From positions 868,001 to 932,000 of the forward strand of contig AP018697.1 in the NCBI GenBank assembly GCA_004001285.1: 64,000 nt of DNA, read 5' to 3'. Positions within the stretch are counted from its first letter, which is position 1. Each line of letters begins with the position of its first letter. Positions 1 to 64,000 of this stretch are shown here, piece after piece. The notes under the pieces were generated by a model, which was not told the DNA's origin, did no database searches, and was given only the letters and a program-made list of their open reading frames with translations. Both the position numbers and the translations under genes were made by a program. This DNA is from Arthrobacter sp. MN05-02. GTDB taxonomy: Bacteria; Actinomycetota; Actinomycetes; Actinomycetales; Micrococcaceae.

Positions 1-789
1 GCAGATGGCGGGGATGGTCAGCACGGCGGAGGAGCATCCGCGGTGGCCCTCCATGCACCGTGGCCCGGCGGGGTCGAGCGGATAGTGCCCCACGAGGCCG
101 AGCCCGGCATCGGGCGGTGAGATGACGACGTCGTTGATCACCAGCCCGTAACCCACTCCGGCGCCGACCGTGAGGACGGCGAAGTCCTTCTCCCCGCGCC
201 CCGCGCCGAACCACTGCTCCGCGATCGTGAGGGCCACTACGTCGTTCTCGACGGCGACGGGCAGCCCGGTCCGCTCCTGCACGAGTGCGGCGAGGGGCAC
301 GTCGCGCCACCCGAGGAACGGGGCACGCAGCACCCTCGCACCGGCGTCCACCTTGCCGCCGATGCTGATGCCGATACCACTGAATCCCGCAAGGGGCCCG
401 AGGCCGGCCACGGCGTCGACGATGGCGTCGATCACCTCCCCGACGGCGTGGCCGGGCAGCGCCGCCTCGCTCGACCCGACGACGTCGGCCCTGAGGTTCG
501 TGGCGACCGCGGCAGCGGTGTCGCCGGTCAGTTTGACGCCCACGAACCGGTGCGCGTCCGGGCTGACCTCGAGGGGGCGGACGGGCCTCCCGATGGCGGC
601 GGCCGCGACCTCGTCCGACTCCCGGAGGACGCCCGCGTCGAGGAGGGGCTTGCTCAGCCGCGTGAGACTGGCGACCGACAGGCCGAGACGGGCCGCGAGA
701 TCGGCACGGGAGATGGGTCCGCGGATGAGGACTTCGCGCGCGAGCGCCCGGGCCGGGCTGGAGGGTGCGAGCGAGGTGACCGCGTCCAT
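1..789 (-). CDS. ROK family transcriptional regulator (C-terminus beyond window)
   Basis: The minus-strand frame from an ATG at 789 stays open to base 1, giving 263 residues of a protein cut by the window edge. The N-terminus is a winged helix (ISRADLAARLGLSVASLTRLSKPLL). The ROK fold follows, with ENDVVALTIAEQWFG and a cysteine cluster GPRCMEGHRGC that matches the ROK zinc motif. ROK regulators of this layout sense sugars or sugar phosphates and usually repress neighbouring uptake genes. It is divergent from the sugar ABC operon starting at 995, so local repression is the natural inference. An upstream ATG at 799 is out of frame. Confidence 0.9.
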   Translation of the reverse strand, partial: MDAVTSLAPSSPARALAREVLIRGPISRADLAARLGLSVASLTRLSKPLLDAGVLRESDEVAAAAIGRPVRPLEVSPDAHRFVGVKLTGDTAAAVATNLRADVVGSSEAALPGHAVGEVIDAIVDAVAGLGPLAGFSGIGISIGGKVDAGARVLRAPFLGWRDVPLAALVQERTGLPVAVENDVVALTIAEQWFGAGRGEKDFAVLTVGAGVGYGLVINDVVISPPDAGLGLVGHYPLDPAGPRCMEGHRGCSSAVLTIPAIC

Positions 790-895
790 GATGTTCCATT
801 CGCAGGGGGTACTTATTTTCAGACTATCGCTAATGGATGGGCTTTTCGGCGCCGATGCTCCGGGAGGCGCTCCAAATGGCCGGGGAAATTGATGG

Positions 896-925
896 TTGAC
901 ACCGCTCTTATTTCTGTCGTAAAAA
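896..925 (+). promoter_or_regulatory. Putative promoter of the sugar ABC operon
   Basis: TTGACA at 896-901 is a perfect -35 match. Eighteen bases later TAAAAA (920-925) resembles a -10. The site lies 70 bp before the GTG start of the binding protein, in an AT-rich patch of an otherwise GC-rich region. Confidence 0.55.
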
Positions 926-928
926 TAA
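908..928. promoter_or_regulatory. Putative operator, AT-rich inverted repeat
   Basis: TTATTT (908-913) and AAATAA (923-928) form an inverted repeat with a 9-bp spacer that overlaps the predicted -10. A related TTATTTTC lies at 813-820, near the ROK gene start. ROK repressors bind AT-rich inverted repeats, so this is a candidate site. Assignment is by position and base composition only. Confidence 0.35.
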
Positions 929-994
929 CCGGTGCCCGGTTCGACACGGACGTGGACACGGCACGCCATCACACAGCACGAAGGAGAGCCCGTT

Positions 995-2278
995 GTGAAG
1001 CTTCCCCACGGCCGCGCGAGGCGCGTCGTCCGATGCGCGGCAGGAGCGGCGGCCCTCACGCTGGTCCTCCCGGGATGCGCAGCCCAGGACGACGTCGTCA
1101 CGCTCGACTTCTTCCAGTTCAAACCCGAAGCGGTAGCGAACTTCAGCGCCATCATCGACGAGTTCGAGACCGCGAACCCGGGCATCCGTGTGGTGCAGAA
1201 CCACGTGCCGGACGCGGATACCGCCATCCGCACCCTCCTGGTCAAGGACAAGACCCCCGATGTCCTCACCCTCAACGGCAACGGGCGCTACGGCGACCTC
1301 GCCACGGCCTGTGTCTTCGCGGACCTCTCGGACCTGCCCGTCGTCGAGCAGGTCCGGCCGGCGGTCAGCGACATCATCCGCGACCTCGGATCCTGCGGCG
1401 ACGAGGTGAACGCGGTCCCGTTCTCGAGCAATGCGAGCGGCATCCTGTACAACAGGGACCTCTTCGAGCAGCACGGCGTCGAGGTGCCCACCACCTGGGA
1501 CGAACTGCTGGAGGCGGCGCGGACCTTCGAGGCCGCCGGCGTCACGCCCTTCTACACCACGATCAAGGACGCCTGGACGGTGGGTCCCGCCTTCGTGAAC
1601 CTCGGCGGCGCGCTCCAGCCGGACGACTTCTTCGACCGGCTCCGCGCCGAGGGGCCGGATGTCGCTTCCGGTGAGGTGTCCTTCTCCAAGGACTACCCGG
1701 AAGCGGTGGAGAAGCTGACGGCGCTCTACGCGTTCGGCCAGGACGACGCCGCCGGCCGGGACTACAACGCCGGGAACGCCGCCTTCGCGACGGGGGAGTC
1801 CGCGATGTACCTGCAGGGCAGCTACGCCATCCCCGCGATCCGGGCCGTCAACCCCGACGTGAACATCGGTTCCTTCCCCTATCCGGCGACCAACTCCCCG
1901 GAGGACACCGTCGTCGTGTCCGGCGTCGACGTCGGTGTGTCCATCGGACGGGACACGGACCATCCGGAGGAGGCGAGGAGGTTCGTCGAGTTCCTGATGT
2001 CACCCGAGGTCGTCGAGCGGTACGCACAGGAGCAGAGCGCCTTCTCCCCGCTGGCGACCGGCGCCGGGACCACGGACCCGGCGCTTGCCGGACTCGCCCC
2101 GTACTTCGACGACAACCGGATCATCGGTTTCATCGACCACCAGCTCCCCGCGAGCCTGCCGCTGCCCCAGTACCTGCAGGAACTCGTGCTCGGCGGACGG
2201 ACCGAGGACTTCCTGGCCACCCTGGACCGCGAGTGGAGCAAGATCGCAGCCCGGACCATCCCGAACGAGAAGGACTGA
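995..2278 (+). CDS. ABC sugar transporter, solute-binding lipoprotein
   Basis: This is the extracellular sugar-binding subunit of an ABC importer (SBP family 1, MalE type). The GTG at 995 is chosen because AAGGAGAG lies 6 bp upstream at 981-988; an in-frame ATG at 932 has no such site. The protein is 427 residues and begins with a lipoprotein signal: a basic n-region, then ALTLVLPGC with Cys28 as the lipid anchor. The mature part has the SBP pattern of DFFQFKPEAVANFSAIIDEF near the N-terminus and YLQGSYAIPAIR later. Two permease genes follow with no gap. Together with the nearby alpha-glucosidase, an alpha-glucoside substrate is likely. Confidence 0.9.
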   Translation: MKLPHGRARRVVRCAAGAAALTLVLPGCAAQDDVVTLDFFQFKPEAVANFSAIIDEFETANPGIRVVQNHVPDADTAIRTLLVKDKTPDVLTLNGNGRYGDLATACVFADLSDLPVVEQVRPAVSDIIRDLGSCGDEVNAVPFSSNASGILYNRDLFEQHGVEVPTTWDELLEAARTFEAAGVTPFYTTIKDAWTVGPAFVNLGGALQPDDFFDRLRAEGPDVASGEVSFSKDYPEAVEKLTALYAFGQDDAAGRDYNAGNAAFATGESAMYLQGSYAIPAIRAVNPDVNIGSFPYPATNSPEDTVVVSGVDVGVSIGRDTDHPEEARRFVEFLMSPEVVERYAQEQSAFSPLATGAGTTDPALAGLAPYFDDNRIIGFIDHQLPASLPLPQYLQELVLGGRTEDFLATLDREWSKIAARTIPNEKD

Positions 2279-2279
2279 C

Positions 2280-3203
2280 ATGAGCACCACCGGAACCCGC
2301 CCGGCGCGCCCGGGCCCACCGCCGACGGCCCTCCGCGGGGAACGGCGCGTGCCGCGGGTCTTCTACCTGATGGTGCTCCCGGCCCTCGCACTGTTCGCCG
2401 TGTTCCACACGGTGCCCCTCCTCACCGGGATGTTCTTCAGCCTCACGAACTACGCCGGCTACGGCGAATGGTCTTTCGTGGGCCTCACGAACTACGCCAA
2501 CCTCTTCGGCGACGACCGCATCTACGGCGCCTACGGCTTCACGTTCCTGTTCGCGATCGTGTCCACGGTGGCGGTGAACATCATCGCCCTCGCCGTCGCC
2601 ATCGCGCTCAACGGACGCATCCGCTTCAAGACCGGCTTCCGGGGCATCTTCTTCATCCCGAACATCCTGTCCATCCTGATCGTCGGGTACGTGTTCAACT
2701 ACCTGTTCTCGAACTCGGTCCCGGCGATCGCCGAAGCACTCGGCATCACAGCACTGACCACGAGCATCCTGGCGAGCCCCGACACCGCATGGATCGGTGT
2801 CGTCATCCTGTCCGTCTGGCAGGCCGCGGCCTTCAACATCATCATCTACCTGGCCGGGCTGCAGACCATCCCGGGCGAGCTCTACGAGGCGGCGTCCCTG
2901 GACGGCGCCTCGCCCTGGAAGCAGTTCACCTCCATCACGTTCCCGATGATCGGCGCGTTCTTCACCATCAACATGGTGCTCAGCCTCAAGAACTTCCTGC
3001 AGGTCTTCGACCAGATCATCTCGCTGACCGCCGGCGGCCACGGGACGTCCACCGAATCGATCTCGCTGCTCATCTACCGCGGCGGCTTCCAGGGCGGCGA
3101 GTACGGCTACCAGACCGCCAACGCCGTCCTCTACCTCTTCGTGATCATCGCCATCTCATTCATCCAGCTGCGGATCCTGCAGCGCAGGGAGGCCTCGTTC
3201 TGA
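2280..3203 (+). CDS. ABC sugar transporter permease, MalF type
   Basis: This 307-residue inner-membrane permease belongs to the MalF/UgpA family. The ATG at 2280 starts one base after the binding-protein stop, with GAGAAGGA just upstream. The first membrane helix is LMVLPALALFAVFHTVPLLTG. The coupling loop that contacts the ATPase reads ELYEAASLDGASPWKQF, close to the family consensus EAAxxDGA. The stop overlaps the next start (TGATG). No ATPase is encoded in the operon, so a shared MsiK-type ATPase elsewhere is assumed. Confidence 0.9.
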   Translation: MSTTGTRPARPGPPPTALRGERRVPRVFYLMVLPALALFAVFHTVPLLTGMFFSLTNYAGYGEWSFVGLTNYANLFGDDRIYGAYGFTFLFAIVSTVAVNIIALAVAIALNGRIRFKTGFRGIFFIPNILSILIVGYVFNYLFSNSVPAIAEALGITALTTSILASPDTAWIGVVILSVWQAAAFNIIIYLAGLQTIPGELYEAASLDGASPWKQFTSITFPMIGAFFTINMVLSLKNFLQVFDQIISLTAGGHGTSTESISLLIYRGGFQGGEYGYQTANAVLYLFVIIAISFIQLRILQRREASF

Positions 3204-4111
3204 TGACCGCCACATCCTCCTCCGCGGTGCGCCGCGTAGCCACGGGCCGTCCCGACGGCGACGACCCCGTCGTCGGACGCGCCCACCGGCCGGACCGCCG
3301 CCGCGTGAACTGGTGGCTGACGGCACTCGTCGCCGTGTGCGCCCTGACGGTGCTCGTCCCGCTCTACCTCACCGTGGTCACGGCCCTGAAGACGCCCGAC
3401 CAGCTGGGCGGCACCGGATTCGGTCTGCCGACCACGGCCCGCTGGGAGAACTTCGCCGAGGCGTGGACCCTGACCAGCTTCCCGCGCGCCCTGCTCAACA
3501 CCGGGCTGGTCACCGTGGGCACGGTACTGCTGACCCTCCTCACCAACTCGATGGTCGCCTACGCGATCGCGAGGAACATGCACCGCAGGTTCTTCAAGGG
3601 GCTGTACTTCTACTTCATCGCAGCCCTGTTCGTGCCGTTCCCCATCATCATGCTGCCGGTGGTGAAGCAGACGGCGATCTTCGGGCTCGACAACCAGCTG
3701 GGCCTGATCCTGCTGTACACGGTGTACGGGCTCTCGTTCAACATCTTCGTGTACGTCGCCTACATCCGGTCCATCCCGCTCGAACTCGAGGAGGCCGCGC
3801 TCACCGACGGTGCCACCACCTGGACCGTCTTCTGGCGGATCATCTTCCCGCTCCTCGGTCCCATGAACGCGACCGTCGGCATCCTCACCTGCCTCTGGGC
3901 GTGGAACGACTTCATGCTGCCGCTGGTCATCCTCTCCGACCCGTCGGCGCAGACGCTGCCACTGGCACAGTTCATCTTCCAGGGGCAATTCAATACCAAC
4001 TACTCCGTGGCATTCGCGTCCTACCTCATGGCGATGGCACCGTTGTTGATCGTGTACCTCTTCGCGCAGCGCTGGGTCATCTCCGGCGTGATGCGCGGAT
4101 CCTCCAAGTAA
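3203..4111 (+). CDS. ABC sugar transporter permease, MalG type
   Basis: This is the second permease (302 residues, MalG/UgpE family). Its ATG overlaps the stop of the MalF-type gene. Helices include WWLTALVAVCALTVLVPLYL near the start and a MalG-like end. The coupling loop is ELEEAALTDGATTWTVFWRI, with the conserved EEAAxxDGA. It would form the membrane channel with the preceding permease. The alpha-glucosidase gene follows 34 bp later, so one transcript is likely. Confidence 0.9.
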   Translation: MTATSSSAVRRVATGRPDGDDPVVGRAHRPDRRRVNWWLTALVAVCALTVLVPLYLTVVTALKTPDQLGGTGFGLPTTARWENFAEAWTLTSFPRALLNTGLVTVGTVLLTLLTNSMVAYAIARNMHRRFFKGLYFYFIAALFVPFPIIMLPVVKQTAIFGLDNQLGLILLYTVYGLSFNIFVYVAYIRSIPLELEEAALTDGATTWTVFWRIIFPLLGPMNATVGILTCLWAWNDFMLPLVILSDPSAQTLPLAQFIFQGQFNTNYSVAFASYLMAMAPLLIVYLFAQRWVISGVMRGSSK

Positions 4112-4145
4112 CCTCCACATCCCAACCCTCGAAAGGGACACCTTC

Positions 4146-5885
4146 GTGACTTCCACCGTCAACCCCGAGGTCGACTCGGCCGTCGACGCCACGTCCGGGC
4201 TCTCCGCCGATCAGCTCGCCGAGCGCATGCAGGATCCCGCCTGGTGGCGCCAGGCCGCCGTCTACCAGATCTACCCGCGCAGCTTCGCGGACTCCAACGG
4301 TGACGGCATCGGTGACCTGAAGGGCATCACGTCCCGGATCCCGTACCTCAGGTCACTGGGCGTCGACGCCGTCTGGCTGAGCCCGTTCTACCCCTCCGCG
4401 CTCGCCGACGGCGGGTACGACGTGGACGACTACCGCGACGTCGATCCCAAGCTCGGCACGCTCGAGGACTTCGACGAGATGGTGGCCGCGCTGCACGAGG
4501 CAGGCATCAAGCTCATCGCCGACATCGTCCCCAACCACACCTCCGACCGGCACGCCTGGTTCCGGGAGGCGCTGGCATCGCCGAAGGGGTCGGCCGCGCG
4601 GAACCGCTACATCTTCCGCGACGGCAAGGGCCCGGACGGCGACGAGCCACCCTCGGACTGGGACTCCGTGTTCGGCGGACCCGCGTGGGAGCGGACGACG
4701 GACGGCCAGTGGTACATGCACATCTTCGCGAAGGAACAGCCCGACCTGAACTGGGACAACCGCGAGGTGCGCGACGACTTCCTGAAGACCCTGCGCTTCT
4801 GGTCCGACCGCGGTGTCGACGGTTTCCGCGTCGACGTGGCCCACGCCCTCACCAAGGACATGACCGAACCCCTGCCCTCGAAGGCCGAGCTCGGCGCCGA
4901 GGACGAGAACCACAACGGCCGACACCCGTTCTGGGACCGCGACGAGGTGCACGAGGTCTTCGCCGAATGGCGTGCGGTGTTCAACGAGTACACGCCGCCG
5001 CGGACGGCCGTGGCCGAGGCCTGGGTCCATGCCGAGCGCCGCGCCCGCTACGCCAGCCCGGAAGGGCTCGGCCAGGCGTTCAACTTCGACCTCCTCAAGG
5101 CCGACTGGAACCCGGGCCAGTTCCGCGACATCATCACCAGGAACCTCGTCGAGGCGACATCATCCGGCGCGTCGTCGACCTGGGTGTTCTCCAACCACGA
5201 CGTCGTCCGCCACGCCACGCGCTACGGGCTCCCGCCGGCCGACCCGGACAGCAGGAGCAAGCCCGGGCAGGGCGGCCAGGGCGGCCAGGACGGATCGGCC
5301 TGGCTGCTGAGCGGTGGCACCGAGCCGGTCCTGGACCGCGAGCTCGGTGAACGCCGCGCCCGCGCCGTCACGCAGCTCATGCTGGCCCTGCCGGGCTCCG
5401 CCTATGTTTACCAGGGCGAGGAGCTCGGACTGCACGAGGTCGCCGACATCGCCGACGAGGACCGCCAGGACCCCACGTTCTTCCGCAACACGGGGGTCGA
5501 CGTCGGCCGCGACGGCTGCCGCGTGCCCCTGCCGTGGACCAGGGACGGCGAGTCCTTCGGCTTCGGGTTCGGCGGCGCGCACCTGCCGCAGCCGGAGTGG
5601 TTCGGCGACTACGCCGTCGAGGTGCAGGAGGGCGATCCGGCCTCCAACCTCAGCTTCTACCGCCGTGCCCTGGGACTGCGGCGCGAACTGCAGGGCGAGG
5701 AGGACTTCGACTGGGTGGACACGCCCTCCGCCGACGTCCTGCACTTCACGCGTCCCGGCGGATGGCACTGCATCACGAACTTCGGGTCGTCGCCGGTGGA
5801 CCTGCCCGCCGGCAGGGTCGTGCTGAGCAGCTCACCCCTGGTCGACGGTCGTCTGCCGGGGGACACGACGGCCTGGCTCGTCTAG
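4146..5885 (+). CDS. GH13 alpha-glucosidase (oligo-1,6-glucosidase type)
   Basis: This 579-residue intracellular enzyme hydrolyses alpha-glucosidic bonds of imported oligosaccharides. It has no signal peptide. GH13 regions are clear: WWRQAAVYQIYPRSFADSNGDGIGD at the start, ADIVPNHTSD, then DGFRVDVAHAL with nucleophile Asp230, VAEAWV with acid/base Glu291, and FSNHD with Asp352. The GTG at 4146 follows GAAAGGG. It closes the sugar ABC operon and a strong hairpin follows it. The insertion PGQGGQGGQDGSAW before the last third is a Gly/Gln-rich loop. Substrate (maltose, isomaltose, sucrose isomers) cannot be set from sequence alone. Confidence 0.93.
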   Translation: MTSTVNPEVDSAVDATSGLSADQLAERMQDPAWWRQAAVYQIYPRSFADSNGDGIGDLKGITSRIPYLRSLGVDAVWLSPFYPSALADGGYDVDDYRDVDPKLGTLEDFDEMVAALHEAGIKLIADIVPNHTSDRHAWFREALASPKGSAARNRYIFRDGKGPDGDEPPSDWDSVFGGPAWERTTDGQWYMHIFAKEQPDLNWDNREVRDDFLKTLRFWSDRGVDGFRVDVAHALTKDMTEPLPSKAELGAEDENHNGRHPFWDRDEVHEVFAEWRAVFNEYTPPRTAVAEAWVHAERRARYASPEGLGQAFNFDLLKADWNPGQFRDIITRNLVEATSSGASSTWVFSNHDVVRHATRYGLPPADPDSRSKPGQGGQGGQDGSAWLLSGGTEPVLDRELGERRARAVTQLMLALPGSAYVYQGEELGLHEVADIADEDRQDPTFFRNTGVDVGRDGCRVPLPWTRDGESFGFGFGGAHLPQPEWFGDYAVEVQEGDPASNLSFYRRALGLRRELQGEEDFDWVDTPSADVLHFTRPGGWHCITNFGSSPVDLPAGRVVLSSSPLVDGRLPGDTTAWLV

Positions 5886-5897
5886 CACCTGCCTCCC

Positions 5898-5930
5898 GAC
5901 GGCGGGCGCCCCCAGGGGGGGCCCGCCGTC
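5898..5930 (+). terminator. Terminator of the alpha-glucosidase operon
   Basis: A GC-rich hairpin has left arm GACGGCGGGC and right arm GCCCGCCGTC, with C-run against G-run pairing towards the loop. It sits 13 bp after the stop codon and is followed by gtcgtt rather than a long U-tract, which is common in high-GC actinobacteria. Confidence 0.75.
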
Positions 5931-6102
5931 GTCGTTCCCATCTGCCACGGGGCCCGGCTGCGGCTTCGTGCACGCGCTTCGACGCCGGAGGCTCGTGTCG
6001 CGGCAGGACACGCCGCCGGAACGGGGCGGAGCGGTCGGACCGCGTGCACGAACCCGCACCGCGACGCGGCAGCGCCAGGGCGTTCGTCCGCAGGAGAATC
6101 GG

Positions 6103-6132
6103 TTGCGGCTCCCTTCCTCCCGTCGGAATACT
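6103..6132 (+). promoter_or_regulatory. Weak promoter candidate for the DUF1992 gene
   Basis: TTGCGG (6103-6108) and AATACT (6127-6132) are separated by 18 bp. The expected transcript start, near 6139, would give a leader of about 30 nt before an ATC codon at 6169. Confidence 0.3.
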
Positions 6133-6168
6133 TGAAGGACCGGCACGAGCGAGGCGGAGGGCAGCGGC

Positions 6169-6792
6169 ATCAGCGGGTCCCAGGAGCACGAGGAGAGGCT
6201 GCGCAAGGCGGCCCAGTACCGGGCTGCCCGGAGTGGCGGGGGCGATGCGAACGATGCACTGGCCGAGCTGGAACGCCAGAACGACGACGGCGACGCGCCG
6301 AACGGCGAGATGGCCCCGCTGCGCACGGGGGAGGACGAAGTCAGGCGGGCACGCCTCATCGTCGACCGGGCAGTGGCGCGCGGAGAATTCGACGACCTGG
6401 CTCTTGCCGGCAAGCCGATCCCCGGCCTGGGGGAGGCACACGATCCGGACTGGTGGGTCAAGGGACTCATCCAGCGCGAGAACATCACCGGGCTCGGACC
6501 GCGGGCCATCCTGCTGCGCACGGAGGACGCGGAGCTCGACGACCGCCTCGACCGCCAGTACACCGAGCGGCAGGTGCGCGAGGTCCTCGAGGACTTCAAC
6601 TACCGCGTCATTGACGCGAGGCGCCAGCTCCTCGGCGGGCCTCCCGTCATCACGAAACTGCGCGACGTCGACGTCGAGGTGGAGCGGTGGCGCGAACGCC
6701 GGGTGGCAGCGCGCCTGGCAGCGGAGGCGGCCGCGCCGCCGGAACCGCAGAAGGCCTCCTTCTGGCGGCGCATCTGGCGCGGCTCCCGCTGA
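6169..6792 (+). CDS. DUF1992 (DnaJ homologue C28-like) protein, possible ATC start
   Basis: The conserved DUF1992 core is evident: RLIVDRAVARGEFDDLALAGKPIPGL, then DPDWWVKGLIQREN. The family has no firmly known bacterial function. The first ATG in frame is at 6310, but coding-like sequence (EEHEERLRKAAQYRAARSGG style, GC-rich third positions) continues upstream to a stop at 6133-6135 with no ATG, GTG or TTG. An ATC at 6169 lies 8 bp after GGAGG (6156-6160), so I place the start there. That gives 207 residues; a start at 6310 would give 160. A base error (ATG read as ATC) is an equally simple explanation. The C-terminus KASFWRRIWRGSR is basic. Confidence 0.7.
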   Translation: MSGSQEHEERLRKAAQYRAARSGGGDANDALAELERQNDDGDAPNGEMAPLRTGEDEVRRARLIVDRAVARGEFDDLALAGKPIPGLGEAHDPDWWVKGLIQRENITGLGPRAILLRTEDAELDDRLDRQYTERQVREVLEDFNYRVIDARRQLLGGPPVITKLRDVDVEVERWRERRVAARLAAEAAAPPEPQKASFWRRIWRGSR

Positions 6793-6801
6793 ACCGCGTC
6801 C

Positions 6802-6903
6802 GGCCGGCGCGGGCGCCGCTTCCGATCAGACCGGCGGCCGGTGCGGGCGCCGCTTCCGATCAGACCGGCGGCCGGCGCGGACGCCGCTTCCAATCAGCCC
6901 GGA
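6802..6903. repeat. Three tandem copies of a 34-bp repeat
   Basis: Units start at 6802, 6836 and 6870. Each reads GGCCGG(C/T)GCGG(G/A)CGCCGC followed by TTCC(G/A)ATCAG and a CCGG end. Copies 1 and 2 differ at one base; copy 3 carries a few changes. The array fills the gap between two convergent genes, so it may affect transcript ends or simply be slippage. Confidence 0.85.
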
Positions 6904-6935
6904 CGACGGCAGACCCGCCCGACGGCGCACCCGGC

Positions 6936-6964
6936 ATCCCCGGGGCCGTCGCATGGCCGGGGAT
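6936..6964. terminator. Weak hairpin between convergent genes
   Basis: ATCCCCGG (6936-6943) pairs with CCGGGGAT (6957-6964) around a 13-nt loop. It lies between the DUF1992 gene and the end of the GH65 gene and could terminate either. There is no U-tract beyond two T's on the plus strand. Confidence 0.35.
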
Positions 6965-7005
6965 TTCCCAGCCGGGCTATGCGATGGCGCGCTGCAGGAG
7001 TGCCG

Positions 7006-9486
7006 TCAGGACCCCACGGTGACTGTGGGCATCGACGCCGTCACCAGCGTGCCGTCCGCCCGTCGGGTCCCCTCGATGTCACTCGTCGTCGGAGTGCCGG
7101 TCAGGCGCGGACCCTGGTGGCTGAGCTGGACGGTGACCGGGCTGCCGGCCTCGACGTGCACGACCTGGCTCCGGACGGAGACCGTCGCGCTCCCACCTGA
7201 CTCGACCGTCAGGGTCATGGCATGCTGGGTGACCTCCGCGCGCAGGCGCGTTCCGTGCAGGGTCACCCGGAAACTCATGCGGGTCCAGCCCTCGGGGAGG
7301 CGCGGATCGAAGGTGATCCGGCCGCCGTGGTCGCGCATGCCACCGAACCCGTAGGTGAGGGCACTCCACACGCCACCGGTCGATGCGACGTGGATACCGT
7401 CCGAGGTGTTGCGGTGCAGATCGGCGAGGTCCACGAACAAGGCGGACCGGAAATACCTCATCGCGAGGTCCTGGTACCCGACCTCCGCGGCGATGATCGA
7501 CTGGACCACGGCGGAGAGGGTCGAGTCCCCTGTCGTCAGGGCCTCGTAGTACTCGAAGTCGGCACGCTTCTGTTCCGCGGTGAACTCATGGCCCTGCAGG
7601 AGGAGCGCGAGGACGACGTCGGCCTGCTTGAGGACCTGGAAGCGGTAGATCACCAGCGGGTGGTAGTGCAGCAGCAGGGGCCGCTTGCTCGCGGGTGTGT
7701 TCTCGAGGTCCCACAGTTCCTTCTCCAGGAATGCGGCGTCCTGCGGGTGGATGCCCGCGCGCTCGTCGAAGGGGATGTGCATCTTCTCGGCGGCGAGCGA
7801 CCACTCGAAGATCTCGTCCTCGGACAGGTGCAGGCGCGCGACCATCCGCTCGTAGGCGACGGGATCGTCGGCCCGCAGCGACTCGACGGAACGCGTCGCC
7901 GCCTTGAGGTTGGCGCGCGCCATGACGTTCGTATAGAGGTTGTCGTTGACGACGGTCGTGTACTCGTCGGGTCCCGTGACGCCGTGGATGTGGAAATTGT
8001 CGTCGCCGTTGCTGCGCCAGAAGCCCAGGTCGGCCCACATCCGCGCGGTCTCGACGAGGATGTCGATCGCTCCGCGGATCAGGAAGTCCTCGTCGCCCGT
8101 CGCGGCGACGTACTGCATGAGTGCGTGGGAGATGTCGGCGTCGATGTGGTACTGCGCGGTGCTTGCGGCGTAGTAGGCCGAGGATTCCTGACCGTTGATC
8201 GTGCGCCAGGGGAACAGCGCCCCGCGCTGATTGAGTTCGGCCGCCCGCGAGCGTGCCGGCTCGAGCATGGCCTGGCGGAAGCGGAGGGCGTTCCGTGCGA
8301 CGAGGGGGGCGGTGTAGCTGAGGAAGGGGAGGACGTAGACCTCGGTGTCCCAGAAGTAGTGGCCTCCGTAGCCGGAGCCGGACACGCCCTTGGCCGCGAT
8401 GCCGCCGCCGTCCGTGCGGGCCGTGGCCTGCGCGAGCTGGAAGATGTTCCAGCGCACGGCCTGCTGGATGGCGGGTTGGCCTTCCACCTCGACGTCGGAG
8501 CGCGACCAGAAGTCGGCCAGCCATTCCCGCTGCATCCGGTACTGCTGCTCGAGGGGGATCTCGCGCACGCGGTCGAGCGTGCGCTCACAGCGGTCGGCCA
8601 GTTCACGGACGGGCACGCCGCGGGAGGTGTGGTACGTCATGGTCTTGACGAGCCGGATGGGCCGGCCGGGCATCGCCTTCACGCGGTAGACGTGCTTGGC
8701 GAGGTCGTCCTCGATGTGCGACCGCTGGTCCCACTCGTTGTCCGTGACGAGCTCGTGTTCGACGCCGCAGGCCAGGGTCATCGACGAGTTGGTGGTGCGG
8801 TAGCCGAGCAGGTAGCGGGAACCGTCGACGCGCTTGAGCCGTGGCTGGAGCACCCGGTCCTTGAACGCATCCGCCTTGCGCGGGTCGAAGGACGTGTTCT
8901 CCGCGACGGGGTTCACCTGGTCCTTATCGACGCCGTCCTGGCGGTTGAGGATCTGGCTCGAGATGAGGATGGACGCCTCGGCGTCCAGCATCTCCACCTC
9001 GTAGTCGACGACGGCCAGGTGGCGGTCCGTGAACGAGACGAGGCGGCGTGTCCGGACGAGGACGCGCTTGCCGGAGGGCGTGCGCCATTCGAGCTCGCGC
9101 ACCAGGAGGCCGTCGGAGAAACCGAGCCGCCGCGAGTAGCGCAGGATGTCGGCCTCCGTCAGGACGAACGGCTCGTCGTCGACGTACAGGCGGATGATCC
9201 TCGCGTCGGGGACGTTGACGATCGTCTGTCCGACGCGGGCGAAACCGAAGGCCTCCTCCGCGTGCTGGATGGGCCAGGTCTCGTGGAAGCCGTTGATAAA
9301 GGTGCCGTAGTGGTACCCGTCCCTGCCCTCGTCCACGTTGCCGCGGAGGCCGAGGTAGCCGTTGCCGACGGTGAACAGCGTCTCGGTACGGCCCTGGAGG
9401 GCGACGTCGAATTCCGTCTCGACGAGTGCCCACTCGTCCACGGGGAAGTGGTTGCGGTCCAGTGGATCGGAGGTGATGAGATTCAT
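7006..9486 (-). CDS. GH65 disaccharide phosphorylase (maltose/trehalose/kojibiose type)
   Basis: This 826-residue cytoplasmic enzyme belongs to GH65, whose members split alpha-linked disaccharides with phosphate to give beta-glucose 1-phosphate and glucose. The N-terminal beta-sandwich starts with DEWALVETEFDV and TLFTVGNGYLGLRGN. The catalytic barrel holds GHYFWDTEVY and IHGVTGPDEY, with general acid Glu508. The ATG at 9486 follows AGGAAT by a few bases and lies 14 bp after the stop of the beta-phosphoglucomutase gene. That partner converts beta-glucose 1-phosphate, supporting a phosphorylase rather than a hydrolase. The exact disaccharide is not resolvable here. Confidence 0.92.
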   Translation of the reverse strand: MNLITSDPLDRNHFPVDEWALVETEFDVALQGRTETLFTVGNGYLGLRGNVDEGRDGYHYGTFINGFHETWPIQHAEEAFGFARVGQTIVNVPDARIIRLYVDDEPFVLTEADILRYSRRLGFSDGLLVRELEWRTPSGKRVLVRTRRLVSFTDRHLAVVDYEVEMLDAEASILISSQILNRQDGVDKDQVNPVAENTSFDPRKADAFKDRVLQPRLKRVDGSRYLLGYRTTNSSMTLACGVEHELVTDNEWDQRSHIEDDLAKHVYRVKAMPGRPIRLVKTMTYHTSRGVPVRELADRCERTLDRVREIPLEQQYRMQREWLADFWSRSDVEVEGQPAIQQAVRWNIFQLAQATARTDGGGIAAKGVSGSGYGGHYFWDTEVYVLPFLSYTAPLVARNALRFRQAMLEPARSRAAELNQRGALFPWRTINGQESSAYYAASTAQYHIDADISHALMQYVAATGDEDFLIRGAIDILVETARMWADLGFWRSNGDDNFHIHGVTGPDEYTTVVNDNLYTNVMARANLKAATRSVESLRADDPVAYERMVARLHLSEDEIFEWSLAAEKMHIPFDERAGIHPQDAAFLEKELWDLENTPASKRPLLLHYHPLVIYRFQVLKQADVVLALLLQGHEFTAEQKRADFEYYEALTTGDSTLSAVVQSIIAAEVGYQDLAMRYFRSALFVDLADLHRNTSDGIHVASTGGVWSALTYGFGGMRDHGGRITFDPRLPEGWTRMSFRVTLHGTRLRAEVTQHAMTLTVESGGSATVSVRSQVVHVEAGSPVTVQLSHQGPRLTGTPTTSDIEGTRRADGTLVTASMPTVTVGS

Positions 9487-9500
9487 GAGGGGATTCCTGG

Positions 9501-10280
9501 TCAGGAGGGATGCGCGCCCGGGGCGGCGGTGGCCGGCCGGGCAGGGAGGAAGGGGAGGAGTGCGGCGAGGTCGTCGACGACGGTGTCGGCACCATGGGCG
9601 AGGAGGGTCTCGGCGCCGACGCCCCGGTCGACCCCGACGACGAGGCCGAACCCGCCCGCCCGACCGGCGGCGACCCCGGAGTGTGCATCCTCGACCACCG
9701 CGCACGCCGAGGCGGGAAGGCCGAGCAGATCGGCGGCGTAGAGGTAGGTGTCGGGAGCGGGTTTGCCGGCGATCTCCCGGTCGGCCGCGAGGACGCCGTC
9801 GACGACGACGTCGAAGCGGTCGCGGAGCCCGGCGGACTTGAGGACGGGGACGCCGTTGCGGGAGCTCGTGACGACGGCGACGGAGACGCCGGCGGCGATG
9901 GCCGCATCGAGGAATGCGAGGGACCCCGGATAGGGAGCGACCCCGTCCTCTTCCAGGGTCTCGTTGAAGGCCCGGTTCTTGCGGTTGCCGAGTCCGCAGA
10001 CGGTCTCGAACTCGGGCGGGTCCCCGGGGAGGCCCTCGGGCAGCCTGATGCCGCGGGACGCCAGGAGCGCACGAACGCCGTCGTAGCGGGGGCGTCCGTC
10101 GATGGAGGTGAAGTAGTCCGCGTCGGTGTAGCCCTCCACGTCCTTCTCCGCCAGGTAGGGGGTGAACAGCCGCGACCACGCCTGCATGTGCACCTCGGCG
10201 GTCGGGGTGAGCACGCCGTCGAGGTCGAACAGCAGCGCTCCGAGGGACGACAGGCGTGCCGGGGTGGGGTGGGGGGTCAT
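9501..10280 (-). CDS. pgmB: Beta-phosphoglucomutase (HAD superfamily)
   Basis: The enzyme isomerises beta-glucose 1-phosphate to glucose 6-phosphate. The HAD nucleophile motif is LFDLDGVLT, followed by VVTSSRN (motif II), GKPAPDTYLYAA (motif III Lys) and VVEDAHSGVAAG (motif IV). The ATG at 10280 is preceded by GAAGG at 5 bp and gives 259 residues, near the family length. In-frame ATGs further up at 10319 and 10337 lack a binding site. The gene is co-oriented with and 14 bp from the GH65 gene, and the two steps are consecutive in disaccharide phosphorolysis. Confidence 0.9.
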   Translation of the reverse strand: MTPHPTPARLSSLGALLFDLDGVLTPTAEVHMQAWSRLFTPYLAEKDVEGYTDADYFTSIDGRPRYDGVRALLASRGIRLPEGLPGDPPEFETVCGLGNRKNRAFNETLEEDGVAPYPGSLAFLDAAIAAGVSVAVVTSSRNGVPVLKSAGLRDRFDVVVDGVLAADREIAGKPAPDTYLYAADLLGLPASACAVVEDAHSGVAAGRAGGFGLVVGVDRGVGAETLLAHGADTVVDDLAALLPFLPARPATAAPGAHPS

Positions 10281-10488
10281 GAAGCCTTCGGGGGTGGTGC
10301 GGTGGCCGTGAATGGACATCACGGTGCGGATCGACATCGGTGGCGTTGGTGCGACGTCGTCCTGGAGCCGGTGAGGATGTCCGAGGAAGCGGGCCGGCCG
10401 GACGGGGTCGTCGACGGCGAGACCAGAACTGGGACGAGCGGCCCTGGAGGACCCTCATGATCCTGCAGCGGTGCTGCGGACCTCCTCC

Positions 10489-10494
10489 AGTCTA
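10489..10494 (-). promoter_or_regulatory. Possible -10 (TAGACT) for the pgmB-GH65 operon
   Basis: TAGACT on the minus strand lies about 210 bp before the pgmB start. TAG-N-CT hexamers recur before several genes here. No convincing -35 is visible. The 284 bp between pgmB and the terminator at 10565 hold no supportable gene. Confidence 0.3.
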
Positions 10495-10564
10495 CCGGTA
10501 CGAACGGTCCTGCGGGATCCACGAGGGGCTGGACCGGCGCACATCCTGCTGTCGACCTCACGAC

Positions 10565-10605
10565 CCTCCGCCCGGCCGGGGAGTCGTCCGCCGACCGGGC
10601 GGAGG
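10565..10605 (-). terminator. Terminator of the GT2/OpgC operon
   Basis: CCTCCGCCCGG (10565-10575) and CCGGGCGGAGG (10595-10605) form a perfect 11-bp stem with a 19-nt loop. It lies 5 bp past the stop codon of the acyltransferase fusion on the minus strand. Confidence 0.7.
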
Positions 10606-10609
10606 CTGG

Positions 10610-13201
10610 TCAGTTCGGGATGATCCCGAACAGGACCCTCCGCTTCACCAGAACCCAGATGACGAGGGTCACGACGGCGTGGATGAGGAGCCCCTGCCAG
10701 GCGCTCGTGCGGTCGAGGCCCGGGATGTTCGCCACCGCGAGGACGAAGAACACGTGAAGGATGAAGACGTACAGGCTCGCGCGCCCGAGCGGGACGTACA
10801 GCCAGCCCGTCAGCGTGTTGATGGGGCGCCAGAACGCGGTCAGGATCACGTACGCGGCAAGGATGAGGAAGGCCAGGTTCAGGAGCCTGCCGGGCTGCAG
10901 GAACACTCGCACGTACGCGGACTCGTACAGGGTCTCGTAGAAGCCGGCCGGGACGAACGGAAGACCGAGCTCCAGCGTGTAGTTCAGCCAGAGGGTCCCG
11001 AGCACCAGGGCGTACGTGCCGGTGACGGCGCCCACCAGGATCTTCCCGCGACGGGTGCTGAGGGCGTCGATGATCGAGCGGCGGTGGTAGCCGAGGACGA
11101 CGCCGTGGACGAAGATCACCTGCCAGGTCAGCAGGGGGAAGACGTCCTGGAACTGCGAGTTCAGGACCCGCAGGGAGAACACCGCGTCGACCGCGTAGAG
11201 CGCCCAGCTGACGGACAGCACCAGCCACCACAGCTTCTTCCGCAGCAGCAGGACCAGCAGGGGAACCGTCAGCGTCAGCACGACGTAGAGGCCCATGATG
11301 TTGAAGGCCCACGGCCCCATGTTCAGGAGCAGCAGGTCCCGCACCGCGTAGGCGGGCGGCGGATAGTCGAACAGTCGTGCGACGTTCGGGTAGAGGTCGT
11401 ACACGCGCCCCGCAGCATCTGTTCCCGCCTCGCCTGTTCCACGGTCCGTGAAGGTGGTCAGCACCGACGCGTCGATGAACGGCACCAGGGAGAGCAGGTA
11501 GACGGTGATGACCACGGCCAGGGCCGTGACGTAGAGCTTCACCGCCCGCCGGGTGGTGCTCCTGGCGGCCGCGCCGGCCCCGCGTCGCCGGACGGCGACG
11601 GGGTGCACCATTCCGAGGACGACGCCGGAGAGCAGGACGAAGAGTTCCGCCCCGGTGATCGTCCCGATGAGATTGCGCGAGATGAAGGACCAGGGTCCGG
11701 CGACCTCGATATGGGTGACGACCACCGAGGTGATGATCCAGCCACGCAGCAGGTCGATGCGGGTGTCCCGGGGAGCGTGCTCGTCCGGACACCGCCAGTG
11801 CGGGACGACGCGCCGTGCTGCTCCGGCCAGCAGGACCAGGGCGAAGAGCCCGACGACGCAGGCGACCAGCCAGCCCATCACGGCGCTGACCGGGGCACCC
11901 GCCTGCCACACCTGCCGGGTCGATTCGTTCGCGTCCGACTGGTCGACCACCGGGATGACCGGCCCCAGCCGCACACCCGGCGCTGCGTCGAGGGTGTCGC
12001 GCAACGCCGCCGTCGTCGCCTCGTCCGCGCTCAGCCTCCAGTCCACGGTGTGGCCCTGCGCTTCCGGCTCCTGTCGCTCGGCCTCGAGCCAGGACACCAT
12101 GCCGATCTCCGGGTACTGCGCAGCGATTGCCGGGTCGAACAGCTGGTCGAGCCAGGCGCGCTTGATGTCCGCTTCGGGGGCGCTGTCGGCATCTTCGGGA
12201 TCGTACAGCGCGGCGGTCTGGACGAGGAACCGCTTGCCGTTCGCTGCGGCGTACTCCTTCGCGAAGTCGATACGCGGAGCCCCCGGGGCCGCGCCGTAGA
12301 TGCCGGCGAGCTGGTCGGCGAACTTGTCCGGTTCCGGGAGCACGGACGTGGTGATCGCGCCGGAGTACTCGCGCGTCCCGTCTGCGTTCGTGGTGGCGCC
12401 CTGCTCGTAGCTGCCGAAGTGGTACATGGACAGGCCCACCCAGTCGACGGCGCCGTCGCCCGGGTAGTACGGCGCGTACGGGTCGTCCGCGCCGTCGATC
12501 AGGCCGTTGCCGTTCGTGTCGAGAGCGGTCACGGCGCCGGACTCGAGGCCCTCCACGGCGCCGTACGCCTCGGTGAAGGGGTAACCGGCCGCGTACGACG
12601 GCGCCCAGACCATGGCGGCGGTCGGCAGCTCGGAGTGGACGACGCCCGCGAGGGTCTGGAAGGCGTCGACGTACGCGTCGGGCTGCTGGCCCCAGCTGTG
12701 CCAGGTGCCGTTCATCTCGGGTGCGAAGCGGAGGAAGAAGGCGGTGCGAAACTCGCTGCTGATGCGGCCGAGGGTGTCGGCGAGGCGCCCGGCGTCGTCG
12801 CCGGTCAGCTCGTCGAGCGGCTTCGACGGCTCGAGGGTGACGACGGCGACGGCACCGAGGGGTGCCTCCTGCCGCGCGAGGTCGAACAGGTCGCGCTCCG
12901 CCGTGGCGTCGAGCGGGTAGGGGATCGGGCGGCTGAAGAACGACGGCGTCGTCCCGGTGCGGTCGGCGTAGGCGCGCGCGTCGTCGGCGGACCAGTCGAG
13001 CTCCGGGCCGAAGTACCGCCCCTCGGCGAGGGCCGCCGGGTCGTCGATCGGCGCGGACTCGCTGTCCGCAGTGGTCGCGGGCAGGCCGGCGGCGTCGGCG
13101 TGCGCGGGCAGGCCTCCGGCCAGGAACCCCAGCACCAGTGCCATCATCAGGACCGGGCGGGTCAGCGAACGCTGCTTCCGGCTCCGGGCGGCGGCTGTCA
13201 C
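10610..13201 (-). CDS. Secreted GH26-like domain fused to OpgC-type membrane acyltransferase
   Basis: The GTG at 13201 overlaps the GT2 stop by 4 bp (GTGA) and gives 863 residues. Residues 15-36 are a signal segment ending AHA-DA. Residues 60-405 resemble a GH26 mannanase-like barrel: RFAPEMNGTWHSWG carries the expected acid/base Glu162, and VDWVGLSMYHFG follows. The strand that should carry the nucleophile Glu reads FLVQTA, with Gln328, so hydrolysis is doubtful. DTNGNGLIDGAD (228-239) looks like a calcium-binding loop. One helix (about 440-462) precedes an OpgC-like domain (RIDLLRGWI, about 10 helices) to the end. OpgC proteins succinylate glucans. Joint acylation of a polysaccharide made by the neighbouring GT2 is inferred. 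Confidence 0.8.
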   Translation of the reverse strand: MTAAARSRKQRSLTRPVLMMALVLGFLAGGLPAHADAAGLPATTADSESAPIDDPAALAEGRYFGPELDWSADDARAYADRTGTTPSFFSRPIPYPLDATAERDLFDLARQEAPLGAVAVVTLEPSKPLDELTGDDAGRLADTLGRISSEFRTAFFLRFAPEMNGTWHSWGQQPDAYVDAFQTLAGVVHSELPTAAMVWAPSYAAGYPFTEAYGAVEGLESGAVTALDTNGNGLIDGADDPYAPYYPGDGAVDWVGLSMYHFGSYEQGATTNADGTREYSGAITTSVLPEPDKFADQLAGIYGAAPGAPRIDFAKEYAAANGKRFLVQTAALYDPEDADSAPEADIKRAWLDQLFDPAIAAQYPEIGMVSWLEAERQEPEAQGHTVDWRLSADEATTAALRDTLDAAPGVRLGPVIPVVDQSDANESTRQVWQAGAPVSAVMGWLVACVVGLFALVLLAGAARRVVPHWRCPDEHAPRDTRIDLLRGWIITSVVVTHIEVAGPWSFISRNLIGTITGAELFVLLSGVVLGMVHPVAVRRRGAGAAARSTTRRAVKLYVTALAVVITVYLLSLVPFIDASVLTTFTDRGTGEAGTDAAGRVYDLYPNVARLFDYPPPAYAVRDLLLLNMGPWAFNIMGLYVVLTLTVPLLVLLLRKKLWWLVLSVSWALYAVDAVFSLRVLNSQFQDVFPLLTWQVIFVHGVVLGYHRRSIIDALSTRRGKILVGAVTGTYALVLGTLWLNYTLELGLPFVPAGFYETLYESAYVRVFLQPGRLLNLAFLILAAYVILTAFWRPINTLTGWLYVPLGRASLYVFILHVFFVLAVANIPGLDRTSAWQGLLIHAVVTLVIWVLVKRRVLFGIIPN

Positions 13202-15270
13202 TCCTTCGCTTCCTGGCGGGCCTTCGCGGTGGCGATGTCCGACTGGTAGTGCTCGTATCCCCGGTAGCGGACGGCTTCGATGATGACACTGAAGATGACG
13301 AGGTCGAAGAGCACCCAGACGATGTTGACGGACGTCCCCAGGATGTCCGCCTGTCCCACGGCCATCCGGATGATGCCGATGATCGCCGCCGCCACGAGCA
13401 GCCCCATGGCCCACAGCTGCGGTTTCACGAGGTCCCACCGCAACTGGTTGTCCTGCTGCAGGGTCTTCGGCGTCACGGCGAAGTCGAGGCTTCTGCCCAG
13501 ATAGACGTTGCCGAACGCCGAGGTGATCGAACGGATCCAGATGGGGAACAGCGCGAGCGAGTACTGCTGCCCACGCCAGGTCTTCACGCCCTTGCCGACG
13601 ACGGCGAACAGCAACTGGTTGACCAGGAGGAACGGGATGAGCCGCAGGAAGAACTCGGTGCTGATGGAGTCGACCGGGAGGATGCCGAAGATCAGGTAGA
13701 TGATGGGCGCGGCGATGTAGACGACCGCGGCGAAGCCGGAGAGGTAGCTCCACATGGTCGCCGCGTACATGAGTCGCTGGGCGATCGAGAGGCCTTTCTG
13801 GGCGAACGGGTTCTCGCGGAACATCACCTGGATGGTGCCCTGGGCCCAGCGGAGCCGCTGGGTCAGCATGGAGTTGAGGTCCTCGGGAGCGAGTCCGTCG
13901 GCGAGTTTCTCGTGGTGGTAGGCCGTCTCCCAGCCGAGGCCGTGGAGGCGCATGCAGGTCGCCATGTCCTCGGTCACCGAGATGGTCGCCATGGGCATGA
14001 CGGCCTGCGCCTCGCCGCCGCGGTCGGCGTTGACCGATTCGATGAGGAGGCGGACGGCGTCGATCGCAGCCAGCGGCGACCAGGACCGCTGGGCGAGCTG
14101 GTCGAGCGCGCCGGCGTCGACGACGGCGAGGCCGGGGGTGCCCGACGACGTGCCCGGCGCCCCCGCGTCGAGGCCCTCGATGCCGAGTTCCTCGAGGGAG
14201 GCGAGATCCTCGTGGAGCGCAGCCATGTCGGCGGACACGAGGTCGCGGCTGACCTGTTCCACGCGCTGCTGGAACTCGTAGGTCACCTCGGAGATACCGT
14301 GCCCCTTCTGGAGCCTGCGGCGCACCCGGCGCAGGTCCTTCGCCACGAGATCCAGGGCCTCCGCCATCCGCTGGTTGTCGCCGTCGAGGCCCTTCTTGGC
14401 CTTCGCGATCACCCGGTCGGCGGTCTTGAGCGCACGGTTCAGGGAGAGTTCGATCTCCGTCACGTAGCGCGTGACACCGAGCTGCATGAGTGCCTCACGC
14501 CGGATGAGGGCGTTCGAGCCGCAGAAGAACGCCGCGTTCCACCCGTCCTTGCCCTGCTGGATGGGGCCGTAGAAGAGCGGCGCCTGGCTTGCCAGGGGAT
14601 CGGACTCCGGCACGTTGATGAAGACCTGCGGGGTCTGGACCAGCGCCATCCTGTCGTTGGTGAAGTACCCGAGAGTCTTGTCCAGGATGAGCGGGTCGGG
14701 GATCTGGTCCGCGTCGAGGATCAGGAGGAACTCGCCGTCCGTGGAGGCCAGCGCGTTGTTGAGGTTGCCGGCCTTCGCGTGCCGCGGCATGTCCTTCCAG
14801 TCCGCGGACCGGGTGATCCAGCCGATCCCCTCGGCCTCGGCCGCTGCCCGCACCTCGGCCCGGTTGCCGTCGTCGAGGATCCACGTCCTGTGCGGGTAGC
14901 GGATGGCCTTGGCGGCCCGGGCGGTGGTGAGGACGAGGTCCAGCGGCTCGTTGTAGGTGGTGATGAAGACGTCCACGGTGAGGCCGGCGGGGGCTTCAGG
15001 GGCGCTGCGCTTCTTGAGCTTCCACACCGTGAAGCCGAACAGGAGGGAGTCCACGAGTGAATAGGTCTCGGCCAGCACCAGGGGGATGGCGATCCACCAG
15101 GCGTCCCAGTTGATGGAGTACAGCCACCGCCACACCACGTAGTTGAGGCCGAGGACGGCCGTCACGAGCACGATGGCCCGGATCAGCAGCGTCCGGCCGC
15201 CGGACGAGGCTTCCCGCTGACGGGTCCCACCACTGTCTGCGGTCGGATCGTTCGGTGACAGTGTCGCCAT
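13198..15270 (-). CDS. Cellulose-synthase-like GT2 membrane glycosyltransferase with large insertion
   Basis: This 690-residue processive synthase polymerises sugars at the membrane. Two N-terminal helices (27-50, 58-80) precede the GT-A domain: TTYNEP, ILDDGN (Asp133/134), DADQIPDP (Asp186, Asp188), TED at 433-435 and QRLRW at 471-475. Several C-terminal helices follow from about 490. Between RREAL (257-261) and TED about 170 residues occur, where the family normally has 12-15. The extra part (about 270-425) is rich in Lys, Arg, Glu and Leu and looks like a helical coiled coil. No PilZ domain is visible. The gene is coupled by a 4-bp overlap to the GH26/OpgC fusion. The polymer is unknown. 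Confidence 0.88.
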   Translation of the reverse strand: MATLSPNDPTADSGGTRQREASSGGRTLLIRAIVLVTAVLGLNYVVWRWLYSINWDAWWIAIPLVLAETYSLVDSLLFGFTVWKLKKRSAPEAPAGLTVDVFITTYNEPLDLVLTTARAAKAIRYPHRTWILDDGNRAEVRAAAEAEGIGWITRSADWKDMPRHAKAGNLNNALASTDGEFLLILDADQIPDPLILDKTLGYFTNDRMALVQTPQVFINVPESDPLASQAPLFYGPIQQGKDGWNAAFFCGSNALIRREALMQLGVTRYVTEIELSLNRALKTADRVIAKAKKGLDGDNQRMAEALDLVAKDLRRVRRRLQKGHGISEVTYEFQQRVEQVSRDLVSADMAALHEDLASLEELGIEGLDAGAPGTSSGTPGLAVVDAGALDQLAQRSWSPLAAIDAVRLLIESVNADRGGEAQAVMPMATISVTEDMATCMRLHGLGWETAYHHEKLADGLAPEDLNSMLTQRLRWAQGTIQVMFRENPFAQKGLSIAQRLMYAATMWSYLSGFAAVVYIAAPIIYLIFGILPVDSISTEFFLRLIPFLLVNQLLFAVVGKGVKTWRGQQYSLALFPIWIRSITSAFGNVYLGRSLDFAVTPKTLQQDNQLRWDLVKPQLWAMGLLVAAAIIGIIRMAVGQADILGTSVNIVWVLFDLVIFSVIIEAVRYRGYEHYQSDIATAKARQEAKE

Positions 15271-15517
15271 CGGCCCAGCACGCTCCACTTCTGTTCTCGG
15301 TCTGCCTGATCGGTGCTTCGGTGGTGCACGTGCGCCGGATCGGCGTATGCGCAGGACATCCCGCCCCGAGGGACCACGAAGCCAGCATCCAACGTACCCG
15401 AGGGAACGCCTCAGGAGGCGCCCACGGGCAGGCTGCGGCAATACTGAGCAATATCTGCGCGCGCGGGCCGGTTCCGGCAGTGATCCCTGCAGGGGCCCGG
15501 GCCGCAGGGGAGCGGCG

Positions 15518-16204
15518 TCAGCCCATCTCGGCGTAGCGTTCGGCCTGCCCGAGCGCCTCGCGCATGCCGTCGGCGTCGTGCACCGTGCCGTACCCCGGGG
15601 TGTCGCGCTGGAAGCGCCAGCCCTCCGCGAGGGATCCTGCGTCCACGGCGTCGAAGCCGAACTCGTCGAGGAGCTCGACGACGGCCTGCTTGGCGTCGGA
15701 GTCGTCACCCGCGATCGGCAGGGCGCGGCGGTGCGGCGTGCCGGCGGGTGTGCCGTCCGTGGTCAGCTGGGCGGCGGAGATGTTGTTGAAGACCTTCACC
15801 ACCGAGGACCCCGGGAGGTGACGCTGCACGAGCTCGCTCGTGGTCGTGGTCTCGTCGTCGAGCTCCGCGATCCGGCCGTCACGGGACGGGTAGTAGTTGC
15901 AGGTGTCGATGACCAGCTTCCCGGCGAGCGGCTCCACGGGGACCGAGCCGATGTCCTTGAGCGGGATGGTGACCACGACGACGTCGCCCTCCCGCGCGGC
16001 GGCGTCGACGGTCCCGGCACGCGCGGCATCGCCGAGTTCGCGGACGAGGTCCTGCAGCGTCTCCGGGCCCCGCGAGTTGCTCATCACCACGCGGTAGCCC
16101 CTGGCGACAGCCAGGCGTGCGAGCTGCGAGCCGATGTGGCCGCTGCCGATGAATCCGATGGTGCTGCGCGGGGCGCCGGTCCGGGCTGTCGTGTTCTCCC
16201 TCAT
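15518..16204 (-). CDS. NADP-binding (F420-dependent oxidoreductase type) protein
   Basis: This 228-residue protein has an N-terminal Rossmann fold with TIGFIGSGHIGSQLARLAV, then VVMSNSRGPE and VVVVTIPLKD, typical of the coenzyme F420-dependent NADP oxidoreductase family. The C-terminal part is short. Members reduce NADP with F420 or act as uncharacterised reductases. The ATG at 16204 has GGGGAGG 11 bp upstream; a GTG at 16213 is only 2 bp from it. It stands alone downstream of the CitB-type regulator, and no F420 biosynthesis gene is present here. Confidence 0.8.
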   Translation of the reverse strand: MRENTTARTGAPRSTIGFIGSGHIGSQLARLAVARGYRVVMSNSRGPETLQDLVRELGDAARAGTVDAAAREGDVVVVTIPLKDIGSVPVEPLAGKLVIDTCNYYPSRDGRIAELDDETTTTSELVQRHLPGSSVVKVFNNISAAQLTTDGTPAGTPHRRALPIAGDDSDAKQAVVELLDEFGFDAVDAGSLAEGWRFQRDTPGYGTVHDADGMREALGQAERYAEMG

Positions 16205-16238
16205 GCCCAGCACAACCTCCCCGACCCGGAGATATTCC

Positions 16239-17009
16239 TCAGCCGCGCGGCGCCCCGTCGGTCCAGACGTAGAACTTCTCCGGCCGCCCGGCCGATCCGT
16301 ACTGCGGCACGATCCTCGCCTGGCCCCGGGACACCAGGAATTCGAGGTAGCGCCGTGCGCTGACGCGGGCCATGCCGAGCCTGTCGGCGACGTCGGAGGC
16401 CGAGGTGCCGCGGCCCTGGTCGCGCAGGTCCCTCATCACCGCGTCGAGCGTCGGCGCCGAGAGGCCCTTCGGAGTCGTGATCGTGGCGGTGGCCGCACTG
16501 CCGCCGCCGCCCGGTGCCGTCGTCCGGAGGAGCTGGTCGATCCGGCCCTGGTCCAGTGCTGCGGACCCGTCCGCCGCATGGTCGTCGAGGTCGCCGCGGT
16601 ACGCGACGTAGGAGTCCAGGCGCTGGTTCAGCACGGCAGCACTGAACGGCTTCACGAGGTAGTGCAGAACACCGCCGGCCACCGCGGCGCGCACGGTCTC
16701 GAGTTCGCGGGCGGCCGTGATCGCGATGACGTCGACGGGGTCGCCCGGCCGGTTGCGCAGCGCACGGAGCACCTCGATGCCCGTCATGTCCGGCAGGTGG
16801 ATGTCCAGCAGCACGAGCCGCGGCCTCAGCTCGCCGGCGAGTTCCAGTGCGCGGGCACCGGTGTGCGCGGTCCCGACGACCTCGAACGCGCCGTGGGCGA
16901 GCAGGAATCCGGTGTGGATCCCGGCGACCTGGTGGTCGTCGTCCACCACCAGGGTGGGGATCAGGGGCTGCTTCCTGCGCCGTGCGGCCGAGGGAGTCGC
17001 GCCGGTCAT
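16239..17009 (-). CDS. Response regulator, CitB/DctR family
   Basis: The 256-residue regulator has a receiver domain (residues 17-130): VVDDDHQVAG acidic pocket, LVLLDIHLPDMTG with phospho-acceptor Asp69, and HYLVKPF with the conserved Lys. After a Gly/Ala linker, the C-terminal helix-turn-helix (TSASDVADRLGMARVSARRYLEF) matches CitB/DcuR regulators. Its start overlaps the kinase stop (ATGA). The pair lies divergent to tctCBA, so it most likely activates tricarboxylate uptake. Confidence 0.9.
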   Translation of the reverse strand: MTGATPSAARRRKQPLIPTLVVDDDHQVAGIHTGFLLAHGAFEVVGTAHTGARALELAGELRPRLVLLDIHLPDMTGIEVLRALRNRPGDPVDVIAITAARELETVRAAVAGGVLHYLVKPFSAAVLNQRLDSYVAYRGDLDDHAADGSAALDQGRIDQLLRTTAPGGGGSAATATITTPKGLSAPTLDAVMRDLRDQGRGTSASDVADRLGMARVSARRYLEFLVSRGQARIVPQYGSAGRPEKFYVWTDGAPRG

Positions 17010-18598
17010 GGCACCTGCAGCGTGGTGCGGGGGGTGTCGACGATCGACGGCGCGAGCCAGACGGTGAACTCCGCGCCGCCGAGGCCGGAGTCGTCGACGA
17101 CGACATGCCCGGAGCGGCGGCGCGCGATGCGGTCCACGAGCGCGAGACCGAAGCCGCGCGTCCCGGTGGAGCCGCCGTCCTTCGTGGAGTAGCCGGAGGA
17201 GAAGATGCCGTCGATGTGCGCCGGCGCCACGCCCGGACCGTCGTCGGAGACCGTGATGCGCACGGCGTCGTCGGCCGTGTCCACGTGGACGACGACTTGC
17301 CCGTCGGGGCGACCGCTGCCGGCCACGGCCTCCATCGCGTTGTCGATCAGGATGCCGAGCACGGTCACGACGTCGGTGGTGCCGTCCGGCTCGAGCGTCG
17401 AGGTGTCGTCGATCGAGAGCGTGATGCCCTTCTCCGCGGCGATGGTGCTCTTCGTCATGAGCAGGCTCGCGGCGTCGGGGTCCTGGATGCCCGGGGCGAT
17501 CGAACCCGAGACGAGCGAGCCGCCATGGCCGGACCGCGAGATGAAGTCCACGGCCTGGTCGGTGCGGCCCAGCTCGAGCAGGCCCGAGATGGTGTGCATG
17601 CGATTGGCGAACTCGTGCGCCTGCGCCCGGAGCGCCTGCGTGACGTCGCGTTCGCCGTCGAGGTCGGTGAGCAGCTGGTACAGCTCGGTACGGTCACGGA
17701 GGATCATGACGCGGCCCACGCGCGTGCCGTCCACGAGGGCGTCGGACGTACGGGCGAGGAGGACGCGCTCGCCGGACAGCACGGTCTCGTCGGTGTCGGC
17801 CGGATCGACGAGGAGCCGCGCGAGGGCGGGCTCCATGACGTCGTCGGCCAATTCGCCCGTGGCGGCGTCGTCGAGGCCCAGGAGCCTCTTGGCCTCGTCG
17901 TTGAGGAGGGCGATCCGGTGGTGCTCGTCGACGGCGACCATGCCCTCGCTGATGCCGTGGATCATGGCGTCCCGGGTCTCGAGGAGGGAGGCGATCTGCT
18001 CGGGTTCCAGCCGGTAGATGCGACGCCATACCAGGCGCGAGATCCAGATGGCGCCGGCGGACCCCACGAGCGCGGCCACGATCAGCCACGCCAGGAGGCG
18101 CGGGAGGTCCTCGTAGAGGTCGGCGTCGAGCTCCGACTCGAGCGTACCGACGGACGCCGTGCCGATGATGCCGCCGGCGCCGTCGTAGATGGGCACCTTC
18201 ACACGCCAGGACTCGCCGAGCGTCCCGGTCTGGGTGCCCACGAAGATGTCCCCGGAGAGCGGGATGGAGGGATCGGTGGAGACCACCTCGCCGATGAGCT
18301 CGGGATTGGGGTGGGAGTAGCGGATGCCCTCCTCGTCCGTGACGACGACGTAGGTCACGCCCGTGGACTGCCGGATGAGGTCGGCGATGGGCTGGATGGC
18401 GGCGCTGGGATCCGGCTGGTCGAAGGCCTCGACCACCGAGGGCAACTGGGCGACCGACTGGGCGACGCCGACCATCCGGTCCTCGTACTGCTCCCGGATC
18501 TGCAGGCGCTGCATGGTCACGGCGGTGGAACCCGCCACGGCGACGATGACGAGCACGATGGCCAACTGCAGGAAGAACAGCTGCGATCGAAGCGACAT
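17006..18598 (-). CDS. Sensor histidine kinase, CitA/DcuS family
   Basis: This 530-residue membrane kinase has helix 1 at FFLQLAIVLVIVAVAG and helix 2 at LLAWLIVAALVGSAGAIWI, enclosing an extracytoplasmic PAS-like sensor domain. A cytoplasmic PAS follows (AVDEHHRIALLNDEAKRLLG). The kinase core has HEFANRMHTISGLLEL (phospho-His in the DcuS/CitA HEFxN box), LIDNAMEA (N box), DDGPGV (G1) and GFGLALV (G2). The ATG at 18598 has GAGGAT 9 bp upstream. The in-frame ATG at 18616 lacks one but could be used leaderless. The likely ligand is citrate or another di/tricarboxylate. Confidence 0.9.
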   Translation of the reverse strand: MSLRSQLFFLQLAIVLVIVAVAGSTAVTMQRLQIREQYEDRMVGVAQSVAQLPSVVEAFDQPDPSAAIQPIADLIRQSTGVTYVVVTDEEGIRYSHPNPELIGEVVSTDPSIPLSGDIFVGTQTGTLGESWRVKVPIYDGAGGIIGTASVGTLESELDADLYEDLPRLLAWLIVAALVGSAGAIWISRLVWRRIYRLEPEQIASLLETRDAMIHGISEGMVAVDEHHRIALLNDEAKRLLGLDDAATGELADDVMEPALARLLVDPADTDETVLSGERVLLARTSDALVDGTRVGRVMILRDRTELYQLLTDLDGERDVTQALRAQAHEFANRMHTISGLLELGRTDQAVDFISRSGHGGSLVSGSIAPGIQDPDAASLLMTKSTIAAEKGITLSIDDTSTLEPDGTTDVVTVLGILIDNAMEAVAGSGRPDGQVVVHVDTADDAVRITVSDDGPGVAPAHIDGIFSSGYSTKDGGSTGTRGFGLALVDRIARRRSGHVVVDDSGLGGAEFTVWLAPSIVDTPRTTLQVP

Positions 18599-18618
18599 CG
18601 TTCGAATCATCCTCATAG

Positions 18619-18637
18619 TGTGACACGCCGTGTCACA
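18619..18637. promoter_or_regulatory. Perfect 19-bp palindrome in the citAB/tct divergent region
   Basis: TGTGACACGCCGTGTCACA has two 9-bp arms around a single C. It lies 20 bp before the kinase start and 163 bp before tctC. It is an obvious operator candidate. The TGTGA and TCACA ends are 9 bp apart, not the 6 bp of a CRP site. Confidence 0.55.
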
Positions 18638-18710
18638 TCACAGGATGGCGCACCCGTCCGCGGATTCGCTGTGACCACAAAGACCAATACGAGCAGTACG
18701 ACCGCATCCT

Positions 18711-18739
18711 TTACCGCCGATCAGAAGCCTTCCTAGCCT
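18711..18739 (+). promoter_or_regulatory. Putative tctC promoter
   Basis: TTACCG (18711-18716), a 17-bp spacer and TAGCCT (18734-18739) fit an actinobacterial promoter with a poor -35, as expected for an activated gene. The leader to tctC would be about 55 nt. Confidence 0.4.
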
Positions 18740-18800
18740 GAAGACAGCAGTGGTGACCCGCATCACATCTCGCACTCGAAATCTCAAGGAAGAGAAGATC

Positions 18801-19808
18801 ATGACGATCGATCGCACAACGGCGCGCCGTTCGACCCTCACAACCCTCGCCCTCGTCTCCGCCCTGGCCCTCTCGGCCTGCAGCTCGATGACGCAGAGCA
18901 CCACCTCGGACGAGGCGGAGGGTGCCATCGAGAAGCTCCAGATCGTCGTCCCCGCCGATCCCGGCGGGGGCTGGGACCAGACGGGCCGGGCCATGGAGGC
19001 GGATCTGAAGGAGAACGACCTCGTGGGCAATGCGTCCGTGGTCAATGTGGGCGGCGCCGGCGGTACCAACGGACTCGCCCAACTCGTCACCGAGACGGAC
19101 CCCAACACCCTCATGGTCATGGGATACGTGATGGTCGGTGCCGTGGAGACCAACAACGCGGCCAACCGCATCGAGGACACCACGCCGATCGCCCGCCTGA
19201 CCGAGGAGCCCCTCGTGATCGTGGTCCCCGCGGACTCCCCGTACCAGACCCTCCAGGACCTGCTCGACGACATCGAGGCCAAGGGCCAGGGCGTCTCCAT
19301 CACGGGCGGCTCCGCCGGCGGTGCGGACCACATCCTCGCAGGCTCGGTCCTCAAGGAAGCGGGCATCACCCCCGACAACCTGAACTACATCCCGTACTCC
19401 GGCGGCGGCGAGTCCCTCGCGGCTCTGCTCGGGAACAAGGTCAATGCCGGCATCTCGGGCGTCGGCGAGTACGCGGAGCAGGTCACCTCCGGCAAACTCC
19501 GCGCCCTCGCCGTCTCCGGTGAGGAGGCCGCACCGCAGCTGCCCGACACCCCGACCCTCACCGAGGAGGGCGTGGACCTCGTGCTGACCAACTGGCGCGG
19601 CGTCGTCGCCCCCGGGAACATCGACGACGCCCAGGCGGACAAGCTGACCCAGCTGGTCACCGACCTGCACGGGACCGACACCTGGAAGGCCACCCTCGAG
19701 GAGAACAACTGGTCGGACGCCTTCTTGTCCGGCGACGAGTTCCAGTCCTTCCTCGACGAGGACATCGCCAGCGTCAAGACGACCCTCACCGACATCGGAC
19801 TGCTGTAG
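18801..19808 (+). CDS. tctC: Tripartite tricarboxylate transporter binding protein TctC
   Basis: TctC is the extracytoplasmic receptor of the secondary TctABC transporter. The 335-residue protein has a lipoprotein signal (TLALVSALALSAC, lipid Cys27), then IVVPADPGGGWDQTGRAM, the family hallmark, and NVGGAGGTNG. The ATG at 18801 has AAGGAAGAGAAG directly upstream; the in-frame ATG at 18750 does not. tctB starts 4 bp after the stop. The context is the CitA/CitB-type two-component system divergent to it. Confidence 0.93.
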   Translation: MTIDRTTARRSTLTTLALVSALALSACSSMTQSTTSDEAEGAIEKLQIVVPADPGGGWDQTGRAMEADLKENDLVGNASVVNVGGAGGTNGLAQLVTETDPNTLMVMGYVMVGAVETNNAANRIEDTTPIARLTEEPLVIVVPADSPYQTLQDLLDDIEAKGQGVSITGGSAGGADHILAGSVLKEAGITPDNLNYIPYSGGGESLAALLGNKVNAGISGVGEYAEQVTSGKLRALAVSGEEAAPQLPDTPTLTEEGVDLVLTNWRGVVAPGNIDDAQADKLTQLVTDLHGTDTWKATLEENNWSDAFLSGDEFQSFLDEDIASVKTTLTDIGLL

Positions 19809-19811
19809 CCC

Positions 19812-20354
19812 ATGAGTACCTCCGTGGAGAACGCCCCCGGGAGCGGCACGGCCGCCGCTCCCGGCAGGCCGATCGGTGAGCTGATCTTCGCGCTCCTCAT
19901 CGTCAGCGTCGGAGTGGTCGGGTTCGTGGCCGGCGCCGGCATCCAGACCCCGCCGTCGGCCAGTGACATCGGGCCGCGCGCCTTCCCGTTCGCCGTATCG
20001 GCCCTGCTCGTCGCCGTCGGTGTGGGCCTGGTGATCCAGGTCCTCCGCGGGCACCGCGGAGCGGCCGACGAGGGCGAGGACGTGGACCTCGATGCGAAGA
20101 CCGACTGGTTGACCGTCGGCAAGCTCGCCGGCTTCGTGCTGGTCCACGCCTTCCTCATCGTTCCGCTCGGCTGGCCCGTCGCCGCCGCCTTCCTGTTCTT
20201 CGGAGCGGCCTGGTCCCTCGGGGCCCGCCCCTGGTGGCGCAACCTCGTCACCGCCATCGTCCTGGCACTGGTGCTGCAGTTCGTCTTCGGCGGTCTGCTC
20301 GGCGTCTCGCTGCCTCCCGGCTTCCTCGAAGGGTTCGGTGTCTTCGGTGGATAA
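19812..20354 (+). CDS. tctB: Tripartite tricarboxylate transporter small subunit TctB
   Basis: This 180-residue small membrane subunit has four helices: [41 protein letters not shown], a helix at residues 99-117, and one near the C-terminus. The motif IGPRAFPF is typical of TctB. The gene lies 3 bp after tctC and overlaps the start of tctA by 17 bp. Confidence 0.88.
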
Positions 20355-21957
20355 CTTCTTCCTGCTGATGGAGGGCTTCGCCACGGCGATGCAACCCATC
20401 TACCTGCTCTTCGCGCTCGGCGGCGTGCTCGTCGGCACCGCCGTCGGTGTCCTCCCGGGCATCGGCCCGGCCATGACCGTCGCGCTGCTGATGCCCATCA
20501 CCTACAGCCTGGAACCGACGGCGGCGATCATCGTCTTCGCCGGTATCTACTACGGCGGCATGTACGGCGGGTCGACCACGTCCATCCTGCTCAACACCCC
20601 CGGCGAGTCGTCGTCGATCGTCACGGCGCTCGAGGGCAACAAGATGGCCAAGGCCGGCAGGGGTGCGGCAGCGCTGGCGACCGCGGCGGTCGGCTCGTTC
20701 GTCGCCGGCACCATCGCCACCGTCCTGCTCAGCTTCGTCGCCCCGTACGTGGCGGCCTTCGCGGTGCAGATCGGCCCCGTGGAGTACGTGGCCCTGATGG
20801 TCGTGGCCTTCCTGACGGTCGGCGCACTCCTCGGATCGTCCGTACTGCGCGGTCTCGCGTCCCTCGGCCTCGGCCTCTTCATCGCGCTCGTGGGCTTCGA
20901 CTCACTCACCGCCCAGCAGCGCTACACCTTCGGCAGCCCCTTCCTCGCGGACGGGATCGACGTCGTCCTCGTGGCGGTGGCGCTCTTCGCCGTCGGCGAG
21001 GCGCTGTACGTGGCCTCCCGCCTCCGGCACGGACCCATCAAGGTCATCCCGGTGACCGGTGGCTGGACGAGCTGGCTGCGCAAGGACGATCTCCGCCGCT
21101 CCTGGAAGCCGTGGCTCCGGGGCACCCTGATCGGCTTCCCGGTCGGCACCATCCCCGCCGGTGGCGCCGACGTCGCGACCTTCCTGTCCTACGCCTCGGA
21201 GCGCAAGCTCGCCAAGGGGAAGAACAAGAAGCAGTTCGGCAAGGGCGCCATCGAGGGCGTCGCGGGTCCTGAAGCCGCGAACAATGCGGCTGCCGCCGGC
21301 GTCCTGGTACCCCTGCTGACACTCGGCATCCCGACGACGGCGACCGCCGCCATGATGCTCGTGGCCTTCCAGCGGTACCAGATCCCCGTGGGGCCGCAGC
21401 TCTTCGAATCGAACAGCACACTCGTGTGGGCGCTCATCGCGAGCCTCTACGTCGGCAACCTGATGCTGCTCGTGCTGAACCTCCCGCTCGTGGGCATCTG
21501 GGTCAAGATCCTCCAGATCCCACGGCCCTACCTGTACGCGGGCATCCTGGTGTTCGCCGTCCTCGGTGCGTTCTCCGTGAATTTCACCCCGATCGACGTG
21601 ATCATCCTGCTGATCGTCGGCATCCTCGGATTCTTCATGCGGCGCTTCGGCTACCCGATCGCGCCGATGGTGGTGGGCCTGATCCTCGGACCCATCTTCG
21701 AGAGCCAGCTGCGCAGGTCGCTCGCGATCTCACAGGGCGATCCCGTGGCACTCGTGCAGTCACCCGTCGCGGCCACCATCTACGTGGTCCTGATCATCAT
21801 CTTCGCGCTGTCCTTGTTGCTGAAGCGCCGGCAGCGCCAGTTCGAGGCGATGGTCGCGGCGAACGCCGACGCACCCGAGGTCGTCCGCGGTTCCGTGGCA
21901 GCCCCCGAAGCCGCCGTCGCCCCGGCGACGACCACCCGAAAGGATCCTGACCGATGA
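20338..21957 (+). CDS. tctA: Tripartite tricarboxylate transporter large subunit TctA
   Basis: TctA is the transport channel, with about 11-12 helices over 539 residues. Family motifs are [37 protein letters not shown] and a second [16 protein letters not shown] segment ([15 protein letters not shown]). The GTG at 20338 sits 4 bp after GAAGGG; a second GTG at 20347 is possible. The C-terminal tail ([11 protein letters not shown] onward) is an Ala/Pro-rich extension. The stop overlaps the usp start (ATGA). Confidence 0.92.
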
Positions 21958-22349
21958 GCACGATCGTCGTGGGCTACGTGCCCAATGCCCTGGGCGATGC
22001 CGCCGTCGCCGAGGCGGTGGAGGAGGCCCGACGCCGGGACGCCGAGCTCGTGGTCATCAACACCACGCGCGCCGACCGCCTCGTCAATCCCGCCTACGCC
22101 GACTCGGAGGACGTCTCGAAGCTCGAGGGCTTGCTCCGGTCCACCGGCGTCCCGTACTCGGTCCGGCACAGCATCTCCGAGGCCACGGCGGCCGAGGAGG
22201 TCGTGGACACGGCAGAGGAACTGGACGCGGACCTGATCGTGATCGGGCTGCGGCACCGGACACCGGTCGGCAAGCTGATCATGGGGTCGACGGCGCAGAC
22301 CATCCTGCTCTCGGCCCGCTGCAACGTCCTGGCGGTCAAGCTGGCCTGA
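21954..22349 (+). CDS. Universal stress protein (UspA family)
   Basis: The 131-residue single-domain Usp starts with [16 protein letters not shown] and ends with the ATP-binding motif [36 protein letters not shown], a close fit to G2xG9GS. It overlaps tctA by 4 bp. Usp proteins bind ATP and often modulate partner transporters, so a link to TctABC function is plausible but not shown. Confidence 0.9.
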
Positions 22350-22394
22350 CGCTGCAGCACCCCGCGTCACGACGGGGGAACGCCTGGGCTCCAG

Positions 22395-22436
22395 GACGAC
22401 GGCGGGCCACTCCGGAAGGGGTGGCCCGCCGTCGTC
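22395..22436 (+). terminator. Terminator of the tctCBA-usp operon
   Basis: GACGACGGCGGGCCAC (22395-22410) and its exact complement at 22421-22436 make a 16-bp perfect stem with a 10-nt loop, 45 bp after the usp stop. Confidence 0.85.
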
Positions 22437-22612
22437 GTGCCGGGCGGGAACCGGCGGAAGGGTGGCGTCGTCGGGCCCCGGTGCACAGATCTCCTCGACC
22501 CCGGCGTGAGCGACGCCCGTCGCATCGAGCTGCGCGCCGCGTCGTCGGGCACCGGGTGCCCGTCGACGGCGGGGCCGGCGCGGGGGCGGCGCGGTCGTCC
22601 GCGTTCCGTGGA

Positions 22613-22618
22613 TACGCT
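22613..22618 (+). promoter_or_regulatory. -10 hexamer of a probable leaderless transcript (TACGCT)
   Basis: TACGCT ends 6 nt before the GTG at 22625. No ribosome-binding site is present in the gap, so transcription would begin at or next to the start codon. Confidence 0.5.
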
Positions 22619-22624
22619 GGATCC

Positions 22625-23386
22625 GTGACCGCTGTCGGAGACGCCCTCCTCGCCCTCGCCCCCACCGCGGGTGCCGTGGTGCTCCTCATGGCCGTCCCCC
22701 TCGGCGTCCTCAGCTGGTCGCGGTCTCCCCATCGTTTCGCTCCTGCCCTCGCCGTCCTCCGCGGCGCGGTGCAGCTGGGGCTCATCAGCCTGATCCTGGG
22801 CGGGGTCATCACGGATCCGGTGTGGGTGGCCTGTGCGCTGCTCGTCATGTTCACCGTCGCCACCGGAACCGCCACAGGCCGCATCGGGTTCACCCGCGCC
22901 CACCTCGCCGTCGTGGCCTCCGGCATGGCCCTGGGCGTCACCGTGACCCTCGCCATCGTGTTCGCCACGGGGGCGATCCTCCCGGAGCCGCGCTACCTCC
23001 TGGCGCTCGGCGGGATCGTCATCGGCAACACGATGTCCATCGCCACGCTCGCCGGCCGGCGGCTCCGCCGATCGACCCTCGAGCGATGGGACGAGGTGGA
23101 AGGCTGGCTCGCTCTCGGGGCGACGCCGAGGAGGGCGACCCTGGAGCTGGCGCGCACCGCGGTGTACGAGGCCCTCATCCCGTCGACCGACCAGACGAGA
23201 ACGACGGGCCTGGTCACGCTCCCGGGCGCCTTCGTCGGTGCGATCTTCGGCGGGATCTCGCCGCTCGAGGCCGGACGCTTCCAGATCGTGGTCCTCGCCT
23301 CGATCATGGCGGCGGGCGCACTGACCGCCGTCGTCCTGGTGCGCGGGCTCGCCCCCGCCACGTCCAGGCCCGTTCCGCTCGACTAG
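22625..23386 (+). CDS. ABC transporter permease, UPF0014/FetB family
   Basis: The 253-residue membrane protein matches the UPF0014 family (E. coli FetB, linked to iron export). It has about seven helices and the conserved LALGGIVIGNTMS, EGWLALGATPRRATLELAR and TTGLVTLPGAFVGAIFGG. A FetA-type ATPase would be the expected partner, but none is adjacent. The GTG at 22625 is taken from the family-like N-terminus and a -10 hexamer 6 nt upstream. Confidence 0.85.
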   Translation: MTAVGDALLALAPTAGAVVLLMAVPLGVLSWSRSPHRFAPALAVLRGAVQLGLISLILGGVITDPVWVACALLVMFTVATGTATGRIGFTRAHLAVVASGMALGVTVTLAIVFATGAILPEPRYLLALGGIVIGNTMSIATLAGRRLRRSTLERWDEVEGWLALGATPRRATLELARTAVYEALIPSTDQTRTTGLVTLPGAFVGAIFGGISPLEAGRFQIVVLASIMAAGALTAVVLVRGLAPATSRPVPLD

Positions 23387-23444
23387 GCGGGGCCCGACGC
23401 CGTCGGGCGGGAATGCCGAGCCCTCCGGAAGCGCTGCACGGGAT

Positions 23445-24464
23445 ATGAAGAAGATCGGATTCCTGTCCTTCGGCCATTACCAGGACGTACGCGGCTCCCT
23501 GGTCCCCACAGCACAGGAATCCCTGGTGCAGGCCGTCGAACTGGCGGTCGCGGCGGAGGAACTCGGCGTCGACGGCGCGTACATCCGCGTCCACCACTTC
23601 GCGCCGCAGTACTCGGTGCCGTTCCCCCTGCTCGCCGCCATGGCCGCGCGGACGAAGACCATCGAGCTCGGCACGGGCGTGATCGACATGCGTTACGAGA
23701 ACCCGCTGTACATGGCGGAGGAAGCCGCGGTCACCGACCTCATCAGCAACCGGCGACTGCAGCTCGGTATCAGCCGCGGGTCTCCCGAGACCGCGCTCGA
23801 CGGCTCGCGGACCTTCGGCTACGTGCCGGCGGACGGGACCACGGACGCGGACCTCGCGCGCGACAAGGCCGCGGTGTTCCGGCGGGCGATCGCAGGTCAC
23901 GGCGTCGCCGACGCCGACCCCCGCATGACCGGCAGCCGGGGCAGGCTGCCGATCGACCCCCTCTCGCCCGGGCTGCCGGAGCGCATCTGGTGGGGTTCCG
24001 GCACCCGGGCCACCGCGCAGTGGGCGGGGGAGCAGGGGATGAACCTCATGAGCTCCACGCTCCTCACCGAGGACACCGGTGTCCCGTTCGACGAACTCCA
24101 GGCCGAGCAGATCGACATCTTCCGCACGGCATGGGCGGATGCCGGACATGCCTGGAGACCGAGGGTCTCGGTGAGTCGCAGCATCCTGCCCATCGTGAGC
24201 GAGACGGACGAGTACTACTTCGGCGTCCGTGCCCAGCGGGAGTCGACGGATCAGGTGGGGATCCTCGACGGTGCGAGGTCGCGCTTCGGCCGCAGCTACA
24301 TCGGGGCGCCGGATGTCATCGCGGAACAGCTCGCCGCCGACGCGGCCGTCCAGGCCGCCGACACGCTCCTCGTGACCATCCCGAACCAGCTGGGCGTGGA
24401 CTTCAATGCCGCGCTGCTGGGCAACATCGTGACGCTCGTCGGACCGGCCGCGGGGCTGCGCTGA
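23445..24464 (+). CDS. LLM-class flavin-dependent monooxygenase (luciferase-like)
   Basis: This 339-residue TIM-barrel enzyme is of the bacterial luciferase type and would use FMNH2 (or F420H2). The N-terminus KKIGFLSFGHYQ is followed by LAVAAEELGVDGAYIRVHHF, then LGTGVIDMRYENPLYMAEEAA and GRLQLGISRGSPE-like sequence at RRLQLGISRGSPE, both typical of group I LLM oxidoreductases. Substrate unknown. It stands alone after the FetB-like gene; the start is the only ATG near the family N-terminus, with no clear binding site. Confidence 0.88.
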   Translation: MKKIGFLSFGHYQDVRGSLVPTAQESLVQAVELAVAAEELGVDGAYIRVHHFAPQYSVPFPLLAAMAARTKTIELGTGVIDMRYENPLYMAEEAAVTDLISNRRLQLGISRGSPETALDGSRTFGYVPADGTTDADLARDKAAVFRRAIAGHGVADADPRMTGSRGRLPIDPLSPGLPERIWWGSGTRATAQWAGEQGMNLMSSTLLTEDTGVPFDELQAEQIDIFRTAWADAGHAWRPRVSVSRSILPIVSETDEYYFGVRAQRESTDQVGILDGARSRFGRSYIGAPDVIAEQLAADAAVQAADTLLVTIPNQLGVDFNAALLGNIVTLVGPAAGLR

Positions 24465-24486
24465 CCCTGCGGCGCACCAGAACCCG

Positions 24487-24666
24487 AGCGGTGGGGTTTC
24501 CCCTCCGGCGAACGACGGCATCTTCTGCATTCTCGACCAGCGTCCCCGTGCTTTCCCGGATGAGCAGCAGCGCTTCCTCAGTTCCTTCGTCCGCCGCGCC
24601 CAGCAGGAGATTGGGCGCTCACGCCACGCCGAAGAAGCAAGGCGCCGCGACGCGACGAGGAACTGA
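24487..24666 (+). pseudogene. Remnant of a GAF-domain protein (C-terminal fragment)
   Basis: The gap between two annotated genes reads in one frame as NDGIFCILDQRPRAFPDEQQ and then RFLSSFVRRAQQEIGRSRHA, ending at a TGA at 24664-24666. The pattern GxxCxLDxxPRxFxxEEQxxL is the usual end of a GAF domain. Third codon positions are GC-rich. The frame has no start codon and opens only after a stop at 24430-24432, so it is a decayed fragment rather than a gene. It lies beside three intact GAF-ANTAR genes but ends differently, with no ANTAR domain. Confidence 0.6.
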
Positions 24667-24676
24667 GCCGCAGGGA

Positions 24677-25393
24677 TCAGGGGGTGTGCGCCGTGCCGCC
24701 GGTCAGCTCGAGGGCGATGTCCGCGACGGAGCGCCTGCCCTGCTCCGCGCGGGCGACCAGCTCACGGAACGCGCTGCGGTCGTCGATGCCCAGCTGGGCC
24801 ATCAGGATGCCCTTCGCCATGCCGATGCGGTCGCGCATCTGCAGCGCGGTCGCCAGTTCCGACCGGATCTGGTGCGGCGTCTCCGTCGTCTGGACGTGGC
24901 TGAGCAGGGCGGCGGCGGGAACGGCGAAACGCGTCAGCGCCCGCTCGGTGGCCTCGTCGAACGCGTCGGGCCGGGTCGAGTACACCTTCATGGCCCCGAG
25001 CGGCGTACTGCCCTGGATCAGGGGAACGCTCTGGCAGGACTGCACGTCCATCGCGGCAGCGGCTTCTGCCCACCTCGGCCAGCGCTGGCCGGCGGCGGTG
25101 GTGTCGTCCACGCGGACGGGTGCGCCGCTGGACCACGCGGTGAGGCAGGGGCCCTCGGAGAACTCGTACTGCAGTTCGTCGGCACGCCGGACGAGGGTGT
25201 CGGTGGCGCCGGTGCTCGTGCGCTCCCCATGGTGGATCAGGGATACACCGGCTCCGATCGCGCCCGGGATGAGGTCGCGTGCAGCTTCGGCGAGCAGGTC
25301 GACAGCGTGCTGCACGGTCTCCTCGGTGAGCAGGAGACCGCGGACGCGCCCGAAGACCACGGCCAATTCGTTGAGATTGGGCTCTGGATTCAA
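24677..25393 (-). CDS. GAF-ANTAR domain protein (1 of 3)
   Basis: The 238-residue protein has an N-terminal GAF domain (about 20-160; ADELQYEFSEGPCLTAW, GAMKVYSTRPDAFDE) and a C-terminal ANTAR domain (about 170-232; ALQMRDRIGMAKGILMAQLGIDDRSAFRELV). ANTAR domains bind paired RNA hairpins and prevent termination. The GAF part would sense a small ligand. The start is TTG at 25393, with ACGAGG 7 bp upstream. It is divergent from the second member at 25656. Confidence 0.9.
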   Translation of the reverse strand: MNPEPNLNELAVVFGRVRGLLLTEETVQHAVDLLAEAARDLIPGAIGAGVSLIHHGERTSTGATDTLVRRADELQYEFSEGPCLTAWSSGAPVRVDDTTAAGQRWPRWAEAAAAMDVQSCQSVPLIQGSTPLGAMKVYSTRPDAFDEATERALTRFAVPAAALLSHVQTTETPHQIRSELATALQMRDRIGMAKGILMAQLGIDDRSAFRELVARAEQGRRSVADIALELTGGTAHTP

Positions 25394-25431
25394 GATAAGC
25401 CTCGTGGTGTCCAGGTGCCGGCCATGCCGAC

Positions 25432-25471
25432 GATAGTCAGCGCCCTCTTCTGGACAGGTCCAAGATAGTCA
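25432..25471. repeat. Spaced direct repeat GATAGTCA
   Basis: GATAGTCA occurs at 25432-25439 and 25464-25471, 32 bp apart (about three helical turns), each followed by a base and CG. It lies in the 262-bp gap between two divergent GAF-ANTAR genes and may be a regulator site. Confidence 0.35.
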
Positions 25472-25655
25472 ACGGGTGAAAGTGAGGCAAGTTCCGGACC
25501 GCGGCGCCTGGTGCTCGATCGGACAGAGGGATCCCGTCCCCGGCGTCTGTCCTCACACCGCTCTGCTCGCTAGCATTGTCGGCAGTTGTTCAGCAGCCAG
25601 CAGCTTCCTGTTCGCCGTGCCCTCTCGGGGCACCGCACTTCAAGGGGGACATGCG

Positions 25656-26396
25656 ATGGATGAGGCGTTGGGCTTCCTGCCCGGATCGGATGCCAGGAGC
25701 CTGCTCGAGAACCTGCTGGTGGTCAGCGCCGGCCTCGACGAGTTCCTCGACGGGCTCGTGGGTGCCGCAGCGGCCGTGCTCTCGGACGGGCACGCCGAGA
25801 TCATGACCAGCGTGACGCTCCTGCGCCCGCGGAGCAGGGCCACCATAGCGAGCAGCTGCCAGACGGCCCGCCGCCTCGCGGACATCCAGTACCGGTTCGA
25901 CGACGGACCCTGCATGAGGGCGGCGGCCACGGGCCGGACGGTCGATGTGCAGGACTTCGCCGCCGACGGCACGTTCCCGCTCTACGGCTCCGCGGCCCTG
26001 CAGCGCGGCATCCGCTCGGGTCTCGGTGTCCCGGTCCGGTTGGACGGGCCGGAGACGGCCGCGGTCGACTACTGTTCCCGCCGGCCGGGAGCGTTCCCCG
26101 CGGAGAAGGTGGAGCTGGCCGAACACTTCGCCGCGGAGGCCTCCACGCCCCTGCGCCTGGCTCTTCGCCTCGCGCGCCTCACGGAGCGGGCGGAACACCT
26201 CGCCGCGGCCATGGAGTCACGCACCACGATCGACATCGCGGCGGGCGTCATCATGGCGCAGAACCGGTGCAGCCAGGAGGAGGCGATCGAGATCATGCGG
26301 TCGGCCTCGAGCTCCCGCAACACGAAGCTCCGCGACCTCGCATCGAAGGTCCTCACGAGCACGGTCGACGCGTCGGTCAGCACGCACTTCGACTGA
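25656..26396 (+). CDS. GAF-ANTAR domain protein (2 of 3)
   Basis: The ATG at 25656 has AAGGGGG 6-8 bp upstream; the frame extends back to 25476 without one. The 246-residue protein has a GAF domain (ADIQYRFDDGPCMRAAATGRT; ETAAVDYCSRRPGAFP) and a C-terminal ANTAR domain (AMESRTTIDIAAGVIMAQNRCSQEEAIEIMRSA). A TAGCAT hexamer at 25571-25576 may be its -10. It ends 26 bp from the convergent third member. Confidence 0.9.
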   Translation: MDEALGFLPGSDARSLLENLLVVSAGLDEFLDGLVGAAAAVLSDGHAEIMTSVTLLRPRSRATIASSCQTARRLADIQYRFDDGPCMRAAATGRTVDVQDFAADGTFPLYGSAALQRGIRSGLGVPVRLDGPETAAVDYCSRRPGAFPAEKVELAEHFAAEASTPLRLALRLARLTERAEHLAAAMESRTTIDIAAGVIMAQNRCSQEEAIEIMRSASSSRNTKLRDLASKVLTSTVDASVSTHFD

Positions 26397-26422
26397 ATGC
26401 CGGCACGGCCGGTGCGGGCCGG

Positions 26423-27133
26423 TCAGGAGTCTCGGGTAGCGGAGTCGACGACGCGCTCGGCGACCAGCCGGAGCTTCATGTTCCGGCTGCTGGCGGCCCG
26501 CTGCAGGATCGCCATGGCGTCGGCCTGGGAGCACTTGTTCTGGAACATGATGATCCCGACCGCGGTGTTGATGGTCTGTCGGGAGGCGAGCGCGGCCTCC
26601 AGGTTGTGGTTCTCGTCGTCCGCCGACGCTGCCCGCACGGCGAACCGCAGCGACGACGACGCCGCCTCGGCCAGCGCTTCGGCAGCCTTGATGCTTGCCG
26701 AAGGGAAGGCATCGGGCCGGGCGGAGTACAGATTGAGAGCCGCACGTCCACTGTCCTCCAGGGCGAACGAGACACCCAGGATCGATCGGACCCTGCGGGT
26801 GTCGAGCCGCTCGAGGTAAACAGGCCAGCGCGCGTCCAGGACGGTGTCCGGACAGTACACCGAGCTCTCCGTCATGGCGGCCTCGAGGCACGGGCCCTCG
26901 TGGAAACGATTCTGGAACTCGTCGGCCTGCCGGGCGACGGCGTCGCTCGCTGCCAGGGTGCCGGCCTTCCGACGCCGGACGAGCGTGACGGCACAGGACA
27001 CGGGGGCCGCTCCGGAGAGCCGGTGCGCAGCCATGACGGCGAACTCGTCGAGGAACTCCTGGATACCCGCTGTCTCGGTCAGGAGGGAGAACAGCTCGTC
27101 ATTGACGTCGCTCAGTACTTCCTGCTCGGTCAC
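26423..27133 (-). CDS. GAF-ANTAR domain protein (3 of 3)
   Basis: The GTG at 27133 has GAGGGAAG 6 bp upstream and is preferred to the GTG at 27175. The 236-residue protein has GAF (ADEFQNRFHEGPCLEAAM; ALNLYSARPDAFPSAS) and ANTAR (ALASRQTINTAVGIIMFQNKCSQADAMAILQRA) domains. The ANTAR C-terminus (SSRNMKLRLVAERV) is very close to that of member 2 (SSRNTKLRDLASKV), suggesting local duplication. Confidence 0.9.
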   Translation of the reverse strand: MTEQEVLSDVNDELFSLLTETAGIQEFLDEFAVMAAHRLSGAAPVSCAVTLVRRRKAGTLAASDAVARQADEFQNRFHEGPCLEAAMTESSVYCPDTVLDARWPVYLERLDTRRVRSILGVSFALEDSGRAALNLYSARPDAFPSASIKAAEALAEAASSSLRFAVRAASADDENHNLEAALASRQTINTAVGIIMFQNKCSQADAMAILQRAASSRNMKLRLVAERVVDSATRDS

Positions 27134-27210
27134 AGCTCTTCCCTCGGCCTGGCGGATACTCCTGATCTCGGTCACATCCTACGCCGTTGCCCGAGCGGCG
27201 GAGGAGTCGC

Positions 27211-28122
27211 TCAGGCGTTCAGGGCACGGACCTGTGCCGATGCGGCCTCCTCCGCCTTCGTCGCCTTCGCGAGGACGACGTCGGCGGACGCCGCCTCCCG
27301 ATCGAGGGCAGCCGCCTCGGCGTCGACGTCGGCGATCTCCCGGCGGAGGGCATCGAGGCGCTCCTCGAGATCCTCGATGGAGGCCGTCAGCCCGTCGCGC
27401 CGCACCACGAGACGCCGGGACTTCTGCTGCAGCCCCGCTGCGGTCTCCTCGGCCGCCCTCCGTGCGTCCTGTGCGGCCGCGAGCCGCGCGTCGGCTTCCT
27501 TCCGTCGGTGTGCGGGGACCGCCGTCGGCTCCGACGTCCGGCGCCCCGGGCCAGCGACGCCCGGATCGGTCGGGATGCCGTCGTCCGGTGCCGTCGCTTC
27601 CCCGGCCGCGGGTGGGGTGAAGGGGCCGGCCACCGCGCTCTCCAGGTCCACGGGATCCCAGCCGGTGGCCTCGAGCGTCCGGACGAGTCGGCCGGTGAGC
27701 ACCGCCGCAGCCGCCGCGGGATCCGCGAGGGCGGCCCGCAGGGTCTGCTCGACGCCGGGCAGGGCTGCGGTTCCGACGTTCTGCCCGAGCTCGGCGGCGG
27801 CATCGAGGGACTGCCGCGCGACGGCGGTGAGGAGGCGCTGGCGCTGCTGGCCCAGCGCGTGCAGCTGCGCACGGTCGAGGCTGTCCTGTGCCTCCCTGAG
27901 CGAGGCGCCGAGCTCGAGCACCTGCTCCACCTCGTTCCGCCGGCGATCGACGAGGACGTTGACGAGCCAGGCCGCCGCCGCCGGCTTGGGCAGTCCCTGC
28001 AGCGCCGCAGCGAGGTCGTTGGCGCCCTCCCGTCTCGCCTGCTTCGCCGCGGTGTTGCGTGCCTCCGTGAATCGATCGAGCGGCAGGACGTACAGGGCTT
28101 CTGCCTGTTCCAGCAGGTCCAT
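27211..28122 (-). CDS. Coiled-coil protein of unknown function
   Basis: I do not recognise a named family. The 303-residue protein starts with ALYVLPLDRFTEARNTAAKQ, has a Pro-rich middle (about 170-205) and a long C-terminal coiled coil (DARLAAAQDARRAAEETAAG to the end). It has no signal peptide or membrane helix. The ATG at 28122 has AAAGGAC 10 bp upstream. Proteins with this N-terminal pattern are found in other actinobacteria, but I know of no function. Confidence 0.75.
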   Translation of the reverse strand: MDLLEQAEALYVLPLDRFTEARNTAAKQARREGANDLAAALQGLPKPAAAAWLVNVLVDRRRNEVEQVLELGASLREAQDSLDRAQLHALGQQRQRLLTAVARQSLDAAAELGQNVGTAALPGVEQTLRAALADPAAAAAVLTGRLVRTLEATGWDPVDLESAVAGPFTPPAAGEATAPDDGIPTDPGVAGPGRRTSEPTAVPAHRRKEADARLAAAQDARRAAEETAAGLQQKSRRLVVRRDGLTASIEDLEERLDALRREIADVDAEAAALDREAASADVVLAKATKAEEAASAQVRALNA

Positions 28123-28197
28123 GGGGCTGCGGTGTCCTTTCGCGGTGCTCGCTACGGCCGGATCGCGGGTTCGGAATCTCCCCGGGGAGCACGCCCG

Positions 28198-28203
28198 ATT
28201 ATA
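28198..28203 (-). promoter_or_regulatory. TATAAT -10 for the coiled-coil gene
   Basis: A perfect TATAAT on the minus strand lies about 75 bp before the ATG at 28122. The -35 region (TGTCGC at 17 bp) is poor. Confidence 0.4.
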
Positions 28204-28320
28204 GGCATCGGACATCGGCGGCGACAGGGGAGCGCGCTCCTGTTCCCGACGGCGGCCGGCGGGTAGAGATGGGAGGGGTGCCATTCCGGCGCCGCCCCCG
28301 ACCCGCCCCAGGGAGACCCC

Positions 28321-29130
28321 GTGTACACCTCGGTTGCAGACCAGACCACCGAACAGCTCGGAGGGCCGCTCAGCGTGCTCGTCCGGCAGAAGCGGGACCA
28401 CGTGAAGCTGAACGCGCTGCTCGAGCAGCTGCGCGGGACCTCCGGGGAGACCCAGGCCGATGTGCTGCTCGACATCTACCGCCTGGTGTTCCCCCATGCG
28501 TTCGCGGAGGAATCCGTCCTCTGGCCCGTGATGCGTAGGGTCCTGCCCGACGGCGGTGAGCTCACGCTGGAGGTGGAGCGCGAGCACCAGGAGGTCAACG
28601 AGCTGGTGCAGAAGCTCGAAGGACTCCCGGACGGCTCCGCCGAACGGACGGATGTCCTCGGGCGTCTCGCCGAGGTGCTCGACGACGACGTCCGGGACGA
28701 GGAGGACTCCCTCTTCCCCCGGCTGCAGGCCCGGGTCTCCCGCCGTGAGCTGCAGGTGCTCGGTGTCCTGTGGGAGGTGGTGCGGCGCATCGCGCCGACG
28801 CGGGCCCACCCCGTGGTGGCCCGGCGCCCGCCCGGGAACGTCGTCGCCGCCCTGCCGCTGTCCGTCCTCGATCGGGGACGCGATGCCGTGGATCATGCGC
28901 TGCTCGGCGCTCCCGAAAGCCTCGTCCCCGCGCTGCACCGGATCAGTGCGGCACTGGCGCGGACCTCGCATGCCGTCGAGCTGCTGCCGATCATGCGCTC
29001 CGGCGAGGACCCGTCCACGCGGTACGTCGCCGGCAGGCCGCCGTTCCCCTGGGCCACCGTCCTCATCGGCCTCGCCGCGGTGGGGCTGATCGGCGCCGGG
29101 GCCCGGCGTGTCCTCCGGCGGGACGGGTAA
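28321..29130 (+). CDS. Hemerythrin HHE domain protein with C-terminal membrane helix
   Basis: The GTG at 28321 follows AGGGAGA. The 269-residue protein has an HHE four-helix domain (about 20-136) with likely iron ligands His27, His59, Glu63, His89 and Glu127. Where the family has the last His (ladHlryEE), this protein has Asp123 (DDDVRDEEDSLFP), so the di-iron site may be altered. A second helical region and one helix (WATVLIGLAAVGLIGAG) end it, placing the domain at the membrane. The role is probably oxygen, NO or redox sensing; this is inference. Confidence 0.82.
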   Translation: MYTSVADQTTEQLGGPLSVLVRQKRDHVKLNALLEQLRGTSGETQADVLLDIYRLVFPHAFAEESVLWPVMRRVLPDGGELTLEVEREHQEVNELVQKLEGLPDGSAERTDVLGRLAEVLDDDVRDEEDSLFPRLQARVSRRELQVLGVLWEVVRRIAPTRAHPVVARRPPGNVVAALPLSVLDRGRDAVDHALLGAPESLVPALHRISAALARTSHAVELLPIMRSGEDPSTRYVAGRPPFPWATVLIGLAAVGLIGAGARRVLRRDG

Positions 29131-29268
29131 TCCCTGCACGTGCCGGCCGTCCAGCCCGTCGGGGTCGCGGTGGCCCGTGGTGGCGCCGGGCGGGCGGGCG
29201 GTGTGTACTGGGTTCGTCGCGGATGCGTGGGCATGTCGCGGACCTGATGCACGGAAAGGACCCGCCCC

Positions 29269-29424
29269 ATGGAAGCACGATGCCCCAGCTGCGGATCGGC
29301 CCTGATCGAACTGAGCGAGGATCAATGGCCGGCGGAGGGACCCGTGCCGGACGGGACCCTCGCCGTCTTCCAGTGCGAGGAGAACCACAGGATCCTCGTG
29401 GGGGAGACGCAGGTCCAGGCGTAG
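29269..29424 (+). CDS. Small putative zinc-ribbon protein, 51 aa
   Basis: The ATG at 29269 has GGAAAGGA 8 bp upstream. The protein starts MEARCPSCGSALIELSED and ends with FQCEENHRILVGETQVQA. CPSC and CEENH could bind one zinc ion, like the small C2CH ribbons of actinobacteria. No partner is apparent. It is too short for many gene callers. Confidence 0.65.
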   Translation: MEARCPSCGSALIELSEDQWPAEGPVPDGTLAVFQCEENHRILVGETQVQA

Positions 29425-29467
29425 GCCGCGGTACCAGCGCCCCGAAGGTCGGAGGTGGCAGGCTGCC

Positions 29468-29701
29468 CTAGTCGCCGGTACCGCCGGCGTCCCGGATGAT
29501 GCGTGTCAGCTCGTCCCGCAGGGCCACTGCCTCGTCGACGGTGAGCTGCAGTCGGTCGCCCTGCTCCATCCAGCCCACGCTGATGGTCGGCCTGCCTCGA
29601 TCGTCGGGTGAGGGGGACAGCCCGACCGCCAGGGCCCGGCCCCCGGTCCGTGTCACGTCACCGACGATCAGTTCGCCGCCGTCGTCCTCTGCCACTGCCA
29701 T
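29468..29701 (-). CDS. Hypothetical protein, 77 aa
   Basis: The ATG at 29701 is preceded by GCAGGAGGAATC, a strong ribosome-binding site. The sequence has a beta-rich front (GELIVGDVTRTGGRALAVGL) and a helical end (TVDEAVALRDELTRIIRDAG). It is acidic and has no signal or membrane helix. No family recognised. The clear binding site and codon use support a real gene. Confidence 0.6.
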   Translation of the reverse strand: MAVAEDDGGELIVGDVTRTGGRALAVGLSPSPDDRGRPTISVGWMEQGDRLQLTVDEAVALRDELTRIIRDAGGTGD

Positions 29702-29803
29702 GATTCCTCCTGCCGCTCCTGTGCTGATCCTCCCATGCTGGCGGGGCGCGGACGGCGGTGTCCACTCCTTCTTCCACGCCGGGGCGCCGGACGCGGTCGG
29801 TGA

Positions 29804-30250
29804 CTAGCCGGCGTCCGCCGCACGGAGGGCGAGGTTGGGGTGCAGCAACTCGAAGCCCTCGTCGGTCAGTGCATTCCGGTCGATGTCGTCCGGCAGCAGC
29901 ACCGCTGTGGCCCTGCTGTCGCGGATCGTGGCGCCTGCGCTCCCGGGTGCGAGCGGGGCGCACTCCAGGCCGACCCCGATGCCCTCCTCGACGAGGAGGC
30001 AGACCACGTCGTCGCCGCCGGTGCCGGCCACCGGCCTGGCCGCGAAGTACTCGACACCGTCGCGTTCTGCGAGGAAGCGGGTGGTCGCGAGGTCGATGCC
30101 GTCCAGGTCCGTCCGGATGGTGAGGACGTCCTGGTCCGTCTGGTCCCGATCGAGGATGCCGAGAACCGGCCCGCCGCCGCACGCGGCCAGCCCGAGCAGC
30201 ACGCTGCAGGATGCTGCGACCAATGCCAGGCAGCGGGACATGCGGCGCAC
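29804..30250 (-). CDS. Putative lipoprotein, 148 aa
   Basis: The GTG at 30250 has GAGGAG 4 bp upstream; an ATG three codons later is possible. The signal (LALVAASCSVLLGLAAC, lipid Cys24) indicates a membrane-anchored lipoprotein. The mature part, with RFLAERDGVEYFAARP and ATIRDSRATAVLLPDD, is not recognised. Confidence 0.65.
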   Translation of the reverse strand: MRRMSRCLALVAASCSVLLGLAACGGGPVLGILDRDQTDQDVLTIRTDLDGIDLATTRFLAERDGVEYFAARPVAGTGGDDVVCLLVEEGIGVGLECAPLAPGSAGATIRDSRATAVLLPDDIDRNALTDEGFELLHPNLALRAADAG

Positions 30251-30309
30251 GGATCTCCTCGGGGCGGGATCAGGTCGGTGGGTGATGCTCCCAGCCTAGC
30301 GAACGCCCC

Positions 30310-30315
30310 TAGGCT
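30310..30315 (+). promoter_or_regulatory. -10 hexamer of a probable leaderless transcript (TAGGCT)
   Basis: TAGGCT ends 6 nt before the ATG of the SDR gene at 30322. Confidence 0.5.
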
Positions 30316-30321
30316 GGAGCC

Positions 30322-31134
30322 ATGGAGTCCACCCGAGCCCTGTCCGGGCGTACCTTCGTCGTCACCGGGGTGAGCCGACGCAGGGGCATCGGCTATGCGG
30401 TCGCGTCCCGCCTCGCGGGCATGGGCGCGAGCCTGTTCCTCCACCACTACGCGCCGCACGACACCGAGCAGCCGTGGGGCGCGGACGACGTCGACCTCGT
30501 CGTCGCGGGAGTCCGCGGCCTGTTGCAGGACGACGCGCGGCTCGCCCATGCGAGTATCGACCTCTCCCGGCCCGACGGCGGCGAACGGCTCATCGCGGAG
30601 GCACGCGACGCGCTCGGCCACCTCGACGGGCTCGTCTGCAACCACGCGAGGAGCGGGGGTGACGGCCGACTCGGCGACATCTCCTGGGAGGACCTCGACG
30701 CGCACTAGCAGGTCAACACGCGCGCCACGATCATGGCCACCAGGCACTTCGCGGACCAGCACGACGGCAGGAAGGGCGGCCGCGTCATCTGGCTGACGTC
30801 CGGGCAGGTCGCCGGTCCGATGCCCGGCGAGATCGCCTACGCCGCATCCAAGGCGGCGCTCGCCGGACTGACGGCGTCGGTCGCCGACGACCTCGTCGAC
30901 CGGCGCATCCTGCTCAACACCGTCAATCCCGGCCCCGTCAACACGGGGTACCTCGATGAGGACACCGCGGACCGGCCCGCCGAGGTGGTGCAGCAGGTCC
31001 TCCGGCACTGCCCGTCCGGGCGCTTCGGCGAGCCCGACGATCCGGCGCGGCTCATCGCCTGGCTGCTCGGGGACGAGGGCCGGTGGATGGTGGGCCAGAT
31101 CCTGAGTACGGAGGGCGGCTTCCGCCGCTGGTGA
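30322..31134 (+). pseudogene. Short-chain dehydrogenase/reductase interrupted by TAG
   Basis: Two halves are in one frame: 30322-30705 (GVSRRRGIGYAVASRLAGMG cofactor-binding turn, LDGLVCNHARSG) and codons from 30709 (QVNTRATIMATRHFA, then LTSGQ and YAASK, the catalytic Ser and Tyr-x-x-x-Lys). They are split by TAG at 30706-30708. Homologous SDRs usually have Trp in this position (HWxVN), so TGG to TAG is a single transition. Without the stop the protein would be 270 residues and complete. It is either an inactivated gene, a suppressed stop or a base error. Confidence 0.8.
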
Positions 31135-31188
31135 CCCGTACGGATCTCGGCGCCCGATGGCGCGGCGACCGGGGTGCGACCGGAACGA

Positions 31189-32109
31189 CTAGCGGATACC
31201 GCTCCGTGCCAGGCCCTGCACGAAGTACTTCTGGAACGCGAGGAACATGATGATGATCGGCGTGATGGAGACCAGCGCCAGGGCCATGATGGCGCCGTAG
31301 TCCGCCCCGTACTGGCCCCGGAGGTACAGGAGGCCGATCGGCAGCGTGAAGAGCTCGCTGTCCTTGAGGGCGATCAGCGGCCAGGCGAAGTCGTTCCACT
31401 GGTACATCACGGTGAGCAGGACCAGGACGGCGATGAGCGGCTTGCAGAGCGGCAGGATGATCTGCAGGAAGATCCGGAGGGTCCCGGCGCCGTCGACCTT
31501 TGCCGCTTCGATGAGCTCGTCCGGGATCGCGATGATGAACTGGCGGGCCAGGAAGATACCGAACGCCGACGCCGCCGACGGGAGGATGACGGCCCAGAAG
31601 GTCCCGTAGATGCCGAGCTGCGTCACGAGGCGGAACTGCGCCACCATCAGCACCTGGACCGGGATCATCATGGTGCTCAGGACGAGCAGGAAGATGGCGC
31701 CCTTGCCGCGGAAGTCCAGCTTGGCGAAGGCGTAGCCCGCGAGCAGGTTCACCGTGACGGTGATGACCGTGACGAACGCGGTGATGACCACGGAGTTCCC
31801 GAACCAGGTCGCCGTGGGGAAGCTGCCGAAGACGGTGCGGAAGTTGTCGAGGCTCCACGAGGACGGCCAGATGTGCAACTCACGACTGAAGACGTCGGAA
31901 TTCGGCGAGAAGGCGAGCGTGACCATCCAGTAGAGCGGGAACATCATCACCAGCCCGACGACGACCGCCGTGACCAGGCGGGCGGCCGCGGCCATCCGCT
32001 GGGCCGGCGGTACCTGCCTGATGCGCGGTACGAAGCCGCCCGGACCGTCGTGGATCCTCTCTGCGGCAGTGCGCGCGCCCTCGTCCTGGAGCGGGAGTGG
32101 TCGGGCCAT
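31189..32109 (-). CDS. ABC sugar transporter permease, MalG type
   Basis: This 306-residue permease has helices at LVTAVVVGLVMMFPLYWMVTLAF and after, and the coupling loop ELIEAAKVDGAGTLRIFLQI. It is the third gene of an ABC operon and starts 27 bp after the MalF-type stop. Arrangement and length match MalG/UgpE. The operon lacks an ATPase, as does the one at 995-5885. Confidence 0.9.
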   Translation of the reverse strand: MARPLPLQDEGARTAAERIHDGPGGFVPRIRQVPPAQRMAAAARLVTAVVVGLVMMFPLYWMVTLAFSPNSDVFSRELHIWPSSWSLDNFRTVFGSFPTATWFGNSVVITAFVTVITVTVNLLAGYAFAKLDFRGKGAIFLLVLSTMMIPVQVLMVAQFRLVTQLGIYGTFWAVILPSAASAFGIFLARQFIIAIPDELIEAAKVDGAGTLRIFLQIILPLCKPLIAVLVLLTVMYQWNDFAWPLIALKDSELFTLPIGLLYLRGQYGADYGAIMALALVSITPIIIMFLAFQKYFVQGLARSGIR

Positions 32110-32136
32110 GGGGTGTCCTGTCCTGGGGGTCCGGGG

Positions 32137-33105
32137 CTATCCGGCGGTGTCGCGGGAGCGGTTGCCGCGCCACTGGATCGCCGTGAAGAGGAGGGTGAGC
32201 AGGAAGATGACGATGCCGATCGCCGCCGCATAACTCTGGTCGCGCGTGACGAACCCGTTCTCGTAGGCATAGGTGACCAGCACCGACGTCGAGCGTCCCG
32301 GGCCCCCGCCGGTCATCACGAAGATCGTGTCGAAGACCTGGAAGGAGTAGATGACGTCCATGATCAGCAGGAAGAACGTCGACGGTCCCACGAGCGGCAC
32401 CGTCAGGTAGCGGAACTGCTGCCACGGGCCCGCTCCCTCGAGGCGTGCGGCCTCGTACAGCTCGGGGGAGATGCCCTGCAGGGCGGCCAGGTAGATGACC
32501 ATGTTGAAGCCGACACGGATCCACAGGGTCACGAGGATGATCGACGCGAACGCGGCCGACCCCTGTGACTGCCAGGGGATGGCGGCGAGCCCGCCTTCGC
32601 GCAGGAGCTTGTTGACGATCCCGGTGGCCTCGTCGAACAGCAGGACGCCCATCAGGGCCGTCGCCACGCCCGAGATGACCATGGGCAGGTAGATGAGGGT
32701 GCGGAACAGCCTCCGTCCGGGAAGGACGGAGTTCATGAGGACGGCGAGGCCCAGTCCGAGGGCGAGGCTGAGCGGCACCGTCAGGAGCGTGAAGGCCGCG
32801 GTGTTCAGGGCGGACTGCCAGAACGTGGGGTCTGCGACGAGGCGCTGGTAGTTCGCGAGACCTACCCATCCGCTGGCGCCGAAACCGCTGGATTCCTGGA
32901 AGCTGATCAGAAAGGCCCAGCCCAGCGGGAGGAACAGGAAGATCCCGAGCAGGAGGAGGTTCGGGCCGAGGAAGCCGTAGGAGGTCAGGGTGGCACGCTG
33001 CCGCGACGAGACCCGCCCGGTCCTGGCGGCATAGGTGGCGGCCGGGGAGGCCGGTGGATCGGTCCTGCCGGTCGGCCCCTCGCGCGCCGTGGTACCGGCG
33101 GACAT
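32137..33105 (-). CDS. ABC sugar transporter permease, MalF type
   Basis: The 322-residue permease has a hydrophilic N-terminal tail, then SYGFLGPNLLLLGIFLFLPLGW as the first helix. The coupling loop is ELYEAARLEGAGPWQQFRYL. Its ATG shares one base with the stop of the binding-protein gene (TGATG at 33105). Confidence 0.9.
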   Translation of the reverse strand: MSAGTTAREGPTGRTDPPASPAATYAARTGRVSSRQRATLTSYGFLGPNLLLLGIFLFLPLGWAFLISFQESSGFGASGWVGLANYQRLVADPTFWQSALNTAAFTLLTVPLSLALGLGLAVLMNSVLPGRRLFRTLIYLPMVISGVATALMGVLLFDEATGIVNKLLREGGLAAIPWQSQGSAAFASIILVTLWIRVGFNMVIYLAALQGISPELYEAARLEGAGPWQQFRYLTVPLVGPSTFFLLIMDVIYSFQVFDTIFVMTGGGPGRSTSVLVTYAYENGFVTRDQSYAAAIGIVIFLLTLLFTAIQWRGNRSRDTAG

Positions 33106-34415
33106 CAGCCGGCTGCCTCGTCGACTGCTGCCGCGATGTTGGCCAGCGTCTCCTCGACCGGCTGGCCCTGGACGAACGCGGCCTCCAGCTGGTCGCGGAG
33201 CTTCGGGTTGATGGTCGCCATGGCGGGGGAGGTGAGCTGCTGGACGTCACCCGGTGCGAGCGTCGTCGCCTGTTCCACGAAGATGCCCGCGATGTCGGGC
33301 CGCGTCTGGTAGTCGAGGTCGGCATCCACGAGGCTGGTCAGGGTGGGCAGCTCCATCGCGCGGGCACAGAAATCGGACATCTGGTCCGGTTGCGTCATGA
33401 ATTTCAGGAATTCCGCGGCGAGTTCGGGATTGCGTGCATTCTTCGTGGCCACGAGGGCGTTGCCACCGAGATCGCAGGCTCCTCGCTGATCGCGTGGCAG
33501 GTAGGTGGCGCCCCACTCGAAGTCGGTGATGGCCTCGTCGAGGCTCGGGAGCACGAAGTTGCCGACGAAGGCCATGGCCGTGGTACCGGCCGAGAAGGCG
33601 TTGTCGGCGTAGGTCGTGGACTTGACCGAGCTGCTCGGAGGCACCAGGCCGTCGGTGAAGAACCCCTGCGTGAACGCGAGGGCCTTCGCGCCGGCATCGG
33701 ACTCGATGGCGGACCCGGTCAGGTCCTCGTCGAAAAGGCGTCCCCCCGCCTGGAACAGCCAGCTCAGCCAGCGCGTGGACCCGCCCAGCTGCCAGTTGTA
33801 GACGAAGGGGAAGAGATCGTCGGGGAGGGAGCCACGGAGCTGCTCCGCGACCTGGCGGAACTCGTCCCAGGTCCAGGCCGAGTCGAGGCTGTCCGGGACA
33901 CTGCCGATCCCTGCCTGCTCGAAGAGGTCCGTGCGGTACACGACGGCCGAGGTGTCCGTCTGGTGGGGCACACCGTAGGGCTTGCCGTCGAACTGGACGG
34001 CCTGCCACATCGCGGGCAGGAACTCCTCCCCGGCCGCGGTGTCGAAATAGCTGCTGAGGTCGAGGAGCTGGTCCTGGCTGCTGTAGGCGCCGATGGTGCC
34101 GTAGTCCACGCGGAAGAGGTCCGGGGCCGTGCCGGCCTGCAGCTGCGCGTCGATGTTCGAGAAGATCTGTTCGTAGGGGACGAGGTCGAGCTCGACCTTC
34201 GTGCCCGAGTTCGCGGCCTCGAAGGCGGAGATGCCGCGGCGGAAACCCTCCTCCTCGGCGGGGCTGCCCCAGGTGGTGAACGTGAGGGTGTTCTCCCCGC
34301 CGTCGTCGCCGCCCGCCGACCCGCCGCCCCCCGAGAAGCCCGCACAGCCGTTGAGGGCCGCCGCCGCTGCGAGGAAGCCCGCACCACCGAGTATCTGCCG
34401 TCTGGAAATGGTCAT
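33105..34415 (-). CDS. ABC sugar transporter, solute-binding lipoprotein (Tat-type signal)
   Basis: The ATG at 34415 has AAGGCAGGACG upstream and starts a signal with SRRQILGGAGFLAAAAALNGC, a twin-arginine plus lipobox signal with lipid Cys24. The 436-residue protein has SBP family 1 features: TLTFTTWGSPAEEEGFRRGI, then FMTQPDQMSDFCARAMELPT. Its ligand is unknown. It leads an operon with two permeases; an amidohydrolase and an aldo/keto reductase lie upstream on the same strand and may process the same compound. Confidence 0.88.
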   Translation of the reverse strand: MTISRRQILGGAGFLAAAAALNGCAGFSGGGGSAGGDDGGENTLTFTTWGSPAEEEGFRRGISAFEAANSGTKVELDLVPYEQIFSNIDAQLQAGTAPDLFRVDYGTIGAYSSQDQLLDLSSYFDTAAGEEFLPAMWQAVQFDGKPYGVPHQTDTSAVVYRTDLFEQAGIGSVPDSLDSAWTWDEFRQVAEQLRGSLPDDLFPFVYNWQLGGSTRWLSWLFQAGGRLFDEDLTGSAIESDAGAKALAFTQGFFTDGLVPPSSSVKSTTYADNAFSAGTTAMAFVGNFVLPSLDEAITDFEWGATYLPRDQRGACDLGGNALVATKNARNPELAAEFLKFMTQPDQMSDFCARAMELPTLTSLVDADLDYQTRPDIAGIFVEQATTLAPGDVQQLTSPAMATINPKLRDQLEAAFVQGQPVEETLANIAAAVDEAAG

Positions 34416-34521
34416 CGTCCTGCCTTCCGAGTGCGCGTGGTCACAACGTACAGCACAGTGCCGACAGCGCACCCGCCCTTGCTGCTTGCGAAAAGGTGCG
34501 CTAGGGCCCAGCCATGATGAC

Positions 34522-36204
34522 CTACCGCTCGAAGACCACGCGGCCGTCGACCAGGGTCAGGTCCACGGCCATCCCGTGGAGTCCGGTCACGGCAAGCTCG
34601 AAGGGATTCGCCGAGAGCACGGCGAGGTCAGCGGGAGCGCCCGCGCGGACGGCACCGGCCGGCGACCGGGTGCCGCGGGCCGAGCCGGCCGTATAGGCAC
34701 CGAGCGCGGCCCCGAGGGTCAGCGCCTCCGAGGGTACGAGCGGTTCCGCGCCGGCATGGTCGGGGTGGGAGCGGTTGACCGCGACGTGGATCGCCTGCCA
34801 GGGGTCGGCGGCGGAGACGGGCCAGTCGGAGCCCATCGCCAGGTCCGCCCCGGCGGCGGCCATCGACGCGAAGGGGTACTGCCACAGTGCCCGGTCGTCG
34901 CCGAAAAGGGGGACGGTGAGGGACCGCATCTGCTCGTCGTTGCAGGCCCACAGCGCCTGCGCGTTGACGACGACGCCGAGCGCGCCGAACCGCGGGACGT
35001 CGTCGGGATGCACGAGCTGCACGTGCGCCATGGTGTGCAGCGGCCGCCACGAGCCGTCGCCGGGGTGCAGGTCGCGAGCACGCGCGACCGCGTCCAGCCC
35101 CGACCGCACGGCGCGATCGCCGATGGCATGCAGGTGCAGGTCGAAGCGGGCGGCATGCAGCGCGGCGACGACGGCGTCGAGCACCTCGGTGGGCAGATAG
35201 GTGGGTCCCCGGTCGCCGGGCATGCACCCGCAGCCGACGGGCTCGTACGGATCGAGCAGGGCCGCGGTGCGGTTCTCCGGCACGCCGTCGACCATGATCT
35301 TCGCGCTCGACGTGGGGAAGCCCGCCGCCGCGTTGATCCGCCGGCGCTCGCGGAAGTCCCCGACGAGGTCCGGGATGTCCTGCAGGCCGATGCCGCGCGG
35401 CACCCAGAGGGCGCCGGAGGCCCGTCCGGTCAGGCGGCCCGACGCGGCGAGGGAGCGGTAGGCGGGAGCCGCATCCGGGTACCCGGCGTACTCGCCGATG
35501 ATCGCCTCCTGCCAGCCCGTGATCCCGAGGGCGTGCAGGTGGCGCTGGCCGTACAGGATGCCTGCCTCGACGGCGGCCTGCGGGATCGGGGGGAGGAGCC
35601 GGGCGACGAGGGACATGGCACCCTCGTGGAGGATCCCGCTCGGTGAGCCGTCGTCCCGGCGCCCGATGATCCCGTGCGGGGGATCGGGCGTCCGATCGTC
35701 GATGCCGGCGAGGCGGAGCGCCGCGGAGTTGACCCAGGCGCTGTGGTGGTCCCGGTTGATGAGGTACACGGGGCGGGCGGGCACCACGGCGTCGAGCACG
35801 TCGGCGTCCGGGAAGCCGCCGTCGTAGTCCCCCTTGTACCAGCCGGCACCGGTGATCCAGCCGCCGTCCCCCGTCGCCCGCGCGTGGGCGGCGACCGTAG
35901 CCTGCACCTCGGCCGCGCCGCGACACCCGCCGACGTCGCACGCGAGCGCCTCGATGCCGCCCATGAAGGTGTGGGCGTGGGCGTCGGTGAAGCCGGGCGT
36001 GAGCAGCCTCCCGCGCAGGTCGACGACGTCGGTCGCCGGCCCGCCCGCCGCGCATGCGTCGGCATCGGTCCCGACGACGGTGATGGTGCCGCCCTCCACG
36101 GCGACCGCCGTCGCGGTCGGGTGCACGGTGGTGCCGTCGAAGACGCGCCCGCCCCGCAGGACGAGGTCAGCCGGCACGCGACGTCCCGGGGCTGCCGCTG
36201 CCAC
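34522..36204 (-). CDS. Amidohydrolase, YtcJ-like (amidohydrolase family 3)
   Basis: The 560-residue metal-dependent hydrolase starts with GTG at 36204. The metal site begins with GFTDAHAHTFMGG; later motifs are LHLHAIGDRAVRSGLDAV and MGSDWPVSAADPW (metal Asp). The end, ADLAVLSANPFELA, belongs to the second beta-sandwich. YtcJ-like proteins hydrolyse N-substituted amides, but substrates are mostly unknown. It lies 37 bp after the aldo/keto reductase and 107 bp before the sugar ABC operon. Confidence 0.88.
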   Translation of the reverse strand: MAAAAPGRRVPADLVLRGGRVFDGTTVHPTATAVAVEGGTITVVGTDADACAAGGPATDVVDLRGRLLTPGFTDAHAHTFMGGIEALACDVGGCRGAAEVQATVAAHARATGDGGWITGAGWYKGDYDGGFPDADVLDAVVPARPVYLINRDHHSAWVNSAALRLAGIDDRTPDPPHGIIGRRDDGSPSGILHEGAMSLVARLLPPIPQAAVEAGILYGQRHLHALGITGWQEAIIGEYAGYPDAAPAYRSLAASGRLTGRASGALWVPRGIGLQDIPDLVGDFRERRRINAAAGFPTSSAKIMVDGVPENRTAALLDPYEPVGCGCMPGDRGPTYLPTEVLDAVVAALHAARFDLHLHAIGDRAVRSGLDAVARARDLHPGDGSWRPLHTMAHVQLVHPDDVPRFGALGVVVNAQALWACNDEQMRSLTVPLFGDDRALWQYPFASMAAAGADLAMGSDWPVSAADPWQAIHVAVNRSHPDHAGAEPLVPSEALTLGAALGAYTAGSARGTRSPAGAVRAGAPADLAVLSANPFELAVTGLHGMAVDLTLVDGRVVFER

Positions 36205-36240
36205 GCGGCCCAGCTCCGTCGACCGGCGCGAGGACGGTCA

Positions 36241-37215
36241 TCAGAACCCGACGAGGGGGTGGGGCACGTAGTGCTCCTCCAGGGCGTCGACCTCGTCCTG
36301 CGTGAGTTCGAGGTCCAGCGAGGCGACGGCGTCCTCGAGGTGCCGCGGCTTGCCCACGCCGACGATCGGCGCGGAGACCACGGGATTGCGCGACACCCAG
36401 GCGAGGGCCACCTGGGCGCGGGGAACACCGCGCGCCTCGGCGACGGTCCCGACGGCGTCGGACACGCGCCGGTCCGCATCGAGGGTGCCGTAGAGGGTCT
36501 TGCCGAAGGAGTCCGTCTCGGAGCGCGACGTCGTCTCGTCCCACGGGCGCGCCAGCTTCCCGCGCGCGAGCGGGCTCCACGGCAGGACCCCGACGCCCTG
36601 GTCAGCGCACAGCCCGTACATCTCCCGCTCCTCCTCGCGGTTGATCAGGTTGTAGTGGTCCTGCATCGTGACGAAGCGGGTCCAGCCGTTGATGCGCTGG
36701 AGGTAGAGGGCCTTCGAGAACTGCCACGCGTACATGGAGGACGCTCCGAGATACCGGACCTTGCCGGCCTTGACGACGTCGTGCAGTGCTTCCAGGGTCT
36801 CCTCCAGGGGTGTCACCGGGTCGAACCGGTGGATCTGGTAGAGATCGACGTAGTCGGTCCCGAGGCGCCGGAGGCTGTTGTCGAGCTCCGCGAGGATCGC
36901 CTTGCGGGACAGCCCGGCGCCGTTGGGCCCCTCGTGCATGCGGCCGTGCACCTTCGTGGCGATGACGGTCTCCTCGCGGCGGGTGAACTCCGCCAGCGCG
37001 CGTCCGACGATCTCCTCGCTCGAGCCGTCGGAGTAGACGTTCGCCGTGTCAAAGAAGTTGATGCCGGCATCGACGGCGGCGCGGATCAGGGGTCGGCTCT
37101 CCTCCTCGCTCAGTGTCCAGGGGTGGTTGCCGCGGTCCGGTTCGCCGTAACTCATGCAGCCGAGGGCGAGGGGCGAGATGTCGAGGCCTGTGGAGCCGAG
37201 TTTCACGTAGCGCAT
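36241..37215 (-). CDS. Aldo/keto reductase
   Basis: The 324-residue NADPH-dependent reductase starts at the ATG at 37215, with AAAGGGA 4 bp upstream; an in-frame codon at 37254 only extends it with low-quality sequence. It starts with MRYVKLGSTGLDISPLALGC. The catalytic tetrad is visible as Asp and Tyr in FFDTANVYSDG, Lys in IATKVHG and His in YQIHRFD. The C-terminal NVVSAPIVG-like stretch (PVVSAPIVGVGKPRHLEDA) binds cofactor. The likely role is aldehyde or keto-sugar reduction together with the genes downstream. Confidence 0.9.
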   Translation of the reverse strand: MRYVKLGSTGLDISPLALGCMSYGEPDRGNHPWTLSEEESRPLIRAAVDAGINFFDTANVYSDGSSEEIVGRALAEFTRREETVIATKVHGRMHEGPNGAGLSRKAILAELDNSLRRLGTDYVDLYQIHRFDPVTPLEETLEALHDVVKAGKVRYLGASSMYAWQFSKALYLQRINGWTRFVTMQDHYNLINREEEREMYGLCADQGVGVLPWSPLARGKLARPWDETTSRSETDSFGKTLYGTLDADRRVSDAVGTVAEARGVPRAQVALAWVSRNPVVSAPIVGVGKPRHLEDAVASLDLELTQDEVDALEEHYVPHPLVGF

Positions 37216-37487
37216 GCGTTCCCTTTGCTGGCGTCGGAGGTGTTCCTCCACCATAGTCCGGGCTCATCGCCCGATCCCGCCCGCGGACGTCGTCCGCGTC
37301 CGCGGGCACCCGCGGGCAGGCCCTTGCGGATCCGGCAGTCGCTTCACCCACTGAACTTCCTGCCGCGCCGGTCGCGGCGGGGTTCCACACCGCGTCGCAG
37401 GCGATCGTCAGCGCCTGCTGACCCAGCGGGCGCACGGGACGGGGCCCACACCCGCACCGCCGGCCAGGACTAGGGCAGGATGGCTGT

Positions 37488-38786
37488 GTGACACCTGCAG
37501 ACACCGACAACCCGGCCGACCCCACCTCCGCGCGATCCCGCTCCCGCCGATGGCGGCTCCCGGCGGCGCCCGTCCCGGCGGAACCGCACGGCTCCTCGGT
37601 GGCCCGGCGCTTCCGCCCGCACGCCTTCGCGGAGGGCCTGAAGGCCAGTGCCGCCTGGACGGCACGCAGCATCATCGTCCTGGCAGGACTGGTCATCCTC
37701 TGGTACATCACCGGGGCCCTGTGGTCGATCGTGCTGCCCACGCTGTTCGCACTGCTGCTCGCCTCGGTCCTCTGGCCGGTCAACCGGTTCCTGCGGAAGG
37801 GCCTCCCGAAGGTGCTCGCCGCCCTCGTGACGCTGTTCGGATTCCTCGGCCTCGTCGGCGCGATCGGAGCGCTGACCGTCCCCTCGATCGCCGGCGGGGT
37901 CGCCGACCTCTCGACGCTGGCCCGGGACAACGTCGCCGACCTCGCGGATTTCGTCGCCGGGCCGCCCCTGAACCTGGACGGGGCCAACCTCGACGGGATC
38001 GTGGACACCGGCCTCGCCCAGCTGCAGGCGAACGTCGGGAACATCGTCACCGGTATCACCACGGGGCTGAGCGAGCTGACCTCCGGCACCGTCGTCGTGC
38101 TCCTGGCGCTCGTCTTCACGTTCTTCTTCCTCAAGGACGGCGACCGCTTCCTGCCCTGGGCGGGGCGGTGGACCAACTCCGCGGCGTACTCCCACGCCGC
38201 GAGCATCGCCGGCGGGGCCTGGAAGACGCTGTCCTCCTACATCTTCGCGCAGGCCACCGTGGCGCTCGTGGACGCCGTGTTCATCGGGCTGGGCCTCGTG
38301 CTGCTGGACATCCCGCTCGCCGTCCCGCTGGCCGTGCTCGTGTTCCTCTCCGCGTTCATCCCGGTGGTCGGGGCCATCGTCTCCGGCCTCGTCGCGACCC
38401 TCGTGGCCTTCCTGGCCTACGGCTGGGTGACGGCGCTGATCGTCCTCGGGCTGGTGGTGCTCGTGCAGCAGCTCGAGAGCAACTTCATCCAGCCCCTGCT
38501 CGTGGGCCGCACCCTCGAGATCCATCCCGCCGTGGTCCTCGCCTCCGTCACGGCGGGCGGCACGATCTTCGGTATCGTCGGCGCCTTCCTCGCCGTTCCC
38601 ACCACGGCCGTGGGGATCGTGGTGCTGCGCTACCTGCGCGACCTGTCGATCGAGCACCGCCCGGAGACGGGGGTCGCCTCCGGTGATCCCGCCGCCTCGC
38701 CGCCGGCCGGCGGGGCCGGCGGACCCACGCCCGATGCGGGCCGGCCCCCGGCCGGTCCCGTGGGGCACCGATCGGAGCAGTCATGA
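37488..38786 (+). CDS. AI-2E family transporter (PF01594 type)
   Basis: The 432-residue membrane protein has about eight helices. It has the family layout: paired N-terminal helices (IIVLAGLVILWYITGALW, VLPTLFALLLASVLWPV), a soluble middle, then VVVLLALVFTFFFLKDGDRFLPW and VQQLESNFIQPLLVGRTLEIHP, the latter being the most conserved AI-2E motif. Functions range from quorum-signal export to Na+/H+ exchange. A Gly/Pro-rich tail of about 35 residues ends it. TAGGGC at 37471-37476 may be the -10. The 272-bp divergent gap before it holds no gene. Confidence 0.88.
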   Translation: MTPADTDNPADPTSARSRSRRWRLPAAPVPAEPHGSSVARRFRPHAFAEGLKASAAWTARSIIVLAGLVILWYITGALWSIVLPTLFALLLASVLWPVNRFLRKGLPKVLAALVTLFGFLGLVGAIGALTVPSIAGGVADLSTLARDNVADLADFVAGPPLNLDGANLDGIVDTGLAQLQANVGNIVTGITTGLSELTSGTVVVLLALVFTFFFLKDGDRFLPWAGRWTNSAAYSHAASIAGGAWKTLSSYIFAQATVALVDAVFIGLGLVLLDIPLAVPLAVLVFLSAFIPVVGAIVSGLVATLVAFLAYGWVTALIVLGLVVLVQQLESNFIQPLLVGRTLEIHPAVVLASVTAGGTIFGIVGAFLAVPTTAVGIVVLRYLRDLSIEHRPETGVASGDPAASPPAGGAGGPTPDAGRPPAGPVGHRSEQS

Positions 38787-39844
38787 CCGGTCGTCCTGTG
38801 GTCGCGGTCCTCGAGGGTGCCACGCCGGTGCGCGGGCTCGAGCGCGTGGCCGAGGTGGCAGAGATCCGGGTGGCGCAGGCGGCGGGCCTCCCCGCGGCCC
38901 TCGACGGCGCCGACGTCCTCTACCTCTGGGACTACTTCTCCGGAGCGCTTCCCGCGGCCTGGCACGCGGCCGGCTCCCTCCGCTGGCTGCACGTCGCGGC
39001 CGCCGGCGTGGACAGACTGCTCTTCCCGGGACTCGTGGCCTCCGACGTCGTCGTCACCAATGCCCACGGGATCTTCGACCAGCCGATGGCGGAGTACGTG
39101 CTGGGTGCCATGCTCCACGCCGCGAAGGGCTTCGGGCCCCTGCGGGACTCCCAGCGCGAGGCCCGCTGGGCCTGGCGGGAGGGCCGGAACATCGCCGGTT
39201 CCCGGGCACTGGTGGTGGGCACGGGCAGCATCGGCCGCCATACCGCACGGCTGCTGCGGGCGGTCGGGGTGCGCGTCGAGGGCGCGGGCAGGGTCGCGCT
39301 GGAGCACGACGACGATTTCGGCCGCGTGCACGCCTCCGCGGAGCTGGCCCGCGTGGTGCCCGGGTTCGACTGGGTCGTCCTGGTGGCACCCCTGACCCCC
39401 GCCACCGAGAACATGATGGGCGCCGAGGCGATCGGGGCGATGAGATCCTCCGCCGTCCTCATCAACGTGGGACGGGGACGGCTCGTGGACGAGGCGGCCC
39501 TCATCGGCCGTCTGCGGGCCGGGACGCTCGCGGGCGCGGTCCTCGACACGTTCGCCGTCGAGCCGTTGCCCCCGGAGAACCCGTTGTGGTCCCTGCCCAC
39601 GGTGCTCGTCACGCCGCACATGGCGAGCAACGCCGATTCCTGGCTCGACGACCTCGCCGCCCAGTTCGAGCGGAACTTCCTGCTGTGGGTCGAGGGGCGA
39701 CCGCTGCCGGGTGTCGTCGACAAGGCCCTCGGGTACGTGCCCTCCGGCCGTCGACGCGAGGGCCTCGCCTCCGCCCGCGAGGTCCTGGCCGGCGGGGGAG
39801 CCCGGCACACCCCGGGGGATTGGCGTCGGCCACGCGGCGGGTGA
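38783..39844 (+). CDS. D-isomer 2-hydroxyacid dehydrogenase
   Basis: This 353-residue NAD(P)-dependent enzyme overlaps the preceding stop (ATGA). It has the Rossmann motif VVGTGSIGRHTARLL, then INVGRGRLVDEAAL with the catalytic Arg, and the Glu and His of the charge relay (VEPLPPENPLW; TPHMASN). It reduces 2-keto acids to D-2-hydroxy acids; the natural substrate is unknown. Confidence 0.9.
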   Translation: MTGRPVVAVLEGATPVRGLERVAEVAEIRVAQAAGLPAALDGADVLYLWDYFSGALPAAWHAAGSLRWLHVAAAGVDRLLFPGLVASDVVVTNAHGIFDQPMAEYVLGAMLHAAKGFGPLRDSQREARWAWREGRNIAGSRALVVGTGSIGRHTARLLRAVGVRVEGAGRVALEHDDDFGRVHASAELARVVPGFDWVVLVAPLTPATENMMGAEAIGAMRSSAVLINVGRGRLVDEAALIGRLRAGTLAGAVLDTFAVEPLPPENPLWSLPTVLVTPHMASNADSWLDDLAAQFERNFLLWVEGRPLPGVVDKALGYVPSGRRREGLASAREVLAGGGARHTPGDWRRPRGG

Positions 39845-39885
39845 GACACTGGCGGCTGCCGCCACCCCGCCGATCAGGAGCCCCC

Positions 39886-41139
39886 GTGCGCATCCGCCTG
39901 CCCCGTCCGGAGACCCGCAACAGCGCGCGCCCGGTCTGGCTGTTCTTCGCCCTCGTCCACGCCGGGTTCCTCGCACGCCTGCTGCCGTTCATCCTCGGCG
40001 GCGGAGTGCTCAGCGACATCCGCTTCTACCGCGAGTGGGCGTACCAGGGGCTGGACGACGGTCTCTGGCAGGGGATCGACACCGCCTGGGTGTACCCCGT
40101 CGGAGCGCTGGCGCCGATGGTCCTCGCCACCGTCCTCGGCCCGTATCTCTACCAGCTCGCCTGGTTCCTGCTCTTCGCCGCGCTCAACGCCGTCGGCACA
40201 GCCGCCCTGGTGCGGCGGGGCACACCGTCGTCGTTCACCGCCGCCTACTGGTGGCTGACGGCGACGGCGCTGCTGGGGCCGGTCGCGGTCGGCCGGATCG
40301 ACGGCCTGACGGCGCCCCTGGTGATCACCGCGCTGCTCCTCGTCGCCGCGCGGCCCTTCGTGGCCTCGCTCGTCCTGAGCGCCGCCACCTGGATGAAGGT
40401 CTGGCCCGCCGCCGTCGTCCTCGCGGCGCTCGTCGCCGTGCGGAAGGGCCAGCTCCGCATCCTCGGCGCGGGCCTCGCCCTCACCGCAGGCATCGCCGTC
40501 GTCGTCGCGGTCTCCGGCGACGTCCGCAACCTCACCGGCTTCCTCAGCGCGCAGGGTGCCCGCGGCATGCAGCTCGAGGCGCCGCTCAGCACACCCGGTG
40601 TGTGGCAGGCGATCACGGGGACCTCGGGCGCCTACTTCTTCGAGGACGAGGTCATCAACACCATGGAGGTCCGGGGTGCGCTGAGCGGGGTCGTCGGGGA
40701 CCTCATGACCCCGCTGCTGGCCCTGACCGTCCTCTCGGTCGCCGCGTTCCTCGCGATCGCCCTGCACCGGGGAGCCCCGGCCGATGCCCTGCTCGCCACG
40801 GGGTCGCTGGCGCTCGTGAGCACCCTCGTGGTGTTCAACAAGGTGGGCTCCCCGCAGTTCATGCTGTGGATCGCAGCCGTGATCGCCGGAGGGCTCGTGC
40901 TCGACCGCGCGTCCGAGTGGCGTTACCCGGCCCTCGCCATGCTGGCCACGGCGGGCCTGACGACCCTCGTGTATCCGGTGTTCTACGACGCCCTGCGCTA
41001 CGAGCTCCACCCGGCCGTGGCCGTCCTGCTCACGCTCCGGAACCTGCTCGTGGTGAGCATCCTCGTCTGGTCGCTCGTGCGGCTCGGGCGTCTGACCGCC
41101 CGGGCCCGCATCCCCGCCGCCGCGGCTACGGGTGCCTGA
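39886..41139 (+). CDS. Polytopic glycosyltransferase-like membrane protein (GT-C/GT87 type)
   Basis: The GTG at 39886 has AGGAG 5 bp upstream. The 417-residue protein has about nine helices: LFFALVHAGFLARLLPF, LLFAALNAVGTAALV and others. The loop SDIRFYREWAYQGL after helix 1 holds acidic residues typical of polyprenyl-phosphate mannosyltransferases, and the segment ATWMKVWPAAVVLAAL fits the GT87 group. It may mannosylate a lipid or cell-wall polymer. It overlaps the next gene's end by 14 bp (convergent). Confidence 0.75.
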   Translation: MRIRLPRPETRNSARPVWLFFALVHAGFLARLLPFILGGGVLSDIRFYREWAYQGLDDGLWQGIDTAWVYPVGALAPMVLATVLGPYLYQLAWFLLFAALNAVGTAALVRRGTPSSFTAAYWWLTATALLGPVAVGRIDGLTAPLVITALLLVAARPFVASLVLSAATWMKVWPAAVVLAALVAVRKGQLRILGAGLALTAGIAVVVAVSGDVRNLTGFLSAQGARGMQLEAPLSTPGVWQAITGTSGAYFFEDEVINTMEVRGALSGVVGDLMTPLLALTVLSVAAFLAIALHRGAPADALLATGSLALVSTLVVFNKVGSPQFMLWIAAVIAGGLVLDRASEWRYPALAMLATAGLTTLVYPVFYDALRYELHPAVAVLLTLRNLLVVSILVWSLVRLGRLTARARIPAAAATGA

Positions 41140-41971
41140 CGCCCTGCCCTGCCAGGACGGCGCGGTAGCCCTCCCGGTACGTGGGGTAGGTGAAGGAGAA
41201 CCCCGTGGACCGGAGCAGGCCGCTGTCCACCCTGCGCGCGCCGCCGCGGGTCGGGGACACCTCGCCGCGGGGCGGCTCCGGCAGGCCGAGCTCCCCGGCG
41301 AGGAACTGCAGCACCTCCCCGAGGTCCACGGGTAGTTCGTCGCTGCCGAGGTAGACGGGCGCGGGATCCGCCACCGCGGTGACCAGGTGCACGATCGCCG
41401 CCGCGGCGTCGTCGCGGTGGATCCGGTTCGTCCACTGCGCCGTAGCGGGCAGTACTGCCGTTCCAGCCTGCACCTGGTCGATCAGGCGGGTGCGGCCCGG
41501 TCCGTAGATCCCCGAGAGCCGGAGGACCGTGCCCCGGTCCGAGCGGGCCAGGAGTACCTGCTCGGCCTCGCGCACCAGCCGCGCCGTCGGTGCCGGGCTC
41601 TCGGCCGGGGAGCCCTCGGTGACCCAGCCGCCGTCGAAGTCCCCGTACACCGCGGTGGATGACACGAAGAGGATCCGGCGCGGGCGGACGCCGTCGCGCT
41701 CGAGGGCGTCGAGGACATTCCGGGTGGCGTCGACGTAGGCGCTGCGGTACGCGGCCTCGCTGCGGTCCCCGGCGGCCGTGGCGATGACGACGACGTCGGT
41801 GTCCTGCGGTATCGCGGGCAGCGCCCGCGTCAGGTCCGCGGCCACGCCCTCGATCACCGCGGGGATGTGCCCGGGGGAGCGCCGCCATCCGACCACCCGT
41901 TCCCCGCGCGCGGCCAGCCGGAGGCCCACCTCGGTCCCGAGGTCTCCGCAGCCCGCTATCAGCACCGTCAT
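41126..41971 (-). CDS. NAD-dependent epimerase/dehydratase-like protein (YeeZ type)
   Basis: The 281-residue protein starts MTVLIAGCGDLGTEVGLRLA at the ATG at 41971. It has a Rossmann motif GxGxxG (GCGDLG), then LFVSSTAVYGDFDGGWVTEG, in which SST and YG replace the canonical SDR active site; the Lys of YxxxK is not seen. VLRLSGIYGPGR and RIHRDDAAAAIVHLV are typical of YeeZ-like atypical SDRs. Function unknown. TAGACT at 42024-42029 (minus) may be its -10. Confidence 0.82.
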   Translation of the reverse strand: MTVLIAGCGDLGTEVGLRLAARGERVVGWRRSPGHIPAVIEGVAADLTRALPAIPQDTDVVVIATAAGDRSEAAYRSAYVDATRNVLDALERDGVRPRRILFVSSTAVYGDFDGGWVTEGSPAESPAPTARLVREAEQVLLARSDRGTVLRLSGIYGPGRTRLIDQVQAGTAVLPATAQWTNRIHRDDAAAAIVHLVTAVADPAPVYLGSDELPVDLGEVLQFLAGELGLPEPPRGEVSPTRGGARRVDSGLLRSTGFSFTYPTYREGYRAVLAGQGVRHP

Positions 41972-42023
41972 CGCGCATCCGTCCTTCGTCCTCGGCCGAG
42001 CCCTGGCGGCCGGCCCGTCCGCC

Positions 42024-42029
42024 AGTCTA
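42024..42029 (-). promoter_or_regulatory. Possible -10 (TAGACT) for the YeeZ-like gene
   Basis: TAGACT on the minus strand lies about 50 bp before the ATG at 41971. AAGGACG between them would be the ribosome-binding site. Confidence 0.35.
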
Positions 42030-42054
42030 GGGCGGCCGGGACCGGTGCCGTCCA

Positions 42055-43869
42055 CTAGTCCTGGATACGCACGGCCGTCTCCCTCAGGTACAGGTCCACG
42101 CGCGTGTAGGCGTCCCGCGTCAGGGCCTTCCAGAGTTCGACGGCGAGCCGGGGCTCCTCCTGCTCGATCGCCCGGATGGCCCGGGCGGTCAGCACCTTGA
42201 CGTGCACCTCCTCCAAGGCCTTGACCGTCGTCTCCTGGCGGTCGTCGCTGCCGAGGGCGAGCTCCCCGAACGTCATCCCGGCGCTCAGGGTGGTCAGCCG
42301 GAGCCGTCCGCCGGAGGGGCCCGGGACCGAGGTGGAGATCCGGCCGGAGAGGATGAAGTAGACCCCGCCGAAGGCTTGGCCGACGCGGCGCACCACCTGG
42401 CCCTTCTCGTACGTTCGACCCTCCATCCGGCGGGCCAGGGCCGCGACGTCCTCGTCGCTCAGGGGGCTCAGCGCCGGGCACTGGGCCACCTCCACCTCGG
42501 CGGGGAGGACCAGGTCCCCGCCGTAACGCGTGATGAGTTCGTTCTCGCACCACTCGACCGCGGCGGTGCGCGTGTCGAAGGTGGGGACCGCGCGGTCCAC
42601 GTCCCGGAAGGTCTCCGCGAGCGTGCCTTCGCCGTCGATCAGCACGAGGTCGCGGTCCACCGCCGCGAGGTTCTCGCGCACCTCGCCGAGCAGCCGGAGG
42701 GACACGTCCGCGACCTCGTCGACGCGGCGCAGGTCGAGGATCACGAAGTCGACGTCGTCGTCCAGGTTGCTGAGTTCCCGGACCATCGATTCGGTTCCGG
42801 CGAAGAGCAGGTCGCCGTTGAGCTCGATGACCATGGCGCGGTGGCCGTGGTCGCGGAGGACGTCCATCGCCTCGTCGGTCCGCCGGATGCCGGACGGAGC
42901 CGCCGTGATGTCGTAGGTCGCGCGGATGGCCGATCGCCCCGCCCGCGCGGCCCGCACGAAGTGGAGCTCCATGTCGCGGGAGAGCCGCTGGCTGGTCGCC
43001 ATGCCGCGCACACTGCTGCCGTGGTCGTCGAGGGGCGGCGAATAGACGGCGAGGCCCACCTGGCCGGGGAGCACGGCGATGGTGCCGCCGCCCACCCCGC
43101 TCTTGGCCGGCATGCCCACCGTGCTGATCCACGATCCGGCGTCGTCGTACATGCCGCAGGTGGTCATCACGGACAGGACCCGCTCGACGGCGGACAGGTC
43201 CATCACCTCGACGCCCGTCAGCGGATTGCGGCCCGAGTTGGCGAGGGTCGCCGCCATGACGGAGAGGTCCATGCAGGTGACCATCACGGAGCACTGGCGG
43301 AAGTAGTCCTCGAGAACGGGCGTCGGGTCCTCCTCGATGATGTCGAAGGACCGCAGCAGGTAGGCCAGGGCGCGGTTGCGGTGACCGTGCTCGAGCTCGG
43401 ACCGGAAGATCTCCTCGTCCACGCCCAGCTGGCGGCCGGCGAAGGCGGAGTAGGTGTTCACGATGCGCCGGAACCGGGTGTTGCCGCCCCGGGATCTCAC
43501 GAGGGACGTCGCCGTGAGCGCACCGGCATTGATCATGGCATTCGACGGTCGGCCCGTGCCCGGCGCCAGCGAGATCTCGTTGAAGGAGTCGCCGGAGGGC
43601 TCCACGTCCACCTTCGCGTCGACGGCCTCCATGCCGAGATCGGAGAGCGCCAGGCCGTAGGTGAAGGGCTTGGAGATCGACTGGATGGTGAACTCCTCAC
43701 GGGTGTCGCCGACCTCGTACATGTACCCGTCCACGGTGGTCAGGCAGATACCGAAGTTGTCGGGGTCGACGTTCGCCATCGCGGGAATGCTGCTGTACGG
43801 CTTCCCGTCCCTCAGCTCGGAGATCTCCCGGTGGATGGTCCTGAGGTAGCTCTCGATCGGCGATTCCAT
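42055..43869 (-). CDS. glsA: Glutaminase A with STAS and cyclic-nucleotide-binding domains
   Basis: The 604-residue protein starts at the ATG at 43869 (GGGTGG upstream; a GTG at 43878 is possible). Residues 1-305 are glutaminase: FTIQSISKPFTYG carries the catalytic Ser64-x-x-Lys67, and NAMINAGALTATS, YFRQCSVMVTCMDLSVMAATLA and GMPAKSGVGGG follow. Residues about 325-430 form a STAS domain (FVILDLRRVDEVADVSLRLL), and about 465-595 a cyclic-nucleotide-binding fold (GGVYFILSGRISTS, GMTFGELAL). It hydrolyses glutamine to glutamate and ammonia. The C-terminal domains suggest nucleotide control, not demonstrated here. Confidence 0.93.
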   Translation of the reverse strand: MESPIESYLRTIHREISELRDGKPYSSIPAMANVDPDNFGICLTTVDGYMYEVGDTREEFTIQSISKPFTYGLALSDLGMEAVDAKVDVEPSGDSFNEISLAPGTGRPSNAMINAGALTATSLVRSRGGNTRFRRIVNTYSAFAGRQLGVDEEIFRSELEHGHRNRALAYLLRSFDIIEEDPTPVLEDYFRQCSVMVTCMDLSVMAATLANSGRNPLTGVEVMDLSAVERVLSVMTTCGMYDDAGSWISTVGMPAKSGVGGGTIAVLPGQVGLAVYSPPLDDHGSSVRGMATSQRLSRDMELHFVRAARAGRSAIRATYDITAAPSGIRRTDEAMDVLRDHGHRAMVIELNGDLLFAGTESMVRELSNLDDDVDFVILDLRRVDEVADVSLRLLGEVRENLAAVDRDLVLIDGEGTLAETFRDVDRAVPTFDTRTAAVEWCENELITRYGGDLVLPAEVEVAQCPALSPLSDEDVAALARRMEGRTYEKGQVVRRVGQAFGGVYFILSGRISTSVPGPSGGRLRLTTLSAGMTFGELALGSDDRQETTVKALEEVHVKVLTARAIRAIEQEEPRLAVELWKALTRDAYTRVDLYLRETAVRIQD

Positions 43870-43918
43870 GGTGTCCACCCTACGGCGGCCCGCGCCGGCC
43901 GGACGCCCCCGGGTGCCG

Positions 43919-44038
43919 TCAGCGGCCGCGCAGGGTGGAGCGGATCGAAAGCACGACGGGCTGGACTCGGGCTCCCCCTGGACGGATGACCGGACCCTGG
44001 TACGGCACGGTGCGGGGATGGAGGAACGCGAGGTTCAC
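43919..44038 (-). CDS. Candidate small protein (39 aa) coupled to the APC permease
   Basis: A GTG at 44038 overlaps the permease stop (GTGA). The frame reads VNLAFLHPRTVPYQG through LSIRSTLRGR with GC-rich third positions. It has no membrane helix. No family recognised. It could be a real coupled peptide or a chance frame. Confidence 0.3.
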   Translation of the reverse strand: MNLAFLHPRTVPYQGPVIRPGGARVQPVVLSIRSTLRGR

Positions 44039-45487
44039 CGGCGGTCGGACAGCTGATCGAGGAGGCGCTCCTCGGCGTCGTACCCCGGTGCTATGCCGCG
44101 GGGGATCCGCAGCAGGAAGACGACGCCGAGCACCCACCAGAGACCGAACAGGATCCACGGCGGCGGGGTGAGCGCTGCCGGCATGCCGGGCAGGTAGAGG
44201 CTGAGCAGGGCGACGCAGAGCACCACGGCGATCCAGCCGATCACGGTGCCACCGTTGCCCGCCCCGCCGATGCGCAGCGGCCGCTCCATGGCCGGTTCGC
44301 GCCGTCGCAGGATCACGAAGACGAGCGCCACGAGGATGTAGGCGAGGACGATGCTCGGGGCTCCGGAGTCGACGAGCCACCCGAGCATCTGCGTGCCGAA
44401 GAACGGCGCTGCGAAGGACAGTGCGCCGATGAAGACCAGCGCGTTGACGGGCGTCCGGTAGCGGGGGTGGAGGACGCCGAACCACCGGGGGAGCATGCCC
44501 GATCGTGACATCGAGTACATGAGGCGGGAGGCGCCCAGGAGCAGGGAGTTCCAGGAGGTGAGGATGCCGGCGATCCCGCCCGCGATCAGGACGTTCGCCA
44601 TGATGTCGGACCCGAACATCGTGCCCATCGCGTCCGCCGTCGCGATGTCCGCGCCCGCGAGTTCATCCGCCGGCATCGCGGAGGACGTTGTCAGGATCGT
44701 CATCACGTACCAGATGGTGGCGAGGACGACGGCGACGACGACGAGCCGACCGATCTGCCGCGCCGGGATGTTGACCTCCTCCGCGGACTGCGGGATGACG
44801 TCGAAGCCAACGAACAGGAACGGCACGACGACGAGGACGGCGAAGAAGCCCGCCGAGCCGCCCGTGAAGAAGGGTTGCATGTTCGCCGCCGAGCCGCCGG
44901 TGACGCTGCCGAAGACCAGGATCAGTCCGATGACCAGGAGGAAGACGACGACGAACGTCTGCGCCGCCCCGGCGATCTTGACGCCACGGATGTTGATGAG
45001 CGTGATCACGACCGCGGCGACGGCGCCGACGAGGGCCCACGTGAGGTGCACCTGGTCGCCCGCGACGGTCCAGAGCGGGATGCGGCTGAGCTCGGGGGAA
45101 GATGTACTCCGCCGTGCGGGGGAGTGCAACGGCCTCGAAGGCGACGATCGTGACGTAGCCGCCCGTGATGGCCCAGGAACCGACGAAGGACCAGCGGGGG
45201 CCCATGCCCCGCAGCAGGAAGTTGTGTTCGCCGCCCGCCTTCGGCATGGCTGCCGTGAGTTCGGCGTAGGTGAGGCCGACCACCCCCATGATGACGCCTC
45301 CGGTCACCATCGCCAGCACCGCTCCGCCGGTACCCGCCGAAGCGATCCAGCCGCCGGTGAGCACCACCCAGCCGAACCCGATCATCGCACCGAAGCCCAG
45401 GGCGAGTGCGTCCCAGTTGCCCAGGACCTTCAGGAGGGAGGCATCCTGCCCGCTCGTCGTGCCTGCTGTGCTGTCCGGTGTGGGCAT
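44035..45487 (-). pseudogene. APC amino acid permease broken by a frameshift
   Basis: The ATG at 45487 (AGGAAGAG upstream) starts PTPDSTAGTTSG, then LGFGAMIGFGWVVLTGGWI, the first helix motif of APC permeases. The frame runs to RTAEYIFP and is lost at a run of five C on the minus strand (plus 45094-45098). Removing one C restores FPELSRIPLWTVAGDQ and the rest of about 480 residues, including VPFLFVGFDVIPQSAEEVNIP, a hallmark of the family. The downstream half lacks its own start. One extra base in a C run may be a true mutation or a sequencing error. The substrate is unknown. Confidence 0.85.
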
Positions 45488-45682
45488 GGCTACTCTTCCT
45501 TGGCTGGTCGCGGGGCTCCGGGCCGGAACCGACCGTACAGCGCCCTCCGGCGCTGCGCCGTGGGACTTCGGTGGGTCCACTGTAGGTGATCCGGCGGGCC
45601 CGGTGAACTGTTTCGACGGCACGGGTGCTCTGATGGAGGAGGAGTCGCAGCAGGTGCGGCACCGGGACGATCGGGGGGAGCG

Positions 45683-46354
45683 ATGGCACCGCGGACCACG
45701 CGCAGCAGAACTGGCGCGCCACGCCTTGCCCTGCGGGCGCCGCAGGGCGTCACCCGGGTGGCGGAGCCGCGACTGCTCGACGGCGACCACCGGGAGGGCG
45801 AGCACTACGAGCGGACCTCGTTCGACGGTGGCGAGCTCGCCGGCATCACCCTGCAGGAGTGCGTGCTCGAGGGCGTCTCCCTGAACGACACGGACCTGCG
45901 CGGCGCCCGCTTCCTCGAGTGCGCCCTCGAGGACCTGTATGCGCCGGTCTTCCGCGCACCGCGGAGCAGCTGGCGGGAGACGTCCCTGCGGAGCACGCGG
46001 TGGGGGTCTGCCGAGCTGTACGACAGCCGGTTCGACTCCGTGCACCTCGACGGCGGGAAGCTGGACTACGTGAACCTGCGCGGTTCCCAGCTGACGGACG
46101 TACTGGTGAGCGACTGCATCATCGGCGAACTGGACCTGACCGCCGTCCGGGCGACCCGGCTGGCCCTGCGGGACTGCACCATCGGGACCCTCACCCTCGA
46201 CGGCGCCCGGCTGACGGACGCCGACCTGCGCACGAGCACCTTCCGCGGCATTCACGGTCTCGACGGCCTGCGCGGCGCGACGATCGACGAGTACCAGCTG
46301 CAGCTGCTGGCGCCGTTCCTCGCCGAGAGCATGGGTCTGCGCATCGAGGGGTGA
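45683..46354 (+). CDS. Pentapeptide-repeat protein
   Basis: The 223-residue protein starts at the ATG after GGGGGGAG. It has A(D/N)LxX-type pentapeptides, for example VSLNDTDLRGARFLECAL, KLDYVNLRGSQLTDV and GARLTDADLRTSTFRG, which stack as a right-handed beta-helix. Some members bind DNA gyrase, most have no known role. The last 30 residues (YQLQLLAPFLAESMGL) form a helical cap also seen in other Micrococcaceae members. Divergent to the APC gene. Confidence 0.88.
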   Translation: MAPRTTRSRTGAPRLALRAPQGVTRVAEPRLLDGDHREGEHYERTSFDGGELAGITLQECVLEGVSLNDTDLRGARFLECALEDLYAPVFRAPRSSWRETSLRSTRWGSAELYDSRFDSVHLDGGKLDYVNLRGSQLTDVLVSDCIIGELDLTAVRATRLALRDCTIGTLTLDGARLTDADLRTSTFRGIHGLDGLRGATIDEYQLQLLAPFLAESMGLRIEG

Positions 46355-46362
46355 GCCGGACC

Positions 46363-46384
46363 ACCGCCCCGGGTCCCGGGCGGT
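46363..46384. terminator. Possible bidirectional terminator
   Basis: ACCGCCC (46363-46369) pairs with GGGCGGT (46378-46384) around an 8-nt loop, between the convergent pentapeptide and CPBP genes. It overlaps the first stop base of the CPBP gene. Confidence 0.4.
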
Positions 46385-47787
46385 CAGCCGGCTGCGGACG
46401 AGCCGGGCCCCGGGTAGCCGGGTCCACCGGGGTGCGCAGTGCCGGAGGGATGGCCGGGACCCGGGGGATGGGCCGGTCCGGACGGGTGCCGGCCGGCGGC
46501 GGAGTCCCGCCCCGGAACCGGTGATGGCGCTGCCACCGGTGCGCGCTGCGCGGCGGACGAGGATCCGGACGAGGATCCGGACGCGGCCGGAGGCACGGAC
46601 GACCGCCCGGACGGGCTCCCCGAGAAGGGCGCCGGCGGAGCGGCGTCGACCGGACGAGCCGAGGGCGGGACGGCAGGCGGCGCAGGAGTGGGTCCGGCGG
46701 CCGGAGCGTAGTGCGCGGCGTCGTACTGCGACGGGTCGTAGGCGTGTCCCTGCGACTGCGGCAGCCCCTGCGCCCAGGGCGGTACGCCGACCGGTCCCTG
46801 TCCGGCATGGGCGAACGGCGCGTGCATCCCGGCCGGGACGGACGGGGCGGGGTACGGCGGGTGCTGGACGGCGGGCAGCGGGGCCGCGGTCCGCGTCCGG
46901 GCGATGCCGCGGCGGTCGGCGATGCGGACGATGACGACCGTGGTCACCGCCATGGTCGCCACGGACACGACGAGCCCGCTCACGGAGCCATCGGTCGAGT
47001 TCACGTCGACCAGGCCGAACGCTCCGAGCACGAAGATGGTCATGTTGTTGACCGCGTGGACGGCGATCGCCGCCTCCAGGCCGCCGGTACGCCAGGTGAG
47101 CCAGCCCGCCACGACCGCGAAGACCGCGACGTCGGCCTGGCCGAGCGGGTCGTAGCCGTGGCCGAGGACGAAGAGCGGGACGGGCAGCAGGATCGCGAAG
47201 GCCGGGTGCCGCAGCCAGCTCCCGATCGCCTGCATCAGGAAGCCCCGGAAGACGTACTCCTCCGCGGCGGCCTGGAACGGGACGGCGAAGAGGGACAGGG
47301 CCAGCAGGACGAGCAGGATCGTCGTGTCCTGCTGCACGGGAGCGGCGGCGGACTCCTCGGGGAAGAGGAAGCCGATCCCCGTCGAGAGGGCGAGGCTCAC
47401 GAGGAAGACGGACAGCGCCGCCACGGCGCAGACGCCCAGCCAGCGCCAGCGGATGCGGCCGGCCACCGAGGAAAGCAGACCGACGGGCCGCGGCCCGACG
47501 ATCAGCGCAGCGAGCGCGAGGGCGGGGATCATGAGGATCAGCGAGGCCAGGGTGAAGGCGAAGATCACCGGATCGGCGAGGTCGATCGCCGCCGCGGCGT
47601 CCAGGTACGGCCCGACATCCGTCGAGGAGGTCAGCGCGAGGACCACTCCGACGATCAGCAGGAGAATCGTGAGGACCAGGTAGAAGGCGACGCCGAGCAG
47701 TGCGGTGAGCAGCGGCCTCCACCAGCGGTGCTGCGGCCACGAGCGGGCCAGTCGGTGGAATTCGAACTGCCGGTCAACCTGTTCCAT
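46384..47787 (-). CDS. CPBP-family intramembrane metalloprotease with Pro/Gly-rich tail
   Basis: The 467-residue membrane protein has about eight helices. Active-site motifs are AAAEEYVFRGFL (EExxxR), LFVLGHGYDPLG (His) and AIAVHAVNNMT (HxxxN), as in CaaX prenyl protease-like (CPBP/Abi) enzymes. Residues about 300-467 are a low-complexity Pro/Ala/Gly/Ser cytoplasmic tail (PGPGHPSGTAHPGGPG type), unusual in length. A -10 hexamer lies 6 nt before the ATG. Confidence 0.88.
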   Translation of the reverse strand: MEQVDRQFEFHRLARSWPQHRWWRPLLTALLGVAFYLVLTILLLIVGVVLALTSSTDVGPYLDAAAAIDLADPVIFAFTLASLILMIPALALAALIVGPRPVGLLSSVAGRIRWRWLGVCAVAALSVFLVSLALSTGIGFLFPEESAAAPVQQDTTILLVLLALSLFAVPFQAAAEEYVFRGFLMQAIGSWLRHPAFAILLPVPLFVLGHGYDPLGQADVAVFAVVAGWLTWRTGGLEAAIAVHAVNNMTIFVLGAFGLVDVNSTDGSVSGLVVSVATMAVTTVVIVRIADRRGIARTRTAAPLPAVQHPPYPAPSVPAGMHAPFAHAGQGPVGVPPWAQGLPQSQGHAYDPSQYDAAHYAPAAGPTPAPPAVPPSARPVDAAPPAPFSGSPSGRSSVPPAASGSSSGSSSAAQRAPVAAPSPVPGRDSAAGRHPSGPAHPPGPGHPSGTAHPGGPGYPGPGSSAAG

Positions 47788-47791
47788 GCTC

Positions 47792-48532
47792 CTACCGTAG
47801 TGCGGATTCCTTGGCGTTCTCTGCGACGGATCCCTTGCGGTCCCGCCGGTGGCGCAGGTGCCCGAGGAGTGTGACGACGGCGGAGAGCAGCGCCGAGACG
47901 GCGATGCCGAGCCAGAGATCCACCGTCAGGGTCAGGGCGCCGACCACGGCTCCGGCCATGATCAGCGCGATGGCGGAGAAGCGGCGTGCCCAGAAGGGAC
48001 TCTTCCCGCCGGCGAGGCGGGAATCCGAGGCGAGGCCCGTGATGGTGGACGTGACGACCACTGTGGTGATCTCGGCGACCTTCAGGCGCTTCGCCGTCGC
48101 GGCCTGGATGCCCATCACCGTCGCCAGCACCGACGTCGTGATGCTGCCCAGCACCTCCTCGGCGTGCACGTCCACGAGCGCGACGTAGACCGCGAGGGCG
48201 ATCAGGCCTACGGTCACGGTCAGGAGGGCGATCGACGTGCGACCGGACCACCCCTCCGGTCCCTTCCGCAGGAGGCGCCCTGCGAGGGCGGCACCGACCA
48301 TGAAGAAGACCAGGGCCAGCGCGGGCCGGAGGATCGGCAGGTCGGCCCCGCCGGCGAAGGCCATACCCAGCAGGACCACATTGCCCGTCATGTTGCCCGT
48401 GAAGACCCGGTCCAGCCCGAGGTAGCCGACGGCGTCGATCACACCCGTGGAGAAGGTCAGAGCGAGCATGAGCCACAGGTGCAGGCGGTCGGTCGCAATG
48501 CGTGGTTTTTTCTTCGCCTTGTTCTTTCCCAT
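47792..48532 (-). CDS. YoaK/DUF1275 membrane protein
   Basis: The 246-residue protein has about six helices and the DUF1275 signature: STGVIDAVGYLGLDRVFTGNMTGNVVLLG. The N-terminus is Lys-rich (GKNKAKKKPR). Function unknown. It is divergent to the peptide ABC operon and uses a face-to-face promoter in a short AT-rich region. It ends 4 bp before the CPBP gene start. Confidence 0.9.
   Translation of the reverse strand: MGKNKAKKKPRIATDRLHLWLMLALTFSTGVIDAVGYLGLDRVFTGNMTGNVVLLGMAFAGGADLPILRPALALVFFMVGAALAGRLLRKGPEGWSGRTSIALLTVTVGLIALAVYVALVDVHAEEVLGSITTSVLATVMGIQAATAKRLKVAEITTVVVTSTITGLASDSRLAGGKSPFWARRFSAIALIMAGAVVGALTLTVDLWLGIAVSALLSAVVTLLGHLRHRRDRKGSVAENAKESALR
47794..47799 (-). promoter_or_regulatory. 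-10 hexamer of a probable leaderless transcript (TACGGT)
   Basis: TACGGT on the minus strand ends 6 nt before the ATG at 47787. AGGAG in the gap is too close to serve as a ribosome-binding site. Confidence 0.45.
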
Positions 48533-48552
48533 GAATTCCCTCGGTAACAGCC

Positions 48553-48581
48553 TTGAAACGAATGTATACGAAGCTTATCGT
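48553..48581 (+). promoter_or_regulatory. Promoter of the peptide ABC operon
   Basis: TTGAAA (48553-48558), a 17-bp spacer and TATCGT (48576-48581). The leader would be about 68 nt. GATTG-TATT-CAATC (48591-48604), just downstream, is a small palindrome and possible operator. Confidence 0.5.
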
Positions 48582-48602
48582 CGTACAGGCGATTGTATTC
48601 AA
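48574..48602 (-). promoter_or_regulatory. Opposing promoter for the DUF1275 gene
   Basis: On the minus strand TTGAAT (plus 48597-48602), 17 bp and GATAAG (plus 48574-48579). It overlaps the forward promoter, so the two genes may be expressed alternately. Confidence 0.4.
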
Positions 48603-48655
48603 TCTGTCGATCCGCCTGCAGAAGCAGTTCCATCCTTCCGTTCGTGAGGAACCCC

Positions 48656-50323
48656 ATGCAGCACTCCACCTCCACTCCGACGCTCCGCAGGAGGCCCGGC
48701 CAGGCCACCGGACTGCTGGCGGCCGTGGCCGCCGCCGCGACGGTACTGACCGCGTGCCAGCCGGTCCAGCCGTTGCCGGCCGCTCCCGTCCGCGAGGACG
48801 TCACCAGCGTGCCCCTCGGGGACGCCGCGGTCCGCGAGGGAGGAGACCTCGTCATGGCGCTCTCCGCCGAGCCGGACAAACTCGACCCGACGACGTCGTC
48901 GTCCCTCTACACGCGCTACGTCATGCAGACCATGTGCCAGAAGCTCTACGACATCGACGCCGACGGGGAACTCGTACCGCAGCTCGCCACGGCGCTCCCG
49001 GAGATCTCGGACGACGGACTCACCGTCACGATCCCCGTGCGCACCGACGCCGTGTTCGCCGACGGTGTCCCCTTCGACGCCGATGCCGTGCGCGCCACCC
49101 TTGAGCGCCATCTCACACTCGAGGGCTCGACCCGCAAGAGCGAGCTCGGGCCGATCACGGAGATCCGTGCCGTCGGCCCGGACCGCGTGCAGATCCGCTA
49201 CGAGCGGCCCTTCGCACCGCTGACGGCCGCGCTCGCCGACCGTGCGGGCATGATGCTCTCGCCCGAGGCCATCGAGGAGAAGGGCGCGGACTTCGGGAGC
49301 AGCCCGGTCTGCGTGGGTCCGTTCAAGTTCGTCGACCGCGTGCCGCAGACCTCCATCACCGTCGAGCGCGACCCGCTCTACTACGACGCCGCCGACGTGC
49401 ACCTCGACACCATCACCTACCGGATCATCACCGACGCGAACATCAGGGCCGCCAACCTGCGCTCCGGCGACGTGCAGGTCGCCGACACCATCTCGCCGCA
49501 GGACATCGACGCCCTGCTCAAGGAGGACGGACTCGGGGTGCTGCAGGTCGGATCGCTGGGTTACCAGGGCCTCACCGTGAACGTCGGCAACACCGACGGC
49601 GTGGGGGAGCCCGTGGGCACCGTCGCCACGCCGCTCGCCCAGGACAAGGCCATCCGCCTGGCGCTGTCCATGTCGATCGACCGGGAAGCCCTCGTGAACA
49701 CGGTGTTCAACAGCTGGTTCGAGCCCGCCTGCTCACCCATCTCGCCCGACAGCCCCTACGCCTCCGAGGCCAGTGAGGCGTGCCCGCCGTACGACCCGGA
49801 CGGCGCGAAGAAGCTGCTCGAGGACGCCGGCGTCGAGACGCCGTACCCGATCGAGATGCAGGTGACCAACACCCCGGACACCCTGCGCTACGCCCAGGCG
49901 CTGCAGGCCGCGGTCGCCGACGGCGGCTTCGACCTCACCGTGGTGCCGGTCGAGTACTCCACGCTCCTCGACGTGCAGTCCCGGGGCGACTTCGAGGCAC
50001 TGCAGCTCGGCTGGTCCGGACGCATCGACCCCCACGGGAACATGTTCAACTTCCTCTCGACCGGCGGCGGCAACAACTACTCCGGGTACAGCAGCCCCGA
50101 GGTGGACGACCTGCTCACGGACGCGGCCCGGACCAACGACGTCGCGGAGCGCGCGGCGCTGTACGGGGACGTCGTGGAGCGGCTGCACGAGGACAACCCC
50201 CTGATCTACCTGTACCGGCAGCGCAGCCTGACCGCCTACAGCACCGACATCGCCGGTGTGGAGACCTTCGCCGACGGCGTCGTGCACCTCAGCAGCGCGG
50301 CATTCATCGAGACGGAGGACTGA
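48656..50323 (+). CDS. Peptide ABC transporter, solute-binding lipoprotein
   Basis: The ATG at 48656 has GAGGA 5 bp upstream; the frame extends back to 48593 without one. The 555-residue protein has a lipoprotein signal (TGLLAAVAAAATVLTAC, lipid Cys34) and the SBP family 5 pattern: GDLVMALSAEPDKLDP, ATALPEISDDGLTVTIPVR, NVGNTDG and DKAIRLALSMSIDREALV. It would bind peptides or gamma-glutamyl compounds. It is intact although both permease genes downstream are frameshifted. Confidence 0.9.
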   Translation: MQHSTSTPTLRRRPGQATGLLAAVAAAATVLTACQPVQPLPAAPVREDVTSVPLGDAAVREGGDLVMALSAEPDKLDPTTSSSLYTRYVMQTMCQKLYDIDADGELVPQLATALPEISDDGLTVTIPVRTDAVFADGVPFDADAVRATLERHLTLEGSTRKSELGPITEIRAVGPDRVQIRYERPFAPLTAALADRAGMMLSPEAIEEKGADFGSSPVCVGPFKFVDRVPQTSITVERDPLYYDAADVHLDTITYRIITDANIRAANLRSGDVQVADTISPQDIDALLKEDGLGVLQVGSLGYQGLTVNVGNTDGVGEPVGTVATPLAQDKAIRLALSMSIDREALVNTVFNSWFEPACSPISPDSPYASEASEACPPYDPDGAKKLLEDAGVETPYPIEMQVTNTPDTLRYAQALQAAVADGGFDLTVVPVEYSTLLDVQSRGDFEALQLGWSGRIDPHGNMFNFLSTGGGNNYSGYSSPEVDDLLTDAARTNDVAERAALYGDVVERLHEDNPLIYLYRQRSLTAYSTDIAGVETFADGVVHLSSAAFIETED

Positions 50324-50324
50324 C

Positions 50325-51283
50325 ATGGGCCGGTACGTGTTCACGAAACTCTGGCAGTCGGTCCTCACCCTGGTCCTGGCCTCGATCGTCGTCTTCGTCG
50401 GGGTGCGCCAGCTGCCCGGCGACCCGGCCCTCGCCATGGCGGGGGAGGAGGCGACGCCGGAACAGCTCGCAGCGGTCCGCGCGGAGATGGGCCTCGACCA
50501 GCCGCTCGTCGCCCAGTACTTCGCCTTCGTGCGCAACATGTTCCGCGGGGACTTCGGCGAGTCCACCCGGACGGGGACGCCCGTGACCGAACTGATCGCC
50601 ACCACGCTGCCCGTGACGCTCTGGCTCTCGGCGTACGCGATCGTCGTGGCGATCGTCGTCGGGATCCTCTTCGGCGTCATCGCGGAGCGGTTCCGCGGTC
50701 GCTGGCCCGAATGGGTGGCCAACGCCTTCGCCCTGGTGGGGCTGTCCGTCCCCAACTTCTGGCTCGGTATCCTCGCCATCCTGTACCTCGCCGTCACGCT
50801 CGGGTGGTTCCCCGCCTCCGGCTATGTGGATGTCCTCTCGGATCCGCTGCGGGGCCTGTACTACCTCACGCTGCCGGCGCTGATCCTCGGGACCGGGCTC
50901 GCTGCGGTGATCATGCGGCAGACCCGCGCCTCGATGATCGAGACCATGACCACCGACTACGTCCGTACGGCGCGGCGCGCGCGAAGGGGCTGGGACGGGG
51001 GCGTGTGCTGGTGCGCTACGGGCTCCGGAACTCGCTCATCGTCGTCGTGACGATCGTGGGCCTGCAGCTCGGCGGCCTCATCTCCGGAGCCGTGGTCACC
51101 GAGCGCATCTTCGCGCTGCCGGGCTTCGGCAAGCTCACCCTGGACGCCGTCTTCACCCGCGACTATCCCGTCATCCAGGCCGTGGTCCTGATCATCACCG
51201 TCAGCTACATCCTCATCAACCTCGCCGTGGACATCCTGTACTCGGTGGTCAATCCCAAGATCCGTGTCGGAGGAGCCAACTGA
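50325..51283 (+). pseudogene. Peptide ABC permease (DppB/GsiC type) broken by a 5-bp duplication
   Basis: The first part (50325-50980) has the DppB layout: VFTKLWQSVLTLVLASIVVF, GDFGESTRTGTPV, LSVPNFWLGILAILYLAV. At TDYVRTA the frame is lost. The second part (VLVRYGLRNSLIVVVTIVG to NPKIRVGGAN) lies in another frame. The family reads YVRTARAKGL here. CGGCG at 50968-50972 is repeated at 50973-50977; removing one copy gives exactly TARAKG. A tandem 5-bp duplication is thus the likely cause. Whole length without it would be about 317 residues. Confidence 0.88.
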
Positions 51284-52174
51284 TGGCCGTCGAAACACTG
51301 CCCCCCGGAACCGCCGGGGCAGGCCTGGGCTCCGGCCGCGGCCGCATCCTGTCCTCGCTCCGTTCCAATCCGCTGGGCATCACCGGCGGCGTGATGCTCG
51401 TCGTCGTCGTGCTGGCCGCGCTCCTCGCCCCCGTGCTCGCGCCCTATCCACCCACCGAGGTGCACTTCGACACCCCGTTCCAGCGGCCCCTGACCGAGGG
51501 CTTCCTGCTCGGCACGGACGACCTCGGCCGTGACGTCCTCTCGCGGCTGCTCTTCGGCATCCAGACCTCGCTGCAGGTGGGCGTGCTCTCCGTCCTCCTC
51601 GCGGTCGTCATCGGGACGCCGCTCGGTCTCCTGGCCGGCTACTCCCGCGGATTCGACGCCGTCATCTCACGTCTGACCGACGTCACCCTCGCCTTCCCCG
51701 TTCCTCATCATCGCCGTCGGGCTGGCCGCCATCAGCGGACCGAGCCTCGGCAACGCCGCGGTCGCGCTCGGTATCGCCCAGATCCCGACCATGATCCGGG
51801 TGGTGCGCGGCGAGACGCTGCGCATCAAGGAGAGCGACTTCGTGCTCGGTGCCCGCACCATGGACGCCTCGCCGACCTGGATCATGCTGCGGCACGTGCT
51901 CCCCAACGCGACGTCGGCCATCATCGTCCAGGCGACGGTCATCATGCCGGTCGCGGTGATCGGCGAAGCCCTGCTGTCCTTCCTCGGCCTCGGCATCCAG
52001 CCGCCCACACCGAGCCTCGGCATCATGCTCTCCGACGCCCAGCAGTACATCTTCCGCGCACCCAGCGCGGCCATCTTCACGGGCATCGCCATCGCCGCGA
52101 TCTGCCTCGCCTTCAACCTGTTCGGCGACGCCCTCCGCGACGCCTTCGACCCGACGAACACCACCCGGAAGTGA
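51283..52174 (+). pseudogene. Peptide ABC permease (DppC/GsiD type) broken by a frameshift
   Basis: The ATG overlaps the preceding stop. The first part has NPLGITGGVMLVVVVLAALLAP and FLLGTDDLGRDVLSRLLFG, a DppC hallmark. The frame is lost after DVTLAFP at four C's (51696-51699). Dropping one C restores FPFLIIAVGLAA and the rest (ETLRIKESDFVLGARTMDAS, a coupling loop). In the shifted frame the message runs on without a stop into the next gene, giving a false fusion. Expected length is about 296 residues. Confidence 0.88.
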
Positions 52175-52179
52175 CGACG

Positions 52180-53988
52180 ATGACGTACACACCCCCACCC
52201 TCCTTCACCACGCGGCCCACCCTCCAGGGCACCTTCGGCATGAGTGCATCCACGCACTGGCTGGCCACCGCGTCCGCGCAGGCCGTGCTCGAGCGCGGTG
52301 GCAACGCCTTCGACGCCGCCGTCGCCGGCGCGTTCGTGCTGCACGTCGTCGAACCGCACCTCAACGGACCCGGCGGCGACATGACCGGGGTCTTCGCCAC
52401 CGCCGACGAGCCGGGCCGGCCCGTCGTACTCATGGGACAGGGCCCGGCACCGGCCGGTGCCACGCGCGAGCACTACCTCGCCGAAGGCCTCGAACTCGTC
52501 CCCGGCGCCGGAGCCCTCGCCGCCGCCGTCCCGGCCGCCGTCGACGCCTGGCTGGTCCTGCTGCGCGACCACGGCACCTGGGAACTGGAGGACGTGCTGG
52601 CCTTCGCGATCGGCTACGCCCGCGACGGCCACCCCGTCGTCGGACGCGTGGGAGCCACCATCGCCGCCGTCGCTGATCTCTTCACCGAGCACTGGCCCAC
52701 CTCGGCGGCCCTCTGGATGCCCGAGGGCCGGCCCCCGCGCGAGGGCGAGGTCATCCGCAACGAGGCCTACGCCCGCGTCCTCGGGTCGCTCGTCAGCGCG
52801 GCTTCGGACGGCGCCACCCGCGCCGAACGGATCGACGCAGCACGCCTCGAATGGCGCACCGGCCTCGTCGCGCAGGCCGCCGCCGAGTTCGTCCGGACGC
52901 CGCACCGGCACTCCTCCGGCCTCGACCACGCCGGCGTCCTGACGGTCGACGACTTCGCCGGCTTCGAGGCCGGCTACGAGGAGGCGACCACCCTCGAGTT
53001 CCGCGGCTACACGATCGCCAAGACCGGACCCTGGGGCCAGGGCCCGGCCCTGCTGCAGACCCTCGCCATCCTCGACGGGTTCGACGACGAGCGCCTCGAC
53101 CCGTCCACCGCGATCGGCGCGCACACCATCCTCGAGGCGCAGAAGCTCGCCATCGCGGATCGCGAGGCGTACTACGGTGACGCCGACGTGCCGCTGGACC
53201 ACCTGCTCTCGGCGGGATACGCCGCCGAGCGGCGTGCCCTCATCGGCGACGAGGCATCCGTCGAGTTCCGTCCCGGCACGCTGCCCGGGGTCGAGCCGTT
53301 CATCCCGCCGCTGCGCACCGGCTACACGCCGCCGGCACTCGCCGACGGGAGCGGGTTCGCCGGGGTGGGCGAGCCGACGGTTTCGCGCGAGGGGGAGACG
53401 CGCGGCGACACCTGCCACATCGACGTCGTCGACTCGGCGGGCAACATGGTCTCCGCGACACCGAGCGGCGGCTGGCTGCAGTCCTCGCCCACCATCCCCG
53501 AACTCGGCTTCTGCCTCGGCTCGCGGCTGCAGATGACCTGGCTCGAGGAGGGCGGCCCGTCCACGCTGCAGGCCGGGAAGCGGCCCCGCACCACGCTCAC
53601 CCCGACACTCGTGCTGAAGGACGGCCGGCCCGTGGTCGCGCTCGGGTCCCCCGGAGGCGACCAGCAGGACCAGTGGCAGCTGCTGTACCTCCTGCGGACG
53701 ATCGTCGGCGGGTACTCGCCCCAGCAGGCCATCGACGCCCCGTCCCTCCACACGACGTCCATCCCCGGGTCCTTCTGGCCGCGCACCTGGGAGCCGGGCG
53801 GCGCCGTCGTCGAGGACCGGCTCGGTGCGGACGTCATCGCGGACCTCGAACGGCGGGGGCACGTCGTCACCCGGGCAGGGGACTGGTCGCTCGGCCGGCT
53901 CTCCTCCGTCACCAGGGACCACGAGACCGGTGTGCTGTCGGCCGCCGCCAATCCGCGAGGAGCGCAGGGCTATGCTGCAGGACGCTGA
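52180..53988 (+). CDS. Gamma-glutamyltransferase family protein
   Basis: The ATG at 52180 starts 6 bp after the DppC-type stop and gives 602 residues. It begins with MSASTHWLATASAQAVLERG, then GNAFDAAVAGAFVLHVVEPHLNGPGGD. The self-processing site is RGDTCHIDVVD, with Thr as the nucleophile (GDTxHxxxxD), and ATPSGGWLQSSP follows. Members cleave gamma-glutamyl bonds of glutathione-like compounds or acylamides. No signal peptide is apparent, so it would act in the cytoplasm on imported peptides. Confidence 0.9.
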   Translation: MTYTPPPSFTTRPTLQGTFGMSASTHWLATASAQAVLERGGNAFDAAVAGAFVLHVVEPHLNGPGGDMTGVFATADEPGRPVVLMGQGPAPAGATREHYLAEGLELVPGAGALAAAVPAAVDAWLVLLRDHGTWELEDVLAFAIGYARDGHPVVGRVGATIAAVADLFTEHWPTSAALWMPEGRPPREGEVIRNEAYARVLGSLVSAASDGATRAERIDAARLEWRTGLVAQAAAEFVRTPHRHSSGLDHAGVLTVDDFAGFEAGYEEATTLEFRGYTIAKTGPWGQGPALLQTLAILDGFDDERLDPSTAIGAHTILEAQKLAIADREAYYGDADVPLDHLLSAGYAAERRALIGDEASVEFRPGTLPGVEPFIPPLRTGYTPPALADGSGFAGVGEPTVSREGETRGDTCHIDVVDSAGNMVSATPSGGWLQSSPTIPELGFCLGSRLQMTWLEEGGPSTLQAGKRPRTTLTPTLVLKDGRPVVALGSPGGDQQDQWQLLYLLRTIVGGYSPQQAIDAPSLHTTSIPGSFWPRTWEPGGAVVEDRLGADVIADLERRGHVVTRAGDWSLGRLSSVTRDHETGVLSAAANPRGAQGYAAGR

Positions 53989-55630
53989 GAACATCCTGGA
54001 AGTCACCGACCTCGAGGTCGCCTTCGCCGGGACACCCGTGCTGCACCGGATCGGCTTCTCGATGCGGCGCGGCGAACGCGTCGCCATCGTCGGGCAGTCC
54101 GGTTCCGGCAAGTCGACCGCCATCGGGGCGATCCTGCGGCTGCTCCCGGGCAGCGGGCGGATCACGCACGGTTCCATGGTGCTGGGTGCCGGACGCACCC
54201 GGGGCGACGTCGTGGACCTCGCCACCGCCTCCGAGCCCCTGATGCGGAGCATCCGCGGCCAGCGTGTGGGCCTCGTGCCGCAGGATCCCATGTCCAACCT
54301 GAATCCGGCCATGAAGATCGGCCCGCAGGTGGCCGACGCGATCGTCGCCAGCCGCCGCGATCTGGGGAAGCCGGACCGGGCCGACGTCAGGAAGCGGGCG
54401 ATCGCCCTGCTCTCCGAGGCGGGCATCCCCGACGCCGAACGCCGCTACGGCCAGTATCCGCACGAATTCTCCGGTGGCATGCGCCAGCGCGTGCTCATCG
54501 CGATCGCCCTGGCGGGAGAGCCGGAGCTGCTGATCGCCGACGAGCCGACCTCGGCACTCGACGTCACCGTGCAGCGGCAGATCCTCAACCATTTGCAGTC
54601 GCTCGTCGACGCGCGCGGGACATCGCTGCTGTTCATCACGCACGACCTCGGGCTGGCGGCGGACCGCACGGACCGCATCATCGTGATGTCGGAGGGCCGC
54701 ATCGTCGAAGTGGGGACGCCCCGCGAGATCCTCCTGAACCCCCGGGAGGAGTACACGAGGCAGCTCGTCGCGGCGGCGCCCTCGGTGGCGGCGGTCCTCG
54801 ACGCGGAACCCCTGGCCGAGCCGCCGGTCCCGGCGGAGGTCCGGCCGCCGGCGATCCTCGTGGTCGACGGCCTCGTGAAGGAGTTCGCCCTCCGCGGCCA
54901 GCGCGGCGGCACCGTGCGGGCGGTCGGCGACGTGTCCTTCGAGGTGGCACGGGGAACGACGACGGCGGTGGTCGGCGAGTCCGGCTCGGGCAAGACGACG
55001 GTCGCGCGCATCATCCTCGGGCTCGAGACCGCATCGTCGGGAGAGGCCCTGATCGACGGGGAGTCGCTCACCACCACGCGCGGGAGCCGGCGTCGGGCCC
55101 TGCGCCGGAAGGTGCAGCCCGTCTTCCAGGACCCGTACGGTTCCCTCGACCCGACCTACAGCATCGAGCGCCTGATCGACGAGCCGTTGCGTATCTTCGG
55201 CGTGGGGGACCGCTCGAGCCGGCGGGAGAGGGTCGCGGAACTCCTCGACCAGGTGGCGCTGCCGCGCAGCGTCGCCCAGCGCCGGCCGAACGAGCTCTCC
55301 GGCGGGCAGCGGCAGCGTGTCGCCATCGCCAGGGCCCTCGCCCTCGAACCGGAGCTGCTCATCTGCGACGAGGCCGTCTCGGCACTGGACGTCCTCGTCC
55401 AGGACCAGATCCTGACACTGCTGGCCGACCTGCAGGATCGGCTCGGTCTCACCTACCTGTTCATCACGCACGATCTCTCCGTGGTGCGCCAGATCGCCCA
55501 CCATGTGGTGGTCATGCGGTCGGGCGAGGTCGTGGAGAGCGGTCCGGTGGACGACGTGTTCAACCGCCCGCGGGCGGACTACACGAAGGAGCTCCTCGGA
55601 GCCATCCCCGGTGCGGCCTTTGCGGCCTGA
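53972..55630 (+). CDS. Fused peptide ABC ATPase (DppD-DppF/GsiA type)
   Basis: The ATG at 53972 has GAGGAG 9 bp upstream and overlaps the GGT gene by 17 bp. The 552-residue protein has two nucleotide-binding domains. Domain 1: Walker A GQSGSGKST, signature FSGGMRQRV, Walker B LLIADEPTSALD. Domain 2 (from about 290): GESGSGKTT, LSGGQRQRV, LLICDEAVSALD; the usual Glu-Pro-Thr is Glu-Ala-Val. GsiA-like fusion fits glutathione or peptide import. Both ATPase sites look intact, in contrast to the permeases. Confidence 0.92.
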   Translation: MLQDAENILEVTDLEVAFAGTPVLHRIGFSMRRGERVAIVGQSGSGKSTAIGAILRLLPGSGRITHGSMVLGAGRTRGDVVDLATASEPLMRSIRGQRVGLVPQDPMSNLNPAMKIGPQVADAIVASRRDLGKPDRADVRKRAIALLSEAGIPDAERRYGQYPHEFSGGMRQRVLIAIALAGEPELLIADEPTSALDVTVQRQILNHLQSLVDARGTSLLFITHDLGLAADRTDRIIVMSEGRIVEVGTPREILLNPREEYTRQLVAAAPSVAAVLDAEPLAEPPVPAEVRPPAILVVDGLVKEFALRGQRGGTVRAVGDVSFEVARGTTTAVVGESGSGKTTVARIILGLETASSGEALIDGESLTTTRGSRRRALRRKVQPVFQDPYGSLDPTYSIERLIDEPLRIFGVGDRSSRRERVAELLDQVALPRSVAQRRPNELSGGQRQRVAIARALALEPELLICDEAVSALDVLVQDQILTLLADLQDRLGLTYLFITHDLSVVRQIAHHVVVMRSGEVVESGPVDDVFNRPRADYTKELLGAIPGAAFAA

Positions 55631-56366
55631 CCAGGACGCAGCGACTCCGCAGCGCGTCCTCGACGCCATCCGCCGGGACATCATCTTCGGTGTGCTGCGC
55701 CCCGGCACGCGGGTGACGGAGGCCGCGCTCGCCGGGAGGTACGGGGTGTCGCGCGTGCCGGTGCGGGAGGCGCTGCGGGCCCTCGGGGCGGAGGGCTTCG
55801 TCGAGTCGAGGCCCTACGCCGGTTCCACGGTCGCGGAGATCCCGCTCGACGACGCCGAGGACCTGTTCGCGGTCCGCGGCGTCATCGAGTCGACGATCGC
55901 CCGGCGGGCGGCACGCCGTGCGGCGGCGCAGTTCGCGGCGGACGCACCGAGCGCCGGGTGGTGGTCGGCGCGGCGCGCCCTGACCGACATCCTCGACGAC
56001 GGCGACCGCGCCGTGGCGGCCGACGCCCTCGTGGACCTGCCCGAGCTGAACATCCGCTTCAACCTCGGCGTCGCGGAGCTCAGCGGGAGCTCCTCGCTGG
56101 CCGCGCTCCTGCGGCAGATCTCGGGAAAGATCGAGTGGCTCTACGCGGCCGACGTCGACAACCGCGGCAAGCAGTCCTGGGGCGAGCACCGCCTCGTGAT
56201 GGCGGCCATCGACGCGGGGAACGAGGCCGAGGCGGAGCGGCTCATGGCAGCTCACGTGGGATCGTCCCAACGGGGCTACCTGGAGCGCTTCTCGGCGCCC
56301 CGCTCCTCGGCAGCCGGGGGTGCGGGAGCCGGGATTACAGGAACGGGCGCAGCGGAGCGAGGATGA
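55611..56366 (+). CDS. GntR-family regulator (FCD type)
   Basis: The 251-residue regulator has an N-terminal winged helix: QRVLDAIRRDIIFGVLRPGTRVTE, then LAGRYGVSRVPVREALRAL. The C-terminal part is an FCD ligand domain (DLFAVRGVIESTIARRAAR, ELNIRFNLGVAEL, EHRLVMAAIDAGNEAEAERLM). The start is GTG at 55611 (TTG at 55620 possible), overlapping the ATPase gene by 20 bp. It ends 32 bp inside the convergent phospholipase D gene. It probably controls the peptide operon. Confidence 0.87.
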   Translation: MRPLRPDQDAATPQRVLDAIRRDIIFGVLRPGTRVTEAALAGRYGVSRVPVREALRALGAEGFVESRPYAGSTVAEIPLDDAEDLFAVRGVIESTIARRAARRAAAQFAADAPSAGWWSARRALTDILDDGDRAVAADALVDLPELNIRFNLGVAELSGSSSLAALLRQISGKIEWLYAADVDNRGKQSWGEHRLVMAAIDAGNEAEAERLMAAHVGSSQRGYLERFSAPRSSAAGGAGAGITGTGAAERG

Positions 56367-57591
56367 GTTCGCTGGCGCGGGCCACCACATGGCGGCCCTC
56401 CCACTCCTCCTTCGTCAGCACGCGGCTGTTGGAGGAGTCCACCTCGAAGATCTGCTCCATCGTGGCGGCGAGTGCACGGTCGAAGATCTCGAGGTTGATC
56501 TCGTAGTTCCCGGTGAGGCTGAGCCGGTCGATGTTGGCCGTGCCCACGGTGCTCCACTCGCCGTCGATCGTCGCGGTCTTCGCGTGGATCATCGAGTTCT
56601 GGTACAGCAGGATCTGCACGCCGGCCCCGATCAGCGACGAGTAGAACCCGCGGGACAGCCAGTCGGACACTACGTGGTTGGAGTCCTCGGGGAGGATCAC
56701 GCGCACATCCACGCCGCGGCGGCTCGCCCGCAGGAGGGCGTCGAGGATCTGGCGGTCGGGGATGAAGTAGGCCGTCGTGATGAAGATGTGCTTGTCGGCA
56801 CGGTTGATCGCGTCCAGGTAGACGCCGCGGATCGGGAACACCAGGTTCGCGGGGATGTTGTTGACGGCCCGGATGCGCGGCTCCCAGAAGGAGGCGCTGA
56901 GATCGGGCAGGAGGGGCCTGCGCGGGATGGCGCGGAGGTTCCAGAAGCTGACGAAGGCCTCCCGGAGCTCCCAGACGGACGGGCCGCGGATCTCCAGATG
57001 CGTGTCGCGCCACTTCGTCGCGTAGTCCGCGCCGATGTTGTAGCCGCCCACGAAGCCGACCTCGTCGTCGACCACGAGGACCTTGCGGTGGTCGAGGCCG
57101 GTTCCACGGATGTTCGTGAAGACGATGGACGGGCGGAGGACGGGGAAGCGGTAGGCGTTCACGAGGGGGTGGAACGAGTAGAAGAACGGGTTCACCACGA
57201 GGTTCGCGAAGCCGTCGTAGATGACGAAGACCTTCACCCCGCGCTCCGCGGCCCGGTTCACGGCATCGCGGAACCGCGCCCCGACGGCGTCGCCCTTCCA
57301 GATGTACGTCTCGAGGAGGACCTGGTGCTCGGCCTTGTCGATCGCCGCGATCATGGCGTCGTAGAGGTCCTCGCCGTAGGTGTAGACCGTCGTGTCGGTG
57401 TCGGCGATGGTCGTCCGGAAGGTGCCCGGCTGCGGGAAGCCCGGACGCCTGGTGCGCCGTCGTTTCTGGAAGGTGTCCACCCCGACGAGCCCGGCGATGA
57501 CCACGGCCTGTGCCGAGAAGAGGGTGACGGCCGCGCGTTTCGCCGTGGTGCGTGCGAGTCCGAGAATCGTCGTCTGCTTCAACCAGCCCAT
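56335..57591 (-). CDS. Phospholipase D-like/cardiolipin synthase
   Basis: The 418-residue protein has one N-terminal helix (VTLFSAQAVVIAGLVGV) and two HKD motifs: GLDHRKVLVVDDEVGFVGGYN and MIHAKTATIDGEWSTVGTAN. Active members join phosphatidylglycerol to make cardiolipin. TACGCT on the minus strand ends 6 nt before the ATG at 57591 with no ribosome-binding site, so the mRNA is probably leaderless. Confidence 0.9.
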   Translation of the reverse strand: MGWLKQTTILGLARTTAKRAAVTLFSAQAVVIAGLVGVDTFQKRRRTRRPGFPQPGTFRTTIADTDTTVYTYGEDLYDAMIAAIDKAEHQVLLETYIWKGDAVGARFRDAVNRAAERGVKVFVIYDGFANLVVNPFFYSFHPLVNAYRFPVLRPSIVFTNIRGTGLDHRKVLVVDDEVGFVGGYNIGADYATKWRDTHLEIRGPSVWELREAFVSFWNLRAIPRRPLLPDLSASFWEPRIRAVNNIPANLVFPIRGVYLDAINRADKHIFITTAYFIPDRQILDALLRASRRGVDVRVILPEDSNHVVSDWLSRGFYSSLIGAGVQILLYQNSMIHAKTATIDGEWSTVGTANIDRLSLTGNYEINLEIFDRALAATMEQIFEVDSSNSRVLTKEEWEGRHVVARASELILAPLRPFL

Positions 57592-57597
57592 GCGCCC

Positions 57598-57603
57598 AGC
57601 GTA
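57598..57603 (-). promoter_or_regulatory. -10 hexamer of a probable leaderless transcript (TACGCT)
   Basis: TACGCT (minus) with 6 nt before the ATG at 57591, the same arrangement as at 22613. Confidence 0.5.
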
Positions 57604-57645
57604 TCGTCTCGCCGGTGCGCCGATGGGGCCGACGGCGGCATGCGC

Positions 57646-58389
57646 CTAGTGACCGCCGACCTCCAGCGCCTGCGCCACCGCCGACTCCACGCCGGCACGC
57701 CACGGGAAGCCGTGCCCCGGCAGGACGGTCCGGGCCGACGTGGTGCGCAGCGCGTCGAGCGAACGCAGTGCCGTCGCGGTGTCCGCCGTCGCCGCACGCG
57801 CCACGACCTGCGGACCCGGGTGCCCGGTGTACGGATCGAGGGTCACGAGGGCGTCCCCGCTGATGACGGCGTCGCGGTCCGGGAAGTGCAGGCCGCAGTG
57901 GCCCTTGGTGTGGCCCGGGGTGGGGACCAGGAGGGGGGCGCCGGGCAGCGCCGCCGCTGCCTCGGGGGTGAGCGGCAGGGTGTCGCGGATGCCCTTGACG
58001 GCCACGGCTCCCGCCACGGTCATTCGCAGCAGGCCCGGAACGGCCCGCGGATAGCGCAGGGGGTAGAGGAACGGCGACCGCTCGTGCTCGTAGCTGTAGG
58101 GGTGCGCGGCGATGTGCGCGTCGTCCGGGTGGCAGTACACGGGGATCCCGTACCGGGAGCGCAGGTGCTCGGCCGTGCCCACGTGGTCGAAGTGCCCGTG
58201 GGTCAGGACCACGGCGCGGATATCCCCGACCGCCCTGCCGACGCGGCCCAGGGCCTCGAGCAGCACGGTCCTCGACCGGGGGAGCCCGGTGTCCACGAGC
58301 AGGACGCCGTCGTCGTCCTCCACCAGGTACACATTCGTCCTGGCGTGCTCGACGTAGTGGATGCCCGGCGCGATGTCCGTCCTGATCAT
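57646..58389 (-). CDS. MBL-fold metallo-hydrolase
   Basis: The ATG at 58389 follows GAGAGAGG. The 247-residue protein has a metallo-beta-lactamase fold: VLTHGHFDHVGTAEHL (HxHxDH), TPGHTKGHCGLHF, ISGDAL (metal Asp) and VLPGHG (His). Substrate unknown; the short form fits glyoxalase II-like or lactonase-like members. TAGGGT at 58419-58424 (minus) may be the -10. Confidence 0.88.
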   Translation of the reverse strand: MIRTDIAPGIHYVEHARTNVYLVEDDDGVLLVDTGLPRSRTVLLEALGRVGRAVGDIRAVVLTHGHFDHVGTAEHLRSRYGIPVYCHPDDAHIAAHPYSYEHERSPFLYPLRYPRAVPGLLRMTVAGAVAVKGIRDTLPLTPEAAAALPGAPLLVPTPGHTKGHCGLHFPDRDAVISGDALVTLDPYTGHPGPQVVARAATADTATALRSLDALRTTSARTVLPGHGFPWRAGVESAVAQALEVGGH

Positions 58390-58418
58390 GGTGTTACCTC
58401 TCTCCTCGCCTGACTCCG

Positions 58419-58424
58419 ACCCTA
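58419..58424 (-). promoter_or_regulatory. Possible -10 (TAGGGT) for the MBL hydrolase gene
   Basis: TAGGGT on the minus strand lies 29 bp before the ATG at 58389. The leader would hold the GAGAGAGG ribosome-binding site. Confidence 0.35.
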
Positions 58425-58562
58425 GGTACTGCGGGGCAGGGCGACAAGGATGCCCGGGGGCGCCTCCCGGGCTTCCCATCCGCGCTGCGCGTCGCTACGT
58501 TGATGATCAGGCGGACCGGCCGGGATCGACGACGTCGCGGCCCGGACGCGCGGCGGTCCGGT

Positions 58563-58602
58563 GACGGCAGCCGGGAGGGTACGACGGCAGCCGGGAAGGT
58601 AC
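58563..58602. repeat. Two tandem copies of a 20-bp repeat
   Basis: GACGGCAGCCGGGAGGGTAC (58563-58582) is repeated at 58583-58602 with one change (A for G at position 15). The second copy holds GGAAGG, the ribosome-binding site of the next gene. Confidence 0.85.
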
Positions 58603-58606
58603 GGGG

Positions 58607-58870
58607 ATGACCACGGGCATGAGTGAGGAGGAGCAGCAGCGCCGCACGTGCGCTGCGTTCCGGTCCACGAGCCTGAGCACCTACGACCTCTGGCTCCGGT
58701 ACTTCAGCCTCGGCGGCAACGTCGGGGAGGAGGAGATCGACGCGTACCTGTACAGCTCGTTGCTGCTTCCCCCGTTCGAGCGGGACATGCTGGCACTGGC
58801 CGTCAACGAGTACATCGCGGACCTGCCGCCGGCCCCGCGGGCCACGTTCAGCGGGACGGACCGGTCCTGA
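58607..58870 (+). CDS. Hypothetical protein, 87 aa
   Basis: The ATG at 58607 follows GGAAGG at 8 bp. The helical protein has TYDLWLRYFSLGGNVGEEEI and LLPPFERDMLALAVNEYI. No membrane helix. No family recognised; the second ATG (58619) is an alternative start. Confidence 0.65.
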   Translation: MTTGMSEEEQQRRTCAAFRSTSLSTYDLWLRYFSLGGNVGEEEIDAYLYSSLLLPPFERDMLALAVNEYIADLPPAPRATFSGTDRS

Positions 58871-58880
58871 CGGCGGTGTC

Positions 58881-59636
58881 CTACAGGAGCGTCTGCTGTT
58901 CCCCGTCGGCCGTGGCATCCCCGGGGAGGGGGTCGATGAGGTCCGGCCCGTTGTTCCGGACGGAACCGACGCGGTTGCCCACCAGGCGCGGGACGAGGTG
59001 CGGATCCGGGATGGCGTCGAGCAGTTCCTGCACCGCCGGGCGGGAGTCGTTCCGCGGATCGAGCCAGTCACCGCGCAGCTCCGGCGGCACGATCACGGGC
59101 GTGCGGTCATGGATCTCTCCGAGGGCGTCACTCGCGGGACGCGTGATGATCGAGCAGCTCACCACCCAGGAACCCTGGGGCTGCTCCGCCGACGCGGTCG
59201 TGGGGTCGCGCCAGAACTCGTACAGCCCGGCGAATCCCAGAGGGGAGCCGTCGGCGCCGTGCAGGTAGACGGGGGTCTTCGACCCGTCGTCGTTCTTCCT
59301 CCACTCGTAGTACCCGTCGGCGGGGATGATGCCGCGGCGCTTGAGTGCAGCGGCGCGGAAGGACGGCTTCTCCAGTACCGTCTCGCTGCGCGCGTTGATC
59401 ATCCGCGCGCCGACCGCCGCCGACCGGGACCAGGAGGGGATGAGCCCCCACCGCGCGGGCTCGAGCCGCCGCGTCAGTTCCCCGGTCTCCGGGTCCAGCC
59501 GCTCCACGACGAGCTGCACGGTGTCCGTCGGCGCGACGTTCCACGAGGGCTCGACCTCGTCCACGAGCGCCTCGTCGACGTCGAAGGCGTCGATGAGGGC
59601 TGCCCTGTTGCCCGCGATCACGAAGCGTCCGCACAT
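58881..59636 (-). CDS. SOS response-associated peptidase (SRAP, HMCES/YedK type)
   Basis: The 251-residue protein starts MCGRF at 59636, so Cys2 is the nucleophile after removal of Met. HMCES/YedK proteins crosslink Cys2 to abasic sites in single-stranded DNA to protect them. Family motifs: WNVAPT, ARWGLIPSW, NARSETV, GIIPADGYYEWRK and IHDRTPVI (catalytic His). GGAGG lies upstream. Confidence 0.93.
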   Translation of the reverse strand: MCGRFVIAGNRAALIDAFDVDEALVDEVEPSWNVAPTDTVQLVVERLDPETGELTRRLEPARWGLIPSWSRSAAVGARMINARSETVLEKPSFRAAALKRRGIIPADGYYEWRKNDDGSKTPVYLHGADGSPLGFAGLYEFWRDPTTASAEQPQGSWVVSCSIITRPASDALGEIHDRTPVIVPPELRGDWLDPRNDSRPAVQELLDAIPDPHLVPRLVGNRVGSVRNNGPDLIDPLPGDATADGEQQTLL

Positions 59637-59748
59637 GCCCTGCCTCCGATGTCCTGGCGGTCCTCCACCGCGGGGTCCCATGCGGGACCCGGCGGTGCCG
59701 ATGCACCGGAAGCCCGGAGCCTCCTGCGCGGCGGCAGCCGCAGCCGGC

Positions 59749-60159
59749 CTACTTCTTCCTGCGGTCCAGGAGGAGGGACAGGGCGATGCCCACCATCCAG
59801 ACGTCCTTCGCCAGGGCGGTGCCGTCCTGCGTGGGACGGATGCCGTCCTCCTGCGTGAGTTCGGGCGTCCGGAGGTACATCGTCATCATGCCCGACGAGA
59901 AGGCGAGCAGGCCCAGGCCGGCCACCCTGCTCGGGACGAACGGCGCGAGCAGCACCGAGCCGAGTGTGATCTCCGCCGCCGCGAGGTACCTGCCGAACTT
60001 CTGCGTCTCGAGCCGGCTCAGCTGGGGGAAGGCCTTGGCGGCCATGGACTGGAGGTAGCCGGCAGAGCCCTCGTCCAGGCCGGTCTTCCCGAGGCCCGAA
60101 TTCAGGATGAAGGCGCCCGTGGCGAGGCGAAGGGGGATGTGGCTGAGGCGGAGTCCCAT
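59749..60159 (-). CDS. DoxX-like membrane protein
   Basis: The ATG at 60159 follows GAAAGG. The 136-residue protein has four helices and the DoxX-like start [24 protein letters not shown]. Function unknown; DoxX homologues are linked to redox complexes. TAGGCT at 60200-60205 (minus) may be the -10. Confidence 0.8.
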
Positions 60160-60199
60160 GGTGGTGCCTTTCACTGCTGGAAGAATGCGTCGCTTGTGA

Positions 60200-60205
60200 A
60201 GCCTA
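60200..60205 (-). promoter_or_regulatory. Possible -10 (TAGGCT) for the DoxX gene
   Basis: TAGGCT on the minus strand, 41 bp before the ATG at 60159. A hairpin (60254-60276, CCGGGCA with TGCCCGG) lies farther upstream; nothing else is evident in this 227-bp gap. Confidence 0.3.
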
Positions 60206-60386
60206 CGACGCGTGCTGCCGCCCCGCCAGTGCTCCCGCACTCCCGCCGAGCACCCGGGCAGCGGAAGGGTGCCCGGCCGCAGGAGTTTCCCCGATGTTCT
60301 CCGACCTGCCGCGGGGAGTTCACCGGGTGGATCGGCACCTCTGCTGGAATGGTCGGACTCGACGATCAGCTATCGGAGCAGGTTCC

Positions 60387-61307
60387 ATGGTCCCCAGGAC
60401 AGCAGAACACCCCCGGCCCCAGCACTTCCTCCTCCATCTGAGCGACACGCACCTCGTCGCCGGTGACGGTCCGCTGTACGGCGCGGTGGACAGCGAGCAG
60501 CGGCTGAGGGAGGTGTTCGACGACCTCGAGGCGTCGGGCGCCCGCCCGCAGGCCATCGTGTTCACGGGCGACCTCGCCGACAAGGGAGAACCCGGGGCGT
60601 ACTCGAAGCTCAGGGCCCTCGTGGAGCCGGCGGCAGCTCGGCTCGGGGCCAGGGTCATCTGGGCGATGGGCAACCACGACGACAGGGCCGCCTTCCGGGC
60701 GGGCCTCCTCGACGAACGATCGTCCGCCCGTGCGGATGCTCCGGTGGATGCGGTGCATTTCGTCGACGGACTGCGCATCATCACGATGGACTCGACCGTT
60801 CCCGGCCACCACCACGGCGAGTTCACCCCCGAGCAGCTCCGGTGGCTCGCGGGTGAACTGGAGGTGCCCGCGCCGCACGGGACCATCCTCGCCCTGCACC
60901 ACCTTCCCGTCCCCAGCGTCCAGGACCTGGCCGTGCTGGTGGAACTGCGGGACCAGCGCTCGCTCGCCGGTGTCGTCCGGGGCTCGGACGTACGGACCAT
61001 CCTCGCCGGGCACCTCCACTACTCCACGACCGCGATGTTCGCCGGCGTCCCCGTCTCGGTGGCCAGCGCCACCTGCTACACGCAGGACCTGCTGTTCGAC
61101 GGCGGCGGCACCCGCGGACGGGACGGCGCCCAGTCCTACAATCTCGTGCACGTGTACGAGGAGACGATCGTCCACTCGGTGGTCCCGGCGGGCCGCCACG
61201 CCCCGGTGGGCGAGGTGGTCTCCCGGGAGGAGGCCCGCCGCAGGCTGGACGCACACGGTGTGACGATCACCGGCGGCCGTCGCGTGCGCGAGCTCGCCCC
61301 CGCCTGA
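60387..61307 (+). CDS. Metallophosphoesterase (CpdA-like cyclic-AMP phosphodiesterase)
   Basis: The ATG at 60387 has GGAGCAGG upstream and gives 306 residues; the frame extends back to 60294 without support. Metal-binding motifs appear in order: [36 protein letters not shown] and LAGHLHYST. This matches class III cyclic-nucleotide phosphodiesterases. It could lower cAMP and thereby affect the CNB domain of glsA, which is a guess. Confidence 0.88.
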
Positions 61308-61313
61308 GGCCGG

Positions 61314-62114
61314 TCAGGCGTTCAACGCGTCGGGCAGGCCGACGCTGAACAGTGTCCTCGGATCCTGGAGCAGCGCGGGTGGATCGAAATCGGAGCGCTC
61401 CAGCCAGCCATGGAGGCTGGCTGGGCGGAGGAGCCCGTCCTCGTGCATGAGGACCCGGCCGACACGACCGGTACGGAAGTGCCGGCCGTCCGGGTCGGCG
61501 ATGGCCACGGCGTCGCCGTCCTCCAGGGCTTCCTCGAACGTGTGCAGCTGCCGCTCCCATTTCGGGGCTGCGCGCCCGCTGGGCGGGACCGGGGGCATCA
61601 GCAGCGTGGCGTCGCCCTCCGGCGGATGCGACGCCGCTCGCCATACCCACAGTCGGCGCCCCTCCGGCTCGGCCGGGACGAGCTCGCGCTCCGGTTCGGG
61701 CCAGAAGTACGGCAGGTCCTCGGGGATGCCGGGGAACCTGCTCCGGTAGATCTCCGGGGCCTTCTGGATCAGGTTCGACTGGTGGCTCACGTGCAGGGCC
61801 GGTTCCCCGAGCCACGGCGGCATGGCCACGTCGGGGTCCTCGAGGACCCCGGGCGCGAACTCGAGGATCTGCCGGTGCGTCGTGTCGGCGTGCCCGCGCG
61901 AGACCCACTCCGCGACCATAGCCAGCCCGTACACGGTCAGGGCCGGGACGTACCCCATCCACATGCGGATCGCGGGGTGCTGGCGCCACCCGTAGTCAGG
62001 GATCACCAGGGCGCGCAGTGCCTGGAGGGTCTCCACCCGTTGCTTGCCGAGCCTCGCCTGGTCCAGCACCGCGGCGCTCGCGGCGAAGTCGGGGTACGGC
62101 AGGAAGGTCTGCAT
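61314..62114 (-). CDS. MSMEG_6728-like protein (possible DNA glycosylase relative)
   Basis: The 266-residue protein starts MQTFLPYPDFAASAAVLDQA, followed by RLGKQRVETLQALRAL, IRMWMGYVPALTVYG and SHQSNLIQKAPEIYRSRFPG. This pattern is the actinobacterial MSMEG_6728 family, which resembles pyrimidine-dimer DNA glycosylases at its N-terminus. A GAGACT hexamer ends 6 nt before the ATG. Confidence 0.82.
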   Translation of the reverse strand: MQTFLPYPDFAASAAVLDQARLGKQRVETLQALRALVIPDYGWRQHPAIRMWMGYVPALTVYGLAMVAEWVSRGHADTTHRQILEFAPGVLEDPDVAMPPWLGEPALHVSHQSNLIQKAPEIYRSRFPGIPEDLPYFWPEPERELVPAEPEGRRLWVWRAASHPPEGDATLLMPPVPPSGRAAPKWERQLHTFEEALEDGDAVAIADPDGRHFRTGRVGRVLMHEDGLLRPASLHGWLERSDFDPPALLQDPRTLFSVGLPDALNA

Positions 62115-62120
62115 GCCGTC

Positions 62121-62126
62121 AGTCTC
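62121..62126 (-). promoter_or_regulatory. -10-like hexamer of a probable leaderless transcript (GAGACT)
   Basis: GAGACT on the minus strand ends exactly 6 nt before the ATG at 62114; the gap GACGGC has no ribosome-binding site. Confidence 0.35.
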
Positions 62127-62156
62127 GCATGCGTCCCCGACGCCGGGACGGACGCC

Positions 62157-63752
62157 TCAGATCTCCCAGGGCGCCTTGACCGGGAAGTACTTCTCGAGGA
62201 AGTCCCGGACCAGGTGGGCCCGCTCCTCGGCGGGCACCTCGGGGAAGCTCCCGTCATTGAGGCAGAAGAAGTCCTGGTTGCGCTTGTCGAGCAGCTTGAC
62301 GAGGCTGCTCAGCCCGGAGCGCATCGTGGTGTCCACGTACTTGACCTTCGCCATCTCCTGCGTCACGGCACGACCGGTGAGCAGGGCGTAGTAGTGGTAC
62401 AGGGAGTTGGTGACGGAGATGTTGTCCTTGGCGCGGAAACGCGAGGCCGCCGTAGCGGCGAACTCTGCCGCGAACTCGTCCTCCATCTCGAGCAGCACGC
62501 TCTTCCGCAGGGGCGCGGCCGTGTGTTCGAGGTGCCGGGTCGTGATCCTGCCGAAGCGCTCGTGCAGCAGGCGCCGGTTGACGCGCGCCGCGTTCTCGAA
62601 CCCGCTGCGGTCGGCGTCGTTCTCGCCGAGCCCGATCCGCGTGTCCGCCTCGATGAACTTGGTGATCCCGCCGGGCGAGAAGAACATGTCGGGAGCGACG
62701 GGACGTCCGAAGAACATGTCGTCGTTCGAGTACAGGAAGTACTCCGACAGTCCGGGGATGTGCTGCAGTTGTGCCTCGACGGCCTGGGAGTTGTGGGTCG
62801 GCAGCACGGACGGGTCCCTGAAGTGCTCCTCGGAGCGGACGAGCGTCACGGACGGGTGGTCGGCGAGCCAGGCGGGCCGCTCCGAATCGGTGGCGATGAA
62901 GATGCGCCGCACCCACGGCGCGAACATGTACACGGAGCGCAGCGCGTATTTGAGCTCGTCGATCTGGCGGAAGCGTGCCTCGTGGTCGTCGCCCTCGCCG
63001 ACCACCACGCCCTGCATGCGGGCGGCGCGGGCCGCCTGGTACTCGGGGCTGCTGCCGTCCACCCAGGAGAAGACGAGGTCGACGTCGAAGTCGATGTCCG
63101 TCGCGTGGTCCGCGAACATGTTGTCGATCGTGGGCCAGGAGAGGCCGTGCCGTTCCACCTTCCCGCGCACCACCTCGGCGGCGGGCAGGGCGCGCCGGGT
63201 CAGGGAGTTCTCCACGGGCAGCTCGATCGTGGTCTCGCCCAGGGCCCATAGCTCGATCTGCACCCCGGCGGACGGCCCGTAGGCGAGCCCGCCGAGGGGC
63301 TCGATGCGCGGGCGGAACAGACGGAAGATCCGGGCCCTGCCGCTCTTCGAGAGCTCGCCGTCACCGACGAGCAGCGTGGTGCGCCGCTTCGTGTCGACGG
63401 TGCGGGAGTAGAAGGGCTCGTCACGGCAGGCCTCCACGAGCGCTGCACGGAGCTTCTCGCGGTCGTTCAGGTCGACGGCGATCACGGGCCGCTGGTCGTT
63501 GCCGCGCACCAGCAGGAACTCGATGCCGGCGTCGTCGAGGGCCGTGCGGATGAACAGCAGGTCCTCGACCATCGCCTGGTGCGGCGTGCGGTCGGAGTTG
63601 ATCAGCGTGAAGCGCCGTTTGACCGTGGTGATGTCGGAGCGGCCGTCGAAACGGGCCACCGCCGCGCGAGACGCCGACTCGAGGATCTCGGCTTCATTCT
63701 CCGGCTCGGGTGCGCCGAAATAAATGTCGTGTTGGGCGGCCGTGTCTGTAAT
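62157..63752 (-). CDS. Stealth-family exopolysaccharide phosphotransferase, possible ATT start
   Basis: Stealth proteins transfer sugar 1-phosphates to polysaccharides. All conserved regions are visible: DLVFSWVDGSSPEYQ (CR1), DELKYALRSVYMFAPWVRRI (CR2), YSNDDMFFGRPV (CR3) and QDFFCLNDG (CR4). The first canonical start in frame is GTG at 63659 with no ribosome-binding site. The frame continues upstream (DIYFGAPEPENEAEILESAS) to an ATT at 63752 with GGAGG (plus 63758-63762) 5 bp before it. I place the start there (531 aa), since ATT initiation is known for infC. The gene ends just beyond the MSMEG_6728-like gene. Confidence 0.85.
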   Translation of the reverse strand: MTDTAAQHDIYFGAPEPENEAEILESASRAAVARFDGRSDITTVKRRFTLINSDRTPHQAMVEDLLFIRTALDDAGIEFLLVRGNDQRPVIAVDLNDREKLRAALVEACRDEPFYSRTVDTKRRTTLLVGDGELSKSGRARIFRLFRPRIEPLGGLAYGPSAGVQIELWALGETTIELPVENSLTRRALPAAEVVRGKVERHGLSWPTIDNMFADHATDIDFDVDLVFSWVDGSSPEYQAARAARMQGVVVGEGDDHEARFRQIDELKYALRSVYMFAPWVRRIFIATDSERPAWLADHPSVTLVRSEEHFRDPSVLPTHNSQAVEAQLQHIPGLSEYFLYSNDDMFFGRPVAPDMFFSPGGITKFIEADTRIGLGENDADRSGFENAARVNRRLLHERFGRITTRHLEHTAAPLRKSVLLEMEDEFAAEFAATAASRFRAKDNISVTNSLYHYYALLTGRAVTQEMAKVKYVDTTMRSGLSSLVKLLDKRNQDFFCLNDGSFPEVPAEERAHLVRDFLEKYFPVKAPWEI

Positions 63753-63824
63753 CGGAACCTCCGGGGGTGGGTGTGTCGACTCCCCATGATAGGGCCTGTG
63801 GGGGTGCCGCGAGTGCGACGAGGC

Positions 63825-63853
63825 ACGATACCGCTTCGGGCGGGTGCCGTCCA
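63825..63853 (-). promoter_or_regulatory. Promoter candidate for the Stealth gene
   Basis: On the minus strand TGGACG (plus 63848-63853), 17 bp and TATCGT (plus 63825-63830). The leader to the ATT start would be about 65 nt. Confidence 0.35.
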
Positions 63854-63871
63854 GCCTTCCGGTCGGCAGGT

Positions 63872-64000
63872 TCAGGATTGCGCGGGAGCCCTGCGGTGCT
63901 CGGCGACGTCCGCGCGTTTCCGCTGCACGGCGATGGCCTTCGCGTAGTAGGTGGTGAGCTGCTCGCAGAGCACGGGCCAGGTGCGCCCCTGCACCGCGGC
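63872..64000 (-). CDS. Glycosyltransferase (family 4-like), C-terminus only
   Basis: The last 42 residues are in the window: AVQGRTWPVLCEQLTTYYA and then KAIAVQRKRADVAEHR, ending at TGA (plus 63872-63874). The GRTWxxxxxxLxxYY pattern is the usual end of GT4-type glycosyltransferases. It is co-oriented with the Stealth gene and probably acts in the same capsule or wall-polymer pathway. Most of the gene lies outside. Confidence 0.65.
   Translation of the reverse strand, partial: AAVQGRTWPVLCEQLTTYYAKAIAVQRKRADVAEHRRAPAQS

Follow-up and report, generated by a model that had tools for sequence, protein, structure and literature searches.

A BcsA-like glycosyltransferase paired with a GH26-OpgC fusion protein: a candidate surface-glucan synthesis and acylation system of actinobacteria

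In Arthrobacter sp. MN05-02, the gene for a BcsA-like family 2 glycosyltransferase (GT2) with a long insertion overlaps by four base pairs the gene for a GH26-OpgC fusion protein, as a preliminary description of this DNA had correctly observed. We rate as evenly balanced the chances that this pair forms the central part of an actinobacterial surface-polysaccharide system of the synthase-dependent type, in which a glucan is made, bound and acylated. The GT2 would polymerize a UDP-sugar, most likely UDP-glucose, and export the growing chain through a channel that the enzyme itself forms in the membrane; the product would probably be a beta-glucan in which some bonds are beta-1,3, for example a (1,3;1,4)-beta-glucan. 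The GH26-derived domain, held outside the cell on a transmembrane helix, would in this species bind the emerging chain rather than cut it and would present it to the OpgC domain, which may take a short acyl group (perhaps succinyl) from CoA and transfer it across the membrane to the chain. Synthesis would in most relatives be switched by three regulators, referred to below as the trio: a SpoIIE-type phosphatase, a STAS protein and an RsbW-like ATPase. The parts are of known kinds, and their combination was not found described in the open literature.

The gene pair and its surroundings

The window, that is, the whole stretch of 64,000 nucleotides analyzed here, comes from a genome of 3.64 Mb in two contigs; the features of the pair are collected in Table 1. 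Upstream of the pair is a gene for a small NADP-binding oxidoreductase-like protein, and downstream, at window positions 4146-10337, are genes for GH13 glucosidase-like, GH65 phosphorylase-like and phosphomutase-like proteins, all named by reading their translations. What had been called a strong terminator behind the fusion gene is indeed a strong hairpin (18 pairs, z -4.46), but it comes without a U tract. An Rfam search of window positions 9500-16500 gave no match.

Table 1. Features of the gene pair, in window positions
Feature	Position	Strand	Basis
Processive GT2, BcsA-like, 690 aa, no PilZ domain found	13198..15270	-	profile and PDB matches
GT2 insertion, residues about 266-428, between FFCGS and TED	13987..14475	-	alignment; weak model
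Stop/start overlap of the GT2 and fusion genes, 4 bp, GTGA	13198..13201	-	
Fusion protein, 863 aa: secreted GH26-like domain and OpgC acyltransferase	10610..13201	-	
GH26-fold domain, residues about 55-415	11957..13039	-	predicted structure and fold search
Glu162, aligned with the GH26 acid/base of CtLic26A	12716..12718	-	
EF-hand-like loop, residues 228-239, DTNGNGLIDGAD	12485..12520	-	fusion alignment
Gln328, aligned with the GH26 nucleophile Glu	12218..12220	-	
Linking transmembrane helix, residues 434-468	11798..11902	-	
OpgC_C domain, residues 478-852	10646..11770	-	PF10129 match
Hairpin 3' of the fusion stop codon, 18 pairs, no U tract	10565..10605	-	

The synthase and its insertion

The GT2 is very probably a processive beta-glycan synthase. 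Its best PDB matches (7lby, 4hg6, 4p00; E about 7e-67) carry the name cellulose synthase catalytic subunit, and it has in common with BcsA the catalytic core of D, DxD, TED, QxxRW and FxVTxK motifs, the last reading FAVTPK here. Unlike BcsA, the window GT2 has an insertion before TED, of 164-188 residues among its relatives (76 of the best 80 of 523, the pattern having failed in the other 4), has no PilZ domain that was found, and does not reach the score of the NCBIfam cellulose synthase equivalog TIGR03030, against which it scores 345.9 bits, far under the cut-off of 699.1. A profile search gave no C-terminal PilZ match in the window GT2; one of 16 aligned GT2s has the domain, and by its sequence this is most likely the insertion-less protein of locus L114. 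The nearest named relative in the GT2 tree is from Arthrobacter agilis UMCV2 (97% identity over 649 columns), and a search of the window's own genome for a second GT2 of this type returned a single 30-bit match and nothing better.

In the window protein the insertion is roughly 165 residues long. The structure model of the GT2 is weak overall (pLDDT 61.4) and only the insertion helices are quoted from it, three long predicted helices at residues 254-293, 300-321 and 326-348, with confidence of 65-87 over residues 271-350 and lower values at the start of the block. The insertion evolves faster, with dN/dS of 0.20 and 0.33 vs 0.14 and 0.16 for the whole GT2, a point against the reading of the system given above. 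The GT2 alignments comprise 16 proteins (A2; one of them, from L108, has a run of X) and 15 proteins (A3). Genome G006 has a second, degenerate-looking GT2 copy (L105:7418-9370) in which the aligned sequence is missing the QxxRW stretch; QxxRW is present in the copy at L048.

Regulators near the synthase in relatives

The 80 named GT2 loci whose neighborhoods were compared are the best 80 of 523 confirmed relatives and lean to close kin. Genes were called with a simple codon-score script that places some starts wrongly, and the first clustering lumped unrelated members in one cluster (c0). Among these best 80 of 523, the fusion is near the GT2 in 45 loci from eight named genera, a fusion-type GH26 in 47 and any GH26 in 62; a STAS protein is nearby in 68, an RsbW-like ATPase in 68 and a SpoIIE-type PP2C phosphatase in 59. 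Fusion, STAS, RsbW and PP2C are found together in 31 of the 80, 35 have no nearby fusion, and 18 have no nearby GH26. Thirteen of the 80 loci have under 5.5 kb on one side; for the 67 with more than 5.5 kb on both sides, the counts are 41 (fusion), 43 (fusion-type GH26), 55 (any GH26), 57 (STAS), 57 (RsbW-like) and 50 (PP2C). The preliminary description had placed synthesis, an outside step and acylation in two polypeptides; the two do belong together, but with the trio near most of the GT2s they are not the whole system.

The gene order PP2C-GT2-STAS-RsbW-fusion was read directly in L086; loci of Nocardioides, Clavibacter, Aeromicrobium and Frigoribacterium show it too. Loci of Gordonia, Rhodococcus, Williamsia and Dietzia have a canonical GH26 upstream instead, and in Kocuria (L182, L204) the fusion is divergent from the GT2. 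On a GT2 tree of the 80 named loci (best 80 of 523) and 6 of 32 earlier GT2 loci, neighbor types are clustered, with 14 changes vs a shuffled mean of 31.3, a clustering to which near-copies add. Two Arthrobacter strains may be mentioned here: Arthrobacter sp. SX1312 (L131), a natural variant with half of the pair, keeps a window-type GT2 with no fusion nearby, and Arthrobacter agilis strain 4041 has two GT2-fusion loci of different lineages (L128, L175).

Pfam models identify a SpoIIE phosphatase, a STAS protein and a HATPase_c_2 protein in L086, and phosphatases also in L047 and L048. In the loci drawn from the best 80 of 523, the acceptor-serine motif DSS is present in 67 of 67 STAS proteins; the RsbW-like proteins have the N and H of the N box and the GRG motif in 65 of 65 cases, and the Asp of the G1 box in 58. 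We lean towards control of the synthase by the trio in most relatives. Control by direct contact is a more doubtful proposition, and it is unlikely that the trio gates the synthase via the insertion with its helices, taking the part that PilZ and c-di-GMP have elsewhere, with a nucleophile-less glycosidase fold serving the acyltransferase as acceptor holder.

The strongest competing explanation, to which we give somewhat less than an even chance, is that the trio acts on transcription, for example through a sigma factor, and never on the synthase, the insertion having some other role. Sigma factors are where classical partner switching ends, a few genomes have the trio without a nearby GT2, and the GT2 of L105 and those of the window type carry the full insertion with no local trio. 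Against this explanation, clustering, in which five clusters were named, found no conserved companion sigma factor near the GT2s, and beyond those five no family occurs in more than 18 of the 80 neighborhoods (best 80 of 523). Moreover, the GT2s with a shortened insertion (gap of 127 in L051 and L053) and the insertion-less GT2 of L114 have none of the regulators nearby.

The link between trio and GT2 was also followed across 149 Micrococcaceae genomes, the window's own included. All 26 GT2-bearing genomes, and 4 of the 123 others, have such a STAS protein at E up to 1e-12; three of these four have the whole trio and the fourth STAS and RsbW alone, with no GT2 nearby. Since the trio occurs without a nearby GT2, a strict link between them is weakened, and because this happens in GT2-less genomes the trio may have another output. 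Loci of this kind are L206, L207 and L208, from three genomes of one genus (g4), with a phosphatase-STAS-RsbW trio and no nearby GT2.

Partner switching at polysaccharide genes has precedents in SypA/SypE of Vibrio fischeri and HmpU/V/W of Nostoc, and all4160 of Anabaena is a STAS-glycosyltransferase; in these systems, according to the available part of PMC8256260, phosphatase, STAS and serine-kinase proteins are tied to polysaccharide genes, as they are here. Unlike in these systems, a single operon of the relatives of the window pair combines the trio with one processive GT2 and, in many cases, with the GH26-OpgC fusion.

A remote trio in the window's own genome

None of the loci in the window's clade of the GT2 tree (11 rows, SH-aLRT 100) has a STAS or RsbW match close to the GT2. 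The genome does have a trio (G000:C1, about 2.8065-2.8085 Mb; locus L123), 1.9 Mb from the pair. This stretch shows synteny with L091 and L186, in which a GT2 lies between phosphatase and STAS; no GT2 was found in L123 or in the loci L124 and L125 of relatives. Across the three species of L123, L124 and L125, purifying selection acts on the STAS, RsbW, receiver and phosphatase parts (dN/dS 0.03-0.20). The receiver-phosphatase gene (L123:5526-6681, about 2.8065-2.8077 Mb) is split into two frames in this assembly and is a single frame in L124 and L125, which may reflect a sequencing error or recent decay. On a reading of its sequence, the RsbW-like ATPase of this genome also seems to be without the G1-box Asp that most of its relatives have.

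Because this trio is placed with another GT2 lineage and not with that of the window's GT2, the simplest story is that the native GT2 was lost from the remote operon and that a different GT2-fusion pair is present elsewhere. The grouping, the split phosphatase frame and the apparently missing Asp all count against control of the window's synthase by this trio, which in this genome acts on polymer synthesis, if at all, from another locus. If the direct-gating reading is true, the window's lineage would amount to a swap made by nature, in which the own GT2 was lost, the regulators were kept, and a different synthase-acyltransferase pair works in trans.

The nature of the polymer

The polymer is likely a glucan, and the chance that it is a mixed-linkage one falls just short of even. 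The presence of beta-1,3 bonds is a guess from hydrolase kinship: the canonical GH26 protein of the G050 locus matches a lichenase at 4.6e-50, compared with 6.7e-11 for its best mannanase match. Two (1,3;1,4)-beta-glucan synthases, RiGT2 of Romboutsia ilealis and BgsA of Sinorhizobium meliloti, are processive GT2s as well, and the hydrolase kin found here point to the same type of linkage (PMC10374906, available part). According to the same part of that source, RiGT2 has a PilZ domain that is needed for activity, unlike the window GT2, in which none was found; BgsA also has no PilZ domain, and its C-terminal peptide binds c-di-GMP. The words "acyl" and "GH26" occur 0 times in the text of PMC10374906 that was available.

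It is improbable, though not strongly so, that the polymer is something other than a glucan, such as a beta-mannan or another GT2 product, and that the GH26 ancestry of the fusion reflects this. The sugar is not fixed by the GT2 sequence, the GT2 score is far under the TIGR03030 cut-off, and many of the named GH26 structures are mannanases, but the canonical GH26 of G050 is far nearer to lichenase than to the mannanases, which weakens the case for a mannanase, and the structural ranking of the fusion also leans to the lichenase side.

The GH26-OpgC fusion protein

The C-terminal part of the fusion scores 185.6 bits with PF10129 (OpgC; Pfam cut-off 21.4), and precomputed annotation gives PF10129 in 116 of 120 listed homologues of the GH26 region (246 found). 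In an alignment of the window protein with 37 of these 120 listed homologues (A1), the DxxR motif of the TmAT superfamily (D483, R486) and H497 are invariant in all 38 proteins; H497 may be the catalytic residue. The OpgC/MdoC succinyltransferases (PF10129), the AT3-SGNH proteins (OafB, OatA) and HGSNAT have in common with the fusion a TmAT-type acyltransferase with DxxR. In TmAT-type proteins an extra helix positions the extracytoplasmic domain (available parts of PMC9558356, PMC9833829 and PMC12423673), and the AT3 fusions reviewed in the available parts of PMC9558356 and PMC9833829 carry SGNH or alanine racemase domains, a GH26 fusion not being among those named there. The outer domain of the window fusion differs from that of the AT3-SGNH proteins in being an N-terminal GH26 fold. 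If our reading is true, the fusion would provide a case for the role of the extracytoplasmic domains that AT3/OpgC acyltransferases carry. Gene calling in Arthrobacter sp. RIT-PI-e splits GH26 and OpgC between two successive genes (L134:12070-14654).

With PF02156 (GH26), the fusion scores 13.6 bits, under the Pfam cut-off of 20.2, and its N-terminal domain has the GH26 (beta/alpha)8 fold. Its closest fold neighbors are a lichenase, CtLic26A (PDB 2bv9, 2cit), and beta-1,3-xylanases (2ddx, 7xjr), from which it differs in having lost the nucleophile Glu, in a Pro before the acid/base, in an EF-hand-like loop and in its membrane attachment via OpgC. Asp residues 228 and 239 of that loop are invariant in the 38 aligned fusions, and the loop may bind calcium. 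A PDB sequence search with the fusion returned a single match, a polyhedrin, at an E value of 0.67 that is expected by chance.

The catalytic residues are assigned from the acid/base and nucleophile Glu of CtLic26A. The catalytic counts for the best 80 of 523 loci cover the proteins that were gene-called and clustered, namely 43 fusions out of 45 loci identified by tblastn and 15 canonical GH26 proteins out of 18. The acid/base Glu is present in 39 of the 43 fusions, a Glu at the nucleophile position in 19, and both in 16. At the nucleophile position, Gln is found in the window protein and its close Arthrobacter relatives, and Asp, Arg, Ala or Ser in others. Seven further fusions, which come from L047 or are not adjacent to a GT2 of the window type, include one with both Glu. 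By comparison, both Glu are kept in 15 of 15 clustered canonical standalone GH26 proteins near the GT2 (from the same best 80 of 523); a further cluster of five standalone proteins of these loci has both in four and Gln in one, and among 24 standalone GH26 proteins from other loci 19 have both, three are cut, and two have Gln or Val. The residue preceding the acid/base is Pro in all 38 aligned fusions and mostly His in standalone GH26 proteins.

Because both Glu are kept in only 16 of the 43 fusions and the window protein has Gln328, binding appears likelier than trimming for the GH26 domain in this species, and we consider it quite probable that the domain is non-hydrolytic here. The trimming suggested earlier is thus unlikely for the window protein, with its Gln at the nucleophile position. 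Some fusions may hydrolyze their substrate nevertheless, given the Glu at the nucleophile position in 19 and both residues in 16. The alternative of an active endo-glycanase, trimming or releasing the chain, with an acyltransferase that acts independently, would agree with the role that the hydrolases of cellulose operons are thought to have, with the GH26 fold and acid/base Glu, and with the intact canonical proteins near the GT2. However, the retaining mechanism of GH26 enzymes cannot use Gln as a nucleophile, and the several substitutions at that position, together with the Pro shared by all aligned fusions, make this alternative distinctly improbable. The window's genome contains other standalone GH26-like genes (G000:C1:3119549-3120538, 237293-238267 and 201050-201751, and C2:8537-9530); the two that could be read fully have both Glu, and the one at 201050 and that on C2 look split or cut in the gene calls.

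Occurrence across genomes

In the 149 Micrococcaceae genomes, the GT2 (E up to 1e-40) was found in 26, fusion-like proteins in 21 and both in 20. Each of the ten full-length fusions comes from a genome that also has the GT2 (hypergeometric P 4.9e-9, with no correction for kinship). One genome (G121) has a fusion-like GH26 without the GT2, and six (G018, G035, G047, G066, G111, G141) have the GT2 without a fusion-like match, among them G018, in which a canonical GH26 beside the GT2 (L089) was missed by the fusion-like search. Among 396 genomes of the phylum samples, in which two candidates were scored per genome so that the counts are lower bounds, the fusion was found only in the window's own genome and G361, the GT2 in the same two, and a standalone GH26 in G509. 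The search for co-occurrence that had been proposed with the preliminary description therefore finds the pair conserved beyond this genome, with 45 of the best 80 of 523 GT2 loci having a nearby fusion and every full-length fusion in the 149 genomes accompanied by a GT2, and the pair is not private to Arthrobacter sp. MN05-02.

That the fusion acylates the same polymer that the GT2 makes is in our view quite likely. The idea that OpgC acylates some other surface glycan, with GH26 as its docking module and the GT2 linked by shared regulation only, would suit the separation of fusion and GT2 in several Micrococcaceae genomes (L040-L045) and the 35 of 80 GT2 loci (best 80 of 523) without a nearby fusion, but it is very improbable in view of the 4-bp overlap, the adjacency in 45 of those 80 loci in differing gene orders, and the ten of ten full-length fusions in GT2-bearing genomes (P about 5e-9, relatedness uncorrected).

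If the reading of a glucan that is made, bound and acylated is true, an acylated beta-glucan system that is so far undescribed, with control unlike the usual PilZ and c-di-GMP, is common to many actinobacteria, including genera from soil, the phyllosphere and plants. It would then also offer a case for how processive synthases without PilZ are switched. No description of a GH26-OpgC fusion or of this operon was found in the open full-text literature, a search that left subscription journals mostly outside. The wps-1 cluster of Actinoplanes, which has a GH26 within a Wzx/Wzy cluster, is a different system as described in the available part of PMC13390465. Existing database labels for single proteins are "OpgC domain-containing" at NCBI and, for homologue P0118, "GH26 domain-containing" in UniRef. 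One fusion record that is 80% identical (P0015) is filed under Vibrio cholerae and is most likely a mislabeled or contaminated record.
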